From an uncultured Alistipes sp. (lineage in GTDB: Bacteria; Bacteroidota; Bacteroidia; Bacteroidales; Rikenellaceae): a stretch of 64,000 bases of DNA. This document shows positions 1 to 64,000 of this stretch, piece after piece. How positions within the stretch are numbered: the first letter of the stretch is position 1; each line of letters opens with the position of its first letter. The DNA lies in contig CASDZP010000005.1 in assembly GCA_949285535.1 (NCBI GenBank), positions 1 to 64,000 of the forward strand. The letters run 5' to 3'. The notes under the pieces were generated by a model. The model was not told the DNA's origin, did no database searches, and saw only the letters and a program-made list of their open reading frames with translations. Both the position numbers and the translations under genes were made by a program.

Positions 1-191
1 GAAAGAGAGAAAGAGAGAAAAGACTAATGGGTAAAAACAATGAACAATGATTATGTTTATTTAATGATTATAAATAATGAATAAAATAAAGAAATAAGGT
101 GACGGAGTGTGTTTAACGGTCTTGCATGAAGACGCTCTTTGGTTGTTATCGTAAAAAGAGTTATTTTTACGTCGGATAAAATTTTACGATT
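1..191. other. Upstream AT-rich region, no gene seen
   Basis: AT-rich sequence that opens with a GA-rich run (positions 1-23) and leads into the GH2 gene at 192. No reading frame, RNA or clear TAnnTTTG promoter box is visible, so the promoter of the GH2 gene is not defined here. Confidence 0.4.
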
Positions 192-2237
192 ATGAGATTT
201 CGTTTCTGCATAATATTATTGGCGTTGGTGGCTGTTGTCACGGGCGACCTATATGCGAGAGAGGTAATAAATCTGAACAACGGATGGCGTTTTTCGAGAG
301 AGGCGAGCCTCGACAGGAATATGGTGACCGTAAACCTGCCTCACGCATGGAACAGCAACGACAGGGGAGCGACATATTTCGGTACGGGCAGCTATCTGAA
401 AGAGCTGGTGATACCACAGAGCTGGGCACACGAAAAACGTGTCTATCTAAGAGTGGGCGCCGCATCGAACACCGCCACCCTACTGGTGAACGGACGTTAT
501 GTGGGTGAACACAAAGGCGGATTCACCTCTTTTACTTTCGATATAACTCCCTATCTCAATTTCGGAGTATATAACTCGATTCTCTTTATGGTCAACAACT
601 CTCCGCAACCCGACATGATACCCCTTTCGGTTGACCGTAACTTCTATGGAGGATTGTACAGAGGATGCGAACTTATAGTGACCGACGTAAACCATATAGC
701 GTTCACCGATAACGGAGGTGACGGCATGAAGGTTGTCGCCGAAAGCGTCGATTCTCAAAGCGCGCTTATCTCGGCGGAGGTGTCAATCGAAGGATTCATG
801 AACACAAACGTCGATGTGTCACTGGAGATAAAGGACCCCGCCGAGGCGATTGTAGTGCATCGCATCGACAGCACGGTGACGATAGGGTATGACGGAAGCG
901 CGCTCTTCACGACACGTTTCAAGATGAACTATCCGAGACTGTGGAACGGACTCAAAGACCCGTTCATGTATCAGGTGACCGTAAAGACAAAGGCGTCTGA
1001 CGGCTCTCTCGACAGTCTGTCGTCGAATCTCGGTATCCGCTCCGTCGGCGTGGACAGAGAAAACGGATTCCTACTCAACGGTGCACCGTATAAACTGCGC
1101 GGAGTGATTCTGAACCAGGACCGTAGCGGTGTAGGCAGCGCGTTGAGTTACAGAGACATGGAAGAGGACATACACATAATACTCGAAATGGGGGCGAACG
1201 CCGTACGTTTTGCGGACGGTCCTCACAATGAGTATATATATTCGTTGTGCGACAAATACGGATTGATAGTATGGAGCGACCTGCCCCTGCGTTCGGGCGA
1301 GAATCAGGGGGGCAAAGGATTCATCGACTCATACATGCTCAAGGATAATGTGCTCAAACAGATGGATGAGATGCTCGAACAGCTCGAAGAACATCCCTCG
1401 ATAGCCATGTGGGGCATATTCAGCAACCTGCGTTCGGGTGGCGACGACCCCAAGGTATTCCTCGGTCAGTTGAGCGAATACGCGAAAGAGGTGACACCCA
1501 ACATTCTGACCGTATCGACATCAATCGAAGACGGTAAGATAAACTACATTACCGACATGGTGTCATGGGCGCAATACTTCGGCTGGACAAGCGGCTCGGC
1601 GGAGGATTTTCTGCGTTGGGCGGAGCAGTTCAAGAACGGCTGGACAGATTTGATGCCCGGTGTGGGTGAATACGGCGCCTCAGGCGACATAACGGTACAG
1701 TGTGACAATGTCGAGAACATAAACTCATTGTCGGAGAAAAAGCCTGAAAAGTTCCAGGCGCTGCTCCACGAGAAGTACGCCGACATGATGGAGTTGACGC
1801 CCTATTTCTGGGGTACGTTCATAAACTCGATGTTCGACTATGGCAGAGCCGTAAGCGTGGCGGGCGAATCGTCGGTAGGCAAAATGGGATTGGTATCGTT
1901 CGACAGACACACCAGAAAGGATGCTTTCTATGTGTATAAGGCGTTATGGAGCAACGAGCCGTTCGTTCATATAGCCGACCGCAGAAATGACAATGTGACG
2001 GGATATGCACGTACCATAAAGGTTTACTCAAACAGAGAAAACGTGGAACTGATAGTCAATGACGTCTCTTTGGGCAGCAAGAGGACCGAGCGTGGACGTG
2101 CCTCATGGGATGTGACTCTCAAACCCGGACTCAACACGATAGAGGCGATATCGGGAACGCTCTTCGACGAGATAACGATAAACGCGGGGAGCGACATTCT
2201 GACGGGAACGGAGCGTGATGTGGCAAAAAAGAAATAG
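192..2237 (+). CDS. Secreted glycoside hydrolase family 2 protein with altered acid/base site
   Basis: GH2 enzymes (beta-galactosidases, beta-mannosidases, beta-glucuronidases) cleave beta-linked sugars in the periplasm or at the cell surface. A signal peptide covers residues 1-22, ending near VTGDLYA. A sugar-binding jelly-roll follows (about 25-165), then an immunoglobulin-like domain (180-285), a TIM barrel (290-600) and a short C-terminal beta domain. The probable nucleophile Glu493 lies in VGEYGASG. The usual acid/base segment 'FNEL' reads FSNL (residues 410-413), so Asn412 sits where family members carry the catalytic Glu. The protein may be inactive, or may work with altered chemistry. 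Substrate cannot be set from sequence. It lies 14 bp before the reductase gene, but a functional link is not obvious. Confidence 0.85.
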   Translation: MRFRFCIILLALVAVVTGDLYAREVINLNNGWRFSREASLDRNMVTVNLPHAWNSNDRGATYFGTGSYLKELVIPQSWAHEKRVYLRVGAASNTATLLVNGRYVGEHKGGFTSFTFDITPYLNFGVYNSILFMVNNSPQPDMIPLSVDRNFYGGLYRGCELIVTDVNHIAFTDNGGDGMKVVAESVDSQSALISAEVSIEGFMNTNVDVSLEIKDPAEAIVVHRIDSTVTIGYDGSALFTTRFKMNYPRLWNGLKDPFMYQVTVKTKASDGSLDSLSSNLGIRSVGVDRENGFLLNGAPYKLRGVILNQDRSGVGSALSYRDMEEDIHIILEMGANAVRFADGPHNEYIYSLCDKYGLIVWSDLPLRSGENQGGKGFIDSYMLKDNVLKQMDEMLEQLEEHPSIAMWGIFSNLRSGGDDPKVFLGQLSEYAKEVTPNILTVSTSIEDGKINYITDMVSWAQYFGWTSGSAEDFLRWAEQFKNGWTDLMPGVGEYGASGDITVQCDNVENINSLSEKKPEKFQALLHEKYADMMELTPYFWGTFINSMFDYGRAVSVAGESSVGKMGLVSFDRHTRKDAFYVYKALWSNEPFVHIADRRNDNVTGYARTIKVYSNRENVELIVNDVSLGSKRTERGRASWDVTLKPGLNTIEAISGTLFDEITINAGSDILTGTERDVAKKK

Positions 2238-2251
2238 CCTCGGGCGCAGAA

Positions 2252-2968
2252 ATGATTTTTAATGAGAAAAAACGACTTATGGAAGAGAATATAGAGAAAC
2301 TGAACCTTATGACCTCCGAGGAGGCGATGCGCTATCTTATGGATAAATACGGCGACAGGATTGCGCTCTCGTCGAGCCTCAGTCTGGAAGATCAGGTGAT
2401 AACGCACATGATGCTGTCCATACGTAAAAACGCGCGTATATTCACCCTTGACACGGGACGTCTCTTTCCGGAGACATACAGTCTGATAGACAAGACCAAC
2501 ATGAAGTACGGGATAAAGATGGAAATCTATTTCCCCGACCACGAAAAGGTCGAGGCGATGACGCGCAAACACGGGGTCAACCTCTTCTACGAGAGCATGG
2601 AGAAGCGCAAGGAGTGTTGCAACGTGCGTAAGATAGAGCCTCTCAACCGTGCCCTTTCGACACTCGACGTATGGGTTTGCGGTTTGAGACGCGAGCAGTC
2701 GATAACACGCGGCGACATGAAAATGGTCGAAAAAGACCCTTACAGTAATGTGATAAAGTTCAACCCCTTGATTGACTGGTCACTCAAGGATGTAACCGAC
2801 TACATCAAGGCAAACAACATACCCTACAATCCCCTGCACGACAAAGGCTACCCCAGCATCGGCTGTCAGCCGTGCACCCGCCCAGTAGCCGAGGGCGAAG
2901 ACATACGTTCGGGCAGATGGTGGTGGGAAGACCCCGACAAAAAAGAGTGCGGATTGCATAAAAGATAG
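2252..2968 (+). CDS. cysH: Assimilatory APS/PAPS reductase
   Basis: Cytoplasmic enzyme that reduces adenylyl sulfate (or its 3'-phospho form) to sulfite in sulfate assimilation. The PP-loop fold is recognisable, with SSLSLEDQV (about 40-49) and the TLDTGRLFPET segment. Cys122-Cys123 and Cys205/Cys208 (GCQPC) match the ligands of the [4Fe-4S] cluster found in APS-type reductases, and the ECGLH tail carries the catalytic Cys233. The cluster ligands favour APS over PAPS as substrate. The length, about 238 residues, is normal. A second in-frame ATG at 2279 could be the true start, since the first ten residues look unconserved. No ATP sulfurylase gene is in view. A strong hairpin terminator follows. 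Confidence 0.88.
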   Translation: MIFNEKKRLMEENIEKLNLMTSEEAMRYLMDKYGDRIALSSSLSLEDQVITHMMLSIRKNARIFTLDTGRLFPETYSLIDKTNMKYGIKMEIYFPDHEKVEAMTRKHGVNLFYESMEKRKECCNVRKIEPLNRALSTLDVWVCGLRREQSITRGDMKMVEKDPYSNVIKFNPLIDWSLKDVTDYIKANNIPYNPLHDKGYPSIGCQPCTRPVAEGEDIRSGRWWWEDPDKKECGLHKR

Positions 2969-3002
2969 CCGCAGCGACTTTTGAGTCATTCGGAAACATT
3001 GT

Positions 3003-3048
3003 CCTCTTATTATGGTGACTTCACGACTGTAATAAGAGGATTTTTTTA
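3003..3048. terminator. Intrinsic terminator after cysH
   Basis: The 10-bp perfect stem CCTCTTATTA/TAATAAGAGG (3003-3012 with 3030-3039) has a small inner stem GTGA/TCAC and is followed by a T-run. It ends the cysH transcript and touches the stop codon of the convergent araC-type gene. Confidence 0.85.
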
Positions 3049-3936
3049 TACCCCCTTCTCCATTTTACGATAAACGGAAGGTGACATACCCATTATTTTA
3101 GTAAACAGACGTGAAAAATAAGAGGCCTCCTCAAATCCGAGTGTCGTAGCTATCTCCTGAAGTTTCAGGTCTGTCAGCTCTATGTATTGGCAGGCTTTCT
3201 GAACTTTCATCTTCAAGAAATAGCCTATGGGAGACGAACCCGTTTCCCGTTGGAACAGCATGGAGAAATGAGAGGGAGAATATTTGAAATACCCGGCGAG
3301 TTGTTCGAGTGTCAGGTTTTGCTGGATGTTCTCCTGCATATAGTGTATCACTTTACCGGAGAAGGTAAGCTCCTTGTTTGTAAAAGCCTGAATCGAGCGA
3401 TACTGGTCCAGATAGATGAACGACGACAGAAACAGATGCAGACAGGCGGAGGTGTAGCGCATATACTCTCTGACGTATGCCAGAGAGAAGCAGTGATAAA
3501 TCTCCTCGAACAGCCGCAGACGGTCCTGAAGTCGCGAATGGTCGTCAGCCTGAATACGTCTGGGACTTTGATTGTCGAAACGGTAGTATTCGCTGTTTCT
3601 CCCCTTGAAGTGCATCCAATATATTGTCCACGGGTTTTCATTGCTTGCTCCGAACGAATAGGGTGTGTCGGGAGGAAGAATTACATATTCATTCTTTTGC
3701 AGACGATATTTTTTACCGTGTATCTGATACCAGCCCTCTCCGTCGGTGCAATATATCAGCATGCTGTAATCGCAACCCTGGTCCTTCTGGATATAATGAT
3801 ATTTCACATGCGGGAAATAGCCTATTTTTCGGAGATAAAGGTCTCCGATAAGCGCGTCTTTACTATATTCCGAAAGCAAATTGTCGGGAAGAGAGAGAAA
3901 ACGCTCACCTTTAAACCCTTCTTTAATTTTTGCCAT
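3046..3936 (-). CDS. AraC-family transcriptional regulator
   Basis: DNA-binding regulator with an N-terminal cupin-like sensing domain (about residues 25-150) and a C-terminal pair of helix-turn-helix motifs (last 100 residues). The classical AraC signature is visible near the end (GFEEASYFSRLF and MSPSVYRK). The start at 3936 (MAKIKEGF) is preferred; an upstream in-frame start at 3984 adds 16 residues that do not fit the family. The gene is divergent from the mannose locus that begins at 4071, so it is the obvious candidate sensor and activator of that locus, probably responding to mannose or a manno-oligosaccharide. That role is inferred from position only. Length of about 296 residues is usual. 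Confidence 0.85.
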   Translation of the reverse strand: MAKIKEGFKGERFLSLPDNLLSEYSKDALIGDLYLRKIGYFPHVKYHYIQKDQGCDYSMLIYCTDGEGWYQIHGKKYRLQKNEYVILPPDTPYSFGASNENPWTIYWMHFKGRNSEYYRFDNQSPRRIQADDHSRLQDRLRLFEEIYHCFSLAYVREYMRYTSACLHLFLSSFIYLDQYRSIQAFTNKELTFSGKVIHYMQENIQQNLTLEQLAGYFKYSPSHFSMLFQRETGSSPIGYFLKMKVQKACQYIELTDLKLQEIATTLGFEEASYFSRLFTKIMGMSPSVYRKMEKGV

Positions 3937-4002
3937 GGTCAAATCATAAGATAGTACAAGTAAATCGGAATAAATGTACAACAAAAATTTGAATTTATAC
4001 CA

Positions 4003-4010
4003 TATTTTTG
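4003..4010 (+). promoter_or_regulatory. Bacteroidota-type -7 box before the mannose locus
   Basis: TATTTTTG fits the TAnnTTTG consensus and would start transcription near 4016, about 55 bases before the first gene of the mannose locus. No well-spaced TTTG -33 box is seen, in keeping with a promoter that needs an activator such as the divergent AraC protein. Confidence 0.55.
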
Positions 4011-4070
4011 TATCGCAGTAAAAGGATATAAGCGAATTGGATTCGCATGACTAAAATGTAAAGCATAAAG

Positions 4071-5810
4071 ATGCGTAAAAGAAATTATGATAAGTATCCC
4101 GCCACCGTTGTAGAGGGTACTCTGTGGAAAGGCTGGGAACAGATTTGCGCGAGGATGAAAGCCGACATAAAGGCGAAAGATTGCGTTGTGGCGATAGAGT
4201 GCTATCACGGTGTTCACCATGATGAGTTGCGCGAAGGGTTTGCGGGATTGAATGCCGACCGCTGGATAGACACAGACACATTGTTCAAGTCGGTAGAGGA
4301 GGTTGAGAAGATGACCTATCCGTATGTTACGGACGACCGTCTGTTCGGTTTTCGCGCCAACTTCTCGTTGTCGGATTTCATGGACGCGGACAAATTGTCA
4401 AAGGCACGACAGGATGTAGCCACGCCGTGCGGATTGACTGTCGTTTACGGACATGGAGCCGCTTTGGTCGCGCAGCAGGCTGATTTGCTGGTTTATGTCG
4501 ATATGGCTCGCTGGGAAATTCAGATGCGTTTCCGCCGACATGAAATCAACGGTCTGGGTGTGGAGAACAAGGCGGAGGGAGCGTCATTCCACTATAAAAG
4601 AGGCTATTTCGTGGACTGGGTGGCTTGCGACAAGCTGAAAAAGCAACTACTCGACAAGGCGGATTACTGGATGGATACGCATATTGCGGGCGAGCCCAAA
4701 ATGATTACGGGCGAACTGTTGCGCAAAGGTTTGACCAAGACGGCTCACCAGCCGTTCAGGGTAGTACCGTTCTTCGACCCCGCGCCGTGGGGCGGACAAT
4801 GGATGAAGCAGGTGTGCGGATTGAATCCTGAAGTTGCCAATTACGGTTGGTGCTTCGACTGCGTGCCCGAAGAGAACAGCCTCTATCTGAAAGTTAACGG
4901 TGAGCTGTTCGAGATGCCCTCGAACAATCTGGTCTTCCATAACACGAGAGAGCTGTTGGGCGGACCTGTCGAGTCACGTTTCGGCCAGGATTTCCCGATT
5001 CGTTTCGACTTTCTGGACACGATGCAGGGAGGAAACCTCAGTTTACAGGTGCATCCGACGACACAATACATAAGAGACACATTCGGCATCTATTACACGC
5101 AGGACGAAAGTTACTATCTGCTCGATGCCGAAGAGGGCGCCATGATATATCTGGGACTCAAGACGGGAGTTGACCCCAAAGAGATGATAGACGCCCTGAA
5201 CGAGTCGCAACAAACGGGTAAATCTTTCGACGCCGAAAAATATGTAAACAGGTGGCCCGCCAAAAAACATGACCACTATCTGATTCCCAACGGAACGATT
5301 CACTGTTCGGGAGCGGGAGCCATGGTTTTGGAGATAAGCGCGACGCCCAACATCTTCACATTCAAGTTGTGGGACTGGGGGCGTCTGGGATTGGACGGTC
5401 TGCCCCGCCCCATAAACATCGGACACGGCTCGAATGTCATCCAATGGGAGCGTCAGACGGATTTCACACGCGAACATCTCGTCAACCGCATCGAACCGAT
5501 AGCCGAAGGAGACGGATGGCGCGAGGAACGTACGGGCTTGCACGAGAATGAGTTTATCGAGACCCGCCGCCATTGGTTCAAGGTTCCCGTCACGCACAAC
5601 ACGGACAACGGCGTGCAGGTACTCAACCTTGTGGAGGGTGAGGAAGCCATAGTAGAGAGCCCGACAAACGCGTTCGAGCCTTTTGTGGTGCATTATGCGG
5701 AGACCTTTATCATTCCCGCATCCGTAGGAGAATATACCATTCGTCCCTATGGAGCATCAGAGGGCAAGATGTGCGGAACCATCAAGGCTTACGTAAGATT
5801 CAGACAATAA
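4071..5810 (+). CDS. Two-domain class I mannose-6-phosphate isomerase-like protein
   Basis: The C-terminal half (about residues 230-579) is a class I phosphomannose isomerase. It has PWGGQWM (239-245), the zinc-binding QVHP (326-329) and HCSGAGAMVLEIS, and would convert mannose-6-phosphate to fructose-6-phosphate. The first 225 residues form a separate domain. Segments such as VVYGHGAALVAQQADLLVYVD and YKRGYFVDW recall the nucleoside-kinase fold, but the P-loop region (AIECYHGVHHDEL) is degenerate. Proteins of about this length occur in other Bacteroidota, but the role of the extra domain is unclear. As first gene of the locus with a ROK kinase next, it fits entry of mannose into glycolysis. 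A short form of about 320 residues would be the standard manA. Confidence 0.82.
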   Translation: MRKRNYDKYPATVVEGTLWKGWEQICARMKADIKAKDCVVAIECYHGVHHDELREGFAGLNADRWIDTDTLFKSVEEVEKMTYPYVTDDRLFGFRANFSLSDFMDADKLSKARQDVATPCGLTVVYGHGAALVAQQADLLVYVDMARWEIQMRFRRHEINGLGVENKAEGASFHYKRGYFVDWVACDKLKKQLLDKADYWMDTHIAGEPKMITGELLRKGLTKTAHQPFRVVPFFDPAPWGGQWMKQVCGLNPEVANYGWCFDCVPEENSLYLKVNGELFEMPSNNLVFHNTRELLGGPVESRFGQDFPIRFDFLDTMQGGNLSLQVHPTTQYIRDTFGIYYTQDESYYLLDAEEGAMIYLGLKTGVDPKEMIDALNESQQTGKSFDAEKYVNRWPAKKHDHYLIPNGTIHCSGAGAMVLEISATPNIFTFKLWDWGRLGLDGLPRPINIGHGSNVIQWERQTDFTREHLVNRIEPIAEGDGWREERTGLHENEFIETRRHWFKVPVTHNTDNGVQVLNLVEGEEAIVESPTNAFEPFVVHYAETFIIPASVGEYTIRPYGASEGKMCGTIKAYVRFRQ

Positions 5811-5821
5811 AAACAAGCAAT

Positions 5822-6922
5822 ATGGATACGGCTAACCCTATCGTAATGACATTGGACGCGGGAGGCACCAATCTGGTGTTTTCCGCCATTCGTGGCGGTG
5901 AAGAGATTGTCTCATCCGTCACCTTCCCTACCGTTACGGATGATTTGGAGAGATGTCTGACCACGATAAGGGAGGGTTTTGAAAAGGTAAGGTCTCTTCT
6001 TCCATCCTCTCCCGACGCCATAAGTTTCGCCTTTCCGGGTCCCGCCGACTATGAGGCGGGGGTAATAGGCGACCTGCCCAACTTTCCCGCTTTTCGGAAC
6101 GGTGTCGCGCTCGGTCCCTATCTTGAGGATTGTTTCGGGATACCTGTCTTCATAAATAACGACGGGAACCTGTTCGCTTACGGAGAAGCGTTGGCGGGTG
6201 CGTTACCGAAGATAAACGCCCGACTTGAAGCCGCGGGAAACCCGAAACGCTATCATAATCTGCTGGGAGTCACGCTGGGTACGGGCTTCGGCGGAGGGGT
6301 CGTCGTTAACGGCAGTCTGCTGACGGGAGACAATCAGGTCGGCGGTTATCTGTGGTGCCTTCCCAACAAGAGACACCCCGAAATGATTGCCGAGGAGAGC
6401 GTCAGTATCCGCGGTATCAGACGTGCGTACTCGACGCTGTCGGGCGATAACGGCGACTATACCCCCAAAGACATCTACGATATTGCGGAAGGTGTAAAGG
6501 CAGGAAACCGACAGGCGGCAATAGCCGCTTTCGAGGAATTGGGCGAGGTGGCGGGTCATGCCGTCGCCACGGCTCTCACTCTGACAGACGGTCTGGTCGT
6601 GATAGGCGGAGGCGTATCGGGTGCGGCGAAATACATACTCCCGTCCTTAATGAAGGAGTTGAGGGCGGGAACGGGAATGGTTGACGGAACACGTTTCCCG
6701 CGCCTGCAAATGAAGGTTTACGAATTGAACAGACCTGACGAGGCGGAGGAATTTTTGAGTTCGGATGTGTGTGATGTAAAAGTTCCGTTCTCGGAGCGCA
6801 TGACGGCTTATCAAACGAAACGCCGTACAGGGGTGATTCTCTCCGAGTCGGGAGCCAGCCGCTCAATATCGTTGGGCGCATATTGGTTCGCCGTAAATGA
6901 ATTAAAGAGTCGAAACAAATGA
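5822..6922 (+). CDS. ROK-family sugar kinase
   Basis: Cytoplasmic hexokinase-like enzyme of the ROK family. It has the N-terminal phosphate-binding DAGGTNLVF motif (about residues 11-19) and a second glycine-rich loop, VTLGTGFGGGVVVNG. The natural substrate is probably mannose or fructose, given the phosphomannose isomerase gene 11 bp upstream. The start at 5822 (MDTANPIV) is chosen; an in-frame start at 5771 would overlap the previous gene and adds unconserved residues. The cysteine-rich zinc motif common in ROK proteins (CxCGxxGC) is not visible: the matching region reads WCLPNKRHPEM. It may therefore be a zinc-free branch of the family. Length of 366 residues is slightly above average. Confidence 0.83.
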   Translation: MDTANPIVMTLDAGGTNLVFSAIRGGEEIVSSVTFPTVTDDLERCLTTIREGFEKVRSLLPSSPDAISFAFPGPADYEAGVIGDLPNFPAFRNGVALGPYLEDCFGIPVFINNDGNLFAYGEALAGALPKINARLEAAGNPKRYHNLLGVTLGTGFGGGVVVNGSLLTGDNQVGGYLWCLPNKRHPEMIAEESVSIRGIRRAYSTLSGDNGDYTPKDIYDIAEGVKAGNRQAAIAAFEELGEVAGHAVATALTLTDGLVVIGGGVSGAAKYILPSLMKELRAGTGMVDGTRFPRLQMKVYELNRPDEAEEFLSSDVCDVKVPFSERMTAYQTKRRTGVILSESGASRSISLGAYWFAVNELKSRNK

Positions 6923-6936
6923 ATTAAACTTATACG

Positions 6937-9273
6937 ATGAAGAAACATATTTTTCTGTTTTTTGCTCTGGGGGCATTGTTCGCCTCTTGCGGCACAGGTC
7001 AGAAAGGGTCCGAACGGACGGATGACTTTACGCAGTACGTGGAGCCGCGAATCGGCACCGCGCATTGCAGGTGGTTTCATTTCACTCCGGGCGCTCTGCC
7101 TTTCGGCATGGCAAAGCCCGCCCCCTCGACCAACGGCAGTCTGGGTAACAAGTGGGGTTGGGAGGCTACGGGATACGACTATCGCGACAACTCAATCGAG
7201 GGTTTCCCTTGTCTGCATGAGTTTCAGATAGGCGGTATCGTACTGATGCCGACAAACGGCAGTCTGATAACCGTTCCCGGATTACCCTCGGACACTATAA
7301 AGAACGGTTATCGCTCACGTTTCAACCGTGAAAACGAAACAGCCACGGCGGGATATTATTCCGTGATGCTGGACGATTATCGCATCAAGGCTGAACTGAC
7401 CGCCACACCCCGTGTGGCATTCCAGCGTTTCACTTTCCCTGAGGGAAACGAAAGCCATATCCTGTTCAACATCGGAAACCGTCAGGGAGAGAGCGGTGCG
7501 GTAAAGGACGCGCACGTGGCCTATACGGCTGACGGACACATCGAAGGCTGGGTCGTTACAGAGCCCGAATATGTAAAAAAATATCAGCCGGGAGCGAACG
7601 TTCCCCTCTATTTTTCCGCCGTGTTGGACAAGCAACCGACAAGTTTCGGCAGTTTCAACGGTTCGCGGCAGAGTGCCGATGCAAGGGAGAGCAACGGAGT
7701 CGGCGCGGGCATGTATTTCACCTTCTCGACAAAGGAGAATGAGGCTGTGACCGCCAAAGTCGGACTTTCATACACATCCGTCGAGAACGCGCGACTCAAT
7801 CTGAAAGAAGAAGCCGCCGACAAGACATTCGACGAGGCAAAAGAGCTCGCCCACAACACATGGAACGACTATCTCGGACGCATCGAGGTGGAAACCGACA
7901 AGAGAGAGGACAAGGTCAAGTTCTACACGGGTCTGTATCACGCCTTGCTGGGTCGCGGACTGGCAAACGATGTGAACGGCGCATACCCGCGTAACGACGG
8001 CTCGACAGGTCAGCTTCCGATGAAGGACGGCAAACCGAAATACAATGTTTACAATACGGATGCCGCATGGGGAGCGCAATGGAACCTTTCGCAGCTGTGG
8101 ACTCTTGTCTATCCCGAATATATGTCTGAATACGTAAGCTCACACCTGCAAGCCTATCAAGACGCGGGATGGCTGGCGGACGGTCTGGCAAACAACCGCT
8201 ATGTGTCGGGAGTGGGAACAAACCTGCTCAGCACAATTATAGCGGGAGCCTATCAGTGCGGCATACGTGATTTCGACACGAAACTCGCATACGAGGCGTG
8301 TCTGAAAAACGAGCTTGACGGTAAAGAGCGTCCGTTCGGCGCGGGAAAGGTCAATACGGCAGAGTTTGTGAAATACGGATATGTTCCTCACCGTGACAAT
8401 GGCGAGGGACACCATGAAACCTTCCTGTTCTCCGCTTCGCACACCCTTGAATATTCATACAGCGCGTGGGCGGTGGCGCAGTGGGCAAAAGAGATCGGCG
8501 ACGAAGCCAATTACGACAAGCTGATGAATCTGTCCAAAGGCTGGGAGCGTCTGTACGACTCGTCTTGCGATTTCATACGTCCAAGGAAAGCTGACGGAAA
8601 GTTTATCGAAAACTTCAACCCGATGGAGGTATGGAGAGGTTTTCAGGAGGGCAACGCATGGCAATATACGTTCTATGTGCCTCACGATGTGACTGGATTG
8701 GTGTCAAAAGTCGGTGAAGAGGAGTTCAACGCGCGTCTTGACAGCATCTTTACACAGTCGCAGAAAAAGATTTTCAGCGGCGGCAAAGAGGTAGGCGCCT
8801 TTGCGGGTCTGGAGACCCTTTACAATCACGGCAACCAACCGTGTCTGCATATATCATGGCTGTTCAATGAGTCGGGACGTCCCGACCTGACACAGAAGTG
8901 GGTACGCGCGATTCTGAACGAGTTTTACGGCACTGACGGCATACACGGTTACGGATATGGTCAGGACGAGGACCAGGGTCAGCTCGGCGCATGGTACGTG
9001 ATGTCGTCAATCGGTCTGTTCGACATAAAAGGTCTGACCGACACCAATCCCTCTTTCGGTCTGGGAGCGCCGTTGTTCGACAAAATTACGATTCATCTGA
9101 ACAAGGATTACTATCCGGGCGACAGCTTCGTGATTACCACCACGGGCGACAAAGGCGACAACGCCTATGTAGAGCGATATATGCTCAACGGAGAGCCGCT
9201 TCAGGGATGGCGTCTGCCGTTTGAGGATGTGGTGAAAGGCGGAGAGCTGGAAGTGGTGATGCTTAAAAAATAA
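6937..9273 (+). CDS. GH92 alpha-mannosidase lipoprotein
   Basis: Exo-acting, calcium-dependent alpha-mannosidase of family GH92, the family gut Bacteroidota use to trim mannose from N-glycans and yeast mannan. A lipoprotein signal peptide ends in LFASC (Cys19), so the enzyme is anchored in the outer membrane or facing the periplasm. The N-terminal GH92 domain starts at FTQYVEPRIGT and contains FTPGALPFGMAKPAP. The catalytic (alpha/alpha)6 domain follows, with YGYGQDEDQGQLGAWYV near the C-terminus, a highly conserved family segment. The full length of 778 residues is normal. It lies between the kinase and permease genes and would supply free mannose to them. Linkage specificity (1,2, 1,3 or 1,6) cannot be read from sequence. 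Confidence 0.92.
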   Translation: MKKHIFLFFALGALFASCGTGQKGSERTDDFTQYVEPRIGTAHCRWFHFTPGALPFGMAKPAPSTNGSLGNKWGWEATGYDYRDNSIEGFPCLHEFQIGGIVLMPTNGSLITVPGLPSDTIKNGYRSRFNRENETATAGYYSVMLDDYRIKAELTATPRVAFQRFTFPEGNESHILFNIGNRQGESGAVKDAHVAYTADGHIEGWVVTEPEYVKKYQPGANVPLYFSAVLDKQPTSFGSFNGSRQSADARESNGVGAGMYFTFSTKENEAVTAKVGLSYTSVENARLNLKEEAADKTFDEAKELAHNTWNDYLGRIEVETDKREDKVKFYTGLYHALLGRGLANDVNGAYPRNDGSTGQLPMKDGKPKYNVYNTDAAWGAQWNLSQLWTLVYPEYMSEYVSSHLQAYQDAGWLADGLANNRYVSGVGTNLLSTIIAGAYQCGIRDFDTKLAYEACLKNELDGKERPFGAGKVNTAEFVKYGYVPHRDNGEGHHETFLFSASHTLEYSYSAWAVAQWAKEIGDEANYDKLMNLSKGWERLYDSSCDFIRPRKADGKFIENFNPMEVWRGFQEGNAWQYTFYVPHDVTGLVSKVGEEEFNARLDSIFTQSQKKIFSGGKEVGAFAGLETLYNHGNQPCLHISWLFNESGRPDLTQKWVRAILNEFYGTDGIHGYGYGQDEDQGQLGAWYVMSSIGLFDIKGLTDTNPSFGLGAPLFDKITIHLNKDYYPGDSFVITTTGDKGDNAYVERYMLNGEPLQGWRLPFEDVVKGGELEVVMLKK

Positions 9274-9291
9274 CCAAAAAGAGAAAGCGAT

Positions 9292-10434
9292 ATGAAAAAC
9301 ACCGCCATAACACGGATGAAATTTTTTCCGATTCTCTTCGGCTTTTTTGTCATGGGGTTTGTCGATGTCGTGGGTATTGCCACCAACTATGTAAAAAGCG
9401 ACTTTCTTCTGTCGGACACCCTTGCCAACATGATACCCATGATGGTGTTTCTCTGGTTCGCGGTGTTCTCGATTCCGTCGGGAGTCATGATGAGCAAGAC
9501 GGGCAAACGCAACACGGTACTCGTCTCAATGGGCATCACGGCGGTGGCCATGTGTCTGCCGCTTGCCTGTTATCAATTCGCCACTCTGCTTATTGCCTTT
9601 GCCTTGCTGGGGATAGGCAACACCATTCTTCAGGTATCCCTGAACCCCATGGTGGCGGAGGTGGTGAGCGGAGACAGAGTCGCAAGCGCGTTGACCCTCG
9701 GTCAGTTTGTCAAGGCGGTATCCTCCTTCCTCGGTCCTGTCATCGCGGGCGCGGCGGCGGCTTATCTGGGAGACTGGAAGCTGATATTCATGGTTTACGC
9801 CGTCATAACGCTATTGTCGGCGGTATGGCTCCGGTGTTCCGTGAAGTCTGAAACCGTACAGACAGAACAGACAGCCTCTTTACGCTCGACCTTGTCGCTG
9901 TTTTCAGACAAAAAGATTTTATATCTGTTCATAGGTATTTTGACGGTGGTTGGTATCGACGTCGGACTGAACACATGCGTACCCAAGCTGTTAATGGAGC
10001 AGACGGGTTTGCCGTTGAACGAGGCGGGTTTGGGAACGAGTCTCTATTTCGTATCAAGAACGATAGGGGCGTTTGTCGGAGCCTTTATTCTGACACGCAT
10101 CGCCGGGAACCGCTTTCTGCATCTCTGCATGTATGTGTCGATAGGGGCGTTTATATTGCTCACACTGACCGACAACCTGTGGGTCATGCTCTCTTTAATC
10201 GTGGTCATTGGTCTCGCCTGCTCGAACGTCTTTTCAATACTGTTCTCTTACGCGTTACAGCATAAGAGCGACAAGGCAAACGAGATTTCCGCCCTGATGA
10301 TTATGGGTATATCGGGAGGCGCGTTGATAATGCCTTTCATGGGAATACTCGCGGATATGTGGGGGCAGGTGGTCGGCTTGCTTCCGCTGCTGCTCTGCAT
10401 GGTATATCTGCTGTGGGTATCGAGAAAACTTTGA
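9292..10434 (+). CDS. MFS sugar permease, FucP-like
   Basis: Inner-membrane proton-linked sugar importer of the major facilitator superfamily. Twelve hydrophobic segments can be traced over 380 residues. The N-terminus MGFVDVVGIATNYVKSDF resembles the FucP/GlcP branch, and the loop after helix 2 carries the MFS-like segment MSKTGKRN. Its place between GH92 and GH38 genes implies import of mannose, or of a small mannoside, from the periplasm. No SusC/SusD pair is present in the locus, so outer-membrane uptake must depend on another system or on porins. Exact substrate is inferred. Confidence 0.85.
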   Translation: MKNTAITRMKFFPILFGFFVMGFVDVVGIATNYVKSDFLLSDTLANMIPMMVFLWFAVFSIPSGVMMSKTGKRNTVLVSMGITAVAMCLPLACYQFATLLIAFALLGIGNTILQVSLNPMVAEVVSGDRVASALTLGQFVKAVSSFLGPVIAGAAAAYLGDWKLIFMVYAVITLLSAVWLRCSVKSETVQTEQTASLRSTLSLFSDKKILYLFIGILTVVGIDVGLNTCVPKLLMEQTGLPLNEAGLGTSLYFVSRTIGAFVGAFILTRIAGNRFLHLCMYVSIGAFILLTLTDNLWVMLSLIVVIGLACSNVFSILFSYALQHKSDKANEISALMIMGISGGALIMPFMGILADMWGQVVGLLPLLLCMVYLLWVSRKL

Positions 10435-10470
10435 TAACGGAATGTTGTTGAATTTAAATTATAGAATATC

Positions 10471-13368
10471 ATGAATCTGAAAAGATTGATACTGCTAGGA
10501 ATCATGTGCTGGAGCGGCGGGGCTTTGGCACAGTCGCCCTCCGAGCCTTTGACGGTCGAGACACGGATGTTGCCGGCTGTCTATAAGTCGGAGAATGGGA
10601 TGACCCAGCGTGTGGACATAAAGCTCTCGCACAAGGGTGAACCCGCAAATGTGACACTTCGTCTGGGCGACATGACCCAAAAGGCGAAACTGACCGAAGG
10701 GGAAAACTCTTTCCACTTCGAGATACCTGAGGTGAGTGAACCCGAACAGTTATCTTTGACGGTCATGTCGGGAAAGAAGGTGCTCGCGACGAAAGAGGTC
10801 TCTGTCGAACCCGTCCGCCATTGGCAGATGAATCTGGTTCAGCACACCCACACCGACATCGGATACACACGCTCACAAATGGAGATATTGGCGGAACATC
10901 TGCGATATATAGATTATGCGCTGGACTATTGTGACGCCACGGACAACTATCCCGAAGCCGCCAAGTTCCGCTGGACATGCGAGATTTCGTGGGCTGTCAG
11001 CGAGTATCTGAAATGTCGCCCCGCCGAACAGATTGCCCGTCTGAAACAGCGTGTGAAAGAGGGACGCATCGAATTGGCAGCCATGTACCTGAACTTTGAC
11101 GAGCTTCCCGACGAACAGACGCTGGCGGCTTCTCTGGCACCCCTGAAACAGTTCAGAGAGGAGGGTATGCGCGCGGAGCTGGCGATGCAGGACGATGTGA
11201 ACGGCATAGGCTGGTGCTTCAGCGAATTTTTCTCTGACGCGGGAGTGAAATATCTGAACATGGGTACTCACGGACACCGTGCCCTCATCTGCTTTGACAA
11301 ACCCACGGTATTCTGGTGGGAGTCGCCGTCAGGCAAAAAGATTCTCGCCTACCGTGCGGAACACTACAACCACGCTAACTTCTTCGGAGTGCATACGGAC
11401 GACTTCCAGACGTTCGAGACCCATGTACTGGAATACCTGACACAGCTGGAGGCGAAAAACTACCCTTATGACATCTGCGCCGCACAGCATTCGGGATACT
11501 TTACCGACAACGCGCCTCCCTCAACCAAAAGCAGCGAGTTCGTAAAACGCTGGAACGAGAAATACGAGTGGCCGAAACTACGCACCGCCGTGGCTACGGA
11601 GTTCATCAAGACCGTAGAGCGCGATTACCCCGACAAGATTGAGACAATACGCGGCGCATGGCCCGACTGGTGGACCGACGGTTTCGCGTCGGGAGCCCGT
11701 GAGGCGGCCATATCACGTGTCACACACTCCAATATCATAGCCAATCAGGCGGGATTCTCTTTTGCCAAGATGTTGGGGGCGAAACTGCCCGCGAACATCA
11801 ACGAGCAGATTTGGGATGTCAACAACGCGCTTTTGTTCTATGACGAGCACACCTTCGGTCACAGCGAAAGCGTGCGCAGTCCCTACGCCCTGGAGACATG
11901 GGAACAGCGTTCTCTGAAACAGTCTTACGCATGGGAGGCGTATCGTCACACGGGACTTTTGGGTGAGAAAGCAATGGGACTTCTTCAGCAATTCATTCCG
12001 AAAGCGGATGTTCCCTCCATTGTCGTGTTCAACACCCTTAACTGGAGTTACAGCGGCATCGCGCGCATGTATATCGACCACCAGATTCTACCGCGCGAAA
12101 AGGCTTTCGAGATAGTGGACGCAGACGGGAACGCAATTCCCGCCCAACCAGGAGAAAGCCGTTCGGACGGTACTTACTGGAACCTCTATGTTAAAGATGT
12201 TCCCGCGTTGGGCTACGCCCGATATTACATCCATGTGAAAGATGAACCCCGTGCCGCCAAAGAGACGGCAAAAGAGCTGAATCGGACAAAAGTGGAGAAC
12301 CAATGGTATGGAATCGAGTTCAACAAATACAAGGGTACCATTGTCCGTCTGTTCGACAAAGAGCTGAACAAACAGTTGCTTACGGAGGGCGCCGAATGGG
12401 AGTTGGGCGAGTTCATATATGAAATTATCGACAGCCGTCGTCCCATGGAGCTGTATCGTGCGCCGCAGTTCCTGCGCCGTCGCCCCGAAAGAATGCGTTT
12501 CGAGCAATACGAAAAGGGCGACGTATGGGATACATACCGTTTCCGTGGCGAGACCGTGGCAGGACGTGACGCGGGCAACCTTATGGTGGAATATCGCGTT
12601 TATAACGTCGAGAAGAAGATTGAAATCGTATATCGTCTGCGCAAAAAAGCCGTTACCGACCCCGAAGCCGTATATATCTCGTTTCCCTATCAGGTGGAAA
12701 ACGGCAAAATCCACCTCGATGTCCCCGGAGGCAACATAGAGGCGGGTGTTGACCAGATTAAAGGCTCGTCGAACGACTGGTACACGGTTCAGAACTTCGC
12801 CACGGCACGCAACGAGGATTTGCAGGTCGTAATGTGCAGTCAGGAGATTCCCCTGATGCAGTTCGGAGCGATTAACACGGGTCGTTATGAGGCAGATGCC
12901 GTTCCGCAGAGCACGAACATGTACTCTTGGCCGATGAACAACTATTGGGTCACCAACTTCAACGCCGACCAGATGGGCGAAATGCAATGGAGCTATTACA
13001 TCAACTCGTCATCGGACAATTCGATAGCCTATGCGACACGTTTTGCATGGGAAAACCGAATACCGTTCCTGACACGTGTCCTGCCCGCGGCGCAAAACGC
13101 AGGCGACAATGAAACGATGTCGTCGGGCTCCATACTGAAAATCATGTCCGACAATCTGCTGTTGGTAAACATGACTCCCGTTGAGGGCGAGAACGCCGTA
13201 ATGTTACAGATAAGAGAGATTGCGGGAAAACCCGCCGCTTTCGACGTAAAATCCGACAAAATTTCCATTCAGCGCGTAACAGCGTGTGATGTAGTTGGAA
13301 CACCTATTGAAAACGGTGACTTGAACTTCAAACCTTGGGAAAATAAATTCATAAAAATCAATTTCTAA
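10471..13368 (+). CDS. Secreted GH38 alpha-mannosidase
   Basis: Family GH38 retaining alpha-mannosidase of 965 residues. A signal peptide (residues 1-21, cleavage after ALAQ) sends it to the periplasm or beyond. A short beta domain comes first, then the catalytic domain opening with HTHTDIGYT, in which His125, His127 and Asp129 should hold the active-site zinc. The segment FDELPDEQ probably bears the nucleophile Asp. C-terminal beta-sandwich domains cover about residues 520-965. Together with GH92 it would strip alpha-mannose from N-glycan-like substrates, with import by the adjacent permease. It is the last gene of the locus and is followed by a strong terminator. Confidence 0.9.
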   Translation: MNLKRLILLGIMCWSGGALAQSPSEPLTVETRMLPAVYKSENGMTQRVDIKLSHKGEPANVTLRLGDMTQKAKLTEGENSFHFEIPEVSEPEQLSLTVMSGKKVLATKEVSVEPVRHWQMNLVQHTHTDIGYTRSQMEILAEHLRYIDYALDYCDATDNYPEAAKFRWTCEISWAVSEYLKCRPAEQIARLKQRVKEGRIELAAMYLNFDELPDEQTLAASLAPLKQFREEGMRAELAMQDDVNGIGWCFSEFFSDAGVKYLNMGTHGHRALICFDKPTVFWWESPSGKKILAYRAEHYNHANFFGVHTDDFQTFETHVLEYLTQLEAKNYPYDICAAQHSGYFTDNAPPSTKSSEFVKRWNEKYEWPKLRTAVATEFIKTVERDYPDKIETIRGAWPDWWTDGFASGAREAAISRVTHSNIIANQAGFSFAKMLGAKLPANINEQIWDVNNALLFYDEHTFGHSESVRSPYALETWEQRSLKQSYAWEAYRHTGLLGEKAMGLLQQFIPKADVPSIVVFNTLNWSYSGIARMYIDHQILPREKAFEIVDADGNAIPAQPGESRSDGTYWNLYVKDVPALGYARYYIHVKDEPRAAKETAKELNRTKVENQWYGIEFNKYKGTIVRLFDKELNKQLLTEGAEWELGEFIYEIIDSRRPMELYRAPQFLRRRPERMRFEQYEKGDVWDTYRFRGETVAGRDAGNLMVEYRVYNVEKKIEIVYRLRKKAVTDPEAVYISFPYQVENGKIHLDVPGGNIEAGVDQIKGSSNDWYTVQNFATARNEDLQVVMCSQEIPLMQFGAINTGRYEADAVPQSTNMYSWPMNNYWVTNFNADQMGEMQWSYYINSSSDNSIAYATRFAWENRIPFLTRVLPAAQNAGDNETMSSGSILKIMSDNLLLVNMTPVEGENAVMLQIREIAGKPAAFDVKSDKISIQRVTACDVVGTPIENGDLNFKPWENKFIKINF

Positions 13369-13405
13369 GGGAAAACAACAATTCGGATTTACATCACCAA
13401 ACAGG

Positions 13406-13445
13406 AATACCCCCGTCATTTGTCAATGACGGGGGTATTTTTCTG
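13406..13445 (+). terminator. Strong terminator of the mannose locus
   Basis: A perfect 15-bp stem AATACCCCCGTCATT (13406-13420) pairs with 13425-13439 around a TGTC loop and runs into a T-rich tail. Confidence 0.93.
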
Positions 13446-13549
13446 TAAAATCCTTTAACTCTCTTAAGAAACGCGTTTCTTTTCTCCTAATTACACCCTA
13501 ATTACCATATAATCCGCATCTTACCATTTCCTAATCTATACATATATAC

Positions 13550-13615
13550 ATAATCACCACATAATTACCACATAATTACCACATAATTACCACATAATTA
13601 CCACATAACTACCTT
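13550..13615. repeat. 11-bp tandem repeat, about six copies
   Basis: Four exact units of ATAATTACCAC (13561-13604) are flanked by one variant on each side (ATAATCACCAC before, ATAACTACCTT after). The array lies between the mannose locus terminator and rnhA. The 11-bp period is close to one helical turn, so every unit would face the same side of the DNA. Confidence 0.9.
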
Positions 13616-13802
13616 TTAACTACCTTCTATCCATACATAACATATATAAGTAAAATACAACGGAATACATGTTTTTTAGGCGTACGGAAACAAGCGTAAC
13701 GAAATGACGGTTAACATGAAATAATATTATCAATGACATGAAATGACAAGCCGACATTATATGATATGAAAATATCGGGTATCTCCCTTTGCGAAAAAAG
13801 AG

Positions 13803-13810
13803 TAACTTTG
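13803..13810 (+). promoter_or_regulatory. -7 box directly before rnhA
   Basis: TAACTTTG fits TAnnTTTG. Its end lies only 4 bases before the ATG at 13815, so the transcript would start at or within a few bases of the start codon, implying a leaderless or nearly leaderless mRNA. Confidence 0.55.
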
Positions 13811-13814
13811 TCGC

Positions 13815-14297
13815 ATGAAAATACCAATAACAATATATACCGACGGGTCGGCAATGGGTAACCCCGGACCGGGCGGATACGGAATCGTATTGCAGTCGGG
13901 AGCGCACTACAAGGAGCTTTCGGCGGGCTATCGCCTCACCACAAACAACCGAATGGAACTGCTGGCGGTGATTGTCGCGCTCGAAGCGCTCAAAACGGAC
14001 AATGTCGATGTGACAATCTATTCCGACTCAAAATATGTGATTGACTCAATCACCAAAGGCTGGGTCTTCGGATGGGTCTCAAAGGGATTCAAAGACAAGA
14101 AAAACAAAGACCTCTGGATGCGTTACCTGCCCCTGCACAAAAAATTCAACCCCAAATTCGTATGGGTAAAGGGACACGCCTCCATTCCCCTGAACGAGAG
14201 ATGCGACACCCTCGCAACCACCGCCGCGGCGGGTAAAGAACTGCTTGTCGATTCGGTGTATGAAAGCGAGTCCGCACAACCTGAAAAAGTCTTCTGA
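13815..14297 (+). CDS. rnhA: Ribonuclease HI
   Basis: Cytoplasmic endonuclease that cuts the RNA strand of RNA-DNA hybrids, removing primers and R-loops. The four carboxylates of the active site are visible: Asp10 in YTDGSAMGNPG, Glu48 in NNRMELL, Asp71 in YSDSKYV and Asp131 in NERCDTLA. His121 in KGHAS matches the catalytic flap histidine. The length of 160 residues is standard, with a short variable C-terminal tail after residue 145. It stands alone between two intergenic regions and has its own promoter box just before the ATG. There is no in-frame upstream start, which supports the nearly leaderless transcript. Confidence 0.94.
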   Translation: MKIPITIYTDGSAMGNPGPGGYGIVLQSGAHYKELSAGYRLTTNNRMELLAVIVALEALKTDNVDVTIYSDSKYVIDSITKGWVFGWVSKGFKDKKNKDLWMRYLPLHKKFNPKFVWVKGHASIPLNERCDTLATTAAAGKELLVDSVYESESAQPEKVF

Positions 14298-14463
14298 AAA
14301 CAGCTCGGAAGAGACCGTTCGGCGTCATTACAAGCGAAAACGCATCAACCTATCAATCAGCTCGTTGCAACAAATTTGCGACAACATGAAGTTTTAAGAT
14401 TGTTAACGTTGACAATCAATATTTTAAGGCTTACGGACAGGTTATTGTAATTTAGTTTCTTTT

Positions 14464-14497
14464 TTTGCGCTTTTTTCGGATAAAAAGTGTAATTTTG
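14464..14497 (+). promoter_or_regulatory. Promoter of the mur/fts cluster
   Basis: TTTG (14464-14467) and TAATTTTG (14490-14497) are spaced by 22 bases, close to the Bacteroidota -33/-7 arrangement. Transcription would start near 14503, just before murE. This is the only clear promoter seen before the nine-gene cluster. Confidence 0.6.
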
Positions 14498-14516
14498 GGC
14501 GATTTATAGTGAAAAT

Positions 14517-15992
14517 ATGATTATGTTGCGAAATTTGTTGTCACACAGCGAGATAATCTCTTGTCACGGCTCTTTGGACATAGCCGTAAAGGGTATTTCG
14601 GTCGATTCCCGCTCTGTGGCTGACGGTTTTTTGTTCATTGCCGTTGAAGGAACCGTCTCTGACGGTCACAAATATATAGGACAGGCGATAGAAAAAGGCG
14701 CCTGCTGCGTGGTATGCCAGAAACTTCCCGAAGTCTTGAGCGACGGAGTCACCTATGTGACCGTGGCGGACAGCTCTCTGGAGACAGGTCGCATCGCATC
14801 GCTCTTTTATGGCGAACCGTCTCACAAGCTGAAACTTGTAGGCGTCACGGGTACCAACGGAAAGACGACGACAGCCACTCTGCTCTATGACCTCTTCACC
14901 GCTATGGGGCATAAGTCGGGACTCATATCGACCGTCGTTTACAGAGTTGGTGACAGACGCATCGACTCGACACACACAACGCCCGACAGCATTACGCTCA
15001 ACCGTCTGTTGGCTGAAATGGTGGCGGAGGGTTGCACCCACTGCTTCATGGAGGTGAGCTCGCACAGCATCTGCCAGCACAGAATAGAGGGTTTGCGTTT
15101 CGAGGGCGGCATATTCACCAACATAACGCACGATCATCTCGATTATCATAAGACTTTTGCCAACTACATAGCGGCTAAAAAGGCGTTTTTCGACGCACTG
15201 CCCGCGGAGGCTTTCGCGCTGACGAACGGCGACGAGCGCAACGGCATGGTGATGATGCAGAACACCAAGGCGAAAGTTTACAAATATGCGCTCAGGAGCG
15301 TGGCGGATTTCAAGTGCCGTATTCTCGAATCGATGTTCGGGGGAATGGAGCTAAACATCGACGGCAAAGAGGTATGGGTACGGTTCATCGGAGAGTTCAA
15401 CGCCTATAACCTGACGGCAGTATATGGAGCGGCTGTTCTTTTGGGCGCGCCCGCGGACGAGGTGTTGCGTCAGCTCAGCCTGCTGCACTCGGTGGCGGGA
15501 CGCTTCGACTACATCACATCAAAAGAGGGTGTGACGGCGATTGTCGATTACGCGCACACGCCTGACGCTCTGGAGAACGTGCTCGACACGATAGCGCAGA
15601 TAAGAAAGGGCGAGAGCCGTGTGATAACGGTTGTGGGTTGCGGCGGTAACCGTGACAAGACCAAGAGACCCGAAATGGCGGTCATCGCGCTCAAAAAGAG
15701 TCATTTCGTGATACTTACATCCGACAATCCGAGGTTCGAGAAACCTGAGGACATTCTCGCCGACATGGAGCAGGGTATCAAGGAGTCGGACATCGATTCG
15801 AAAGGACGCTACCTCGTGATAACCGACAGACGTCAGGCGATAGCCACGGCGGCGGCAATGGCGCACGGAGGCGGAAAAGGCGAGGGCGACATCATATTGA
15901 TTGCCGGAAAGGGTCACGAAAACTATCAGGAGATAGAGGGCGTGAAACACCACTTCGACGACAAGGAGGAGATTTCGGCGCTGTTGCTTTAG
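14517..15992 (+). CDS. murE: UDP-MurNAc-tripeptide synthetase (meso-DAP adding)
   Basis: Cytoplasmic Mur ligase that adds the third residue of the peptidoglycan stem peptide using ATP. It has the P-loop GVTGTNGKTTTAT (about residues 112-124), the central ligase region with MEVSSHS, and the motif DNPRFE near residue 400, which is the signature of enzymes that add meso-diaminopimelate rather than lysine. The length of 491 residues is normal. The start at 14517 (MIMLRN) is used; ATG at 14523 is an equal alternative. It is the first gene of the mur/fts cluster. No ftsI, mraW or mraZ precedes it in this window, so the cluster is split compared with many Bacteroidota. Confidence 0.95.
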   Translation: MIMLRNLLSHSEIISCHGSLDIAVKGISVDSRSVADGFLFIAVEGTVSDGHKYIGQAIEKGACCVVCQKLPEVLSDGVTYVTVADSSLETGRIASLFYGEPSHKLKLVGVTGTNGKTTTATLLYDLFTAMGHKSGLISTVVYRVGDRRIDSTHTTPDSITLNRLLAEMVAEGCTHCFMEVSSHSICQHRIEGLRFEGGIFTNITHDHLDYHKTFANYIAAKKAFFDALPAEAFALTNGDERNGMVMMQNTKAKVYKYALRSVADFKCRILESMFGGMELNIDGKEVWVRFIGEFNAYNLTAVYGAAVLLGAPADEVLRQLSLLHSVAGRFDYITSKEGVTAIVDYAHTPDALENVLDTIAQIRKGESRVITVVGCGGNRDKTKRPEMAVIALKKSHFVILTSDNPRFEKPEDILADMEQGIKESDIDSKGRYLVITDRRQAIATAAAMAHGGGKGEGDIILIAGKGHENYQEIEGVKHHFDDKEEISALLL

Positions 15993-16068
15993 CGTGACGC
16001 GTGAGCGCAATATATAAATTCTGATTCGTAAATAACGGCGACAAGAGACGCCGACAAACAGCATAAAG

Positions 16069-17310
16069 ATGTTCTATCACATAGCCGACTGGCTTTTTCA
16101 CAACACGAATCTTCCCGGCACGGGAATGTTCAACTATATCTCTTTCAGGGGGGCGATGGCGATAATCGTATCGCTGATAATAGCGATAATTTTCGGCGCG
16201 AAGATTATAAGGATGCTCCAGAGGCATCAAATCGGCGAGGAAATCAGAAACCTCGGACTGGAGGGACAGCTTCAGAAGAAAGGCACCCCGACAATGGGCG
16301 GCATCATAATACTGATGTCGATACTCATACCCGTATTGCTCTTCTGCGACCTTACGAACATCTATGTGCAACTGATGATTGTGGCGACCGTATGGCTCGG
16401 ACTGATTGGTTTTCTCGACGACTATATCAAGGTTTTCAGGAAGAACAAAAACGGTCTTAACGGACGTTTCAAAATTGTGGGTCAGGTCGGTCTGGGTCTG
16501 ATTATCGGTCTTGCCATGTGGCAGAGCGACCAGATTACGGTCAGAAGAACCGTCAGAACGAACGACGCCGACAAGATAGTCATAACGGAGAAGAACGGCT
16601 CGCAGCAGGTCGTCTATCTCGCGCCGTCGGAGAAACAGGCACTCACTACCATTCCTTTCGTAAAGGGTAACGAGTTCGATTACGGCGACATATTCCCGTT
16701 CGACAACGACAAACACACATACGGGTGGATAGTATATGTGCTTGTCGCCATATTTATCGTGACGGCTGTCTCGAACAGCGCAAACCTGACGGACGGTCTC
16801 GACGGACTTGCCGCGGGAACATCCGCCTCGATAGGGGTGGTGCTTGCTCTACTCGCATACGTGAGCGGTAATATCATATACGCCAACTATCTCGGCATCA
16901 TGTATATACCGTTCAGTGGAGAGCTGTTTGTCTATTCATGCGCCTTTGTCGGTGCGTTGATAGGTTTCCTTTGGTACAACAGCTTCCCCGCGCAGGTGTT
17001 CATGGGCGACACGGGTTCGCTCGCCATAGGCGGCATAATCGCCACGCTGGCGCTGTTGATAAGAAAAGAGTTTCTTTTGCCTGTCCTCTGCGGCATATTC
17101 CTTGTCGAGAGCCTCTCGGTGATGTTGCAGGTGGCGTGGTTCAAATACACCAAAAAGAGATACGGTGAGGGTCGCCGCATATTCCTTATGGCGCCGTTGC
17201 ACCACCACTATCAGAAAAAGGGCTATTTCGAGGTCAAGATAGTGAATCGCTTTTGGATTGTGCAGCTTCTGTTGGCTGCCATAACGTTGGTAACATTAAA
17301 GATAAGATAA
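16069..17310 (+). CDS. mraY: Phospho-MurNAc-pentapeptide transferase
   Basis: Integral membrane enzyme that moves phospho-MurNAc-pentapeptide from UDP to undecaprenyl phosphate, forming lipid I on the cytoplasmic face. About ten membrane segments are seen, together with the family motifs DDYIKV, NLTDGLDGLA and FMGDTGSLA, and the histidine-rich MAPLHHHYQKKGYFE loop. At 413 residues it is longer than the usual 360. The extra sequence lies around residues 160-215, a charged insert (QITVRRTVRTNDADK onward) seen in other Bacteroidota. Its TAA stop overlaps the ATG of murD, which shows tight translational coupling. Confidence 0.95.
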   Translation: MFYHIADWLFHNTNLPGTGMFNYISFRGAMAIIVSLIIAIIFGAKIIRMLQRHQIGEEIRNLGLEGQLQKKGTPTMGGIIILMSILIPVLLFCDLTNIYVQLMIVATVWLGLIGFLDDYIKVFRKNKNGLNGRFKIVGQVGLGLIIGLAMWQSDQITVRRTVRTNDADKIVITEKNGSQQVVYLAPSEKQALTTIPFVKGNEFDYGDIFPFDNDKHTYGWIVYVLVAIFIVTAVSNSANLTDGLDGLAAGTSASIGVVLALLAYVSGNIIYANYLGIMYIPFSGELFVYSCAFVGALIGFLWYNSFPAQVFMGDTGSLAIGGIIATLALLIRKEFLLPVLCGIFLVESLSVMLQVAWFKYTKKRYGEGRRIFLMAPLHHHYQKKGYFEVKIVNRFWIVQLLLAAITLVTLKIR

Positions 17311-18683
17311 TGAAAATCGTTGTTCTCGGCGGAGGAGAGAGCGGGTTCGGTAGCGCCGTGCTCGCCAAGAAAGAGGGTTTCGAGGTGTTCCTGTCGGACT
17401 CCGGAAAGCTCAAGGAGGAGTATAAATCACGTTTGGAGCTCGAAGGGATAGCTTTCGAGGAGGGCGGTCACACACCCGAAAAAATTCTCGATGCCGACGA
17501 GGTTGTCAAGAGTCCGGGCATACCCGACACCGCGCCCATGGTAAAGGCGCTGAGAGAGAAAGGCACGCCCATTATCTCCGAGATAGAGCTGGCGGGACGT
17601 TACAGCAAGGCGCGGCACATCTGTGTTACGGGAAGTAACGGCAAGACTACCACAACGACGCTCATATACGAGATTCTGAAAGCCGCAGGTTTCAACGTCG
17701 GAGTGGGCGGCAACATCGGAAGCAGTTACGCCTATCAGGTGGCGACCTCCGAGCGCGACTGGTATGTGCTTGAGTTGAGCAGTTTTCAGCTCGACGGTAC
17801 ATTCACATTCCGCAGCGACATAGCGGTGCTCACCAACATCACCCCCGACCACCTCGACAGATATGACCACAAGATAGAGAACTACGTAAACAGCAAGTTC
17901 CGCATAATACGCAACCAGCGTCCGGAGGACATATTCATCTACTCGGTTGACAACGAGCTGACGATGAAATATGTGTGCGACCACCAGGAGCACATGACGA
18001 TGCACAGTCTTCCCTTCACCGTGAAGGAGACACTGCTCGAAGGCGCCTATCTCGACGACAAGGGGATGATAAACATCAGCTGTAACGGCAAGGAGACGAC
18101 AATCGACCCCTCGACGATGAAGATAAAGGGCATCCACAACATCTACAACGCCATGGCGGCGGCTATGGCGGCTCTCTCGGCGGGAGTGTCGGGAGATGTG
18201 ATACGCGAGACGCTCGCTTCGTTCGGAGGCGTGGAACACCGTATGGAGGTTGTGGCGGAACACGACGGCGTGCTGTTCATCAACGACTCGAAGGCTACCA
18301 ACGTCGATTCGGTATGGTATGCTCTCGAAAGCATGACACGCCCGACGGTGTGGATTGCGGGAGGAACTGACAAGGGCAACGACTACGAACAGATAAAAGA
18401 GCTGGCACGAAGCAAGGTCAGAACATTGATTTGCATGGGTCTCGACAACAAAAAACTCATGGAGTCGTTCAAAGGGGTGGTGCCGTTCATCTACTCCACA
18501 TCATCGCTCTCGGAGGCTATGGAGTGCGTGGCGAAAGTTACGCATCCGGGAGATTGCGTACTCCTGTCACCCGCCTGCGCGAGCTTCGACCTCTTCAAGA
18601 ACTACGAGGAGAGAGGCAGGCTCTTCAAAGAGTGGGTCGGCAACATCGATGAGCTGAAAAAGAGACTCGCCGAACTCGACTGA
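17310..18683 (+). CDS. murD: UDP-MurNAc-L-alanine:D-glutamate ligase
   Basis: Cytoplasmic Mur ligase that adds D-glutamate to UDP-MurNAc-L-alanine. The N-terminus MKIVVLGGGESGFG binds the UDP moiety. The ATP loop CVTGSNGKTTTTT is near residue 110, and the C-terminal domain carries LLSPACASFDLFKNYEERG. Length is 457 residues. The start at 17310 overlaps the mraY stop (TAATG); a longer frame from 17253 lies inside mraY and is rejected. A 143-base spacer separates it from ftsW. Confidence 0.95.
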   Translation: MKIVVLGGGESGFGSAVLAKKEGFEVFLSDSGKLKEEYKSRLELEGIAFEEGGHTPEKILDADEVVKSPGIPDTAPMVKALREKGTPIISEIELAGRYSKARHICVTGSNGKTTTTTLIYEILKAAGFNVGVGGNIGSSYAYQVATSERDWYVLELSSFQLDGTFTFRSDIAVLTNITPDHLDRYDHKIENYVNSKFRIIRNQRPEDIFIYSVDNELTMKYVCDHQEHMTMHSLPFTVKETLLEGAYLDDKGMINISCNGKETTIDPSTMKIKGIHNIYNAMAAAMAALSAGVSGDVIRETLASFGGVEHRMEVVAEHDGVLFINDSKATNVDSVWYALESMTRPTVWIAGGTDKGNDYEQIKELARSKVRTLICMGLDNKKLMESFKGVVPFIYSTSSLSEAMECVAKVTHPGDCVLLSPACASFDLFKNYEERGRLFKEWVGNIDELKKRLAELD

Positions 18684-18826
18684 CCGAGATGTCGGGTATC
18701 GGCGGATAGCGATACGGTTTGAGGCATAATGCTATTATATAGGGAGGACGTCTCCATAACGGCGGCGTCTTTACATATTTATAATATATGATTCAATAAA
18801 GCGACAACGGAAAAGGGAAGGGGACA

Positions 18827-20335
18827 ATGTCTGCGAATCAAAAAAAGAAAAACAGCATATATAGGGAATTTATAGGTGGCGATAAGACTCTGTGGATGAT
18901 TATCGTCATCCTCTGTATATTCTCGATATTGGTTGTTTACAGCTCGACCGCCTCGATGGCATACCGTAAACTCGACGGCGACACGAGCCATTTTCTGATT
19001 GTGCAGGTGAGGTTCATCATGATGGGTCTGACCACAATATACCTCACGCACCTGATAAGCTATCGCCGCTATTTCAAGAACGCCCGCAGGCTGTTCCGTC
19101 TGTCTATCGTACTGATGCTCCTGACGTTCGTGATAGGCGTCACATACAACGGCGCGACCCGATGGCTCGAAATACCCTTTACGGGTATCACCTTCCAGCC
19201 CGCCGAGCTGATAAAGATAACGCTTGTCATCAACACAGCCGCCTTTCTCGCCTCCAAACAGAAAATCATAGGCGGCATGCCTATACTGCCGTCGTTCCAT
19301 AAATCCGACTGGGCAAGAAACCCCGAACGCAACAGACGAATATTGCACGAGATAACGATTCCGTTGCTCATGCCGATGGCGTTGTCGTGCGTACTCATCA
19401 TGGTATCGAACCTCTCGACTGCGCTAATCATCGCCGCCACCTGTCTTATTGTGTTGATAATAGGACGTGTCAGGTGGTCGGAGATAGGGCGACTTATAAT
19501 GGCTGCTTTGGTGATATTCCTCTTTGTTGTGGTGACCCTGAAGCTGATGAACGTCGGCCGTGTCGATACGTGGATGAGCCGTGTCGAAAACTTCGTCTCT
19601 TCCGACGGTGAGGCGGACGAGGAGATAAGCGACGAGCAGTTCCAGGCCCACCAGGCGAAAATGGCTGTCGCGTCGGGCTGGATTATGGGTCGCGGACCGG
19701 GTAACAGTACGCAACGCTCCAACCTGCCGCACCCCTATTCGGACTACGCCTACGCCTTCATCATAGAGGAGTACGGATTTTTGGGCGCGATATTCGTGCT
19801 GGGGTGCTATCTGTGGATATTCTACCGAAGCATCGTGATATTCAGGAAGTGCGACACAGCCTTTCCCGCGCTTCTGGTGCTGGGGTTGAGCCTTACCATA
19901 ACACTCCAGGCATTGTTGCACATGCTCGTGTCGGTGGACGCAACTCCCGTGACGGGTCAGACACTCCCGCTGATAAGTCTTGGCGGTTCGTCGTTGCTGT
20001 TCACCTGCATATCGCTGGGGATAATACTCGGTGTGAGCAGACGACAGAACATGCTCGAATACAGACGCAAGATAGAGGAGAAGAGACGCCTCAACATCGA
20101 CGAGTGGCAACATATAATGATTGCCGAGGAGCGTGACGACGGAACAATGGTCAACAAGATAAAATCGTTCGAGGAGGAGGAGAGCGGCATGCCCTATCAC
20201 GGCATCGTGTGGTATAACCCCGACGACGAGGATGAGAACGACAAGGAACCCGAGATAAGATACGGTGAGGTCACCGAAAAGTGGAACTATGGAGACTACT
20301 ATGACGAAAATGAAAAAGAGGAAGATTATCGTTAG
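18827..20335 (+). CDS. ftsW: Septal peptidoglycan polymerase FtsW with acidic C-terminal tail
   Basis: SEDS-family membrane glycosyltransferase that polymerises lipid II at the septum with its partner FtsI. Around ten membrane helices occupy residues 20-400. Motifs include YNGATRWLEIPFTG, GRGPGNSTQRS and the C-terminal VTGQTLPLISLGGSS typical of the family. After the last helix a hydrophilic tail of about 95 residues follows, rich in Glu, Asp and aromatic residues and ending EKEEDYR; standard FtsW proteins stop soon after the last helix. The leader GGAAGGGGACA gives an unusually clear ribosome site for this genome. The 3' end overlaps murG by roughly 35 bases. Confidence 0.94.
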   Translation: MSANQKKKNSIYREFIGGDKTLWMIIVILCIFSILVVYSSTASMAYRKLDGDTSHFLIVQVRFIMMGLTTIYLTHLISYRRYFKNARRLFRLSIVLMLLTFVIGVTYNGATRWLEIPFTGITFQPAELIKITLVINTAAFLASKQKIIGGMPILPSFHKSDWARNPERNRRILHEITIPLLMPMALSCVLIMVSNLSTALIIAATCLIVLIIGRVRWSEIGRLIMAALVIFLFVVVTLKLMNVGRVDTWMSRVENFVSSDGEADEEISDEQFQAHQAKMAVASGWIMGRGPGNSTQRSNLPHPYSDYAYAFIIEEYGFLGAIFVLGCYLWIFYRSIVIFRKCDTAFPALLVLGLSLTITLQALLHMLVSVDATPVTGQTLPLISLGGSSLLFTCISLGIILGVSRRQNMLEYRRKIEEKRRLNIDEWQHIMIAEERDDGTMVNKIKSFEEEESGMPYHGIVWYNPDDEDENDKEPEIRYGEVTEKWNYGDYYDENEKEEDYR

Positions 20336-21428
20336 CGGCGGAGGCACGGGCGGTCACATCTACCCTGCCGTGGCTGTCGTCGAGGCGGTTCGCAAGATTA
20401 AAGGATACGAGGATTGCGACGTCGTGTTCGTAGGGGCGCAGGGCAAAATGGAGATGACAAAGATACCCGCGCTCGGTTATCGCATAGTCGGTCTGCCGAT
20501 TTCGGGACTGCAACGCAAGCTCTCGATGCGTAACCTCATGTTGCCTTTCAGAGTGCTCAAAAGTCTCTCCATGGCCTCGTCTCTGCTCAAGAGAGAGAAA
20601 CCCGACGCTGTGGCGGGCTTCGGCGGCTACGCGAGCCTGCCGCTGATATGGGTGGCGCAGAGAAAAGGCATACCCACTATTCTATGGGAGGGCAACTCGT
20701 TCGCGGGTCTCGCCAACAAGATATTGGGCAAGAGAGCCGACAAGATATGCGTCTCGTATGACGGAATGGAACGTTTCTTCCCCGCCGACAAGATAGTGAA
20801 GACAGGTAACCCGATAAGGGGCAGTTTCGGAGATGTAGCCAAAAAGATGCCCGAAGCGTACGCCCACTTCGGTTTCAAGGGGGAACGTCCCCTGCTGGTG
20901 GTGACGGGCGGCAGTCTCGGCGCCAGAGTGCTCAACGAGGCTGTAATGGCGGCAATGGAGCATATCGTCGGCGACAAGCCTTTCGACCTGCTCTGGCAGA
21001 CGGGCAGCTATTATCATAACGAGATGAGCGAGAGGATGAAACGTTTCGGCGACGCCGACAACGTACGTTTCATGCCTTTTATCGACCGTATGGACTACGC
21101 CTACTCGATAGCCGACCTCGTGGTGGCGCGTTCGGGCGCATCGACCGTCACAGAGTTGTCGCTGACCGCCACTCCCGCGCTCTTCGTACCCTCGTCGGGA
21201 GTGACAGACGACCACCAGACAAAGAATGCGGCGGCTATCGCCGATATGGGCGGCGCGTTGCTCTGTCCCGACAGTGAGGCTGTCGAGAAGATGTGCCGCA
21301 TGGCGGAAGAGTTGCTCTCCGACAAGGAGCGATTGGAAAAGATGAGCAAGGCTATCGGCGGATTCGCCAAAGGAGACGCCGCCAAAAGAGTGGCTGAAAC
21401 GATTATCGAACAGATAGAAAAAAGATAG
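20301..21428 (+). CDS. murG: UDP-GlcNAc:lipid I N-acetylglucosaminyltransferase
   Basis: Peripheral membrane GT-B glycosyltransferase that makes lipid II from lipid I. The N-terminal lipid-binding loop GGTGGHIYPA and the second glycine-rich element VTGGSLGARVLNEA are present, and the UDP-GlcNAc site contains ARSGASTVTELS. The start is taken at 20301 (MTKMKKRK) because GGAG lies 8 bases upstream; ATG at 20289 or 20310 is possible. All of these lie inside the last codons of ftsW, so the two genes are translationally coupled. Length, about 376 residues, is normal. Confidence 0.94.
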   Translation: MTKMKKRKIIVSGGGTGGHIYPAVAVVEAVRKIKGYEDCDVVFVGAQGKMEMTKIPALGYRIVGLPISGLQRKLSMRNLMLPFRVLKSLSMASSLLKREKPDAVAGFGGYASLPLIWVAQRKGIPTILWEGNSFAGLANKILGKRADKICVSYDGMERFFPADKIVKTGNPIRGSFGDVAKKMPEAYAHFGFKGERPLLVVTGGSLGARVLNEAVMAAMEHIVGDKPFDLLWQTGSYYHNEMSERMKRFGDADNVRFMPFIDRMDYAYSIADLVVARSGASTVTELSLTATPALFVPSSGVTDDHQTKNAAAIADMGGALLCPDSEAVEKMCRMAEELLSDKERLEKMSKAIGGFAKGDAAKRVAETIIEQIEKR

Positions 21429-21430
21429 AG

Positions 21431-22837
21431 ATGATTGACTTCAAGACTGTATATATCATTGGTATCGGCGGCATAGGCACAAGCGCCCTCGCCCGCTATT
21501 TCGCCTCTGAGGGTTATCCCGTGGCAGGTTATGACCGTACACCCTCGCCCCTGACCGAACGTCTGGAGAGAGAGGGTATCGCCGTACACTACACCGACGA
21601 CATCGAATCGGTGGAGGCGCGATTCAAGGACAAGGAGAGCACGCTTGTGATATACACTCCCGCCGTTCCGTCCGACATGGGCGAGCTGAGCTACTACCGT
21701 GACAACGGTTTCGAGCTTCTCAAAAGGTCGGAGGTGCTCGGAGCGGTCACCGCGGGCAAATACTGCATGGCTGTGGCTGGAACGCACGGCAAGACATCGA
21801 CAACCACCATGCTGGCGTGGTTCAACGCCTGCGCGGCGGACGACGGTGACGGGGTCATCGGTTCGGGAAGCGCGTTCATGGGCGGCATATCCAAAAACTT
21901 CGGCTCGAATCTGCATATAGGAGGCGGGCGACGTGTGGCTGTGGAGGCTGACGAGTTCGACCGCTCGTTCCTCAGACTGACACCCGACGTGGCGCTCATA
22001 TCATCGACCGACGCCGACCACCTCGACATATACGGCACTCACGACAACCTGCGTGAAGGGTTCGCCCTCTTTGCGGAGCGTATAAAGAAAGGCGGCACGC
22101 TCATCGTGAAGAAGAGCGTAACGCTGCCTCGTCTTCCTGAAGGGGTACGCGTACTCACCTACTCGCTCGACGACCCGTCGGCGGATTTCTACGCCGTCGA
22201 TTGCCGTGCCGACAAAACGGGTTGCCACAGTTTCGACATCGTCTGCCCCGACCGTCGCATCAAGGGGTGCCGATTGGGCATACCGGGACATGTCAACGTC
22301 GAGAACTGCGTGGGAGCGACAGCCATGATGTGGGTGGCAGGCTTCGACGAGAATGCGCTCGTAAAGGCGATGAACGAGTTCCGCGGAGTATGCCGCCGAC
22401 TGGACGTGCAGTACCACGGCGAGGACAAAATATATATCGACGACTACGCGCATCACCCCGAAGAGTTGCGTAAGACAATGGAGTCCGTCCGTGAGATGTT
22501 CCCCGGCAAGAGCATAACGGTCGTATTCCAGCCGCACCTCTACACCCGCACACGTGACTTCGCCGACGGCTTCGCCAAAAGTCTCTCCATGGCGGACAGG
22601 CTGATAATGTTGCCTATATATCCCGCGCGTGAGGAACCGATAGAGGGCGTAAACAGCGAGATGATACTTAAAATGGTCACTATCGCCGACAAGGAGCTGA
22701 CTTCAAAGGACAAACTTCTCGGAGTGCTCGGCGAGGACAAAAACGATATTCTGATAACATTCGGCGCGGGCGACATCGACCGCTTCGTGCCGGAGATAAA
22801 GGAGATGCTTGAGAAAAGGAGCTCTGCCAAGGCTTGA
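21431..22837 (+). CDS. murC: UDP-MurNAc:L-alanine ligase
   Basis: First Mur ligase of the pathway, joining L-alanine to UDP-MurNAc in the cytoplasm. The N-terminal Rossmann motif GIGGIGTSALA, the ATP loop AGTHGKTSTTTM (near residue 116) and the DDYAHHPEEL segment of the C-terminal domain are clear. The length of 468 residues is standard. It starts 2 bases after the murG stop. Its TGA stop is shared with the TTG start of ftsQ (TTGA overlap). Confidence 0.95.
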   Translation: MIDFKTVYIIGIGGIGTSALARYFASEGYPVAGYDRTPSPLTERLEREGIAVHYTDDIESVEARFKDKESTLVIYTPAVPSDMGELSYYRDNGFELLKRSEVLGAVTAGKYCMAVAGTHGKTSTTTMLAWFNACAADDGDGVIGSGSAFMGGISKNFGSNLHIGGGRRVAVEADEFDRSFLRLTPDVALISSTDADHLDIYGTHDNLREGFALFAERIKKGGTLIVKKSVTLPRLPEGVRVLTYSLDDPSADFYAVDCRADKTGCHSFDIVCPDRRIKGCRLGIPGHVNVENCVGATAMMWVAGFDENALVKAMNEFRGVCRRLDVQYHGEDKIYIDDYAHHPEELRKTMESVREMFPGKSITVVFQPHLYTRTRDFADGFAKSLSMADRLIMLPIYPAREEPIEGVNSEMILKMVTIADKELTSKDKLLGVLGEDKNDILITFGAGDIDRFVPEIKEMLEKRSSAKA

Positions 22838-23628
22838 AACGTCGTAACGACATATTGACTGATATCGCCATAGTGGTGGCGCTGTTCGCGGTCATAGGCC
22901 TCGGACTGGGCGGCTATTATACGGACAGACAACAGAAACAGATAGACAAGTTCGACATAAAGGTGAGGATGAGCGACACGCTCGGATTCGTCACCCGTGA
23001 CAAGGTGCTCGGAATGCTCGACGACTCGCTGGGCGGAGTGGGCTCCGTGGCAGAGACCGACGTGAGGCGGATAGAGAAATTTCTCGACTCGGTGGTATAT
23101 GTGTCGGACGCAGAGGTCTATAAGGACGAGTCGGGAGAGCTGCACGTAATGATAGGACAGCGGATACCCGCCGTGAGGGTCCTCGACGACAAGGGCAGGA
23201 GCTTCTATCTGGCGCAGGACGGAACGGTCATGCCACGATGCGGTGACTTTGTGGCGGACGTGCCGCTGATTACAATGAGCGACTCTTTGTTGTCGGTTTA
23301 CTATTTTGTGGAAGACGACGGCAAAATTATCTCTAAAAATTATAATTTTACGGATAATCTCATTAACTTTGCCCTTAGGCTGGAGAGTGATTCTTTTTGG
23401 CGCGATTTCATCACCCAGATTAACCTCAACAAAGAGGGAGAAGTGGAGCTTATCCCCCGTATAGGCTCCCATAAGGTGATAATGTGCGATGTTTCGGAGC
23501 TGAACAGATACGAGGTTTTTCTGTCCAAACTGAATAAGTTTTATTTCAAGGAGCTGAAAAGAAGCGGCTGGAACAGATACAGAATCATAAATCTCAAGTT
23601 TGACAACATGATTGTCTGCAGTAAATAA
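22834..23628 (+). CDS. ftsQ: Cell division protein FtsQ/DivIB
   Basis: Bitopic divisome protein linking early and late division proteins. It has a short cytoplasmic N-terminus with basic residues, one membrane helix (about residues 9-29) and a periplasmic region with a POTRA-like segment (residues 38-110), then the FtsQ domain ending near residue 250. The chosen start is TTG at 22834, which overlaps the murC stop; no ATG is available upstream and the next would remove the membrane helix. Sequence similarity in this family is low, so the call rests on topology and on the position between murC and ftsA. Confidence 0.85.
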   Translation: MKRRNDILTDIAIVVALFAVIGLGLGGYYTDRQQKQIDKFDIKVRMSDTLGFVTRDKVLGMLDDSLGGVGSVAETDVRRIEKFLDSVVYVSDAEVYKDESGELHVMIGQRIPAVRVLDDKGRSFYLAQDGTVMPRCGDFVADVPLITMSDSLLSVYYFVEDDGKIISKNYNFTDNLINFALRLESDSFWRDFITQINLNKEGEVELIPRIGSHKVIMCDVSELNRYEVFLSKLNKFYFKELKRSGWNRYRIINLKFDNMIVCSK

Positions 23629-23652
23629 AGATAAACAAACAATAATAAAATC

Positions 23653-23672
23653 GGACGGTCGGCATCCCGTCC
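23653..23672 (+). promoter_or_regulatory. Hairpin in the ftsA leader
   Basis: GGACGG (23653-23658) pairs with CCGTCC (23667-23672), 10 bases before the ftsA start codon. The T-run after it is too short for a good terminator, so it may tune ftsA translation. Function is inferred. Confidence 0.35.
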
Positions 23673-23682
23673 TTTCGGGTGT

Positions 23683-25113
23683 ATGGAAAAAAACAACAAT
23701 AATTACATTGCGGCGATAGACATGGGTACGAGCAGTACCGTCATCCTCATAGGCAGACGTGCCGATGAGGGCAGAGTCGAGATAGTCGCCTCTTCTGTGG
23801 TGGAAAACGAACGCGACAGCATGTGGCGCGGCGATATCCGCAACATCGACAAGATTGTCCTGTCGGTGCAGAGAGCCTTGCGCAATATCGAAAAAGAGTA
23901 TTACATAAAGGTGCAGGAGGCTTACCTCAACTTGTCGGGCAAGCATATCAAATGCGACTACAAGTCGGGATACGTCTCTATCTCCAACAGCGAGGGCGAG
24001 GTGCGTCGCGAGGATGTCGAGCGTCTGAGCAACGACATGCGCAACATATCGGTGCCCGCCGGCGAGGTGATAGTGCACATACGCCCAAGAATATACAAAC
24101 TCGACGACGACAACATCAGCAGCGAGCCCATAGGCATGATAGGCAAGCGTCTTTCGGGCGAGTTCAACATCATCACGGCTGAAAAGAGCAAGATAGACCT
24201 TATCTACCGCTGTCTCAACCGTGTCGATGTACGTGTCGCCGACGTGGTGCTCAGCTCTCTCGCCTCATCCGAAGCGGTGCTCGTCGATGACCAGAAAGAA
24301 CTCGGCGTCGTGGTTCTCGACTTCGGCGGCGGCACATGCGACGTCTGCATCTATCACGACAAGTCGATACGCTACCTCGGCGTGATACCGTTCGGCGGCC
24401 TCGACATCAACTCGGACATACGCTCTTGCGGCGTGCTCGAACGTCTGGTAGAACGTCTGAAGGTGAAGTTCGGTTGCGCCCTCTCGTCAGAGATACCCGA
24501 AACGCAGTACATACGACTTCCGAGCATCAACAATACACCCTCAAACGAGATGTCGCAGAAACAGCTCGCCTCTATCATCGAGGCGCGTCTGGACGACATC
24601 AGCGAACAGCTGATGCACATAATAAAGAAATCGGGTTACGAGGGACGTCTGGCGGGCGGTCTGGTTCTGACAGGCGGCGGCGCCAACCTCAACATGATAA
24701 AAGAGTTCTTCATACAGCGTACAGGTATGCCCGTGCGCATAGCGGTGCCCGACCTCTATGTGACACCCGAAAGCGCCGACAAGGTGGCGTCACCCATATA
24801 CTCGACAGCTGTCGGTCTGTTGCTCATAGCGGCGTCTATGGGTCGCACCACGGCAACAATCTCGCTCGCAAGACCCAAGCCGTTGGATCAGGTCTATAAC
24901 CCGTACGCACCCGTAGCAGAAGAGGACACCCCGTTCACGGTCGATCAGGATGAAACGGACGACTATGCGGACAACCCCTACTCTCCGAGCTACGAAGAAG
25001 GCAGACAACAGCAACAGCATCAGGGCGGTTTCGGCAAATGGTTCAAGAAGACCATAGGCAAGGTAAGAGACAGCATCGACCCCGATGAAAGCCTCGAAGA
25101 CAACGATCTTTAA
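23683..25113 (+). CDS. ftsA: Cell division actin homologue FtsA
   Basis: Actin-fold ATPase that tethers FtsZ to the membrane and recruits later divisome proteins. The phosphate-1 motif DMGTSSTVILIG (about residues 13-24), phosphate-2 DFGGGTCDV and the adenosine motif LTGGGANLNMI are present. The 1C domain expected between them is also present. Near the C-terminus GKWFKKTIGKV (about residues 448-460) is an amphipathic, basic helix suited to membrane binding; a short acidic tail follows it. A linker with several Tyr and Gln residues (residues 400-447) separates it from the core. It is followed by ftsZ after 46 bases. Confidence 0.94.
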   Translation: MEKNNNNYIAAIDMGTSSTVILIGRRADEGRVEIVASSVVENERDSMWRGDIRNIDKIVLSVQRALRNIEKEYYIKVQEAYLNLSGKHIKCDYKSGYVSISNSEGEVRREDVERLSNDMRNISVPAGEVIVHIRPRIYKLDDDNISSEPIGMIGKRLSGEFNIITAEKSKIDLIYRCLNRVDVRVADVVLSSLASSEAVLVDDQKELGVVVLDFGGGTCDVCIYHDKSIRYLGVIPFGGLDINSDIRSCGVLERLVERLKVKFGCALSSEIPETQYIRLPSINNTPSNEMSQKQLASIIEARLDDISEQLMHIIKKSGYEGRLAGGLVLTGGGANLNMIKEFFIQRTGMPVRIAVPDLYVTPESADKVASPIYSTAVGLLLIAASMGRTTATISLARPKPLDQVYNPYAPVAEEDTPFTVDQDETDDYADNPYSPSYEEGRQQQQHQGGFGKWFKKTIGKVRDSIDPDESLEDNDL

Positions 25114-25159
25114 TTTATTGTAACAGATAGACACCCTCAAACAAAACAACTGACTCGTC

Positions 25160-26896
25160 ATGAGTGATTTCATAGATAACGTCAATCCGCAGACAGCGGA
25201 TGCGGTGGCATCCAAGATAATGGTCATCGGCGTTGGCGGCGGCGGCAGCAACGCTGTCAGGTACATGTACAATCTGGGTATCCACAACGTTCTGTTCATG
25301 GTGTGCAACACCGATAAACAGGCACTGGACAAAAACCCCGTCCCCCTGAAGATGCAGATAGGACGCGACCTGACAGGCGGTCTCGGCGCGGGCAACATGC
25401 CCGAAAAGGGACGCGCGGCGGCAGAGGAAAGCCGCGACGACATACGCCAGAAGCTCGAAGAGAGCGGCGTGAAGATGGTCTTCATAACCGCGGGTATGGG
25501 CGGCGGAACAGGTACGGGTGCCGCTCCCGTGATTGCTGAGGTGGCACGCGAGATGAACATACTGACGATAGCCATCGTCACGGTGCCGTTCAGATATGAG
25601 GGCGACAGACGAATCAATCAGGCGATTCAGGGTATCGCCGAGATGCGCAAGCATGTCGATTCGTTGCTTATCATCGACAACGAGAACATCAATCTGATAT
25701 ACGGCGACCTCACCTTCTCGGAAGCGTTCGGCAAAGCCGATGACATATTGGCGACAGCGGCAAAAAGTATCGCCGAGATAATAACGAAAGAGCATAAACT
25801 CAACGTCGACTTCGCCGATGTCGAGACGACAATGAGCAACAGCGGCGTTGCGTTGATGGGTTTCGCCACGGCTACCGTCGGTATCGACAACATCGCGACG
25901 ACCCTCACCGAAGAGGCTTTGCTCTCGCCGCTCTTGTCGCAGAACAACATCAACGGAGCCAAAAACCTGTTGGTGAACATTTCATGGAAGGACAAGGAGC
26001 TCAAGATGAGCGAGGTGTACGCCATTATCGGTCATGTTCAGGCGGCGGCAGGCGACAGCGCGTCACTCATCTGGGGTGCGGGCTACGACGAAACGCTGGA
26101 GGACGGCAAAGTCAGCGTCGTAATCGTGGCTACGGGCTTCGAACAGCGTAACATGCAGGGTGAGTGCGAGAAAGACATGTGGCTGGAAAACATTATGGTC
26201 AAGCCTAAAGAGGAGCCCGGCGACGAGACACCCGCTCCCGAGGTCGTAATCGACAACACACCCGCCGTACAGCCAGCAAATATTGTAACGCCGACACCCG
26301 AACGTCCCGCGGAACAGCCGACTGCACCGCAGAAGGTTGTTGTCTCATGGGATGACACCCCCGTTGACGAGGGCAAAGAGAGTCAGGAACCCGACGATGA
26401 CGATTTCGCGTTGGTGGACGACCTTCAGAGGGCGCACAACGAGATATACAGAGAGAAGATGGCGGCATCCGTCTCTCCAATGGCAAACAAAAATGTCGGT
26501 AACGGCGAACGCACCTTCCTGTCGCTGGATGACGAAGATGTAAAGGAAGAGCCCAAGAAAAGCAATGACGACGACATGTTGTCCATGGAAGTGAAGAACA
26601 TGCCGATAGGCTCTACATCACCTATGGGTATGCCGGCAGGATTCTCTCCCGACAACGCGTCACAGGAGCAGACATCGGTAAGAAGAAACCTCTTCTCCGA
26701 GCAGCAGATTGACGCGCCCGCTCCCGATATGCGCAGGTCATCACCCGAACCCTTCAGAAGGCACGTTAATGACCCGTTCGACATGGAGCAGATGGAGAAC
26801 ACCCCCGCATACCTGCGTCGCAACATGCTCATCACCCCTAACCCGAGTGCCAAAAAGAAAGTCGAAAAACTCAACATAAAAGACGAAGATCTTTAG
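25160..26896 (+). CDS. ftsZ: Cell division GTPase FtsZ with long C-terminal linker
   Basis: Tubulin-like GTPase that forms the division ring. The N-terminal GTPase core carries GVGGGGSNAV and the tubulin signature GMGGGTGTGAAP, with the T7-loop region around residue 220. The core ends near residue 340. A long hydrophilic linker follows, rich in Pro, Asp, Glu and Ser (about residues 345-540), and then a C-terminal peptide with TPAYLRRNML and a basic stretch, AKKKVEKLNIKDEDL. At 578 residues it is far longer than the 380-390 of model species and also long for Bacteroidota. The last 60 bases of the gene form one arm of a large palindrome that continues beyond the stop codon. Confidence 0.96.
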   Translation: MSDFIDNVNPQTADAVASKIMVIGVGGGGSNAVRYMYNLGIHNVLFMVCNTDKQALDKNPVPLKMQIGRDLTGGLGAGNMPEKGRAAAEESRDDIRQKLEESGVKMVFITAGMGGGTGTGAAPVIAEVAREMNILTIAIVTVPFRYEGDRRINQAIQGIAEMRKHVDSLLIIDNENINLIYGDLTFSEAFGKADDILATAAKSIAEIITKEHKLNVDFADVETTMSNSGVALMGFATATVGIDNIATTLTEEALLSPLLSQNNINGAKNLLVNISWKDKELKMSEVYAIIGHVQAAAGDSASLIWGAGYDETLEDGKVSVVIVATGFEQRNMQGECEKDMWLENIMVKPKEEPGDETPAPEVVIDNTPAVQPANIVTPTPERPAEQPTAPQKVVVSWDDTPVDEGKESQEPDDDDFALVDDLQRAHNEIYREKMAASVSPMANKNVGNGERTFLSLDDEDVKEEPKKSNDDDMLSMEVKNMPIGSTSPMGMPAGFSPDNASQEQTSVRRNLFSEQQIDAPAPDMRRSSPEPFRRHVNDPFDMEQMENTPAYLRRNMLITPNPSAKKKVEKLNIKDEDL

Positions 26897-27006
26897 CATA
26901 CAAAAGAGAGGCTCAAAATTGTTTTGAGCCTCTCTTTTTGTACGCAAGAATCTTCGTCTTTTATGTTGAGTTTTTCGACTTTCTTTTTGGCACTCGGGTT
27001 AGGGGT
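26834..27006. repeat. 85-bp-arm palindrome made from the ftsZ 3' end
   Basis: The left arm (26834-26918) covers the last 21 codons of ftsZ, its stop and half of the terminator. The right arm (26922-27006) is its reverse complement. The outer 57 bases match perfectly. A block of 11 bases around the ftsZ stop codon differs at 9 positions, and the inner 17 bases form the terminator stem with a 3-base loop. The arms have equal length with no gaps. The right arm directly abuts the dispersed element copy 1. Confidence 0.95.
26902..26940 (+). terminator. ftsZ terminator, centre of the palindrome
   Basis: A 17-bp perfect stem (26902-26918 with 26922-26938) with core GAGAGGCTC/GAGCCTCTC ends in a T-run. 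Because its own left side is A-rich it could stop transcription from both directions. Confidence 0.9.
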
Positions 27007-27163
27007 ACTCCGTAGAGTCTCCGACGGCGCTCCCGCAGGGCTCTCCGAGGGGTCTGCCGACAGCGTTACTTTGTCCCTCGACAAAGTAACCAAAACGAGG
27101 GGGCACAGCCCCTTTTGCCCATGTCATACCCGTTTGGCTCATTGTCTTTTACGAAGTCGGCAT
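27007..27163 (+). repeat. Dispersed element, copy 1
   Basis: First of three copies in this window. A GC-rich head of CTCCG...GTCTCCGAC-like modules (27007-27065) comes first. The conserved part (27066-27163) contains the hairpin TTACTTTGTC/GACAAAGTAA, a second hairpin GGGGC/GCCCC followed by TTTT, and the end GTCGGCATC. TGCCGAC at 27055-27061 and GTCGGCA at 27156-27162 are exact inverted partners. Short open frames cross it, but frames are not kept between copies, so it looks non-coding. Confidence 0.88.
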
Positions 27164-27255
27164 CGCTCGCGCACTCGCCTCTCAAAACAGAATGCTAAAA
27201 GGAGGGATTTGCTCTAAAAATTAATGCCGTTATAAGTATTTACAATAAAAAAGAT

Positions 27256-27263
27256 TATTTTTG
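27256..27263 (+). promoter_or_regulatory. -7 box upstream of pdxA
   Basis: TATTTTTG matches TAnnTTTG and would start transcription near 27269, leaving a leader of about 135 bases before pdxA. The -33 box is weak. Confidence 0.5.
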
Positions 27264-27405
27264 TAAGAAGTATGGACAACTGTTCCGACTACGTTTTGGA
27301 GAAATTGCAAAGGGAAGAAGATTGCAAAAGGAGACCCCGGCAATAAAAGCAATATATCGCGGAACAGTCAGAGTCTTTCAAAATACACGAACAAAGAAAC
27401 AAGCA

Positions 27406-28509
27406 ATGGCAGAAAGAAAGTTAAGAATAGGTATAACCCACGGCGACATCAACGGCATAAGCTACGAGATAATGATAAAGGCGCTTGCCGACCCGAGAAT
27501 ATGCGAGCTGTGTACTCCGATAGTTTACGGCAGCAACAAGGCGGCGGGCTTTTACAAACGTGACATGCCCGACTATTCGTCATTCAGTTTTAACGTGATA
27601 AATTCAGCGGCGGAAGCGTCTCCCAAACATCCGAACATCATAAACTGCATCGAGGACAATGTACGCATAGATGTGGGTAAATCTACCGTTTTGGCTGGTC
27701 ATTACGCCGTAGCGGCACTCAACGCCGCCCTGAAAGACTTTCAGGCGGGTCATATCGACGCTCTCGTCACCTGCCCTATAAACAAATCGAACGTGCAGAG
27801 CGACCAGTTCGACTTTGTGGGTCACACGGAATATCTCGCTTCCAACTTCGGCGGCAAAACACCGTTGATGTTCATGGTGAGCGACATCGTAAAGGTCGGT
27901 CTGGTTACCATACACGAACCGATAGTCAAAGTGGTACCCCGCATAACGACGGAGAACATTCTCGAAAAACTGCGCATGATGCACCGCTCTCTGATACGCG
28001 ACTTCGCCATACGTGCGCCCAAGATAGCGGTAATGAGCCTCAACCCCCATGCGGGAGACTGCGGTCTGCTCGGTCGCGAGGAAGATGAGATAATCACCCC
28101 CGCAATCAAGAGCGCAGGTTTCGAAGGTATCACCGCCTACGGTCCTTACGGTGCCGACGGCTTCTTCGCGCACGGCAGTTACCGCAAATTCGACGCTATT
28201 TTGGCAATGTACCACGACCAGGGCTTGACTCCGTTCAAGATACTCAGCGGCGAGGAGGGTGTAAACTACACGGCGGGTCTCGACATTGTTCGCACAAGCC
28301 CCGACCACGGTGTAGCATACGACATCGCTGGCAAAAACATGGCAGACGAGACCTCTTTACGCTCTGCTATATACAAGGCGATAGACATCTGCCGCAACCG
28401 TGACATCTTCGACGAAATAAGCTCAAATACGCTCAAAACAGCCTCAAAAGAACATTGGGGAGCCGACGAATCGGTACCCCTCGACAACAGCAGCGAATCG
28501 GAACATTAA
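27406..28509 (+). CDS. pdxA: 4-Hydroxythreonine-4-phosphate dehydrogenase
   Basis: NAD-dependent, metal-binding enzyme of the DXP-dependent pyridoxal phosphate pathway in the cytoplasm. The metal-ligand segments are visible: FVGHTEYLA, VTIHEP and MYHDQGLTPFK. The NPHAGD motif is also present, in the form SLNPHAGDCGLLG. The start at 27406 (MAERKLRIG) is chosen; the frame is open upstream to 27322, but that sequence lacks conservation. Length is 367 residues, slightly above the 330 of E. coli, with an unconserved acidic tail. It has its own promoter and a strong terminator, so it is a single-gene unit. Confidence 0.93.
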   Translation: MAERKLRIGITHGDINGISYEIMIKALADPRICELCTPIVYGSNKAAGFYKRDMPDYSSFSFNVINSAAEASPKHPNIINCIEDNVRIDVGKSTVLAGHYAVAALNAALKDFQAGHIDALVTCPINKSNVQSDQFDFVGHTEYLASNFGGKTPLMFMVSDIVKVGLVTIHEPIVKVVPRITTENILEKLRMMHRSLIRDFAIRAPKIAVMSLNPHAGDCGLLGREEDEIITPAIKSAGFEGITAYGPYGADGFFAHGSYRKFDAILAMYHDQGLTPFKILSGEEGVNYTAGLDIVRTSPDHGVAYDIAGKNMADETSLRSAIYKAIDICRNRDIFDEISSNTLKTASKEHWGADESVPLDNSSESEH

Positions 28510-28583
28510 TACAGAATATTAAACGCCTGCGATTTTATACCGCAATCAGCTGTTGAAAATAAATAATTACACAAGCATACATC

Positions 28584-28628
28584 AAACAAACAGCCGCACG
28601 AATACTCGTGCGGCTGTTTGTTTATTGA
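28584..28628 (+). terminator. pdxA terminator
   Basis: An 18-bp perfect stem (28584-28601 with 28606-28623), core CAGCCGCACGA, loop ATAC, followed by a T-rich tail. Confidence 0.93.
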
Positions 28629-28733
28629 CTTGTTACGTAACACAATAATGTTTATACCTTGTGATTAAATCGTCAACCATTAAAATAATAATTGGCAAAT
28701 ATATAAGGTTCTTACGAAGATTATTTATCAGAC

Positions 28734-30176
28734 CTATTCCGTATATTTAATAACCTCGATTCGATTGACTATCTCGATGCCCGCCGCGGCACATGCTTCC
28801 GAGTCTGTAACATCGAATGAACAATTTAAGGGGATAAAACAGATATAAGTACGATTGTCATGTCGTATGCGGGAGACTATCATCCGCATCAGATCATCCT
28901 CCAAAAGCAGACCTTCACGCGGTATTTTATACCATGAGACGACCTCTTGACTACCCGATTCCGTATATCGGCTTTCATGTTCGATATATACATAATTCAA
29001 TGTAACGGCACGTTCTCCGCCAAGATACTCGTAATCTCCCGTTTTACTTATGACTTTCCATCCCTCTTTTATCGCCTGGTCCATAATTGGTGCCTCCGTC
29101 CGAACCATTTTTTCCGGAAATTTGTCATAACGGTTTGTCTGGAAATTCCATTCTATCGACTGCGGATTCTGCAAATCATCAATCTTGCAAACCCCGTTCA
29201 TGTAGGCGTGTTCGGGAATAGCCTCCCCTCGACATATATAATCCACTTCGGACTGACGTAACATCGTAAAAGTTATATCCTCACCTATACGGTATAAAAT
29301 AAGCTCATAACGCACATCTGTTATCTGATTAGCGGCTCTGTCGAATTCTCTCCGACTCAGTATGTAATCGTTATCCAAGGTCTCGAATACCCAATATACG
29401 GGATTTTTACCGTAACAATCATACTCAGCCCATACGCATTGCTCCAGATATGGATGTATTTTACATTGCTCGTAATACCGATTGGCGTTGAACAGATGCA
29501 ACGGGAGGCAGTTGTTTTTTAGATTTATGATAATATTCAAAGTGAAAAGAATCAGCTCCAGACGTGTGTACGGCTCCTCTTTTTCCCCTAATTTCTCTCT
29601 ATCGCTTTTATATAATTCTGTTAAATACGGGGCGAACTTGAATAACAGACTGTTTTCGTATAGTGGCAAAAAATAATCACGCAATTTGCTAAGGTGCTCG
29701 ATATGGCTGTTTCGGTCAACATCCCCGCCTTTGGACTGAAACGACGGAAGTATGTTCAGAATAAGCAATGTATAAATAGCCAGCCTCAGGTCGGAGGTCT
29801 GTTCTGCCATGTCACGATACGGTTCTGACTCTTTTGATGCGACAAACTTCTCATCGAGCATGCATCGCAATACATTATAATGAAATTCGGGGCGTGCTTT
29901 CCGTGTCTTGTTGACCTTTTCAAAACTTTTAGACGCGGCTTGATATTCGGTTATCAGTTCATCCAAATCGATACCGGTACGCTCCATTACCTCGTGAGCG
30001 AACTCACGGTATATGCAACGTGTTATAAAGTCGGATTTTTTACTGAAATTATTATTGTTAAGATCGATTTGGGTATGCGTGGACAACTCCCCTGTTGTAT
30101 TACGTATAAGACGCAGACGATGAATCGTATTTAACAGAGAAGCATAAATTTTAGGGTTGGTATCGGTAGTATTCAT
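28734..30176 (-). CDS. Hypothetical protein of 480 residues, no recognised family
   Basis: I do not recognise a family. The protein lacks a signal peptide and has no convincing membrane helix, so it is probably cytoplasmic. The N-terminal 300 residues look helical, with leucine-rich segments and charged loops; the last 180 residues look like mixed alpha/beta and include YEYLGGERAVTLNYVYIEH and a hydrophobic strand TYICFIPLN. ATG at 30176 (MNTTDTNPK) is the start, because the longer frame begins with a TTG inside the promoter box TACCTTTG. It is AT-richer than the housekeeping genes around it and shares no operon with neighbours. An accessory or defence role is possible but unsupported. Confidence 0.8.
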   Translation of the reverse strand: MNTTDTNPKIYASLLNTIHRLRLIRNTTGELSTHTQIDLNNNNFSKKSDFITRCIYREFAHEVMERTGIDLDELITEYQAASKSFEKVNKTRKARPEFHYNVLRCMLDEKFVASKESEPYRDMAEQTSDLRLAIYTLLILNILPSFQSKGGDVDRNSHIEHLSKLRDYFLPLYENSLLFKFAPYLTELYKSDREKLGEKEEPYTRLELILFTLNIIINLKNNCLPLHLFNANRYYEQCKIHPYLEQCVWAEYDCYGKNPVYWVFETLDNDYILSRREFDRAANQITDVRYELILYRIGEDITFTMLRQSEVDYICRGEAIPEHAYMNGVCKIDDLQNPQSIEWNFQTNRYDKFPEKMVRTEAPIMDQAIKEGWKVISKTGDYEYLGGERAVTLNYVYIEHESRYTESGSQEVVSWYKIPREGLLLEDDLMRMIVSRIRHDNRTYICFIPLNCSFDVTDSEACAAAGIEIVNRIEVIKYTE

Positions 30177-30196
30177 TTTATTTTGTTTTTCTACGG

Positions 30197-30204
30197 ACAA
30201 AGGT
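30197..30204 (-). promoter_or_regulatory. -7 box of the 480-residue hypothetical gene
   Basis: On the minus strand TACCTTTG matches TAnnTTTG about 20 bases before the ATG at 30176. This decides the start, since the longer frame would begin within the promoter. Confidence 0.6.
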
Positions 30205-30362
30205 ATGTAATTATCATAAATGGCTCAAAATCACAGACCGAATATCATTCCGTAATCACATTATTTATCGCTGTTCCTTACTAATATACCGAACAGCGAC
30301 ATTATTGGCATAACGGACAAAAAATGTCCTTGCAAAATAACGCAAAAAGACTCTTATCCCCA

Positions 30363-30370
30363 TACTTTTG
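30363..30370 (+). promoter_or_regulatory. -7 box of the structured RNA
   Basis: TACTTTTG fits TAnnTTTG and places a start near 30376, just before the string of hairpins described in the next entry. Confidence 0.55.
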
Positions 30371-30375
30371 TCTTG

Positions 30376-30710
30376 TAACCAAAAAAGTTGCAGAGACTTA
30401 TGAAAAATTTACAAGCAGTCTGTTAAATAACCCGCATCCTTGCGGATTGTGCGAAAATTCTATTACTCTTTGTGGAGTAAGCCATCGCGTTGGCTTATGA
30501 CATATAAGATAGATGCGTGAATCTTAGGATTCCTTGAACAACAAAACCGCCAATTTTGTATGGTTGTCTGAAAAGGCAGCCTGCCTCAAGGGAAGAATAA
30601 GCACGGTCTGCACATCCGTATGGGTGCGGACTGCTTATATTCTACTTTGAGGAAAGGTGCTTGGCGGTACCTGTTGTTCGAGTGGAAACAAGTCGGTCCG
30701 CTCTTTTTTG
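30376..30710 (+). ncRNA. Large structured RNA, 6S-like (possibly Bacteroidales-1 type)
   Basis: About 335 bases without a reading frame but full of paired segments. Local hairpins come first: CCGCA/TGCGG, TTACTC/GAGTAA, AAGCCA/TGGCTT and GAATC/GATTC. A long irregular hairpin then spans 30533-30682. Its closing stem pairs 30533-30543 with 30672-30682, and next comes ACCGCCAA (30546-30553) with TTGGCGGT (30661-30668). A central bubble carries its own side hairpin, and above it 30584-30603 pairs with 30632-30652 and GTCTGCAC with GTGCGGAC at the tip. A closing stem, central bubble and apical stem are the layout of 6S RNA, which binds RNA polymerase. Rfam has a Bacteroidales-1 family that was proposed to be 6S RNA; membership is my inference. 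A terminator follows at the end. Confidence 0.62.
30680..30709 (+). terminator. Terminator of the structured RNA
   Basis: GAGTGG (30680-30685) pairs with CCGCTC (30698-30703, one G-T pair) and runs into six Ts (30704-30709). Its first bases compete with the closing stem of the long hairpin. Confidence 0.6.
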
Positions 30711-30731
30711 TAACACAAATGTTTTTCAAAT

Positions 30732-31388
30732 ATGGGGAATAATAAATTTTGTCCGAATTGTGGACATCCGGTTCATAGTGAATCTCGGTTTTGCCAAGAA
30801 TGTGGATCTCAATTGATTAACACAAGCACAACACATTATGAGCAGCAAACACATCAAGAGCAATCATTGCAAAATCGAGCATTTCAAAATCAAGTATCTC
30901 AAGATATGGTAGTATCTTCCATGACTGGTCAACACGACAGTATGGGATCCATAGAGCAACGACCTTACAATATCGTACCTCCAGTGACTCAGCAACCAGA
31001 CAACATAGTCATAGATATTACTCCAATAGAAGAACGTCAACAATATAAAGCCGCCATGAAGTTAAAGCGTTCTATGATGAATTTTATTTTTGCATCTGTT
31101 ATAACGGGAAGTTTCTTCATCTATAATCTATTTTCTACTTCCGATGGTTTCTTTTCTGAGTTGTGGCGAAGTTATAGTCTGTTTTCATGGGGATTGGTAA
31201 CGATTGTATGTCTTTTTATAGCTCTAAACAAATGGAATAAACATAAGGAACTTTTGGAAATGTCCACTAAAGAATATAATGAAGAGTTACAGAGAAAAGA
31301 GAAAGAAAAGAAGGAGACTATTCAGTTTGTCAGTGGTGTAGTGCAAGGTATTGCCCAAAGTTATATCAGAGAAAATTTACGAAAATGA
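30732..31388 (+). CDS. Zinc-ribbon protein with two membrane helices
   Basis: An N-terminal zinc ribbon (CPNCGHP at 8-14 and FCQECGSQ at 24-31) is followed by a Gln- and Ser-rich linker. Two hydrophobic helices lie around residues 116-134 and 147-165, and the tail is charged and helical (EELQRKEKEKKE). The likely topology places both ends in the cytoplasm. Similar zinc-ribbon membrane proteins are common in accessory regions, but no function is known to me. It begins 14 bases after the terminator of the structured RNA, overlaps the next gene by an ATGA, and is AT-rich like the rest of this stretch. Confidence 0.8.
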   Translation: MGNNKFCPNCGHPVHSESRFCQECGSQLINTSTTHYEQQTHQEQSLQNRAFQNQVSQDMVVSSMTGQHDSMGSIEQRPYNIVPPVTQQPDNIVIDITPIEERQQYKAAMKLKRSMMNFIFASVITGSFFIYNLFSTSDGFFSELWRSYSLFSWGLVTIVCLFIALNKWNKHKELLEMSTKEYNEELQRKEKEKKETIQFVSGVVQGIAQSYIRENLRK

Positions 31389-32017
31389 AATACTGTACTC
31401 ATTGTGGCAACCCTGTAGATCCCAATGCAAAATTTTGTAGTACGTGCGGGACTTCATTGTTACAAAATAATTGTTCAAAATGTGGAACAATTGTTAATCC
31501 GCATGCCAAGTTCTGCCATCATTGCGGCAATATATTAACCCAAGATTGGGTAGTTCAAAAAGAATTCAATGAAAATATCGAACAAAAGCAAACGATAAAT
31601 GTTGAATTGATTTGCCCAAATTGCATGAGCAAGTACATTGTCCAAGAGGAAGATTGGGGCAAAGAGAATGTTTATTGGGAGTGTGGTAATTGTGGAACAA
31701 ATATCGAAGGTGCATTTTGTGGATATTGTCCATCACACAAAGGATATGTCGTATTTAGACCATATAATAACAAGGAAATTTTAGGGGCTACTATCATTGG
31801 AGCAATTGCCGGATATAATAACCCGAATGCGGCTTTCGGGAATTTGGTGGCATCTATGCTTGATTCGACACCGAAGGCAAAAGCAACGGGTGTTTGTCCT
31901 ATATGTCAAGCAGAGTGCATGAAATGCCCGTCATGTAATCAGGCAGTTCAAGTTAGGTTCGAAGACCACGGTGTCGTTATTTGCCCAAGTTGTCACCTGA
32001 AGTTTAAAATGAATTAG
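31385..32017 (+). CDS. Multi-zinc-ribbon protein
   Basis: A 210-residue protein built from successive CxxC knuckles. Two short zinc ribbons come first (YCTHCGNPV...FCSTCGT, then CSKCGT...FCHHCGN; residues 3-55). A third pair is CPNC...CGNC with CGYC (about 78-118). The C-terminal pair is CPICQAECMKCPSC and CPSCHLKF. Between them a small Gly/Ala-rich segment (GATIIGAIAGYNNPNAAFG) might touch the membrane. Start overlaps the stop of the previous zinc-ribbon gene (ATGA), so the two are co-translated and may form a complex. Function is unknown; zinc ribbons of this type often mediate protein or nucleic-acid contacts. Confidence 0.82.
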   Translation: MKYCTHCGNPVDPNAKFCSTCGTSLLQNNCSKCGTIVNPHAKFCHHCGNILTQDWVVQKEFNENIEQKQTINVELICPNCMSKYIVQEEDWGKENVYWECGNCGTNIEGAFCGYCPSHKGYVVFRPYNNKEILGATIIGAIAGYNNPNAAFGNLVASMLDSTPKAKATGVCPICQAECMKCPSCNQAVQVRFEDHGVVICPSCHLKFKMN

Positions 32018-32082
32018 TCATTTTGTATTAATAATTATACACTACAATATTAAACATACTCTTAAAACGAATAATTTTATGA

Positions 32083-32514
32083 GAAATTTTTAGACGAACA
32101 TATAAAGCCGATGATCTTATTGAAGAATATGATAGAAATCCTGTATTTTTCAAAAATACCTATAGCGGTCAGGATATATTGATTTATGGTGTCGTAGATG
32201 ATGTCGTAAAGGAAGAAGAGTATGAACTTAAATGGATGGGATTCGAATGGAGACACGTTATTAAGGTCTACTATTATTATATTAAGTTGAGAGGAACTGA
32301 GCTGTATTTTTACTTGAAGGATAAAATAAGTTGTCAAGTCAATAATGAAAGTGAATTAACCAAAGTAAATAAAGGAGAAGCTGTGATTATCATGTGTAAA
32401 AATGATGGTGCCCTCGGATTTGTAAATTGTAAAGTGCTTGACAGTCAATTTAATTATGGACTGACCCAGCAGTATAAAGCGTATTTACGCCAACAACGGG
32501 ACAACTTACTTTAA
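32083..32514 (+). pseudogene. Broken OB-fold (tRNA_anti-like) gene remnant
   Basis: The reading frame encodes an OB-fold domain of the tRNA_anti-like type. The segment ADDLIEEYDRNP, then YSGQDILIYGVVDDV, then KVNKGEAVIIMCKNDG and FVNCKVLD follow that family's pattern. The frame is open from 32083 but has no ATG before the domain. The only nearby ATG (32079) runs into a stop after four codons in another frame, so a frameshift near 32091 or loss of the 5' end is likely. Intact relatives usually carry a signal or membrane segment before the domain, which is missing here. Translation from the TTG at 32179 would give a 111-residue fragment. Confidence 0.55.
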
Positions 32515-32646
32515 TTTTTGCAACTTAGGATGATCATATTAGTAAATTTAATCGAAGTTTTCGCATTTTGTTACGGTATCTATTGTATGTTTTCACAAAT
32601 GAATTGAAATAATAGATGAACAAGTAACTGATAAATACAGATAGAT

Positions 32647-32865
32647 ATGGCACTATTCAGAGTTACCATAAAACGTAGCACCCAGGCGGGTGGGATACGG
32701 CTCGAAAAGGGAATGAGCGTAGAGATTCCGACAACAGGCTACAACCCGTTGACATCGAATGGTGGCAACGATGTAGCAATGGCTTTTATGCGCATCTACG
32801 GCATAGATTTAAAACGTGCGGGTGCATGTCACCCGGGTTATCTCGAAGTGGAGAAAATCGGATAA
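32647..32865 (+). CDS. Small conserved Bacteroidota protein
   Basis: A 72-residue soluble protein beginning MALFRVTIKRSTQAGG. I have the impression of a family of small Bacteroidota proteins with this layout: a beta-rich start, the KGMSVEIPT segment, a Gly/Asn-rich turn, and FMRIYGIDLKRAGA near the end. It may correspond to DUF6140, but I cannot confirm that. No catalytic motif is visible. It follows a 130-base spacer after the broken OB-fold gene, has an A-rich leader, and is followed by a clear terminator, so it is probably transcribed alone or with that remnant. Confidence 0.75.
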   Translation: MALFRVTIKRSTQAGGIRLEKGMSVEIPTTGYNPLTSNGGNDVAMAFMRIYGIDLKRAGACHPGYLEVEKIG

Positions 32866-32871
32866 TCAGTC

Positions 32872-32915
32872 AAGCCGCATCGGTAATGCTTTAACTGATG
32901 CGGCTTTTGTTTTTA
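32872..32915 (+). terminator. Terminator after the small conserved protein
   Basis: AAGCCGCATC (32872-32881) pairs with GATGCGGCTT (32897-32906), and a T-rich run follows. Confidence 0.88.
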
Positions 32916-33000
32916 CATTTAAAGTAGCGGTTGTAAAACGGCGGAATATTGCTAAAACAAAACGCTTGACCTGTCTGATTGACAAGTCAAGCGTTTTTCG

Positions 33001-33084
33001 TACCCGGAGCCGGGATCGAACCGGCACAGTATTGCTACCATTGGTGTTTGAGACCAACGCGTCTACCAATTCCGCCATCCGGGC
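33001..33084 (-). tRNA. tRNA-Leu (CAA)
   Basis: A class II tRNA on the minus strand. Acceptor GCCCGGA pairs with TCCGGGT, the anticodon loop CTCAAAC gives CAA, the variable arm is long, and the T-loop is GGTTCGATCCC. No CCA is encoded. Confidence 0.95.
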
Positions 33085-33108
33085 GCAACTTTAGTCGCCT
33101 TTGCGGTG

Positions 33109-33138
33109 CAAAGATAACATGAAATAGATAATTTGCAA
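33109..33138 (-). promoter_or_regulatory. Promoter of tRNA-Leu
   Basis: On the minus strand TTTG (33135-33138) and TATCTTTG (33109-33116) are 18 bases apart, 25 bases before the tRNA 5' end. Confidence 0.7.
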
Positions 33139-33254
33139 AATTTTAGCGCATTTTATTCCGTTTGAAACGTTCCAAAATTTCATAAAATTAACCCGAAACA
33201 AAATCTTCCGACCCGTTACGACATTTAAAGATTGTAAAAACGGGTGAAAAACAT

Positions 33255-33262
33255 TATTTTTG
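33255..33262 (+). promoter_or_regulatory. -7 box of the histidine kinase gene
   Basis: TATTTTTG fits TAnnTTTG and lies 66 bases before the ATG at 33329, giving a leader of about 60 bases. Confidence 0.5.
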
Positions 33263-33328
33263 GAATGTCGTGGTGTCGGCCAGGATGCCCGACGGATTTT
33301 CTATATATCCCCTCTAATATTCGCGTAC

Positions 33329-34519
33329 ATGAGAGAGAAATTTAGGTTACTGGGAGGCAGTCCGTCATACAGAAGAAGAATCGTATTCATACTGATTGCG
33401 GTGATGATAGGCATCGGTTCGCTGATATTCACCAATAAAGTGGTCTTGCAGCTGGCGGAGAAAGAACGTAACGAGATAAAACTGTGGTCTCACGCAGTAG
33501 CGATGATAGGCGACGCAAAACTACACTCCGCAATAAGGCAACAGCCGCAGATAGAGGGGCTGATGCGGGAGATTATATCGAACAACACCTCGATTCCGTC
33601 GATTGTTACCGATAAAAACTATCGTGTACTCAATTACAGCAATATATCGGATGAAATCGTGTCTTCATCGACAAAGCTGAGGGAAGAGCTCGAATATATG
33701 GCGTCGATGCACGACCCGATAGAGATAACCATATTCAACGGTAATAAATATTATATCTTTTACAGCGAGTCGTGGCTCTTGATGATGTTGAAATATTACC
33801 CTTACATACAGTTGGGGATAATAGGCGTCTTTGTGATGTTGGCATACATAACCTTCCGTTCGTCGAAACGCGATGAGCAGAACAGGGTGTGGATAGGCAT
33901 GGCGAAAGAGACCGCACATCAACTCGGCACCCCCACATCGTCATTGCTCGGATGGCTCGAATATCTGCGGGGTCAGCAGGTAGAGGCGTTTGTACTCGAC
34001 GAGATGGAGAAGGATATAAAGCGACTGCTGAAAGTGGTTGACCGTTTCTCGAAGATAGGCGCGGTGACGCATCTGTCGCCTCACAACATACACGAGCTTG
34101 TCTCGAATACGGTAGCGTATTTCAAGAACAGGATTCCGCGTAACGTGTCGTTACATTATGACGACTCCGCAACAATCCCTATTCAGGCTATGGTAAACGA
34201 CGCTTTGTTTGAATGGGTGATAGAGAATCTGCTCAAAAACGCGCTCGATGCCCTGCAAGGGAAAGGTGAGATTGACGTCGAGGTGAAAGACAACGGCAAG
34301 TGGATATGTATAGATGTCAAGGATACGGGGAAAGGCATATCGAAAGCCAATCAGACAAGGATATTCAACCCCGGATACACTACCAAAACAAGAGGCTGGG
34401 GGCTTGGTTTGTCATTGAGCAAGCGTATTATAACGGAGTATCACAAAGGGCGTATTTTTGTGGCTGAGTCGGAGATTGACAAAGGCACGACGATGAGAGT
34501 GATGTTGCATAAATTATAG
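33329..34519 (+). CDS. Orphan membrane sensor histidine kinase
   Basis: Inner-membrane two-component sensor. One helix near residues 18-36 and a second near 152-172 enclose a periplasmic sensing region of about 110 residues. The dimerisation motif KETAHQLGTP holds the phospho-accepting His. The ATPase domain shows the N box NLLKNALDAL, the G1 box DTGKGIS and the G2 box GWGLGLSL. The start at 33329 (MREKFRLLGG) is preferred over an in-frame start at 33260, which lies in the promoter box. No response regulator is adjacent on either side. The HQLGTP form of the H box is the variant common in Bacteroidota. Signal and target are unknown. Confidence 0.88.
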   Translation: MREKFRLLGGSPSYRRRIVFILIAVMIGIGSLIFTNKVVLQLAEKERNEIKLWSHAVAMIGDAKLHSAIRQQPQIEGLMREIISNNTSIPSIVTDKNYRVLNYSNISDEIVSSSTKLREELEYMASMHDPIEITIFNGNKYYIFYSESWLLMMLKYYPYIQLGIIGVFVMLAYITFRSSKRDEQNRVWIGMAKETAHQLGTPTSSLLGWLEYLRGQQVEAFVLDEMEKDIKRLLKVVDRFSKIGAVTHLSPHNIHELVSNTVAYFKNRIPRNVSLHYDDSATIPIQAMVNDALFEWVIENLLKNALDALQGKGEIDVEVKDNGKWICIDVKDTGKGISKANQTRIFNPGYTTKTRGWGLGLSLSKRIITEYHKGRIFVAESEIDKGTTMRVMLHKL

Positions 34520-34658
34520 TGGATGTGGAGTCGTGAACGACAAGCGGCAAATATTATCCGACAGACAACAAATAGACCAAGCATCACTAATAATCAACAC
34601 ATTACAGATGTATCACATTTAAAACCCCATGTATCATTCCAAAAAAGTGGAATGTAAA

Positions 34659-34691
34659 TTTGGTGTTTTACTCAAAGAAGTATTATCTTTG
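34659..34691 (+). promoter_or_regulatory. Promoter of tRNA-Gln
   Basis: TTTG (34659-34662) and TATCTTTG (34684-34691) with a 21-base spacer, 16 bases before the tRNA 5' end. One of the best promoter matches in the window. Confidence 0.8.
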
Positions 34692-34707
34692 CACTACCGA
34701 AAGGTAT

Positions 34708-34778
34708 TGACCCATGGTGTAATGGTAACACAGCAGATTTTGGTTCTGTCGTTTTAAGTTCGAGTCTTAATGGGTCAA
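34708..34778 (+). tRNA. tRNA-Gln (TTG)
   Basis: Acceptor TGACCCA pairs with TGGGTCA. Anticodon stem GCAGA/TCTGT encloses the loop TTTTGGT, giving TTG for glutamine. T-loop GTTCGAGTC is present. No CCA is encoded. Confidence 0.95.
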
Positions 34779-34779
34779 C

Positions 34780-34814
34780 AAAGGCGGACTGAAATATAAT
34801 TTCAGTCCGCCTTT
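34780..34814 (+). terminator. Hairpin terminator after tRNA-Gln
   Basis: A 16-bp perfect stem, AAAGGCGGACTGAAAT (34780-34795) with 34799-34814 and loop ATA. The T-run is part of the stem. Confidence 0.8.
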
Positions 34815-34817
34815 CGC

Positions 34818-34897
34818 ATATACGATTCATAAAGTTCTGGGTATCGGGTATTTTTGTGATAAAATACCCGATACCCAGAACTTTATGAATCGTATAT
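34818..34897. repeat. 37-bp-arm perfect palindrome
   Basis: Arms 34818-34854 and 34861-34897 are exact reverse complements around the loop TGTGAT. It begins 3 bases after the tRNA-Gln terminator, and the right arm abuts dispersed element copy 2. No gene is contained in it. Confidence 0.96.
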
Positions 34898-35072
34898 CAC
34901 TTCCGCATGGCTCTCCGAGGGGTCTGCCGACAGCCGCTCCCGCGGGGCACTCCGTGGGCGCCTTCAGCGGGAGTTACTTTGTCACTCGACAAAGTAACCA
35001 AAACGAGGGGGCAAAGCCCCTTTTGGCCATGTCATATCCCATTGGCTCATTATCTTTTACGAAGTCGGCATC
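34898..35072 (+). repeat. Dispersed element, copy 2
   Basis: The GC-rich head (34898-34973) is longer than in copy 1, with an extra CTCCGTGGG-type module. The conserved part runs from TTACTTTGTC at 34974 to GTCGGCATC at 35072. TGCCGAC (34925-34931) and GTCGGCA (35064-35070) are the inverted end pair. It lies between tRNA-Gln and the convergent methyltransferase gene. Confidence 0.88.
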
Positions 35073-35093
35073 GTAACGTGTATCGGCTGAACA

Positions 35094-35996
35094 TTACTCT
35101 ACTCTCGCAAAGGTGCTTAACGGTAAGCGTCTGCCCGAAACGTCACTCAAATAAAGTTCGCCGTGAGTTATCTTGCGATCGGGGAAAAGCTGTGACAAAA
35201 GCGAGTGAGCGAGTAAAGACGAAAAACCCATGGAATAAAGATTCAATATCAAAAAGCCGTTTTCTGCCAACAACTCTTTTACGTCCAGCATAAGCGGGTA
35301 TATATCCTGTTCAAGCACCCATTTCTCCCCTTCCGCGCCTCTTCCGTACGCAGGCGGATCAAGTATTATACCGTTATATTTTCGCCCTCTCCTGACCTCT
35401 TTTTTGACGAATTTGCGGGCATCCTCCACAATCCAGCGTATGCCGTCCAGTCCGCTGCTCTCCATGTTGCGGCGTGCCCATGTTACAACCTGCTTAACGG
35501 AATCGACATGCGTAACCTGCGCTCCTGCCGCAGCCGCCGCAAGAGACGCCCCTCCCGTATAGGCGAAAAGATTGAGCATGAGTGGCGCAGGCGATGATTC
35601 GGACGACATGGCGCAAAGTCGGTCGTATATGTAACGCCAGTTAACCGCCTGTTCGGGGAAAATGCCCACATGTTTGAACGAGGTCATCGCCAACTGCATG
35701 TCGAGAGACATGTTTTTATAGCCGTACCGTATGTTCCAATTATCGGGCATACCTTTTGTTCGGTTCCACACCCCTCGCTCATCGCTACCCTTATCCTTTA
35801 TGAATCTGCTGTGAGACATTCGCTCCCACTCCTTGTCACTCAAACTTTTAGCCCAGATAGCCTGAGGTTCGGGACGTGAAAGCACATAACCGCCGAACTG
35901 TTCGAGTTTCATGTAGTCGCCAGAGTCGATAAGTCGGTAATCGGTAAAATCGTCAGGAGTGAGAAGTATCGGGGTTATGTTTACGCTCTTGTCCAT
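35094..35996 (-). CDS. Class I SAM-dependent RNA methyltransferase (RlmI/YccW-like)
   Basis: Cytoplasmic S-adenosylmethionine-dependent methyltransferase related to the RlmI/RlmK family, which modifies cytosine or guanine in 23S rRNA. The SAM-binding motif I reads LNLFAYTGGASLAAA (about residues 142-156). The acidic motif II is THVDSVKQ and the catalytic motif is ILDPPAYGRG. At 300 residues it lacks the N-terminal PUA domain of true RlmI; the first 110 residues form a different small domain. Target base is not known. The stop codon lies about 20 bases from the end of dispersed element copy 2. Confidence 0.84.
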   Translation of the reverse strand: MDKSVNITPILLTPDDFTDYRLIDSGDYMKLEQFGGYVLSRPEPQAIWAKSLSDKEWERMSHSRFIKDKGSDERGVWNRTKGMPDNWNIRYGYKNMSLDMQLAMTSFKHVGIFPEQAVNWRYIYDRLCAMSSESSPAPLMLNLFAYTGGASLAAAAAGAQVTHVDSVKQVVTWARRNMESSGLDGIRWIVEDARKFVKKEVRRGRKYNGIILDPPAYGRGAEGEKWVLEQDIYPLMLDVKELLAENGFLILNLYSMGFSSLLAHSLLSQLFPDRKITHGELYLSDVSGRRLPLSTFARVE

Positions 35997-36181
35997 AAGT
36001 CGGTTATTTTGGATAGTGGTTTCTGTTTATGCGGATTAGATATGTATGTTCGGTATTTCTGTTTTATGATTTACCCGACATATACATTCCGATTATGCGT
36101 TAAATTGCAGGTAAATCGTGAATAGTAAAACGTTTGTACTATTCATTACTTTTATATAATACGTACAGTATATTTTCGGTA
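35997..36181. other. AT-rich spacer with a small inverted repeat
   Basis: Spacer between two minus-strand genes. TGAATAGTA (36119-36127) and TACTATTCA (36137-36145) form a 9-bp inverted repeat around AAACGTTTG; it could be an operator or a weak terminator. No gene is seen. Confidence 0.4.
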
Positions 36182-38023
36182 TTACTGATTTTGTCGGCGG
36201 ATATCTCTTTTACCCTCGTATATGACGCTCATACGGCATTGACGGCAATCGAATTCGAGTCGGAAAACGTTATCGTTGTTTATCAGCCTCAACGAGCCTC
36301 CACGTCCTCCCTCTTTTAGGCAGATACCAAGTTCTCGTCTTATGCAGTATCCCGTATTCATCGCCTCTATACCTATAAAATCACGGCGTAACTCAACACC
36401 GTCCTCAACCTCTTCGAGACCGCACTCCGCATAGAAACGGCGGGCATATTTATTGACAACATTAAGGTGATAGTCGCCTTTGCCTTCGAGCATGCGTACG
36501 GGTTTGAGCGGCGAGGCTTCGACTCTACGGTAATCGGCAATTATTTTCCTTTCGAGAAGTTCAAGAAGTTCACGCCTCAACGCGTTGACAGCGGAAGCGG
36601 GCATAAAAGGAACATCTCCGATGACCTCGACACGTTCTACGCGGAAAGGAGAGCCGCCGCTCTTACGCATCTGAGAGACAAAGAGGGAATACGCACGTTC
36701 GGGATTCTCCGCCACGGGATAATCGGAAACGTCTTTAACAACGGTAACTTTTGAGCGGGTGTCTCCGAGACTTATCTCCAACTTGTCTCCGTCGAAACGC
36801 GCCTCTGCATCAACGGGTAATACACGTGTTACCGCCGCCGATTTGAGCATATCAGTAAAACGTTTGTCGAGGTTGCGATATACGACAGCTCCTTTGAAAA
36901 GCCCCTCCGTAGAGCGGGGATATATGCGGTCACCCTCCGCACGGTTGACATTGGTTCCCGTGGTGACACCCTCACGGGTGACAAAACAGAGACCGTCTCC
37001 AGGAGTGAGAGGCTCATGTGCCCCTTCGAGTGTAAAAAAGGTGTCGTTGACGCTTTTGACCACACCGATACGCCTGCCGACAGCCTTGGCAGTAGAGAAA
37101 GAGGCGACATCGGGGCGTTTGCCCATAAGGTAATATTCCGTAAACCCTCTGGTGAATGTACGGCTGGGGTCGGGAGTGAAAGAGACCTCCGAAACGCCGT
37201 GTGAAGCTCTCACAAAACCCTCTCTCGACTTTATCGCCTCATCGAGACGCTGTCGCAGGAACGAGACGCTGTTTTTTATGTACGCCATGTCTTTGAGGCG
37301 TCCCTCTATCTTGAAAGAGGTGACACCCGCGTCTATAAGCATGTCGAGACGGTCGGCGAGCGATAGGTCATTGACGGAGAGCAGGTGGCTGTTGCGTACC
37401 ATTATCCTGCCGTCGGAGTCCGTGAGGTCGAATTTGGAGCGACACGGCTGTGAGCAGACGCCCCTGTTACCGCTTCGCCCGCTGACGATATGGCTCATAT
37501 AGCATTGCCCGCTGTTACATACGCAGATTGCGCCGTGAACAAAGCATTCGAGATCAACACCCGATGCCGCACGCACCGCACGTATGTCGTCTATCGAAAA
37601 ACCTCGTTCGAGAATGACTCTCTTGAAACCGCACGCCTCGAACAGTCGCACTCTCTCTGGGGTGAGAGCCGCCGTCTGTGTGGAGGCGTGCATCTCGAAC
37701 GGGGGCAGTTTCATCATGGCAAAAGCCATGTCCTGCACGATAAGGGCATCGACACCCGCCTCCCACAACTCGTGCGCCATTCGTTCCGCCTCCGCCAGCT
37801 CATCGTCGAAGAGTATGGTATTCATGGCGGCATATACCTTCACACCGAAGATATGGGCGTAACGGCAGAGTCGCCCTATCTCCTCGGCGGAGACGGAGGC
37901 GGCGGCACGGGCTCCAAACGACGGCGCGCCTATATAGACTGCGTCTGCGCCGCAATCAATGGCGCACTTGCCGTGGTCGAAGTCACGCGCTGGAGCGAGC
38001 AGTTCAAGAGAGACGGGGCGCAT
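36182..38023 (-). CDS. U32-family protein (RlhA/TrhP-like hydroxylation factor)
   Basis: Large two-part member of the U32 family, once annotated as collagenase-like peptidases. Some members (RlhA, TrhP) are now known to hydroxylate cytidine in 23S rRNA or uridine in tRNA. The TIM-barrel-like N-terminal half contains LLAPARDFDHGKCAIDCGADAVY-like sequence and the family signature ECFVHGAICVCNSGQCYMS, followed by GNRGVCSQPCR. Four cysteines in this block could hold an iron-sulfur cluster. The C-terminal half (residues 330-613) ends in another cysteine-containing segment, FDCRQCRMSVIY. Length of 613 suits the longer RlhA-type branch. It lies 7 bases after rdgB. Confidence 0.87.
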   Translation of the reverse strand: MRPVSLELLAPARDFDHGKCAIDCGADAVYIGAPSFGARAAASVSAEEIGRLCRYAHIFGVKVYAAMNTILFDDELAEAERMAHELWEAGVDALIVQDMAFAMMKLPPFEMHASTQTAALTPERVRLFEACGFKRVILERGFSIDDIRAVRAASGVDLECFVHGAICVCNSGQCYMSHIVSGRSGNRGVCSQPCRSKFDLTDSDGRIMVRNSHLLSVNDLSLADRLDMLIDAGVTSFKIEGRLKDMAYIKNSVSFLRQRLDEAIKSREGFVRASHGVSEVSFTPDPSRTFTRGFTEYYLMGKRPDVASFSTAKAVGRRIGVVKSVNDTFFTLEGAHEPLTPGDGLCFVTREGVTTGTNVNRAEGDRIYPRSTEGLFKGAVVYRNLDKRFTDMLKSAAVTRVLPVDAEARFDGDKLEISLGDTRSKVTVVKDVSDYPVAENPERAYSLFVSQMRKSGGSPFRVERVEVIGDVPFMPASAVNALRRELLELLERKIIADYRRVEASPLKPVRMLEGKGDYHLNVVNKYARRFYAECGLEEVEDGVELRRDFIGIEAMNTGYCIRRELGICLKEGGRGGSLRLINNDNVFRLEFDCRQCRMSVIYEGKRDIRRQNQ

Positions 38024-38029
38024 GGCGGA

Positions 38030-38611
38030 TTATTTTTCCACGTTGTTGAGGAACGAAACGAGAGCCGCTACGGCACGACCTCTGTGCGATATGGCGTTTT
38101 TGCTCTGGGCATCCATTTCGGCAAAGGTGATGTCGTAACCTTCGGGAACGAATACGGGGTCATATCCGAAACCGCCCTCTCCGTGTCTCTCGGTGGTTAT
38201 TCTACCCTCGACAACACCCTCGAACTGATGTTCCGTACCGTTCCATATAAGGGTTATGACGGTGCGGAAACGGGCGCGTCTGTCGCTCTCGCCCTCAAGG
38301 TTTTTGAGCAACAGGGCTATGTTGTCGTCATTGCGTTTTGCCTCTCCCGCATATCGTGCCGAATGTACGCCGGGCGCGCCGCCGAGAGCATAGACCTCCA
38401 GTCCCGTATCGTCGGCGAAGCAATTGACGCCGAGACGTTCGTGTATGTAGAGCGCCTTTTGGCGTGAGTTACCCTCTATCGTGTCGGATGTTTCGGGTAT
38501 ATCCTCGGTTATGCCGCATTCGGCAGGTGTGGTCAGCTCTATGTCGGTAAGCATCTGCTGTACCTCTCTGAGCTTATTGGGATTATTGGTGGCAAAAACG
38601 GTCTTTTTCAT
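38030..38611 (-). CDS. rdgB: XTP/dITP diphosphatase
   Basis: House-cleaning pyrophosphatase that removes deaminated purine nucleotides (XTP, dITP) before they enter DNA or RNA. The N-terminus carries FATNNPNKLREV and the central region FADDTGLEV and GVHSARYAG. The C-terminal SHRGRA motif is also present, so every main HAM1 motif is intact. The length of 193 residues is standard. It is transcribed with the U32 gene, 7 bases apart, downstream of uvrC. Confidence 0.94.
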   Translation of the reverse strand: MKKTVFATNNPNKLREVQQMLTDIELTTPAECGITEDIPETSDTIEGNSRQKALYIHERLGVNCFADDTGLEVYALGGAPGVHSARYAGEAKRNDDNIALLLKNLEGESDRRARFRTVITLIWNGTEHQFEGVVEGRITTERHGEGGFGYDPVFVPEGYDITFAEMDAQSKNAISHRGRAVAALVSFLNNVEK

Positions 38612-38665
38612 ATTCTAAATCGTTTTATGTCTGAATTAACGTGATTTTTCTCTCGTAAAAAGAGA

Positions 38666-40486
38666 TTATTTTATCTCCGAGAGGTAGTTTATCAGGATAC
38701 GGCCTCTCGCCGTACCTATCGTGTCGAAAATCTCCTCCTGCGACGCCTCTTTTATCCCTTTGAGGCTCTTGAATCGTTTAAGCAGCTTTTCGATACTGCT
38801 TTTACCGATTGATGGTATATCTTCGAGTTTGCTTTTTATCTGTCCTGCCGACCTCTTGTTGCGGTGGAACGTGATACCGAAACGGTGAGCCTCGTCCCTT
38901 ATGTGCATCAGCACCTTCAATGTCTCGCCGCTCTTGTCGAGGTAGAGGGGCGTGCTGTCGTTCGGATAGAATATCTCTTCGAGTCGTTTCGCCAAACCGA
39001 CAATCTCTACTTTGTCGGCGATACCGAGCTGTCGCAATACCCCGTAGGCAGACGAGAGCTGTCCTTTACCGCCGTCAACCACTATCAGGTCGGGAAGAGG
39101 CGTACCCTCCTCAAGCATACGACCGTAACGGCGTGTGAGCGTCTCCGCCATGGAGGCGAAGTCGTCTATGCCGACAACGCTTTTTATGTTGAAATGACGA
39201 TAGTCTTTCTTGCTCGGACGGCCGTCCCTGAAAACCACGCATGACGAAACGGGATAGGTGCCCTGAAGATTGGAGTTATCGAAACACTCTATCACACGGG
39301 GCTGTTTTTTGAGATTAAGCTCCCGTTTCATCGTCTCCATAAGCCTTTCGGTATGCTTGGCGGGATTGGTTCGCTCCATTTGTTTGAGGCGTTCAAAGCG
39401 GTAGAGACGGCAGTTGCGCTCCGAAAGCGTGAGCAGTTTGAATTTGTCGCCCCTGACGGGCACGATGAACCTGTGACCCGCGAACTCGCCTTCGGGAGGC
39501 ATAACAGGAACTAAAACCTCTCTCGAAAGGGTCACGGAGAGTTTTTCGCAAATGCGCTCTATGGCGAACGACAGCACCGTATCGAGCTCCTCCTCGATGG
39601 CGAGCTTCATCTCTATCGTATATGAGTTGATGATTGCGCCGCCGACCACGTGCATGTAGTTGCAGTATGCGGTGTATCCGTCGATTATGGGATAGAAGAC
39701 ATCCATGTCTCCCGCCGTGGCGGAGACGATGACCGATTTGCTTCGGTAGTTTTCGAGTCGATCGAGACGGTCTTTGATATGCGCCGCCTCCTCAAAGCGG
39801 AGAGCCTCCGACTCACGGTTCATAAGACCGATAAGATAATCTTCAGCCTCTTTGAGGTTGCCTCGAAGCACCTGCATCGCCATTCTGACGCTCTCGACAT
39901 ACTCCTGTTGAGATATGCGTCCCACGCATGGAGCCTTGCAGTTGCCGATGTGATATTCCAGACAAAGGTCGAACTTGCCCGCCGCCACTTTTTCGGGAGT
40001 GAGCGCGAGGTGGCAGGTTCTTATCATGTAGAGCTTGCGCACCAGGTCGAGCATGTTCTTCTGCACGGAGACGGAGGCGTATGGACCGAAATAGGTCGCG
40101 GCACCGTGCTCCACGCGTCTTGTCTGTATGATTCTCGGATAGGGGTCGCGGGTAACCGCAATCCACGGATAGGTCTTGTCGTCCTTTAGAAGTATGTTAT
40201 ACTTTGGGCGGAGCGACTTTATCATGTTGTTCTCAAGCAACAGGGCGTCCGCCTCGCTCTCGACAACGGTGTGCATTATCGAGTCGATGTTGCGGACAAG
40301 CGCCCTGACCTTGTTGTTATGGTCCGCCCGAGAGACAAAATAGGAGGAGACGCGCTTCTTGAGATTCTTCGCCTTGCCCACATAGATGACAACGCCTTCG
40401 TCATTCAAGAAACGGTACACGCCCGGCATGTCGGGGAGCAGCGAAACCTGCTCTTTCAATCTCTCCGTCCTCTCCTTGTCACTCAT
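38666..40486 (-). CDS. uvrC: Excinuclease ABC subunit C
   Basis: Nucleotide excision repair endonuclease that incises on both sides of a lesion in the UvrABC system. The N-terminal GIY-YIG domain shows PGVYRFL and IYVGKAKNLKKR (residues 20-47). A UVR motif follows around residue 205 (LIGLMNRESEALRFEEAA). The RNase H-like domain has ECFDNSNLQGT and VVDGGKGQL, and the C-terminal helix-hairpin-helix ends the protein (IPSIGKSSIEKLLKRF). Length of 606 is normal. The start codon lies 4 bases after the stop of the M23 lipoprotein gene, so these are co-transcribed. Confidence 0.96.
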   Translation of the reverse strand: MSDKERTERLKEQVSLLPDMPGVYRFLNDEGVVIYVGKAKNLKKRVSSYFVSRADHNNKVRALVRNIDSIMHTVVESEADALLLENNMIKSLRPKYNILLKDDKTYPWIAVTRDPYPRIIQTRRVEHGAATYFGPYASVSVQKNMLDLVRKLYMIRTCHLALTPEKVAAGKFDLCLEYHIGNCKAPCVGRISQQEYVESVRMAMQVLRGNLKEAEDYLIGLMNRESEALRFEEAAHIKDRLDRLENYRSKSVIVSATAGDMDVFYPIIDGYTAYCNYMHVVGGAIINSYTIEMKLAIEEELDTVLSFAIERICEKLSVTLSREVLVPVMPPEGEFAGHRFIVPVRGDKFKLLTLSERNCRLYRFERLKQMERTNPAKHTERLMETMKRELNLKKQPRVIECFDNSNLQGTYPVSSCVVFRDGRPSKKDYRHFNIKSVVGIDDFASMAETLTRRYGRMLEEGTPLPDLIVVDGGKGQLSSAYGVLRQLGIADKVEIVGLAKRLEEIFYPNDSTPLYLDKSGETLKVLMHIRDEAHRFGITFHRNKRSAGQIKSKLEDIPSIGKSSIEKLLKRFKSLKGIKEASQEEIFDTIGTARGRILINYLSEIK

Positions 40487-40489
40487 CGT

Positions 40490-41563
40490 TTATCTCACGC
40501 GGAGCTGCTGACCCGCGTATATGGTGTTCGACCTGAGCCCGTTGAGACTCTTCAGTCTGTCCACGGTGGTACCGTATCGGCGTGCAAGTCCGTAGAGCGT
40601 GTCACCCCTTACAACCTTGATTGTCTTTCTTCCTGAAGAAGAAGAGCCTGTCGAAGAGGAACCGACCTTGTTACTCTGGCTCGTTCCTGTTGAGGGAGCG
40701 CTTACCGCCGCCTCGTCATTGGTTTCGGGCACCTCCGAGAGTGTGGCGAGCGGTCTCGACGAAGCCGAAACGACACCGTTGCGTTTATAGAGATATAAGC
40801 CTCCGCTTTTCAGCTTGTTGTTCTTTACGTCTATCAGCAGATTGGGGTTGAAACATTGTCCGAGAACCCTTGTCTCGAAGTGGACATGTTCGGTGGTAGC
40901 CCTTCCCGTGCGTCCCACCTTGGCGATTACGTCACCCGCCTTTACCTTGTCACCAGAACGCACCGTATTACGGGCGTTATGCGAATAGACGGTCTCAAGA
41001 CCGTTGTAATGGCGAATAACCACCACGTTACCGTAACTGCTGTACGCCTTGGACATCCTAACAACGCCGTCGAAAGCCGCATAGACATTACTCAAAGGCA
41101 ACGCCTTCAAATCGACACCCGTGTGCATTCGGCCGCTTCTCATGCCGTAGTCGGATATGAACCAGCCGTCGCACGGATAGTGGAATCCTTTTGCCATCTC
41201 GTCAAGGTCATAGTAGAGATAGCTTTTATCCTTGAACGGGTCATAGTAAGAAAACTTGACGTGCTGTGTCTCCACATCCTTGAACGAGAACATGGCGGGG
41301 TCGGGTTTACTGTCTGCCATGTTATTGTCGCGGTCTATCCTGTTATAGACATCGCTCTTCTCGGCGTCATCGGCTCTCGTGCTCCACGAGCGTCCGTCGC
41401 CGTCGCTCTTGTCGTCGCCGCTTATCGGGCGGGTCGTTATCTGTTCCGCCTCGACTATTCCCGTGCCATATTCGGGATAATATGCCGTTATTCTGCTTTT
41501 CTTGAATGCGGAGCACCCCGAAAGCAGAACAACGGCTGAAATCATTATTAAAGGTGTTCGCAT
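40490..41563 (-). CDS. M23 peptidase/LysM lipoprotein
   Basis: Envelope lipoprotein for peptidoglycan remodelling or its control. The signal peptide ends in LLSGCSA (lipobox Cys16). An M23 (LytM) domain spans about residues 130-240, with the zinc-binding motifs HTGVD and HVHFE both intact, so it could be an active endopeptidase. A Ser/Gly-rich linker (residues 285-310) leads to one LysM domain at the C-terminus (VVRGDTLYGLARRYGTT...IYAGQQLRV). It shares one base with the preceding trxB stop (41563) and is 4 bases upstream of uvrC. Confidence 0.9.
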   Translation of the reverse strand: MRTPLIMISAVVLLSGCSAFKKSRITAYYPEYGTGIVEAEQITTRPISGDDKSDGDGRSWSTRADDAEKSDVYNRIDRDNNMADSKPDPAMFSFKDVETQHVKFSYYDPFKDKSYLYYDLDEMAKGFHYPCDGWFISDYGMRSGRMHTGVDLKALPLSNVYAAFDGVVRMSKAYSSYGNVVVIRHYNGLETVYSHNARNTVRSGDKVKAGDVIAKVGRTGRATTEHVHFETRVLGQCFNPNLLIDVKNNKLKSGGLYLYKRNGVVSASSRPLATLSEVPETNDEAAVSAPSTGTSQSNKVGSSSTGSSSSGRKTIKVVRGDTLYGLARRYGTTVDRLKSLNGLRSNTIYAGQQLRVR

Positions 41564-42495
41564 TATTCCATGCCGTTAAGGAAGCGTTCCGCATCCAACG
41601 CCGCGATGCATCCCGAGCCTGCGGCGGTGATGGCCTGACGATAGTGAGGGTCTTTCACGTCGCCTGCGGCAAAGACGCCTTTGATGTTTGTCTTTGATGT
41701 TCCGGGTTCAACTTTGATATATCCTTCGCTGTCGAGCTCTATCTGACCGCCGAACACTTTGGTGTTGGGGGTATGACCGATTGCGAGGAAGAAGCCGTCG
41801 ATTGCGATGGTTCTCTCGCTGCCGTCGTTGCCGACAAGCAGTGCGCCCGTCACGCCGTTGTCATCGCCGAGCACCTCTTTGGTGTTATGTTCGAAAATAA
41901 CCTCGATGTTGGGAGTGTTGAACACACGGTCCTGCATAGCCTTAGAGGCTCTGAGATAGTTTTTGCGCACAATCATATAGACCTTGCGGCAGAGAGAGGC
42001 AAGATAGGTAGCCTCCTCGCATGCGGTATCGCCACCGCCGACGACAGCCACGTCTTTTTTGCGATAGAAGAAACCGTCGCAAGTGGCGCATGCCGATACA
42101 CCCATGCCTCTGAACTTCATCTCAGATTCGAGACCGAGATAGCGTGCTGTGGCACCCGTGGCAATGATTACCGCGTCAGCCTCAACCGTGTGGGTGTCCT
42201 CTATCACAACCTTGAACGGACGAGCCGAGAAGTCGCATGAGGTCACGATGCCCGTACGGATTGATGTTCCAAGACGCTCCGCCTGTTTTCTGAGGTCCTC
42301 CATGAGAGCGGGACCGGTCGTTCCCTCGGGATAGCCGGGGAAGTTCTCAATCTCCGTGGTGGTGGTAAGCTGACCGCCCGGTTCGAGACCCTGATAGAGC
42401 ACGGGAGAGAGATTCGCGCGAGAAGCGTATATGGCGGCGGTGTAACCTGCGGGACCGCTACCGATAATCAATATTCTTACTTTCTCTGTTGTCAT
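41563..42495 (-). CDS. trxB: Thioredoxin-disulfide reductase
   Basis: Cytoplasmic FAD enzyme that passes electrons from NADPH to thioredoxin. The FAD-binding motif GSGPAGYTAAIYA is at residues 12-24, the redox-active CATCD is Cys136/Cys139, and the NADPH-binding GGGDTACEEA and the C-terminal FAD motif VFAAGDVKD are present. The length of 310 residues is usual. It overlaps the M23 gene by one base and lies 43 bases downstream of asd. Confidence 0.96.
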   Translation of the reverse strand: MTTEKVRILIIGSGPAGYTAAIYASRANLSPVLYQGLEPGGQLTTTTEIENFPGYPEGTTGPALMEDLRKQAERLGTSIRTGIVTSCDFSARPFKVVIEDTHTVEADAVIIATGATARYLGLESEMKFRGMGVSACATCDGFFYRKKDVAVVGGGDTACEEATYLASLCRKVYMIVRKNYLRASKAMQDRVFNTPNIEVIFEHNTKEVLGDDNGVTGALLVGNDGSERTIAIDGFFLAIGHTPNTKVFGGQIELDSEGYIKVEPGTSKTNIKGVFAAGDVKDPHYRQAITAAGSGCIAALDAERFLNGME

Positions 42496-42538
42496 GGCTT
42501 TATGTTTTTAATTTCTGATTCGGGATAAAACTGAATCC

Positions 42539-43552
42539 TCAGGCTTTGAAAGCGCCCTGTTCTATGAGAGATTCGGCTATCTGCACCGCGTTGAGCGCTG
42601 CGCCTTTCTTTATCTGGTCGCTCACGCACCAGAACGTAAGACCGTTGGGATTCGACAAATCGCTTCTTATGCGTCCCACATAAACAGGCTCTTTACCCGC
42701 GATGTCGAGAGGCATGGGATACTCTTTCGCCTCGTTGTTCTCGATGACAACGATTCCTTTCGCGCTCTCGAACGCCTTGCGAGCCTCTTCGGGCGTCACG
42801 GGACGCTCCGTTTCGACCCATACGGCCTCTGAGTGCGCTCTCATGACGGGGACACGTACGCATGTGGCACTCACCTGAACATCAGAGTGCATGATTTTGC
42901 GTGTCTCGTTATACATCTTGAGCTCTTCTTTGGTATAGCCGTTGTCGGTGAATACATCGACATGAGGTATAAGGTTGAAGGCGAGCTGATGCGCAAACTT
43001 CTCGACCGTGGGTTTCTCACCCGCCACAATCTGACGATACTGGTTCTCAAGCTCCGCCATGGCAGCCGCTCCCGCACCGCTGGCAGCCTGATAGGTCGCC
43101 ACATGCACCCTCCTGATATGAGACACATCCTCTATCGCCTTGAGTGCGACAACCATCTGTATTGTAGTGCAGTTGGGGTTGGCAATGATACGGCGAGGCG
43201 CATTGAGCGCGTCCTTCGGGTTCACTTCGGGAACAACCAGAGGCACGTCGTCACACATTCTGAACGCGCTCGAGTTGTCTATCATTATCGCGCCATGCTT
43301 TGTTATCGTCTCGGCAAACTCTATTGATGTAGAGCCTCCCGCAGAGACAAAAGCGATGTCTATATCCTTGAAATCGTCGTTATGGCACAGCTCCTTGACC
43401 ACGTAATCCTTACCCTTGAAATGATAAGATGTGCCCGCACTTCTCTTCGAGCCGAAGAGCGAAAGTTCGGTTATTGGGAAATTGTGTTCGGCAAGCACTT
43501 TCAGAAACTCCTGCCCCACCGCGCCGCTGGCGCCGACAATTGCTACTCTCAT
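42539..43552 (-). CDS. asd: Aspartate-semialdehyde dehydrogenase
   Basis: NADPH-dependent enzyme at the branch point to lysine, diaminopimelate, threonine and methionine. The N-terminal Rossmann motif [12 protein letters not shown] (6-17) and the catalytic NPNCTTIQ (Cys128) are clear, along with the ligand-binding [10 protein letters not shown]. The 337-residue length fits the family. It feeds meso-diaminopimelate to the peptidoglycan pathway, matching the meso-DAP motif in MurE of this genome. It lies between trxB and the class A PBP gene on the minus strand. Confidence 0.96.
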
Positions 43553-43612
43553 TGTTATGTTGTTCTGTTTTTCGTTATTTTTTATCAGTTACAAACAGCT
43601 CTTTTCGCACCG

Positions 43613-45997
43613 TTACATGTCGAAGAAGCCGTCCTTGTCGTAACGCGCCCTGTCAACATCCTCGTTTACAGAGGCTCCCGCCTCGTCGAGCAGACCGGGA
43701 CAGTCACTTGTTGTCACACCCACGGGTTTTACGAATGAGTCACTCTCGCTGATGCCCAAAGAGGGGTCGTTATAAATCTTCTGCAAGAAGATACCGAACG
43801 CGGGAAGCGCCATCACGCCGCCCTCACCTCTTGACGAGGGGTGAACGCTTCTGTCCTCACCGCCGACCCATACGCCAGCCACAATCTTGGGCGTAACGCC
43901 AATGAACCAGGCATCCGAGTTGTTGTTGGTGGTACCCGTCTTACCGCCCATCTCGCCCGTAAACTTATAGACGGTGCGCAATCTGTTGGCAGTACCGCGG
44001 TTTGCCACGTTCTGCAAAAGCTGAAGCATGTCGAACGCGCTCTGCTGCGATATTGCGTCGTAGCTCTGTGTCGAGAATGTCGCAAGTATGTTTCCGTGCT
44101 TGTCCTCTATTCGGGTAACGAATATCGGTTCTATGTGCACACCCATGTTTACATAGTCGGTATATGTTCCGACCATCTCCATTAGCGACACGTCCGCCGT
44201 TCCGAGACAGAGAGCGGGTGTCGGGTCGATGTAGCTCTTGATGCCGAGACGGTGTATGAAGTCGGCTACGGCAGCGGGCTGTCCCGCCTGCTGCATAATC
44301 CACGCCGAATAGTTGTTTCGGCTCATCGCCAGACCCCACCAGAGAGGTCTTATCTCGCCTGCCTGCTCTACCCTGCCCGCCTCTTTGGGGCTCCATCCGT
44401 CAATGGTGACGGGGAGGTTGGGAACGGGAGAACAGGGATTCAGTCCCAACTGGTCGAGAGCGAAGGTATAGACGAAAGGTTTGAAGGTCGAACCTGCCTG
44501 ACGACGACCCTGCGACGCCATGTCATACATGAAGTGTCTGAAATCGACACCTCCGACGTATGCTTTCAGATAACCTGACGAAGGTTCGATGGCAACAAGA
44601 CCCGAACGCAATATGCCTTTGCTGTAAATTATCGAGTCGCGCGGAGTCATAACCGTATCGGTCTCATGATTCTTGTTGTTGAAACTGAATACGGTCATGT
44701 CGGTAGGCGTATTGAACTCCTTAATTATCTGTTCCTCGCTCTTACCCTCGTTTTTGAGACGACGATAACGGTCCGTCTGTTTGATAGCCCTGTCGATTAT
44801 CGCATCTTGCTCTTTCTTGGAGATATTCGAGAAAATACTTCGGCGAGCTTTTGCCTGAGCGTTGAAGTGAGGCTGCACGTTCTTCTGCATGTTTTCAAAA
44901 ACGGCCTCCTCGGCATACTGCTGCATCTTGGCGTTGATGGTCGTATATATTTTCAGACCGTCTTTATAAATATTGTACGGTGTTCCGTCCGCCTTTTTGT
45001 TTTTGTTGCACCAGCCGTAAAGAGGGTCGTTCTCCCACTGTCTCACAAGCAGCTGATAATCCCAGTCGGAAAGATAGGGGCTCTTCTGCGGTTTTGTGGC
45101 TGTCATGTAGAGACGGAGCATCGTGCGGAAATAGGTCGCTATGCCGACATCGTGAGAGATAGGCTCATAATCGAGTTCTATCGGGAGTTTTTTGAGCGAG
45201 TCGAGCTCTTTTTTGGAGAAATATCCCGCCTGTTCCATTCTCGTAAGCACCGTGTTACGTCTTGCAAGAGCGTTTTTAGGATTTCTGACTGGGCTGAATC
45301 GGGTAGGAGCGTTCACCACGCCTACAAGCATCGCCGCCTCCTCCACTTTCAGCTCTTTGGGTGTCTTTCCGAAGAATGTCTGTGCCGCCGACTTGATACC
45401 GTAAGCGTTACTGCCGTAAGCCACCACGTTGAGGTACATCACGACAATCTCCTCTTTGGTATAGTTGTGTTCGAGCATCACCGCCGTAATCCACTCTTTG
45501 AACTTGGCAATCACCAGAGCGCAGTTTCGGCTTATTGACGAGCTGTAAACGGTTGTGTCACGGGGATAGAGGTTTTTTGCCAGCTGCTGCGATATCGTAG
45601 AGCCGCCACCCTGGTCCTGTGCCAACAGCACAGTTCTGAAAGCGACCCTGAAAAGGCTGGGGATGTCGATACCCGAATGACTGTAAAAACGGGCATCCTC
45701 CGTCGAGACGAGCGCGGCGACCAGATAGGGAGAGAGGTCGTCGTAATCGACAAACGAGCGGTTCTCCACAAAGAGGCTTCCCAACAGCTGTCCGTCTTCG
45801 GATATGATGCTGGTAGCGAGATTGCTTCGCGGATTCTCAAGCTCTTCGAACGTAGGCAACTCACCGAAAAATCCCGAAGCTATCAGCGAGAAGATAATCG
45901 TCGCAGCCACAAACGGGAGAGCGATGATACCCCAAAATATTATCAAAAACTTTTTCCGATTCTTAATCTCGAAAAATTTACCCTTACTCTTTTTCAT
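43613..45997 (-). CDS. Bifunctional class A penicillin-binding protein
   Basis: Peptidoglycan glycosyltransferase and DD-transpeptidase anchored by one N-terminal helix (about residues 17-40). The GT51 domain has the catalytic STEDARFYSHSGID (Glu in the first block) and GGSTISQQLAKNLY. The transpeptidase domain contains the SxxK motif STFK, the SxN motif SRN, and GGKTGTTNNNSDAWF with the KTG triad. After it comes an unusual Asp-rich tail, DRARYDKDGFFDM. The start is taken at 45997 (MKKSKGKFFE), two codons inside the longest frame. Length fits PBP1A-type enzymes. Confidence 0.94.
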   Translation of the reverse strand: MKKSKGKFFEIKNRKKFLIIFWGIIALPFVAATIIFSLIASGFFGELPTFEELENPRSNLATSIISEDGQLLGSLFVENRSFVDYDDLSPYLVAALVSTEDARFYSHSGIDIPSLFRVAFRTVLLAQDQGGGSTISQQLAKNLYPRDTTVYSSSISRNCALVIAKFKEWITAVMLEHNYTKEEIVVMYLNVVAYGSNAYGIKSAAQTFFGKTPKELKVEEAAMLVGVVNAPTRFSPVRNPKNALARRNTVLTRMEQAGYFSKKELDSLKKLPIELDYEPISHDVGIATYFRTMLRLYMTATKPQKSPYLSDWDYQLLVRQWENDPLYGWCNKNKKADGTPYNIYKDGLKIYTTINAKMQQYAEEAVFENMQKNVQPHFNAQAKARRSIFSNISKKEQDAIIDRAIKQTDRYRRLKNEGKSEEQIIKEFNTPTDMTVFSFNNKNHETDTVMTPRDSIIYSKGILRSGLVAIEPSSGYLKAYVGGVDFRHFMYDMASQGRRQAGSTFKPFVYTFALDQLGLNPCSPVPNLPVTIDGWSPKEAGRVEQAGEIRPLWWGLAMSRNNYSAWIMQQAGQPAAVADFIHRLGIKSYIDPTPALCLGTADVSLMEMVGTYTDYVNMGVHIEPIFVTRIEDKHGNILATFSTQSYDAISQQSAFDMLQLLQNVANRGTANRLRTVYKFTGEMGGKTGTTNNNSDAWFIGVTPKIVAGVWVGGEDRSVHPSSRGEGGVMALPAFGIFLQKIYNDPSLGISESDSFVKPVGVTTSDCPGLLDEAGASVNEDVDRARYDKDGFFDM

Positions 45998-46018
45998 CGG
46001 CAAAACAAATGTCGTTAA

Positions 46019-47455
46019 TTATATCAAAGCGAGAATCGTATGTTGAAGCCAAAATACGCCCACGCCTGCCAAATATCCGATAAGCGCCATCAGTGATATG
46101 TTTTTCAGATACCACAGGAAGCTGATTTTCTCGATACCCATTATCACGACACCCGATACCGAACCGATTATGAGGATGCTGCCGCCGACGCCTGCGCAAT
46201 ATGCGAGCAACTCCCAGAAGATACCGTCGGGCATGAACGCCGCCGCATAAGCGGGGTCAGCAGCCATAGAGACGGCAGCCGGGTCGGTCAAGGGGTACAT
46301 ACCCATCGCCGCAGCCACGAGAGGAACGTTATCCACCACAGCCGACATGAGACCGATGAGCGTGTTTGTCAGATATATGTTGTGAACATGTGTATCGAGG
46401 AACGAAGCGAAACCGCCAAGCACACCCGTCATCTGAAGAGCTCCGACGGCAAGCAGGATACCGAGGAAGAAGAGCACGGTCGGAATATCGACCCTTCTTA
46501 TGACACGGGGAACGCGGTGTTTGAGCGACTCATCGACACACACTTTGCGTTTGTACATTATCTCGGTATAGAACCAGAGAATACCCAACACGAGGAGTAT
46601 CCCCATGAACGGGGGCAGATGCGTTATGCTTTTGAATACGGGAACGCAAATAAGACCGCCGACACCGAGCAACAGAATAGAGGCGCGCTCCTTACGTGTA
46701 ATAATGGTAAGCCATGAGCCCGAAGCCTCATTACCCGTTTTACCTGCCGTTATTATACCGTGCAGCAATTTCGACGATATGAAAAGCGGGATTATCATAG
46801 AGACGAGACAGGGCAGTATCGTTGAGGGAATTATGCCTCCCGTGGTGATGTTTCCTCTCACCCAGAGCATGATTGTGGTGATGTCACCTATCGGAGACCA
46901 TGCACCACCGCTGTTTGCGGCTATGATAATCATTGAGGCGTAAACCCATCTCTCCTTGTAGTTCTTTATTATTCGCCTTATGAGCATGACCATCACGATT
47001 GAAGTGGTCATGTTGTCGAGCAGAGATGAAAGGAAGAACGTAATGAATGCGATAAGCCAAAGGAGCTTGGTTTTGTCTCGTGTCGTTATCCTGTTGGTGA
47101 TTATCGCGAAACCGCCGTGAACGTCTATCAGCTCGACGATTGTCATCGCGCCGATAAGGAAAAAGAGGGTCTCGGATATCTCACCGAGCTGTTCGAGTAC
47201 CTGAACATCGACAATATAGCTGATACATTGCTGTATCGCAGGCAGATTGGCGAGAGTCTTGTTGGTCTCGATGTAATGGAGCAACTCCTCCGAATGGAAC
47301 TGCGGAACAAGATGTGCTCCGAACAATGTGTAAACAACCCACAATAAAACCCCTGTTATAAGGGCGCTTGCCGCCTTGTCTATCTTCAGGGGATGCTCCA
47401 AGGCTATCATCAGATAACCGAAGAGAAATATTATTATCATTACTTCCGTAACCAT
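46019..47455 (-). CDS. nhaD: NhaD-type sodium/proton antiporter
   Basis: Inner-membrane Na+/H+ antiporter of the NhaD branch of the ion transporter superfamily. Around twelve hydrophobic helices are visible over 478 residues. Conserved stretches include FLLSSLLDNMTTSIVM, ANSGGAWSPIGDITTIM and LIGLMSAVVDNVPLVAAAMGM, which are the two DN-type segments of this family. It may help sodium cycling. It is transcribed towards the PBP gene with a 21-base gap. Confidence 0.92.
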   Translation of the reverse strand: MVTEVMIIIFLFGYLMIALEHPLKIDKAASALITGVLLWVVYTLFGAHLVPQFHSEELLHYIETNKTLANLPAIQQCISYIVDVQVLEQLGEISETLFFLIGAMTIVELIDVHGGFAIITNRITTRDKTKLLWLIAFITFFLSSLLDNMTTSIVMVMLIRRIIKNYKERWVYASMIIIAANSGGAWSPIGDITTIMLWVRGNITTGGIIPSTILPCLVSMIIPLFISSKLLHGIITAGKTGNEASGSWLTIITRKERASILLLGVGGLICVPVFKSITHLPPFMGILLVLGILWFYTEIMYKRKVCVDESLKHRVPRVIRRVDIPTVLFFLGILLAVGALQMTGVLGGFASFLDTHVHNIYLTNTLIGLMSAVVDNVPLVAAAMGMYPLTDPAAVSMAADPAYAAAFMPDGIFWELLAYCAGVGGSILIIGSVSGVVIMGIEKISFLWYLKNISLMALIGYLAGVGVFWLQHTILALI

Positions 47456-47477
47456 ACAGATAAATTTAGAAACAGAG

Positions 47478-47549
47478 TACTCCCGATGAGAATCGAACTC
47501 ATATCTCAGGAACCGGAATCCTGAATTTTATCCGTTAAACTACGGGAGC
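47478..47549 (-). tRNA. tRNA-Arg (CCG)
   Basis: Acceptor GCTCCCG pairs with CGGGAGT. The anticodon arm CAGGA/TCCTG encloses TTCCGGT, giving CCG for arginine. T-loop GTTCGATTC is present. It lies just upstream of nhaD on the same strand and could share a transcript. Confidence 0.95.
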
Positions 47550-47923
47550 GTATGTTTTATCGTCCGACTCTAAATCGGCATCCTCCGAGAAAACACCGCC
47601 GAAAGGAAAGGCGATGACGACTTGTTGATGTCTGTCGGACAGTCTGTTGACAAAAAACAGGCACCGCAAATATACAATTTTTTCATGAAAAACATCGAGA
47701 GTTTTTTCATTACTTTAACGAACGAGAAACCTCTTTTTTTCAAAATAATCGCCTATGGGAACAATAATTAGTGTATGCAAATCACAGAAATAAAAGCGAC
47801 ACAAAACAAATTACTCATTGTATAATACTATCAATCAAACACTTAAACAACACAAAACAAATACAACAACATCTTTTTTACATATTTTTTCACTTAAAAT
47901 TTGGATTTTTCAAAAAAACGCGA
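47550..47923. other. AT-rich region between divergent tRNA genes
   Basis: About 370 bases without a gene. A minus-strand -7 box (TATATTTG, 47667-47674) probably serves tRNA-Arg with a leader of roughly 110 bases. The rest is AT-rich, and I see no other feature. Confidence 0.5.
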
Positions 47924-47931
47924 TACTTTTG
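47900..47931 (+). promoter_or_regulatory. Promoter of tRNA-Val
   Basis: TTTG (47900-47903) and TACTTTTG (47924-47931) with a 20-base spacer, 12 bases before the tRNA 5' end. Confidence 0.78.
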
Positions 47932-47943
47932 TATCGCAATCAA

Positions 47944-48018
47944 GGGAGCATAGCTCAGTTGGTTTAGAGCATCTGCCTTACAAGCAGAGGGTCGGGGGTT
48001 CGACTCCCTCTGCTCCCA
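47944..48018 (+). tRNA. tRNA-Val (TAC)
   Basis: Acceptor GGGAGCA pairs with TGCTCCC. Anticodon stem TCTGC/GCAGA encloses CTTACAA, giving TAC for valine. D-arm and T-loop (GTTCGACTC) are standard. No CCA is encoded. Confidence 0.95.
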
Positions 48019-48025
48019 CAACAGA

Positions 48026-48057
48026 AAGAACGACTGGTTTTCAGTCGTTCTTTTTTT
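48026..48057 (+). terminator. tRNA-Val terminator
   Basis: The stem AAGAACGACTG with CAGTCGTTCTT runs into a seven-T run. Confidence 0.9.
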
Positions 48058-48086
48058 GTTTTTATATTCTTAAAGGAAATAAAAAA

Positions 48087-48120
48087 CGGCAGCGTAACGA
48101 CGATTTGCGTCACGCTGCCG
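48087..48120 (-). terminator. Terminator of the tsaB unit
   Basis: CGGCAGCGT pairs with ACGCTGCCG; on the minus strand it is followed by TTTTTTA. It lies 27 bases beyond the tsaB stop codon. Confidence 0.85.
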
Positions 48121-48146
48121 CTAAATATATAAAAAGGGAAATGACC

Positions 48147-48863
48147 CTAACGGCTCAATGGAGATTTTTTCGGTTTCCCCGCCACAAACTCTTTAAGATA
48201 GAAAGGCTCGAAATAGGCCACATCCTCAAATATTCCTTTTTCAAATTTTTCATGAGCCGGCTTAACCATTCCTCTGGCAGAGGGAGCGACAGAGGCATAC
48301 GCCAGCTTCGCCCTGTTCATCACCTGAGAACATTTATGCGCACCGCCTCCGAAAATCAACAACTGCTTTTCGGGCATGAAGTCGGAGTATGAATCAGGTT
48401 CTATTATTTTGGCCTCGACAGGCAACAGCTCCTTTCCGGTGCTGTCATATATAGCCGAATAGACCTCCATGCGACGGGCATCTATCATCGGACAGAGCAA
48501 CACATCCTCGATGGGGTCGCACTCGATTATCCCCGCCTCATAATCCTCAAGAGCCACCATAGCCATGCTTTGCAACGAACCGACACCTATCAACGGCTTT
48601 CCAACACCGTAACAGAGTCCTTTGGCAACCGATGTGCCTATGCGTAACCCCGTATAGGAGCCGGGACCCATGCCTACGGCAACGGCGTCGAGCTCGTCGG
48701 CGTCTATGTCGTTCTCTTTCAAAAGTTCGTCTATGAATGACGCTAATTTGCGGGCATGGTCTCGCCCCTCTTCGCTTTCACGCAAAGAGAGCAACGTTCC
48801 GTTTTGCGCCAGGGCGGCGGAACATACGTCGGTACCTGTTTCGATACAAAGAATAAGTGACAT
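48147..48863 (-). CDS. tsaB: tRNA N6-threonylcarbamoyladenosine factor TsaB
   Basis: Cytoplasmic partner of TsaD in making the t6A modification at position 37 of ANN-decoding tRNAs. The ASKHA-fold N-terminus shows LILCIETGTDVCSAAL, and the core has GMGPGSYTGLRIGTSVAKGL, which is diagnostic for TsaB. The start at 48863 (MSLILCIETG) is used; the frame is open upstream to 48926 but only into the end of the lrp gene. Length is 238 residues, normal for the family. It sits 10 bases after the lrp-type gene on the same strand. Confidence 0.93.
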   Translation of the reverse strand: MSLILCIETGTDVCSAALAQNGTLLSLRESEEGRDHARKLASFIDELLKENDIDADELDAVAVGMGPGSYTGLRIGTSVAKGLCYGVGKPLIGVGSLQSMAMVALEDYEAGIIECDPIEDVLLCPMIDARRMEVYSAIYDSTGKELLPVEAKIIEPDSYSDFMPEKQLLIFGGGAHKCSQVMNRAKLAYASVAPSARGMVKPAHEKFEKGIFEDVAYFEPFYLKEFVAGKPKKSPLSR

Positions 48864-48873
48864 GGAGGATGCC

Positions 48874-49350
48874 TTATTTTGTTTTGGCTGTAGAGACATC
48901 GACCTGACGCTCGAACGCCTGGTCAAGCGAAAGGAAGGTTTCTGTCTGATTTATTCCCGGGATACTCTGTATTGTGTTGATGATTACGTTCATCAAGTGT
49001 TCGTTGTCAGTACAGAACAGTTTGAGGAAAAGGGTGTATTTTCCTGTGATGAAATGACACTCGACGATTTCGGGAATACTTTTGAGGCTGTCGATTACCG
49101 AATTGATGATGTTGGGTTCTGATATTCTGACACCCACATAAGCGCACACATCATTGCCGAGTGCTTTGGGATTTATCTCGAGGCGGGAACCGGTGATTAT
49201 TCCGGCTTCTTCGAGTTTTTTCACGCGCTGATGAATTGCAGCTCCTGAGATACCGCATTCACGCGCAATTTCCAGGAAAGGCATTCGGGCATTTCCTATT
49301 AGATGCATTAGAATCTTCTGATCTATCGCGTCAACGCTATACTTTGCCAT
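48874..49350 (-). CDS. Lrp/AsnC-family transcriptional regulator
   Basis: Small feast/famine regulator of 158 residues. An N-terminal helix-turn-helix (residues 7-55, with IDQKILMHLIGNARMPFLEIA and GISGAAIHQRVKKLEEAG) is followed by a RAM ligand-binding domain (about 70-148). It probably responds to an amino acid. Its place directly after kbl suggests it may control glycine/threonine breakdown, but both genes point the same way and a target site is not visible. It forms a unit with tsaB. Confidence 0.92.
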   Translation of the reverse strand: MAKYSVDAIDQKILMHLIGNARMPFLEIARECGISGAAIHQRVKKLEEAGIITGSRLEINPKALGNDVCAYVGVRISEPNIINSVIDSLKSIPEIVECHFITGKYTLFLKLFCTDNEHLMNVIINTIQSIPGINQTETFLSLDQAFERQVDVSTAKTK

Positions 49351-49376
49351 GATTACGATGGTGTTATGGTTATAAT

Positions 49377-49399
49377 GCGCCGCACACGAAGTGCGGCGC
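49377..49399 (-). terminator. GC-rich hairpin between kbl and lrp
   Basis: GCGCCGCAC (49377-49385) pairs with GTGCGGCGC (49391-49399). There is no T-run on the minus strand, so it may only weaken read-through from kbl into lrp. Confidence 0.55.
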
Positions 49400-49421
49400 T
49401 TGTTTGGGTGATTTCAGCCTT

Positions 49422-50612
49422 TTATTTGATAACGCCGAGCTCTTTACCAATCTTGACGAACGCAGCGACGCATTTGTCGAGATGTTCTCTTTCGTGACCT
49501 GCAGAGACCTGAACTCTGATGCGGGCCTGATCTTTGGGGACAACGGGATAGTAGAAGCCCGTAACATAGATACCCTCATCGAGAAGTTTGGCTGCGAAGT
49601 CCTGTGAAAGTTTGGCGTCATACAACATGACCGCGCAGATTGCCGACTGTGTCGGTTTGATGTCGAAACCGGCAGCGAGCATCTTTTCGCGGAAATATTC
49701 CACGTTGCCTACGAGCTTATCGTGCAGAGCGTCAGACTCACCGAGCATCTTGAACACTTCGAGCGATGCGCCTACGACTGCGGGAGGAACCGAGTTTGAG
49801 AAGAGGTAGGGACGAGAACGCTGGCGAAGCATGTCGATAATCTCTTTTTTACCTGTTGTGAAGCCGCCGATTGCGCCGCCGAACGCCTTACCGAGAGTAC
49901 CTGTGATTATCTCTACTTTGCCTCGGAGGTTGTAAAGTTCTGTCACACCGCGACCTGTCTTGCCGACAACGCCCGCAGAGTGGCACTCGTCAACCATGAC
50001 CATTGCGTCATATTTCTCTGCCAGCTCGACAATCTTATCCATCGGAGCGACGTTACCGTCCATTGAGAAGACACCGTCCGTAACGATTATACGGAAACGC
50101 TGAGCCTGAGCAAGCTTGAGGCACTCTTCGAGTTCGCCCATGTCCGCGTTGGCATAACGGTAGCGTTTAGCTTTGCAGAGACGTACACCGTCGATGATAG
50201 AGGCATGGTTGAGCGCGTCGGAGATAATTGCATCCTGTTCGCCGAGCAGCGGTTCGAATACACCGCCGTTGGCGTCGAAGCATGCTGCATAGAGGATTGT
50301 ATCCTCTGTTCCGAAGTAGTCGGCGATGCTCTTTTCAAGCTCTTTGTGGATATCCTGTGTTCCGCAAATGAAACGTACGGAAGACATACCGTAACCGCGT
50401 GCGTCCATCATTTTCTTAGCCGCCTCAACCAATCTGGGATGGTCTGAAAGGCCGAGGTAGTTGTTCGCGCAGAAGTTGAGAACCTCGGTGTTACCGTTAA
50501 CCTGTATCTGTGCTCGTTGCGCAGAGGTTATGATTCTCTCTGTCTTGTAAAGGCCGGCTTCTTTGATGGACTGAAGCTCTGTCGCCAAATGTTTTTTAAT
50601 TTCAGAATACAT
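49422..50612 (-). CDS. kbl: Glycine C-acetyltransferase
   Basis: PLP enzyme (2-amino-3-ketobutyrate CoA ligase) that works after threonine dehydrogenase to give glycine and acetyl-CoA. The alpha-oxoamine synthase fold is clear: NYLGLSDHPR, DALNHASIIDG, VDECHSAGVVG and the PLP-lysine motif GTLGKAFGG. Length of 396 residues matches E. coli Kbl. No tdh gene is adjacent. A related reading is a serine palmitoyltransferase or AONS, but the overall similarity fits Kbl better. The minus-strand promoter box TATCTTTG at 50773-50780 implies a leader of about 150 bases. Confidence 0.92.
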   Translation of the reverse strand: MYSEIKKHLATELQSIKEAGLYKTERIITSAQRAQIQVNGNTEVLNFCANNYLGLSDHPRLVEAAKKMMDARGYGMSSVRFICGTQDIHKELEKSIADYFGTEDTILYAACFDANGGVFEPLLGEQDAIISDALNHASIIDGVRLCKAKRYRYANADMGELEECLKLAQAQRFRIIVTDGVFSMDGNVAPMDKIVELAEKYDAMVMVDECHSAGVVGKTGRGVTELYNLRGKVEIITGTLGKAFGGAIGGFTTGKKEIIDMLRQRSRPYLFSNSVPPAVVGASLEVFKMLGESDALHDKLVGNVEYFREKMLAAGFDIKPTQSAICAVMLYDAKLSQDFAAKLLDEGIYVTGFYYPVVPKDQARIRVQVSAGHEREHLDKCVAAFVKIGKELGVIK

Positions 50613-50772
50613 GGTGTGTTATTTTTAAACTGTAGCTGTCACAGCGGCTCCGATGTCCTGCGACACCGAAACACAACACCCGAGATAGCGCGGCGAGCCA
50701 TGAAACATACTCTGGCAGCACTATCCGTCGGGCGGCCTCTTCGGTTACATTTTGTTTTTATGTTTTTACAAA

Positions 50773-50780
50773 CAAAGATA
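50773..50780 (-). promoter_or_regulatory. -7 box of kbl
   Basis: TATCTTTG on the minus strand fits TAnnTTTG and sets the kbl transcript start near 50767. This leaves a leader of about 155 bases which is longer than usual here and may hold regulation. Confidence 0.55.
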
Positions 50781-51009
50781 AAATTTTAAATCCGAATACA
50801 AAAATAAATTATGATAAATCAACACTGTTTTTTTCTTTTTTATACCTAATATTCAGTATATACGATTTATCTTTTACATTCCACAACCCCTGACATACAA
50901 TCAGGTTCCATATAAAACAACCGCGCCGGATAACAAAAAAACGCGTTCAGGCGCCCTATAAAAGGGATTTAAAGCATACGGTGAAAAGTGAAGGGCAATG
51001 GTCGGACGA
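50781..51009. other. AT-rich divergent intergenic region
   Basis: Region between the kbl promoter and the promoter of the first TetR-type gene. Runs of A and T are common. No gene or clear structure is seen. Confidence 0.45.
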
Positions 51010-51040
51010 TTTGAACTCTTGTTGACAATCATTACATTTG
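51010..51040 (+). promoter_or_regulatory. Promoter of the TetR-type gene pair
   Basis: TTTG (51010-51013) and TACATTTG (51033-51040) with a 19-base spacer. Transcription would start near 51046, leaving a leader of about 200 bases before the preferred start at 51247. Confidence 0.7.
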
Positions 51041-51246
51041 CAAAACAATATTTTTATCGTCGAATAATCGAAAAAACATCTTTTTCAACATAATAAAAAG
51101 AAAAACGAGACGATATATTAATGTCGTCCGACAAAAATTCGGCAGAAAAGCACTCTTCCGAAGCGGGCGGCGGGATAAAAATATTGCATTTCAATACAAC
51201 AAAACATATAATATCCATTCCAAAATTTATTCAAAAACATCAAAAC

Positions 51247-51936
51247 ATGAAAAGAGGTCCGAAAAAAACCATTAACGGAATCGTTCTGGGCGAATCGGGG
51301 GTTTCCACCCGCCGACTGATACTGGAGAAAGCCTCCGAGATTATCAATGTCAAGGGAATGAACGATTTTCGAATCGACACTCTCGCCGCCTCGCTCGGCA
51401 TGAGTTCGGGGAATGTGACTTACCATTTCTCGAGAAAAGAGGAGATTGCGGTGGCCGTATGGCTCTCGTGTCTGCAAGAGATAACATCCTCGCTCGATCA
51501 CTACATATCGCCGTTGATGGACATCAAACAGCTGTTTTTGTTCTATAAATATCTCGTCACGGCAATCTACAAGAACAGGGGAGTGTTCAGACACCGTCTG
51601 AGCGATGTGGGTCTGATAAGAAGCAACCGTGAATCGATAGTGGAGGCGGTAAAGACATTCGAGCACACATACGACAAGAAAATATCCACTCTTATAATAA
51701 ACGGCTACATCGAGCCAGAGCGATACGAAAAGCTGAGAATGCATCTGTTTGAGAACATGGCGACCATAACGGGATGGTGGGTGGATAACCTTTTCGCCAC
51801 CTTCGGCCGTGACCCCGAGGAAGACTCGTCAAAAATATCGGACAGATATGCTCTGACGATGTTGATGACGATAGAGCCTGTATTGACCTACAAAGGTCGC
51901 AAGCAGCTCGACTCGGTATATTCGCTCATTAAGTAA
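51247..51936 (+). CDS. TetR-family regulator, first of a tandem pair
   Basis: Transcription factor with an N-terminal TetR-type helix-turn-helix, residues 20-65 of the 229-residue form: IDTLAASLGMSSGNVTYHFSRKEEIA. The ligand-binding C-terminal domain is helical and unconserved. The start at 51247 (MKRGPKKTING) is preferred because the 42 residues before it (from 51121) look unlike protein and the family normally begins near the helix-turn-helix. It is followed 29 bases later by a related gene. Together they may regulate an unlinked target, since no divergent transporter or enzyme is next to them. Confidence 0.85.
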   Translation: MKRGPKKTINGIVLGESGVSTRRLILEKASEIINVKGMNDFRIDTLAASLGMSSGNVTYHFSRKEEIAVAVWLSCLQEITSSLDHYISPLMDIKQLFLFYKYLVTAIYKNRGVFRHRLSDVGLIRSNRESIVEAVKTFEHTYDKKISTLIINGYIEPERYEKLRMHLFENMATITGWWVDNLFATFGRDPEEDSSKISDRYALTMLMTIEPVLTYKGRKQLDSVYSLIK

Positions 51937-51965
51937 TCACACAACAGACAATCGTATCACAGATT

Positions 51966-52637
51966 ATGACAAAGACTAAAAAAGAGGTGTCGGAAAAATC
52001 TCTCGGCACTCGAAACATCATATTGGCAGGTGCGCTCGAAATGATAAACCGTGACGGAGCGCATAATTTCAGAATAGACAATTTGGCGAACGCGCTCAAC
52101 CTCAGTCCGGGCAACATCACGTATCACTTCTCGAAGAAAGACGACATTTGTGCCCTGCTTTGGAGTCGCATGCTCGAAAAGCTCGACATGTTCGACAAGT
52201 TCACGACCGACCTTCTGGACATAAAGCAGACTTTTATTATAATAAGAGCGGTTAATGCACTTCTCTGGGAGTACAGAGGTGTTGTGATGGCTCGGATATG
52301 CAATGACGACTGTGACAACGGCACATCCGTAACCGACAAGGGTAACGACTTTTTCAAGAAAGCCCATGCCATACTGCGCAAGAACGGTTATATGAAAGAA
52401 GCGGACAACGAGTTGATGGAGAGGGCTGTTCTCGACAGCGAGTGTATGATGTTGCGTTCATGGCTCAATTTTCAGGAGGTTTCCAAAGACACGCAGCACC
52501 CCATACACGATGACAAGGAGGAAGCTGTAAACAAAGCCTCCCTGATGGTCTTGTACGCCATGTACCCCCTCTTCACCGACAAAGCCAAATCCGACTTCGA
52601 CGAGATTTCGGATAAAGTGACCCGAGGTGAAATCTGA
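51966..52637 (+). CDS. TetR-family regulator, second of a tandem pair
   Basis: A 223-residue regulator with the same layout as its upstream neighbour: helix-turn-helix around residues 18-60 (IDNLANALNLSPGNITYHFSKKDDI), then a helical domain. The DNA-binding regions of the two proteins are clearly related: FRID.LA..L..S.GN.TYHFS.K..I is shared. The C-terminal halves have diverged. The pair therefore arose by duplication and could form a heterodimer or act on nested targets. The last 31 bases of the gene form one arm of a perfect 64-bp palindrome, so its 3' end has been copied in inverted form. Confidence 0.87.
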   Translation: MTKTKKEVSEKSLGTRNIILAGALEMINRDGAHNFRIDNLANALNLSPGNITYHFSKKDDICALLWSRMLEKLDMFDKFTTDLLDIKQTFIIIRAVNALLWEYRGVVMARICNDDCDNGTSVTDKGNDFFKKAHAILRKNGYMKEADNELMERAVLDSECMMLRSWLNFQEVSKDTQHPIHDDKEEAVNKASLMVLYAMYPLFTDKAKSDFDEISDKVTRGEI

Positions 52638-52741
52638 CACATATTGTTTTCAATAAAAAACGGAAGACATGAAAAATATGTCTTCCGTTTTTTATTGAAA
52701 ACAATATGTGTCAGATTTCACCTCGGGTCACTTTATCCGAA
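52607..52741. repeat. 64-bp-arm perfect palindrome from the tetR 3' end
   Basis: Arms 52607-52670 and 52678-52741 are exact reverse complements with a 7-base loop, GAAAAAT. The left arm includes the last ten codons and the stop of the tetR gene. The inner part (ACGGAAGACAT/ATGTCTTCCGT plus T-run) would act as terminator for both directions. The right arm directly abuts dispersed element copy 3. Confidence 0.97.
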
Positions 52742-52905
52742 TGCGCTCCGCGGGGTCTCCCGACGGGCACTCCGTGGGGTCTGCCGACAGCCGTTCCCGC
52801 GGGGCTTACTTTGTCCCTCGACAAAGTAAGACAAAACGAGGGGGCACAGCCCCTTCTGACCATGTCATACTCAGTTGGCTCATTGTCTTTTACGAAGTCG
52901 GCATC
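52742..52905 (+). repeat. Dispersed element, copy 3
   Basis: The GC-rich head (52742-52805) shows two tandem modules of about 24 bp (CTCCGCGGGGTCTCCCGAC then CTCCGTGGGGTCTGCCGAC). The conserved part runs from TTACTTTGTC at 52806 to GTCGGCATC at 52905. TGCCGAC (52782-52788) and GTCGGCA (52897-52903) are the inverted pair. One base is inserted relative to copies 1 and 2 after GACAAAGTAA, which breaks any shared frame. Confidence 0.88.
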
Positions 52906-52956
52906 CGATAGCGATAGCCTGCCGTAAAAAAACACGGAAACAAAGGTTAAAAAAGG

Positions 52957-54333
52957 TTAGAGGTTTACTATTCGCTGGTTTACGGGTAACAGGTTGTTTA
53001 CCCTGCGACCGATTCTTTTGGCAAAACCGATTGGAGTGTCACCGTATCGCACCAGCGACAGCCCCTCGGCGTAAAGAGAGGCATCAACGACACCACGGCG
53101 AAGATAGTCGAGAGCGGCATCGAGAGGTAAATCGGTCGTGGCAAAGCGTGTCGCGTCCAAATATGGAGTGAGCGCAAGAGGATGCGATGGTTTAAGCTCG
53201 TCACGAATGACCTGCCCAATGAATAAAGGACTGTATATGACACGAAGACGGGAAGCCGCGCTCTCAAGCAGACGCCGTGAATGTGTAAAGCAGGCATAAG
53301 AGTCGTCCTTGAACTTGAAAAAATCGAACCGCTCATCTCCGACCATATGACGGCGTAACAAAGCCTCCTCACCCTTGGGGCACGCAACGAGGGGCGATTT
53401 CTTGTATCCGCCGCCCGACGCTACAACACCGCCGCCCGATTTTCTCAAAACGGTGACAAAAAGTCCCTCTCCGTCGGTGAGGTGGGGCATGAAGCGGTAA
53501 CATTTATGCGTCACCCCGTCACAAGACGCCTCGGTAACTCTTATGCCGCAACCGTCGGGAAGAGTGACATCGACAGGTGAGGTCTCGAAGTTGCGTATCA
53601 TCCATTCAACCGTATCCTCATTCTCCGTTCTGTTATAGGTGCAGGTGCTGAATATCAATATTCCGCCCTCTTTCAGCGCATCCCACGCGTCGGATATTAT
53701 GTGTCTGCTCCTGTCGGCGCACATATTGACATTTTCAAGGCTCCATTGTTCGAGAGCGGCGGGTTCTTTTCTGAACATACCCTCACCCGAACAAGGGGCG
53801 TCTATCAGCATTAGGTCGAAAGTGCCGCCTAGAGAACCGAAAGCCGACGGTTCTGAGCTTGTGACAATGGTGTTGGCGAGCCCCCACTTGCGGATGTTGT
53901 CCGCCAAAAGCATGACTCTGCCGTTATGTATCTCGTTGGCTACTAAAGTACCCTTATCGCCTATTATGGATGACAGATGTGTGCTTTTGCCTCCGGGAGC
54001 GGCGCACAGGTCGAGAACGGCGACAGGTTGCCGTCCGTCTCTATCCAAAAACTGCTCGGCAAGATAACCGACAAACATCGACCCCGCCTCCTGAACGTAA
54101 TAGTCGCCACCGTGGAAACGAGGGTCGAGAGTGAACGAAGGACGTTTTTCGAGTACATAACCGTCACCGCACCACGCCACGGGGCGGGCGTCATCGGGTA
54201 CGACACCGTGTTTGAACGGGTTGAGCCTTATCGAACACGACGCCTCTCTGTCGAGGGCGGCAAAAAACCGTTCTCTCTCGTCGGCGGGCAAAAGCGGCGA
54301 GACCGTCTCTATAAAGCGTGCGGGCAGATTCAT
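52957..54333 (-). CDS. rRNA cytosine-C5 methyltransferase, RsmF/NOL1-NOP2-Sun type
   Basis: SAM-dependent RNA m5C methyltransferase of the RsmB/RsmF (NSUN) family. The SAM-binding LDLCAAPGGKSTHL (near 110), the catalytic-loop DAPCSGEGMFRK and the second cysteine motif FSTCTYNRTENEDTVEWM are intact. A C-terminal domain of about 160 residues, resembling the RlmI-like PUA domain of RsmF, makes the total 458. Target is probably 16S rRNA (m5C1407 type). Its start overlaps the end of the deoxynucleoside kinase gene by 4 bases. Confidence 0.9.
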   Translation of the reverse strand: MNLPARFIETVSPLLPADERERFFAALDREASCSIRLNPFKHGVVPDDARPVAWCGDGYVLEKRPSFTLDPRFHGGDYYVQEAGSMFVGYLAEQFLDRDGRQPVAVLDLCAAPGGKSTHLSSIIGDKGTLVANEIHNGRVMLLADNIRKWGLANTIVTSSEPSAFGSLGGTFDLMLIDAPCSGEGMFRKEPAALEQWSLENVNMCADRSRHIISDAWDALKEGGILIFSTCTYNRTENEDTVEWMIRNFETSPVDVTLPDGCGIRVTEASCDGVTHKCYRFMPHLTDGEGLFVTVLRKSGGGVVASGGGYKKSPLVACPKGEEALLRRHMVGDERFDFFKFKDDSYACFTHSRRLLESAASRLRVIYSPLFIGQVIRDELKPSHPLALTPYLDATRFATTDLPLDAALDYLRRGVVDASLYAEGLSLVRYGDTPIGFAKRIGRRVNNLLPVNQRIVNL

Positions 54334-54956
54334 CTGTTTTTGCTTTTCTCGACAGCCTCTATCTCTGCCGTTATTTTATCGGTGATTATGTCAAAATGTT
54401 CCTTGCTGAGCACAAAATCGTACTCATCGACATCTATCGTCAGCACACGACCGGGATAGAGGTTGTTTATCCAGTCGTCATAAAGCGTGTTCAGACCTTC
54501 GAGATATTCGGGTTCTATACCCATCTCATACTCTCTGCCACGACGTCTGATCTGGCTTATGAGCGTGGGTATGGAGGCTTTCAGATAGACAATAAGGTCG
54601 GGAAGCCTTATGTTTCCCGAAAGCAGGTCGAAAAAGCTCATGTAAAGCTCGTAATCCTGCGTGGTCATCAGCCCCATGCGGTTGAGGTTGCGCACGAAGA
54701 CATACGCCTCCTCGAAAATGGTTCTGTCCTGTATTATGTTATGCGTCGAGCGCATGATTTCGTTTATCTGAACGGTCTTCTTGCTCAAAAACGACATCTG
54801 AAGGTTGAATGACCATCGTGCCATATCCTGATAGAAGCTGTCGAGATACGGGTTATCTATTCTCTCGAAGAAAGGCTCATAACCGAGTCTCTGCGAGAGC
54901 ATTTCAACGAGCGAGGTTTTACCGCTACCAATATTTCCTGACACCGCTATATACAT
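54330..54956 (-). CDS. Deoxynucleoside kinase
   Basis: Cytoplasmic kinase that phosphorylates deoxynucleosides for nucleotide salvage. The P-loop GNIGSGKTS is at residues 7-15, and the DRTIFEEAYVF segment (about 78-88) contains the DRx motif and substrate-binding Glu of the dCK/dGK family. The lid segment RRRGREYE is near residue 147. Length 208 agrees with bacterial dAK/dGK enzymes. Base preference is not clear, and adenosine or guanosine forms are common in Bacteroidota. It overlaps the methyltransferase gene by 4 bases. Confidence 0.9.
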   Translation of the reverse strand: MYIAVSGNIGSGKTSLVEMLSQRLGYEPFFERIDNPYLDSFYQDMARWSFNLQMSFLSKKTVQINEIMRSTHNIIQDRTIFEEAYVFVRNLNRMGLMTTQDYELYMSFFDLLSGNIRLPDLIVYLKASIPTLISQIRRRGREYEMGIEPEYLEGLNTLYDDWINNLYPGRVLTIDVDEYDFVLSKEHFDIITDKITAEIEAVEKSKNR

Positions 54957-54971
54957 CGCATCATCTTTTTG

Positions 54972-56480
54972 TCATTCGAAAATTTCGAGCAACGCCTCAA
55001 CATAGTCGCGCTCTGAAGAAAGTCTCGGTATTTTGTTCTGTCCGCCGAGTTTGCCGCGCAGAGACATCCATTTGTAGAATGTACCTTCGGGCAGGGCTCT
55101 GACCTTGGGCGGGTAGAGTGTCGTGTTTCCGCTGCGCTTGGCGTCATAGTCGGAGTTGAGCTGTCGCAACGCCTTGTCGAGCTCTTCGGTAAAAAGAGCC
55201 ATGTCGGACGGTGCGGTCTTGAACTCGATCAGCCACTCGTGAGCACCTTTGGCGTCGGCGGAATCCATGAATATGGGAGCGACGGTATATTCGGCTATGA
55301 CGGCGCCCGTTGCGAGTGAGGCGGCGTGTATTGCCCTTTCCGCGTTATCGACCATAAGTTCCTCTCCGAAAGCATTGATATACTGTTTTGTGCGACCCGT
55401 AATCTTTATTTTGTACGGATTTGTCGATGTGAATGTCACCGTGTCGCCAATCATGTAACGCCACAGACCGCCGCTTGTCGATATAATCATGGCATAGTTC
55501 ACGCCTGTCTCCACGCCTTCCAACGGAACCGCCTTTTCGGGATTGTCGAGGTCGGCGACGGGCAGAAACTCATAGAAAATCTCATAGTCGAGCATAAGCA
55601 GCATAGCGTCGTCGTTGGGGTCATCCTGCATGGCGAAGAAGCCCTCCGAAGCGTTGTAGGTCTCCATGTAGTTCATCTTGTCGGAGGGGATAAGCTGCCT
55701 GTATATGTCTCTGTAAGGCAGGAAACTGATACCTCCGTGCATGAACAGCTCCAATGAGGGCCACACCTCGAGCAGATTGCTTTTACCCGTATATTCGAGT
55801 ACCTTGTTCATCAGTACGAGATTCCACGAGGGAACACCCGCAAAGGCTGTGACCTTCTCTTTCGAGCATTTTTTGCATATCGCCTCCACTTTTTTCTCGA
55901 AATCTGGGATCAAGGCTATCGAAGCCGACGGTGTTCTCTTGAAAGAGGCGAAAAAGGGCGTATTGCTTATAAGTATCGCCGACAGGTCGCCCGTCAACGC
56001 TCCGTCACTCGTTTCGAGGCGGTGACTTCCGCCGAGGGTCATCGTTTTACCCGAAAAGAGCTTGCTTTTGGGGTGATTCTTGAGGTACAGAGCCAACACA
56101 TCCGACGAACCGCGGTAATGACAGTGTTGAAGCGAGGTTTCCGTAATTGGGATATACTTGCTGCGGCTCGATGTGGTACCCGATGATTTTGCGTACCATT
56201 TGGTTTTCTCGGGCCATAGTATGTCTCCCTCTCCGCATCTTATTCGGTTGATGAACGGACGCAGTTTATCATAGTCCCTTACGGGAATGTTTTTTACGAA
56301 TTTGGCGTAATCGCATTTGCCTTTCATGCCATGGGCAACACCGAAAGGAGTGTGTTTTACTTTCGACATCAACATCTTGAACTGCTCATGCTGAACGTCG
56401 GCAGGTCTTCGTTTAAATCTGTCGATGTCGTGAAGACGCCCGCTGAGCGACATTGCGACAATCTTTGTTAGTAGCGACAT
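54972..56480 (-). CDS. GH3 auxin-responsive-promoter family acyl-adenylating protein
   Basis: Member of the ANL superfamily branch related to plant GH3 amido synthetases, common in Bacteroidota but of unknown substrate. Typical segments are KWYAKSSGTTSSRSKYIPIT (nucleotide binding), YNASEGFFAMQ and MIISTSGGLWRYMIGDT, followed by GRTKQYINAFGEELMV. This pattern indicates adenylation of a carboxylate and transfer to an amine or thiol. The start at 56480 (MSLLTKIVAMS) is used; the frame is open upstream to 56567 but unconserved. It is 15 bases upstream of the deoxynucleoside kinase gene. Confidence 0.88.
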   Translation of the reverse strand: MSLLTKIVAMSLSGRLHDIDRFKRRPADVQHEQFKMLMSKVKHTPFGVAHGMKGKCDYAKFVKNIPVRDYDKLRPFINRIRCGEGDILWPEKTKWYAKSSGTTSSRSKYIPITETSLQHCHYRGSSDVLALYLKNHPKSKLFSGKTMTLGGSHRLETSDGALTGDLSAILISNTPFFASFKRTPSASIALIPDFEKKVEAICKKCSKEKVTAFAGVPSWNLVLMNKVLEYTGKSNLLEVWPSLELFMHGGISFLPYRDIYRQLIPSDKMNYMETYNASEGFFAMQDDPNDDAMLLMLDYEIFYEFLPVADLDNPEKAVPLEGVETGVNYAMIISTSGGLWRYMIGDTVTFTSTNPYKIKITGRTKQYINAFGEELMVDNAERAIHAASLATGAVIAEYTVAPIFMDSADAKGAHEWLIEFKTAPSDMALFTEELDKALRQLNSDYDAKRSGNTTLYPPKVRALPEGTFYKWMSLRGKLGGQNKIPRLSSERDYVEALLEIFE

Positions 56481-56722
56481 ATCTTCCCTTTTGTCGGTCT
56501 CGAAAAACATGGAGACCTTTGGTGAATAATTGTTGCAATATACGAAATAAAAACCGTATAGAGACAATAATAGTGTTTTTTATTGTCGAATTATTGTCTG
56601 AACATTACACAAACACTCTTTAACGGCAAAAAAACAGACATTATAAAACGTGTCATTTCACTGAAAACAACCCCTTTACAAATATTAGCGGCAACAATTA
56701 TCAAAATAAAATCGACATAAAT
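56481..56722. other. AT-rich spacer with an inverted repeat
   Basis: GACAATAAT (56563-56571) and ATTATTGTC (56590-56598) form a 9-bp inverted repeat about 80 bases upstream of the GH3-family gene, a possible operator. Nothing else is seen. Confidence 0.4.
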
Positions 56723-56753
56723 TTTGCAAATAAAAATATTGTTCTTACCTTTG
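56723..56753 (+). promoter_or_regulatory. Promoter of initiator tRNA
   Basis: TTTG (56723-56726) and TACCTTTG (56746-56753) with a 19-base spacer, 13 bases before the tRNA 5' end. Confidence 0.8.
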
Positions 56754-56766
56754 CAGTGTCAATGAT

Positions 56767-56839
56767 CGCGGAGTGGAGCAGTTGGCAGCTCGTTGGGCTC
56801 ATAACCCAAAGGTCAGAGGTTCGAGTCCTCTCTCCGCTA
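56767..56839 (+). tRNA. Initiator tRNA-fMet (CAT)
   Basis: Acceptor CGCGGAG/CTCCGCT leaves the first pair (C1-T72) unpaired, and the anticodon stem TTGGG/CCCAA has three G-C pairs next to the loop CTCATAA. Both are hallmarks of the initiator tRNA. T-loop GTTCGAGTC is present. Confidence 0.94.
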
Positions 56840-56844
56840 CTAAC

Positions 56845-56886
56845 AAGGGATGATTTTTATTTAAATCATCCCTTAATTGTTTTTTA
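56845..56886 (+). terminator. Terminator after initiator tRNA
   Basis: AAGGGATGATTT (56845-56856) pairs with AAATCATCCCTT (56863-56874), and a T-rich run follows. Confidence 0.88.
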
Positions 56887-56993
56887 ACAACACACAAACT
56901 TGAATTTTCGCAACAAGCGCCACAAACCATTTCCAATGGCGTATTATATCTCAAGTCAGTTATATTCCCGAAAAAATAATTAACAATTCGATT

Positions 56994-57890
56994 ATGAAAT
57001 CATTGGTTTTTACAATCAGTACAATATGTGCTTTCTTTTTTGTCGGTAATTGCAATGGTGAAACAGGTTATAATTATAAAACACTAAAATTAAATACTAT
57101 CGTAAAATCTGTTCAAGTAAAGACATACAACATCGATAATAAATCAGGAGAGGCAGTTAAAGGTGATTTAAATAATAGTTGTCTTGCATTATTTGATCCA
57201 GATGGAAATTTAACATCTTTTACGACATTTGATAACAACGGGAATTTATTATTAAAATCAGTATTAAATTTTAACAATAAAAATCGTGTCACTAAATATA
57301 CATCACTTAATAGTGATGGTGATTTAACCATATCTTACCAATATAAGTATAAAGGAAAATATTTATCAAAGATCAAAAGTACCTTACATTCCAAACAGGT
57401 CTTTATTACGAAATACAAAAGAGATGGTGAGAAAATACTAGAATACACTAATTTCGCCGACGGAGAAATAATAGGAAAAACCAAATGTATTGAATCAAGA
57501 TTGGGGTACACCTCATATATATCGTATGACGGTAATGGTCAAGAATTGGGAATAACGGAATACGATGATAAAAACCTATTGACTAAACAAATAATCGAAA
57601 CAGATATTACAACCTTTACTTATAACAATGAAGGAGACTTGATTAAATTATCAACATCAAGTTATGAAGGAGAAATAAAGTATAATGAAAAGAATCTTCC
57701 TATATATGTAAAAGGAGGTGGGATAATGACGACAATAACATTAGACATTATACTCAATCCTTATTATGAAGCTAACACTTATTATGTTGAATACGAGTAT
57801 GATGATAAAGGCAACTGGATTAAGCAGACAGTATATGAAAGCGAAACGAAAAAGCCATACTCTATTTCCGAGCGAATTATCGAATACTAA
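56994..57890 (+). CDS. Secreted YD-repeat-like protein of unknown function
   Basis: A 298-residue protein with a signal peptide (about residues 1-22). The mature part is made of imperfect beta-hairpin units of the YD/RHS kind: FDNNGNLLLKS, LNSDGDLTIS, YDGNGQELG, YNNEGDLIKLS, YDDKGNWIKQ. In larger relatives such units build shells that hold toxins; here there is no toxin domain or peptidase, so a small envelope or surface protein is more likely. It is strongly AT-rich compared with neighbours, which suggests recent acquisition. The leader is A-rich and the gene stands alone between the initiator tRNA and radC. Confidence 0.8.
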   Translation: MKSLVFTISTICAFFFVGNCNGETGYNYKTLKLNTIVKSVQVKTYNIDNKSGEAVKGDLNNSCLALFDPDGNLTSFTTFDNNGNLLLKSVLNFNNKNRVTKYTSLNSDGDLTISYQYKYKGKYLSKIKSTLHSKQVFITKYKRDGEKILEYTNFADGEIIGKTKCIESRLGYTSYISYDGNGQELGITEYDDKNLLTKQIIETDITTFTYNNEGDLIKLSTSSYEGEIKYNEKNLPIYVKGGGIMTTITLDIILNPYYEANTYYVEYEYDDKGNWIKQTVYESETKKPYSISERIIEY

Positions 57891-57907
57891 TGCTTAAATA
57901 ATAAAAA

Positions 57908-57950
57908 CAACAGGAGCGACGGCGTTAGCTATCGCTCCTGTTGTTTTTCA
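57908..57950. terminator. Convergent terminator between the YD-like gene and radC
   Basis: AACAGGAGCGA (57909-57919) pairs with TCGCTCCTGTT (57932-57942), with a T-run after it on the plus strand and an A-rich left flank, so it may serve both genes. Confidence 0.88.
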
Positions 57951-57973
57951 AGTGATATTTCATTGTTCGGACA

Positions 57974-58636
57974 TTACAGCAGATTATGCGCTCTGAAGCT
58001 GTAATGTTTGTCGCAATCCGGACTCATTATGACATGATCGACAAATTTTATGTCGAACAGACGACACGCCTCGAAAAGTCGTGAAGTGAATTGTTTGTCG
58101 TCGTCACCTGGTTCAATATTTCCCGACGGATGGTTATGAACTACAATCATGGCGGTGGCGAGCAGTTCGACGGCTCTCCCCATGATTATTTTAAGGTCGG
58201 TTGCAACTACGGCGGTACCGCCTACCGAAACGCATCGTTTTTCTATAAGACGGCCGTTACCCGTAAGAAATAACGCCCATAGCTCCTCCTGCCTTTTACC
58301 CGCTATTTCTGGACTCATCACGGCAACCACATCCGAATTGTTCCTAATGATGTCGGGTATAGACGCGGATGTATTGCGCGGACGTCTCATCAGCTCTACG
58401 GCGGCGGTAATACGTGCCGCCTGTTGTTTGTTAAGTCGTCCTTTTTTGGCTATCGTGTCGCCGTCCATGCCCGCGAGCGTAATGAAATCGCCGCCGCATG
58501 CCTCCGCAAGGCGGTCGAGCGACTCCACTCCCGCTATTACGGCGAGAAGTTCGCCATCCGACATGCGTACCCCTTCACCAATCGTGATTCTGTCGGCGAG
58601 GGTCATGCGTTCAGCGGGTTCGATGCGTCTTTCCAT
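57974..58636 (-). CDS. radC: RadC/JAB-domain protein
   Basis: Member of the RadC (UPF0758) family, 220 residues. An N-terminal helix-hairpin-helix region (about residues 5-85) precedes a JAB/MPN domain with the metalloprotease-like motif HNHPSGNIEPGDDD; the third position, usually Ser in related proteins, is Gly here (EPGDDD). The name implies a role in DNA repair, though that role is disputed. It overlaps no neighbour and is 18 bases downstream of mltG. Confidence 0.92.
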   Translation of the reverse strand: MERRIEPAERMTLADRITIGEGVRMSDGELLAVIAGVESLDRLAEACGGDFITLAGMDGDTIAKKGRLNKQQAARITAAVELMRRPRNTSASIPDIIRNNSDVVAVMSPEIAGKRQEELWALFLTGNGRLIEKRCVSVGGTAVVATDLKIIMGRAVELLATAMIVVHNHPSGNIEPGDDDKQFTSRLFEACRLFDIKFVDHVIMSPDCDKHYSFRAHNLL

Positions 58637-58654
58637 TATGCGATTTTTATACCG

Positions 58655-59692
58655 CTACCTTATGCCCGCTCTGTTGAGAGCCTCGGCGTAAGCTCTGGCG
58701 TTGACATTGTGTTGCGCCATTGTGGTGGCGAAACGGTGACGTCCTAAAAGGTCGGGAGAAGCACAGAAATAAAGGTAATTGTGCTTCTCATAGTCGAGCA
58801 CGGCGTCTATTGCGCTGATAGGCGGCATACAGATGGGTCCGGGAGGTAAACCTTTGTGTTTATAGGTGTTATAAGGTGAGTTGACCTCCAGATGTTTGAA
58901 CAGAATACGTTTTATCGTGGGGTCGCCAAGCGCGAATTTCACGGTCGGGTCAGCCTGAAGGGGCATACCTATACGGAGCCTGTTCATATAGACACCCGCG
59001 ATACGTGGCTGTTCGGGAACATACTTGCTTTCCTCTATGACGATAGAGGCGAGTATTGAAACCTCTTTGGGGGTCATTCCTATTGCCTCGCACTTTTTCT
59101 TACGGTCTGACGATTCCCAGAATTTGAGATACTCGCGGTTCATCCTTGCAATAAACTCTTCGGGAGTGGTTGTCCAATAGAGGTTGTATGTGTTGGGTAT
59201 GAACATAGAGATGAAATCGGACTTGTCGAAACCGTATTTGCGCGCGATATCGGGATTACGGAAGGCTTCGAGAAGCGCCGCAGAGTCGGGTTCGATATAT
59301 TTCGAAACAACTCCCGCCAGACGTTCGAAGTTACGTATGTTATTGAATGTGACATTGACGGGTGTCTGATTACCCGAGCGGAGTTTACCGAGAAGCGCGC
59401 GGAAAGTCATTCCCTTTTTGAGTTTGTAGTGTCCGGGGCGTGCTTTTTCATAATCGAAACGGCGTGACATTGCACAGAAATCCGCGGTGTCACGGAGGAA
59501 ACCCTCTTCATACAATATTTTCGCCTGCTCATTTACGGTAGCGCCCGTGGGCAGGTTGACAAAACCGTCTTTCAAAACGGCGCCACGCACCGAATAGGTG
59601 AAATATATGAGACCGCTGAACGCCACAATACCTATCAGCATCAGCACAACAAGAGCCAATACCGGTCTGCCGACTTTAATTTTTGCCATCAA
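58655..59692 (-). CDS. mltG: Endolytic transglycosylase MltG
   Basis: Inner-membrane lytic transglycosylase that cuts new glycan strands and sets their length. One membrane helix occupies residues 10-33. A LysM-like domain follows (residues 40-95), and then the YceG catalytic domain, with the active-site Glu in IVIEESKYV and the conserved VYMNRLRIGMPLQADPTV and YNTYKHKGLPPGPI. Length 345 is normal. The first codon is 5 bases from the -33 box of the divergent SRP RNA gene. Confidence 0.94.
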   Translation of the reverse strand: MMAKIKVGRPVLALVVLMLIGIVAFSGLIYFTYSVRGAVLKDGFVNLPTGATVNEQAKILYEEGFLRDTADFCAMSRRFDYEKARPGHYKLKKGMTFRALLGKLRSGNQTPVNVTFNNIRNFERLAGVVSKYIEPDSAALLEAFRNPDIARKYGFDKSDFISMFIPNTYNLYWTTTPEEFIARMNREYLKFWESSDRKKKCEAIGMTPKEVSILASIVIEESKYVPEQPRIAGVYMNRLRIGMPLQADPTVKFALGDPTIKRILFKHLEVNSPYNTYKHKGLPPGPICMPPISAIDAVLDYEKHNYLYFCASPDLLGRHRFATTMAQHNVNARAYAEALNRAGIR

Positions 59693-59696
59693 TAAA

Positions 59697-59727
59697 TTTG
59701 TTGTGTTAAAAAATTGTATTACTTTTG
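59697..59727 (+). promoter_or_regulatory. Promoter of the SRP RNA
   Basis: TTTG (59697-59700) and TACTTTTG (59720-59727) with a 19-base spacer, 5 bases before the RNA start. Confidence 0.8.
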
Positions 59728-59731
59728 TGTC

Positions 59732-59827
59732 GGGTAAGTCTTATACGACCAGCTCCTGCTGAAGCCCCCCAGGACCGGAAGGTAGCAAGGGTAGGTGGTT
59801 GAGCGGTGCGATATGAGTAGCTTACCC
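59732..59827 (+). ncRNA. ffs: Signal recognition particle RNA, small bacterial type
   Basis: A 96-base RNA closed by GGGTAAG/CTTACCC. The tip carries the conserved Ffh-binding region: GGACCGGAAGGTAGCAAGG with the GGAA tetraloop. It partners with Ffh to target membrane proteins. The 3' T-run directly follows the closing stem. It is convergent with rsmI, only 9 bases from that stop codon. Confidence 0.95.
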
Positions 59828-59836
59828 ATTTTTTGT

Positions 59837-60580
59837 TTATTGTCTCTCCTTTTTTCTTTTCCCTTTTTTATCTTCGGTTTCTTCTTCATCCGACGACTGT
59901 TTGTCGCCGTTTTTGTTTCCCTCTATCACAATCACAAACTCGCCTTTGGGTGCGTGTTCCGAGAAATATTCGAGAAGCTCGGAAGCCGTACCGCGAACGG
60001 TCTGTTCAAACTTTTTTGAAATCTCGCGCGATACCGACACTCTCGGGTTATGCGGGAAATATTCGACTATCGCCTCAAGGGTCTTTATCACCCTGTGCGG
60101 AGACTCATAGAGAACGATTGTTCTTGTCTCGGTCGAAAGTCGCTCGAACGCTGTTTTACGACCCTTTTTCTGCGGCAGGAAACCCTCGAAACAGAATCTG
60201 TCGCATGGCAGTCCGCTGTTGACCAACGCGGGAACAAGAGCTGTCGCTCCTGGCAGTGTCTCCACCTCTATTCCTCTCTCCACACACTCGCGCACCAGCA
60301 TGAAACCGGGATCGGAAATACCCGGCGTGCCCGCATCAGAGACGAGAGCGACGGTGCGTCCTTGGGCTATCATATCGGCGACACGTTCCGTCGCGGCGTG
60401 TTCATTGAACTTATGATACGACTGCAACGGCTTTTTTATGTCGAGATGAGCGAGCAACACGCCCGAAGTGCGGGTATCTTCCGCAAGTATAAGGTCGGCG
60501 GAACGCAAAGTCTCAATTGCCCTGAGCGTTATGTCACCCAGGTTACCTACGGGAGTTGGAACGATGAATAGTTTGGACAT
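59837..60580 (-). CDS. rsmI: 16S rRNA (cytidine1402-2'-O)-methyltransferase
   Basis: Cytoplasmic SAM-dependent methyltransferase of the tetrapyrrole-methylase fold. Motifs are VPTPVGNLGDITLRA, LAEDTRTS, LVSDAGTPGISDPG and ETLPGATALVPALVNSGLP. About 25 residues at the C-terminus are strongly charged (GDKQSSDEEETEDKKG) and go beyond the usual end of the family; this tail may be disordered. Length is 247. It is convergent with the SRP RNA gene. Confidence 0.94.
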   Translation of the reverse strand: MSKLFIVPTPVGNLGDITLRAIETLRSADLILAEDTRTSGVLLAHLDIKKPLQSYHKFNEHAATERVADMIAQGRTVALVSDAGTPGISDPGFMLVRECVERGIEVETLPGATALVPALVNSGLPCDRFCFEGFLPQKKGRKTAFERLSTETRTIVLYESPHRVIKTLEAIVEYFPHNPRVSVSREISKKFEQTVRGTASELLEYFSEHAPKGEFVIVIEGNKNGDKQSSDEEETEDKKGKRKKERQ

Positions 60581-60594
60581 CGGTCGTGCTCTTT

Positions 60595-61314
60595 TTAGAT
60601 GAACTTATCGGTAAGTACCTCGACGAGCATCTCTACCGCACCGTTGTCGCCTTTCTGGGGATAGTGTTCCTGTATGTATATGACCGCCTTGTCGAAATCG
60701 CCCGTCTGTTCAAGATTTTTCATCAGGTCGAGACATTTTGTCAAGTCGCCGCCGCACATCTGTTCGGTAATCACATTCATTTTCTGACGACCGAGTCGTG
60801 CCGTGAGAGAACCTTCATTCAAAAGCTCCTTCTCAAGCATCTTTTCGGGTGTATTGACAGGCTCTGCGTCAATGGCGGGTGAAACAGACTCCTCTTCAGT
60901 GGGCACGGCAACAGCCTCCACCTCTTCAACCTCGACCTCTTTCACCTCCTTGACGGGAGATATGACGGTTTCGGTTATCGTATGTGTCACAACCGACGAT
61001 GCGCTATTGTCGTAAACCTCTACATCCTTATCCTCTTCTTCGACAGAGGCTGTGTCTTCAACTTCGACAACCTCGACAATATCGGTAGCGTCGTCACCGA
61101 CAGGCTCTTTATCGACGTGATTATTCTCTGCTCCGACAGCGGATTTCTCTGTCACATATTCCGTGGCAACAGGCATCGAAGAGACAATATCATAGAGCTT
61201 TCGCAGCTTGTCTGAGACGACGTCTCTGTCGAGCGCGTGAATGCTTCCGTTCTCAAGAGCGGACGTCAAAATGATCTTTATCTGTTCTATATCTTTAATT
61301 ATTCTGTCGGCCAT
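60595..61314 (-). CDS. Acidic hypothetical protein with conserved ends
   Basis: A 239-residue soluble protein without signal peptide. The first 50 residues (MADRIIKDIEQIKI onward) and the last 75 (with MNVITEQMCGGDLTKCLDLMKNLEQTGDF) look folded and helical. Between them lies a highly acidic, Val- and Glu-rich stretch (about residues 75-165: EVVEVEDTASVEEEDKD and similar). I do not recognise a family. Two Cys residues, in the CGGDLTKC segment, could bind metal but are isolated. The start at 61314 is preferred over 61383 because the upstream residues are not protein-like. It is 15 bases upstream of rsmI, so they are probably co-transcribed. Confidence 0.8.
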   Translation of the reverse strand: MADRIIKDIEQIKIILTSALENGSIHALDRDVVSDKLRKLYDIVSSMPVATEYVTEKSAVGAENNHVDKEPVGDDATDIVEVVEVEDTASVEEEDKDVEVYDNSASSVVTHTITETVISPVKEVKEVEVEEVEAVAVPTEEESVSPAIDAEPVNTPEKMLEKELLNEGSLTARLGRQKMNVITEQMCGGDLTKCLDLMKNLEQTGDFDKAVIYIQEHYPQKGDNGAVEMLVEVLTDKFI

Positions 61315-61488
61315 GGTGACAAATGTTAGATTTAATTTTGAAAATTTGTGATAAAGGTACAAAAAACGGTCAGAAAATAGCAATTTTTAAAAAAAATTTT
61401 TACCTTTGAATCGTACTCAAATACGGATTGTAAAGTCCGAATAGTCAATAGAATCAATTTTATATTAACCAAACTATAGAAAATAGTA

Positions 61489-62436
61489 ATGCAATCACCA
61501 ACGAGACTGACTAAGATAGGTGTATTCTATGACGGTAATTTTCTACTACACACGTCTAATTATTACAACTACATCCATCCACAGAAAAGACGTCTCAGCA
61601 TAGGGGGAATACATCGTTTTTTGTGTAAAAAAGTGGCTGCGCTCGATGGTGTGAGCGAATCACTATGCAGAGTTACAGAAGCGCACTATTTCAGAGGTCG
61701 CCTCAATGCTTCTGAAGCGGCACAGCGTGGCAATCAGCTCTATAATGACCGTGTATTCGACGACATATTGATGTCGGAGGGTGTTCAGACCCATTATCTT
61801 CCTCTTCGCAATCTTTTCGGTCGCAAGGAGGAACGAGGCGTTGATGTGTGGTTGTCTCTCGAGGCTTTCGAACTCTCGATAATGCGCGGACTCGACGTTG
61901 TTGTGCTGGTCGCGTCCGACACAGACTACGTGCCTTTGGTACGCAAGCTGGTATGCCGTGGCGTGAGAGTCTTCCTCATGAGCTGGGAGTTCGAATACAC
62001 CAACGAGGACGGAAACAAGATTGTGACTAGAACATCTCACGAGCTGACAAACGTGGCTACCGTGACACTGCCGATGCACGACATAATAGAGGCAGGTTTC
62101 GAGTCTTCAGACTGCGTGATAAACGACATGTTCGTATCCGACAGCAAAAACAACGCGTTCTCGTCTCAACAGAAAAAAGAACGCAGCGATATCTTGTCCC
62201 TGAAGAACGGTTACGGCTTCATCCGTTACCCCAACAACAACCTTTTCTTCCACTACCAGAACGTAATAGGCGACTTTACGGAACTGAAAGTGGGAGACAC
62301 GGTCGAATTTGTCATCGACAAGAACGCCGAGGGTCAGGATATAGCCAAGTCGGTCAGAAAGGTGGACGACTCGCTCGATGAGTTCGACAACTGGGATTCA
62401 GAGTCTGACTCCATACTAAAAGACATGGATATTTAG
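61489..62436 (+). CDS. NYN nuclease-like domain fused to a cold-shock domain
   Basis: A 315-residue protein with two recognisable parts. Residues 8-200 form a NYN/PIN-like (LabA/DUF88) domain: the catalytic-type acids occur in GVFYDGNFLL, ERGVDVWLSLEAFE and LVASDTDYVPLVRKL, so metal-dependent RNase activity is possible. Residues 230-290 match a cold-shock OB domain (LSLKNGYGFIRYPNNNLFFHYQNV, KVGDTVEFVID). The acidic tail EFDNWDSESDSILKDMDI ends the chain. The order nuclease then RNA-binding domain suggests a cytoplasmic RNA-processing or decay factor. Its own leader is AT-rich; a hairpin terminator lies after the stop. Confidence 0.87.
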   Translation: MQSPTRLTKIGVFYDGNFLLHTSNYYNYIHPQKRRLSIGGIHRFLCKKVAALDGVSESLCRVTEAHYFRGRLNASEAAQRGNQLYNDRVFDDILMSEGVQTHYLPLRNLFGRKEERGVDVWLSLEAFELSIMRGLDVVVLVASDTDYVPLVRKLVCRGVRVFLMSWEFEYTNEDGNKIVTRTSHELTNVATVTLPMHDIIEAGFESSDCVINDMFVSDSKNNAFSSQQKKERSDILSLKNGYGFIRYPNNNLFFHYQNVIGDFTELKVGDTVEFVIDKNAEGQDIAKSVRKVDDSLDEFDNWDSESDSILKDMDI

Positions 62437-62473
62437 TTCTAAATAAGAATCCGAAATCCAAAAAAATTTTACG

Positions 62474-62497
62474 GGAGGGTTTACAGCCCTCCTTTTT
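62474..62497 (+). terminator. Terminator/attenuator just before thyA
   Basis: GGAGGG (62474-62479) pairs with CCCTCC (62487-62492), followed by five Ts. It ends 8 bases before the thyA ATG, so it either ends the NYN gene transcript or acts on thyA. Confidence 0.7.
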
Positions 62498-62505
62498 GAT
62501 AAGAT

Positions 62506-63300
62506 ATGAAACAGTACCACGACCTTCTCAGACGAATCATCGACGAGGGTGTCGAGCGTGGCGACCGCACGGGAACAGGCACAAAGAGCGTATTCGGTCA
62601 CCAGATGCGCTTCGACCTCTCGAAAGGTTTTCCACTGATGACAACCAAGAAACTGCACCTCCGTTCCATAATACACGAGCTTCTGTGGTTTTTGTCGGGC
62701 GACACCAATATCGAATATCTCCACCGCAACGGCGTGACCATATGGGACGAATGGGCTGACGAAAACGGCGACCTCGGACCCGTATATGGACACCAGTGGC
62801 GCAGTTGGCCGACACCAGACGGAGGAACGATTGACCAGATAAGCAATGTCATAGACCAGATAAAGAAAAATCCCGAATCGAGACGTCTCATCGTCTCGGC
62901 GTGGAATGTGGCGGAGGTTGACAAGATGGCTCTTCCCCCGTGTCACACGCTCTTTCAGTTCTATGTGGCTGACGGAAAACTGTCGTGCCAGCTCTATCAG
63001 CGTTCTGCCGACGTCTTTTTGGGCGTACCATTCAACATAGCATCTTACGCGCTTCTCACCATGATGGTGGCGCAGGTGACGGGACTGAAAGCGGGTGAAT
63101 TCGTCCACACAACGGGCGACACACACCTGTACCTCAATCACATCGAGCAGGCAAAACTGCAACTCTCTCGCACGCCGAGACCCTTGCCCGTAATGAAACT
63201 GAACGAGTCTGTGAACGATATTTTCGGTTTCAAATATGAAGATTTCACACTCGAAGGCTACGACCCTTATCCCTCGATAAAGGCGCCGATAGCCGTCTGA
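62506..63300 (+). CDS. thyA: Thymidylate synthase
   Basis: Cytoplasmic enzyme that methylates dUMP to dTMP with methylene-tetrahydrofolate. The 264-residue length and the catalytic Cys146 in [11 protein letters not shown] match E. coli ThyA exactly. Other conserved parts are [11 protein letters not shown] and [30 protein letters not shown] holds the RSAD phosphate-binding motif. The next gene is folA, which regenerates the folate, 15 bases away. The start at 62506 has a hairpin and T-run immediately upstream. Confidence 0.97.
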
Positions 63301-63315
63301 CAACACGACAAAGAA

Positions 63316-63807
63316 ATGGCAAGAATATCATTGATAGCGGCAATAGCCTCCAACAGAGCTTTAGGTAAGGATAACAATCTGTTGTGGCACATAAGCGAAG
63401 ATTTGCGCCACTTCAAGGAGACGACCACGGGATGTGTGGTTATAATGGGCCGCCTTACATACGAATCAATGGGTCGTCTGCTCCCGAAGCGTACCAACGT
63501 GATAGTGACACGCAACGCCGACTATGCGGTCGAAGGTGCGGTCATGGTCCACTCTCTCGAAGAGGCGTTTGAAAAGTTCGCGTCTGAAGAAGAGATTTTC
63601 GTAATAGGCGGAGGCGAGATTTACAAAGCCTCGCTCCCGCTCGCCGACAGAGTCTATCTGACCGAGGTACAGAAAGAGTATGACGCCGACACCTTTTTCC
63701 CCGAACTCGACCCTACGGTGTGGAGGGAAAATTCACGCGTACATAACGAGCGGGGCGAGAAATTCGAATATCCGTTCGACTTTGTCGTGTATGACAGGAT
63801 AAGATAA
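63316..63807 (+). CDS. folA: Dihydrofolate reductase
   Basis: Reduces dihydrofolate made by ThyA. The N-terminus shows ISLIAAIASNRALGKDNNLLWHISEDL with the catalytic region (Glu/Asp in ISEDLRHFK). VIMGRLTYESMG and VIGGGEIYKASLPLADRVYLTEV are typical. Length 163 is normal. It is in one transcript with thyA and just ahead of nadA. Confidence 0.96.
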   Translation: MARISLIAAIASNRALGKDNNLLWHISEDLRHFKETTTGCVVIMGRLTYESMGRLLPKRTNVIVTRNADYAVEGAVMVHSLEEAFEKFASEEEIFVIGGGEIYKASLPLADRVYLTEVQKEYDADTFFPELDPTVWRENSRVHNERGEKFEYPFDFVVYDRIR

Positions 63808-63825
63808 TGACAAAAAAGCATTGAT

Positions 63826-64000
63826 ATGAGCACAAACGAACATACAGAGATACAAGAGCAGATAGAGAAGATAAAAGAGCTTAAAAAGAGCCGAAACGCC
63901 ATTATTTTGGCTCACTACTATACCCGCCCGGAGGTTCAGCAGGTAGCCGATTATGTAGGCGATAGTCTGCAGTTGGCTCGTGCGGCGCAGGGAACTGACG
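63826..64000 (+). CDS. nadA: Quinolinate synthase, 5' part
   Basis: The first 58 codons of a gene that runs off the window. The sequence [21 protein letters not shown] is the diagnostic N-terminal block of NadA, the [4Fe-4S] enzyme that condenses iminoaspartate with dihydroxyacetone phosphate to quinolinate for NAD. The first 22 residues are a charged, unconserved leader. It starts 18 bases after the folA stop. Confidence 0.92.

Follow-up and report, generated by a model that had tools for sequence, protein, structure and literature searches.

The perfect palindrome at the 3' end of a TetR-family regulator gene is one of roughly one hundred inverted duplications in a single genome, which lie on one and the same side of the copies of a small, dispersed, non-coding element of less than 200 nt. 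These palindromes have a common geometry, are one-sided and locus-specific, show decay, and are absent at two loci in the sister species. The proposal that they are junction scars on one side of the element, generated by fold-back copying of the broken end at its array side, is considered about evenly balanced between right and wrong.

The tetR palindrome and the adjoining element

The window, i.e., the whole stretch of 64,000 nucleotides that was analyzed, contains three element copies (at 27.0, 34.9, and 52.7 kb), of which the tetR copy is the third, in agreement with the original prediction. The features are as follows.

51121-51936: first gene of the tandem tetR-family pair
51966-52637, forward strand: TetR-family regulator gene, second of the tandem pair (open reading frame; Pfam TetR_N and PF13972)
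52607-52670, forward strand: left arm, comprising nine tetR codons and the stop, the 3' UTR, and the first half of a terminator-like hairpin
52671-52677: loop of 7 nt, the palindrome centre
52678-52741, reverse strand: right arm, comprising the second hairpin half and then the tetR 3' end copied inverted
52742-52805, forward strand: array of mini-hairpin units of 12-14 nt each, of the type N3-TCC(C)-N3'-GGG
52805-52853, forward strand: conserved core, consisting of the hairpin CTTACTTTGTC-CCTC-GACAAAGTAAG, a linker, and the hairpin GGGGC-ACA-GCCCC
52854-52927, forward strand: right part of the element, less conserved in a 97-copy alignment and without a sharp right end
26834-27006: palindrome of copy 1, comprising the ftsZ 3' end, the terminator, and the inverted ftsZ end
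27007-27165, forward strand: element copy 1
34818-34897: palindrome of copy 2, with arms of 37 nt and a loop of 6 nt, intergenic and downstream of tRNA-Gln
34898-35073, forward strand: element copy 2

At the tetR site the arms pair at 64 of 64 positions (100% complementarity) around the 7-nt loop, as had been predicted, and the 135-nt palindrome folds as single-stranded DNA with a computed energy of -76.8 kcal/mol (z = -23 versus shuffles). Its source sequence is the 3' end of tetR, and at its centre (approximately 52652-52696) lies an unremarkable hairpin that resembles a terminator and contains tracts of A and T. The tetR codons within the left arm read S D K V T R G E I followed by the stop; the stop was thus placed correctly by the original prediction, but the ten codons it had counted are nine complete codons and one base of the tenth. 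Its description of such arms as very unstable was overstated, since a length of 135 bp lies close to, or under, the limit of what is usually tolerated and the genome encodes SbcD, in answer to the suggested check for an SbcCD-type nuclease. As SbcD was found in all four species compared (G000, the genome under study, and G001, G002, and G003 of the same genus), loss of SbcCD is no evident reason for the survival of the palindromes.

The element itself extends from 52742 to approximately 52930, directly beside the palindrome. Its mini-hairpin units number 266 in 96 copies, versus 3.2 in shuffles. In the frame tested, the element showed no reading frame that is conserved, and a reverse-strand open reading frame running from the element into the copied gene end was considered and rejected, because it is not conserved. 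More than 40% of the copies share sequence past the core, and the extent of the element on its right varies between copies; the motif GGGGTACGCTAATCAACTTGTC recurs 130-380 nt to the right of about one-fifth of the copies (L021-L056, L087-L146).

In the 64-kb window, arms that match perfectly over at least 30 nt are found at only three inverted repeats, each of which adjoins a copy of this element. The palindrome of copy 1 has perfect outer arms of 57 nt and an inner 17-nt stem that shares their centre, while that of copy 2, the sequence of which is unique in the genome, lies downstream of tRNA-Gln (34708-34779), beyond its intact terminator.

Genome-wide palindromes and the sequences they copy

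The genome is a 2.05 Mb draft in 59 contigs (88% complete) with approximately 130 core copies, 101 of which were read and 98 of which had sufficient upstream flank for analysis. An inverted repeat was present on the array side of the element in 97 of these 98, with a different sequence each time, a genome-wide pattern that the original prediction had missed. In an automated scan, arms matching perfectly over at least 18 nt were detected on the array side of 90 of the 98 copies and on the other side of none, and in 1 of 200 random 500-nt control windows; the copies below this threshold displayed shorter or imperfect palindromes on inspection, with a single copy (L114) lacking any. The median perfect arm length was 34.5 nt over all 98 copies (maximum 97), and with mismatches allowed arm lengths ranged from 18 to 158 nt (median 86.5), a range exceeded by the arms at the rpoC end (L063). 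Outer arms and inner stem have a common centre, with short central loops of mostly 3-11 nt. The median gap between the right arm and the first array unit was 3 nt, with 58 of 94 copies at 5 nt or less, and this tight spacing implies that arm and element junction were probably formed together; more than 20 nt of sequence of unexplained origin separates arm and array in about 10 of the 94.

The arms differ at every locus, and the one that was searched genome-wide has no second occurrence, which argues that it is not carried by the element. Transport of the arms or of extra segments from a previous site was accordingly rejected, the tested ones being unique except for one 27-nt match at a contig end. 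Stretches of 20-50 nt of unique sequence lie between right arm and array at L102, L133, L127, L041, L130, and L141. At L096, L032, L023, and L063, pairs of elements with separate palindromes face each other across 450-800 nt in the interval between two genes.

An assembly or amplification artefact could be suspected in a draft of 59 contigs, some of which end in or near repeats, but it is extremely unlikely, given that most arms are imperfect in a mutation-like manner, that they always lie on one side of one element, and that a separately assembled sister species has the same pattern.

Each left arm is made up of sequence from the adjacent gene or intergenic region, and the right arm repeats this sequence in inverted orientation, with a hairpin, often the terminator, at the centre. 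By a stricter comparison, about 48 palindromes are located at gene 3' ends, 30 at candidate 5' ends, and 18 at unclear positions including RNA genes. Eleven of the 5'-end copies were confirmed by Pfam, namely those of ileS, lgt, a class-III aminotransferase, transaldolase/FSA, SIR2, kdsB, leuS, thrS, dnaG, an acyl-ACP thioesterase, and a polyprenyl synthetase (synthetase gene names were read from the N-termini). The promoterless inverted copy that had been predicted thus fits tetR but does not describe the family, which includes these 5' ends. At dnaG the copied arm appears, by eye, to take in the upstream region. Ends of tRNA and tmRNA genes have been copied as well, and the involvement of 3', 5', and tRNA/tmRNA ends alike indicates that no particular transcript is needed; furthermore, palindrome formation is independent of gene orientation. 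Terminators and probably some promoters have been duplicated in this way, which may alter expression near housekeeping genes (ftsZ, dnaG, ileS, groEL).

Retrocopying of mRNA 3' ends was rejected, since the early count that placed 92 of 96 copies downstream of a co-directional gene had used too loose an open reading frame rule and 5'-end copies were found. In a broader form of RNA templating, a reverse transcriptase would start on an mRNA 3' end folded at its terminator and switch to element RNA, after which the chimeric cDNA would be inserted. A position at a gene 3' end and a central terminator in about half of the copies, the variable right extent of the element, and the presence of one reverse transcriptase in the genome (456 aa; L196:1150-2520, contig C12) are in line with such a route, which is nevertheless very unlikely, as at least 11 copies are at gene 5' ends, copy 2 duplicates intergenic DNA past an intact tRNA terminator, and the arm differences are not adenine-specific. 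Moreover, the enzyme appears to be of the diversity-generating-retroelement (DGR) type, as judged by its GLPIGNLTSQ motif; an ortholog of similar length is present in G002, a species without palindromes, and the palindrome-bearing G003 yielded none (both genomes being incomplete). Because this species distribution does not fit that of the palindromes, the reverse transcriptase was rejected as mobiliser. A Y1 (RAYT) transposase was rejected in the same role because none was found: searches for PF01797 gave no match in G000-G003, with G000 88% complete and the control positive in 5 of 14 genomes.

Decay of the arms and distribution of the element

Arm identity is graded, with quartiles of 0.905, 0.93, and 0.97 and a range of 0.81-1.00, and transitions make up 78% of the arm differences. 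Gaps number 99 in the copied arm versus 29 in the gene arm, deletions outnumbering insertions in the copied arm. The arm differences by codon position (4.4, 4.9, and 6.8%, with the looser open reading frame rule) would fit neutral decay of the copied arm together with synonymous change in the gene arm. As expected, the palindromes thus behave like unselected copies from events of different ages that are not kept identical, and the comparison gave no sign of ongoing arm-to-arm correction. This graded, mutation-like divergence implies that the tetR palindrome is young; of the two explanations offered beforehand for its perfect match, a recent event is supported, and continuing correction is not, in view of arm identities between 0.81 and 1.00 across the genome. 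With about 100 natural inverted duplications of graded age in one genome, it becomes possible to measure directly how palindromes originate and decay in bacteria.

Core divergence is approximately 1% whatever the age of the arms, also in the part that was not used for finding copies, and no correlation was found between arm age and core divergence. A core without decay must be under selection or homogenised. The second half of the element showed a weak trend, with 1.3% divergence beside young arms and 3.0% beside older ones (p = 0.03).

The tandem tetR pair (51121-52637) is kept in all three sister species, and neither element nor palindrome follows the tetR orthologs in G001, G002, and G003; the ftsZ orthologs of these species likewise end without either. 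In G003, the genes of which are only about 75-82% identical to those of G000, the core is 98% identical over 54 nt, and palindromes of the same architecture accompany 11 of the 14 element copies. G001 and G002 contain a related element, E2, with an array of the same kind and a different core (40 scored matches in each and 184-193 first-look candidates), which is mostly positioned directly after stop codons without such palindromes. E2 holds a terminator-like hairpin, for which 18 distinct stems were found in 24 hairpins with 503 of 528 positions paired. The stems of this hairpin (L168, L170, L199-L227) are highly diverse and yet paired, a possible case of arms being perfected. In addition, repeat copies at L170 and L168 (G001, G002) are near sequences that resemble variable or template repeats of DGRs.

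A scan of GTDB r220 with the core pattern matched, besides G000, the G003 species alone; the core was absent from the remaining genomes of 200 in the family, the array unit was absent from 118 other genera of the order, and no matches to the element were obtained in phages, plasmids, or viral contigs, also when sought as strain-level empty sites.

These patterns bear on two further explanations. In the main rival to the fold-back scar, the elements are old, functional intergenic repeats, and their hairpin-rich array would stall the fork and cause a template switch at the nearest hairpin, making the palindromes secondary and recurring. Such residency would agree with a core conserved independently of arm age and with the palindrome-free E2 copies directly after stop codons; it is rather unlikely, as remnants of native sequence are mostly missing between arm and array, the median gap being so small, and the tetR and ftsZ orthologs are without element in all three sisters. 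In the other explanation, the palindromes would be selected as paired terminators or RNA hairpins, with arms kept identical by arm-to-arm correction. The E2 hairpin indicates that stems are kept or made perfect within the genus; identities graded down to 0.81 in G000, a copied arm in which deletions outnumber insertions, and an excess of differences at third codon positions, in line with neutral decay, make this highly improbable for the palindromes.

Proposed fold-back copying and comparison with known systems

Palindromes that are one-sided, hairpin-centred, variable in length, joined to the array, and independent of gene orientation fit fold-back, self-primed DNA synthesis. We infer the break, the polymerase, the joining, and the order of events in such a process as follows. 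Arrival of the element, or a rearrangement, would expose a DNA end on the side of the array, and the neighbouring strand would fold onto itself at the closest sequence able to form a hairpin, in many cases a terminator, in keeping with the hairpin-centred geometry observed. A polymerase would then extend the folded 3' end on its own strand for approximately 20-200 nt, yielding the perfect inverted duplication that is found, and the new end would be attached to the array at its outermost unit, where the junction is tight. Subsequently the arms would decay by ordinary mutation, as their divergence indicates, and the core, which does not decay, may be kept by selection or homogenisation. At the tetR site (52607-52741), the events up to joining would be recent enough for zero accumulated differences. 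Against the fold-back scar, the non-decaying core fits selection or conversion and not a purely inert insertion; the copies with more than 20 nt between arm and array, the lack of palindromes at E2, and the failure to find an enzyme among the reverse transcriptase and RAYT candidates also count against it. An extension of the fold-back scar, proposed tentatively and with less than even confidence, is that the element is a new type of mobile or rearranging element, whose insertion necessarily duplicates the flank inverted on one side by a dedicated hairpin-making mechanism and which has long been active in two or more species of a single Rikenellaceae genus.

Inverted duplications arise when broken ends fold back at short inverted repeats, and also by template switching at quasi-palindromes. 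Such products are self-templated and perfect at birth, with a short-looped hairpin at their centre, as found here; they are normally sporadic, whereas about 100 are present here in one genome, on one side of one repeat family. This same-side link to one repeat points to an insertion or repair route outside the known transposon classes. Group IIC introns insert just downstream of terminator hairpins, and we know of no inverted flank copy made by them; the element differs from them in having no intron-encoded reverse transcriptase. It differs from a MITE in that the arms are locus-specific and not its own, the right side of all 98 copies being free of perfect inverted repeats that reach 18 nt, and from an insertion sequence in its small size and in the absence of a conserved transposase frame in the frame tested. 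Rfam covariance models applied to 52500-53000 gave nothing above the gathering score, with sub-threshold long-hairpin look-alikes over the palindrome. REP/BIME sequences (GTAG- and CGTC-tagged REPs) occur as more than 100 small, non-coding, hairpin-forming copies per genome, are intergenic and frequently lie no more than 20 bp from the 3' end of a gene, and the CGTC REPs have no dedicated transposase (PMC3733652). The element shares their high copy number, intergenic position, non-coding nature, and hairpin formation, but differs in sequence, size, and its mini-hairpin array, and in that no Y1 (RAYT) transposase was found in the genome; no description was found for REPs of a locus-specific inverted flank duplication at nearly every copy. 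The coding palindromes of Nematomorpha mitochondria, reported in a study that discusses template switching, are many long perfect inverted repeats of unexplained origin in one lineage, with nearly all-or-none identity that suggests active maintenance (PMC6649704), in contrast to the graded identity found here and the adjoining of each palindrome to a repeat element. The element is not filed under any known family, and the literature searches made returned no earlier description of such an element or its palindromes. Elsewhere in the window, positions 13485-13624 carry an 11-nt unit, ACATAATTACC, in a tandem array.
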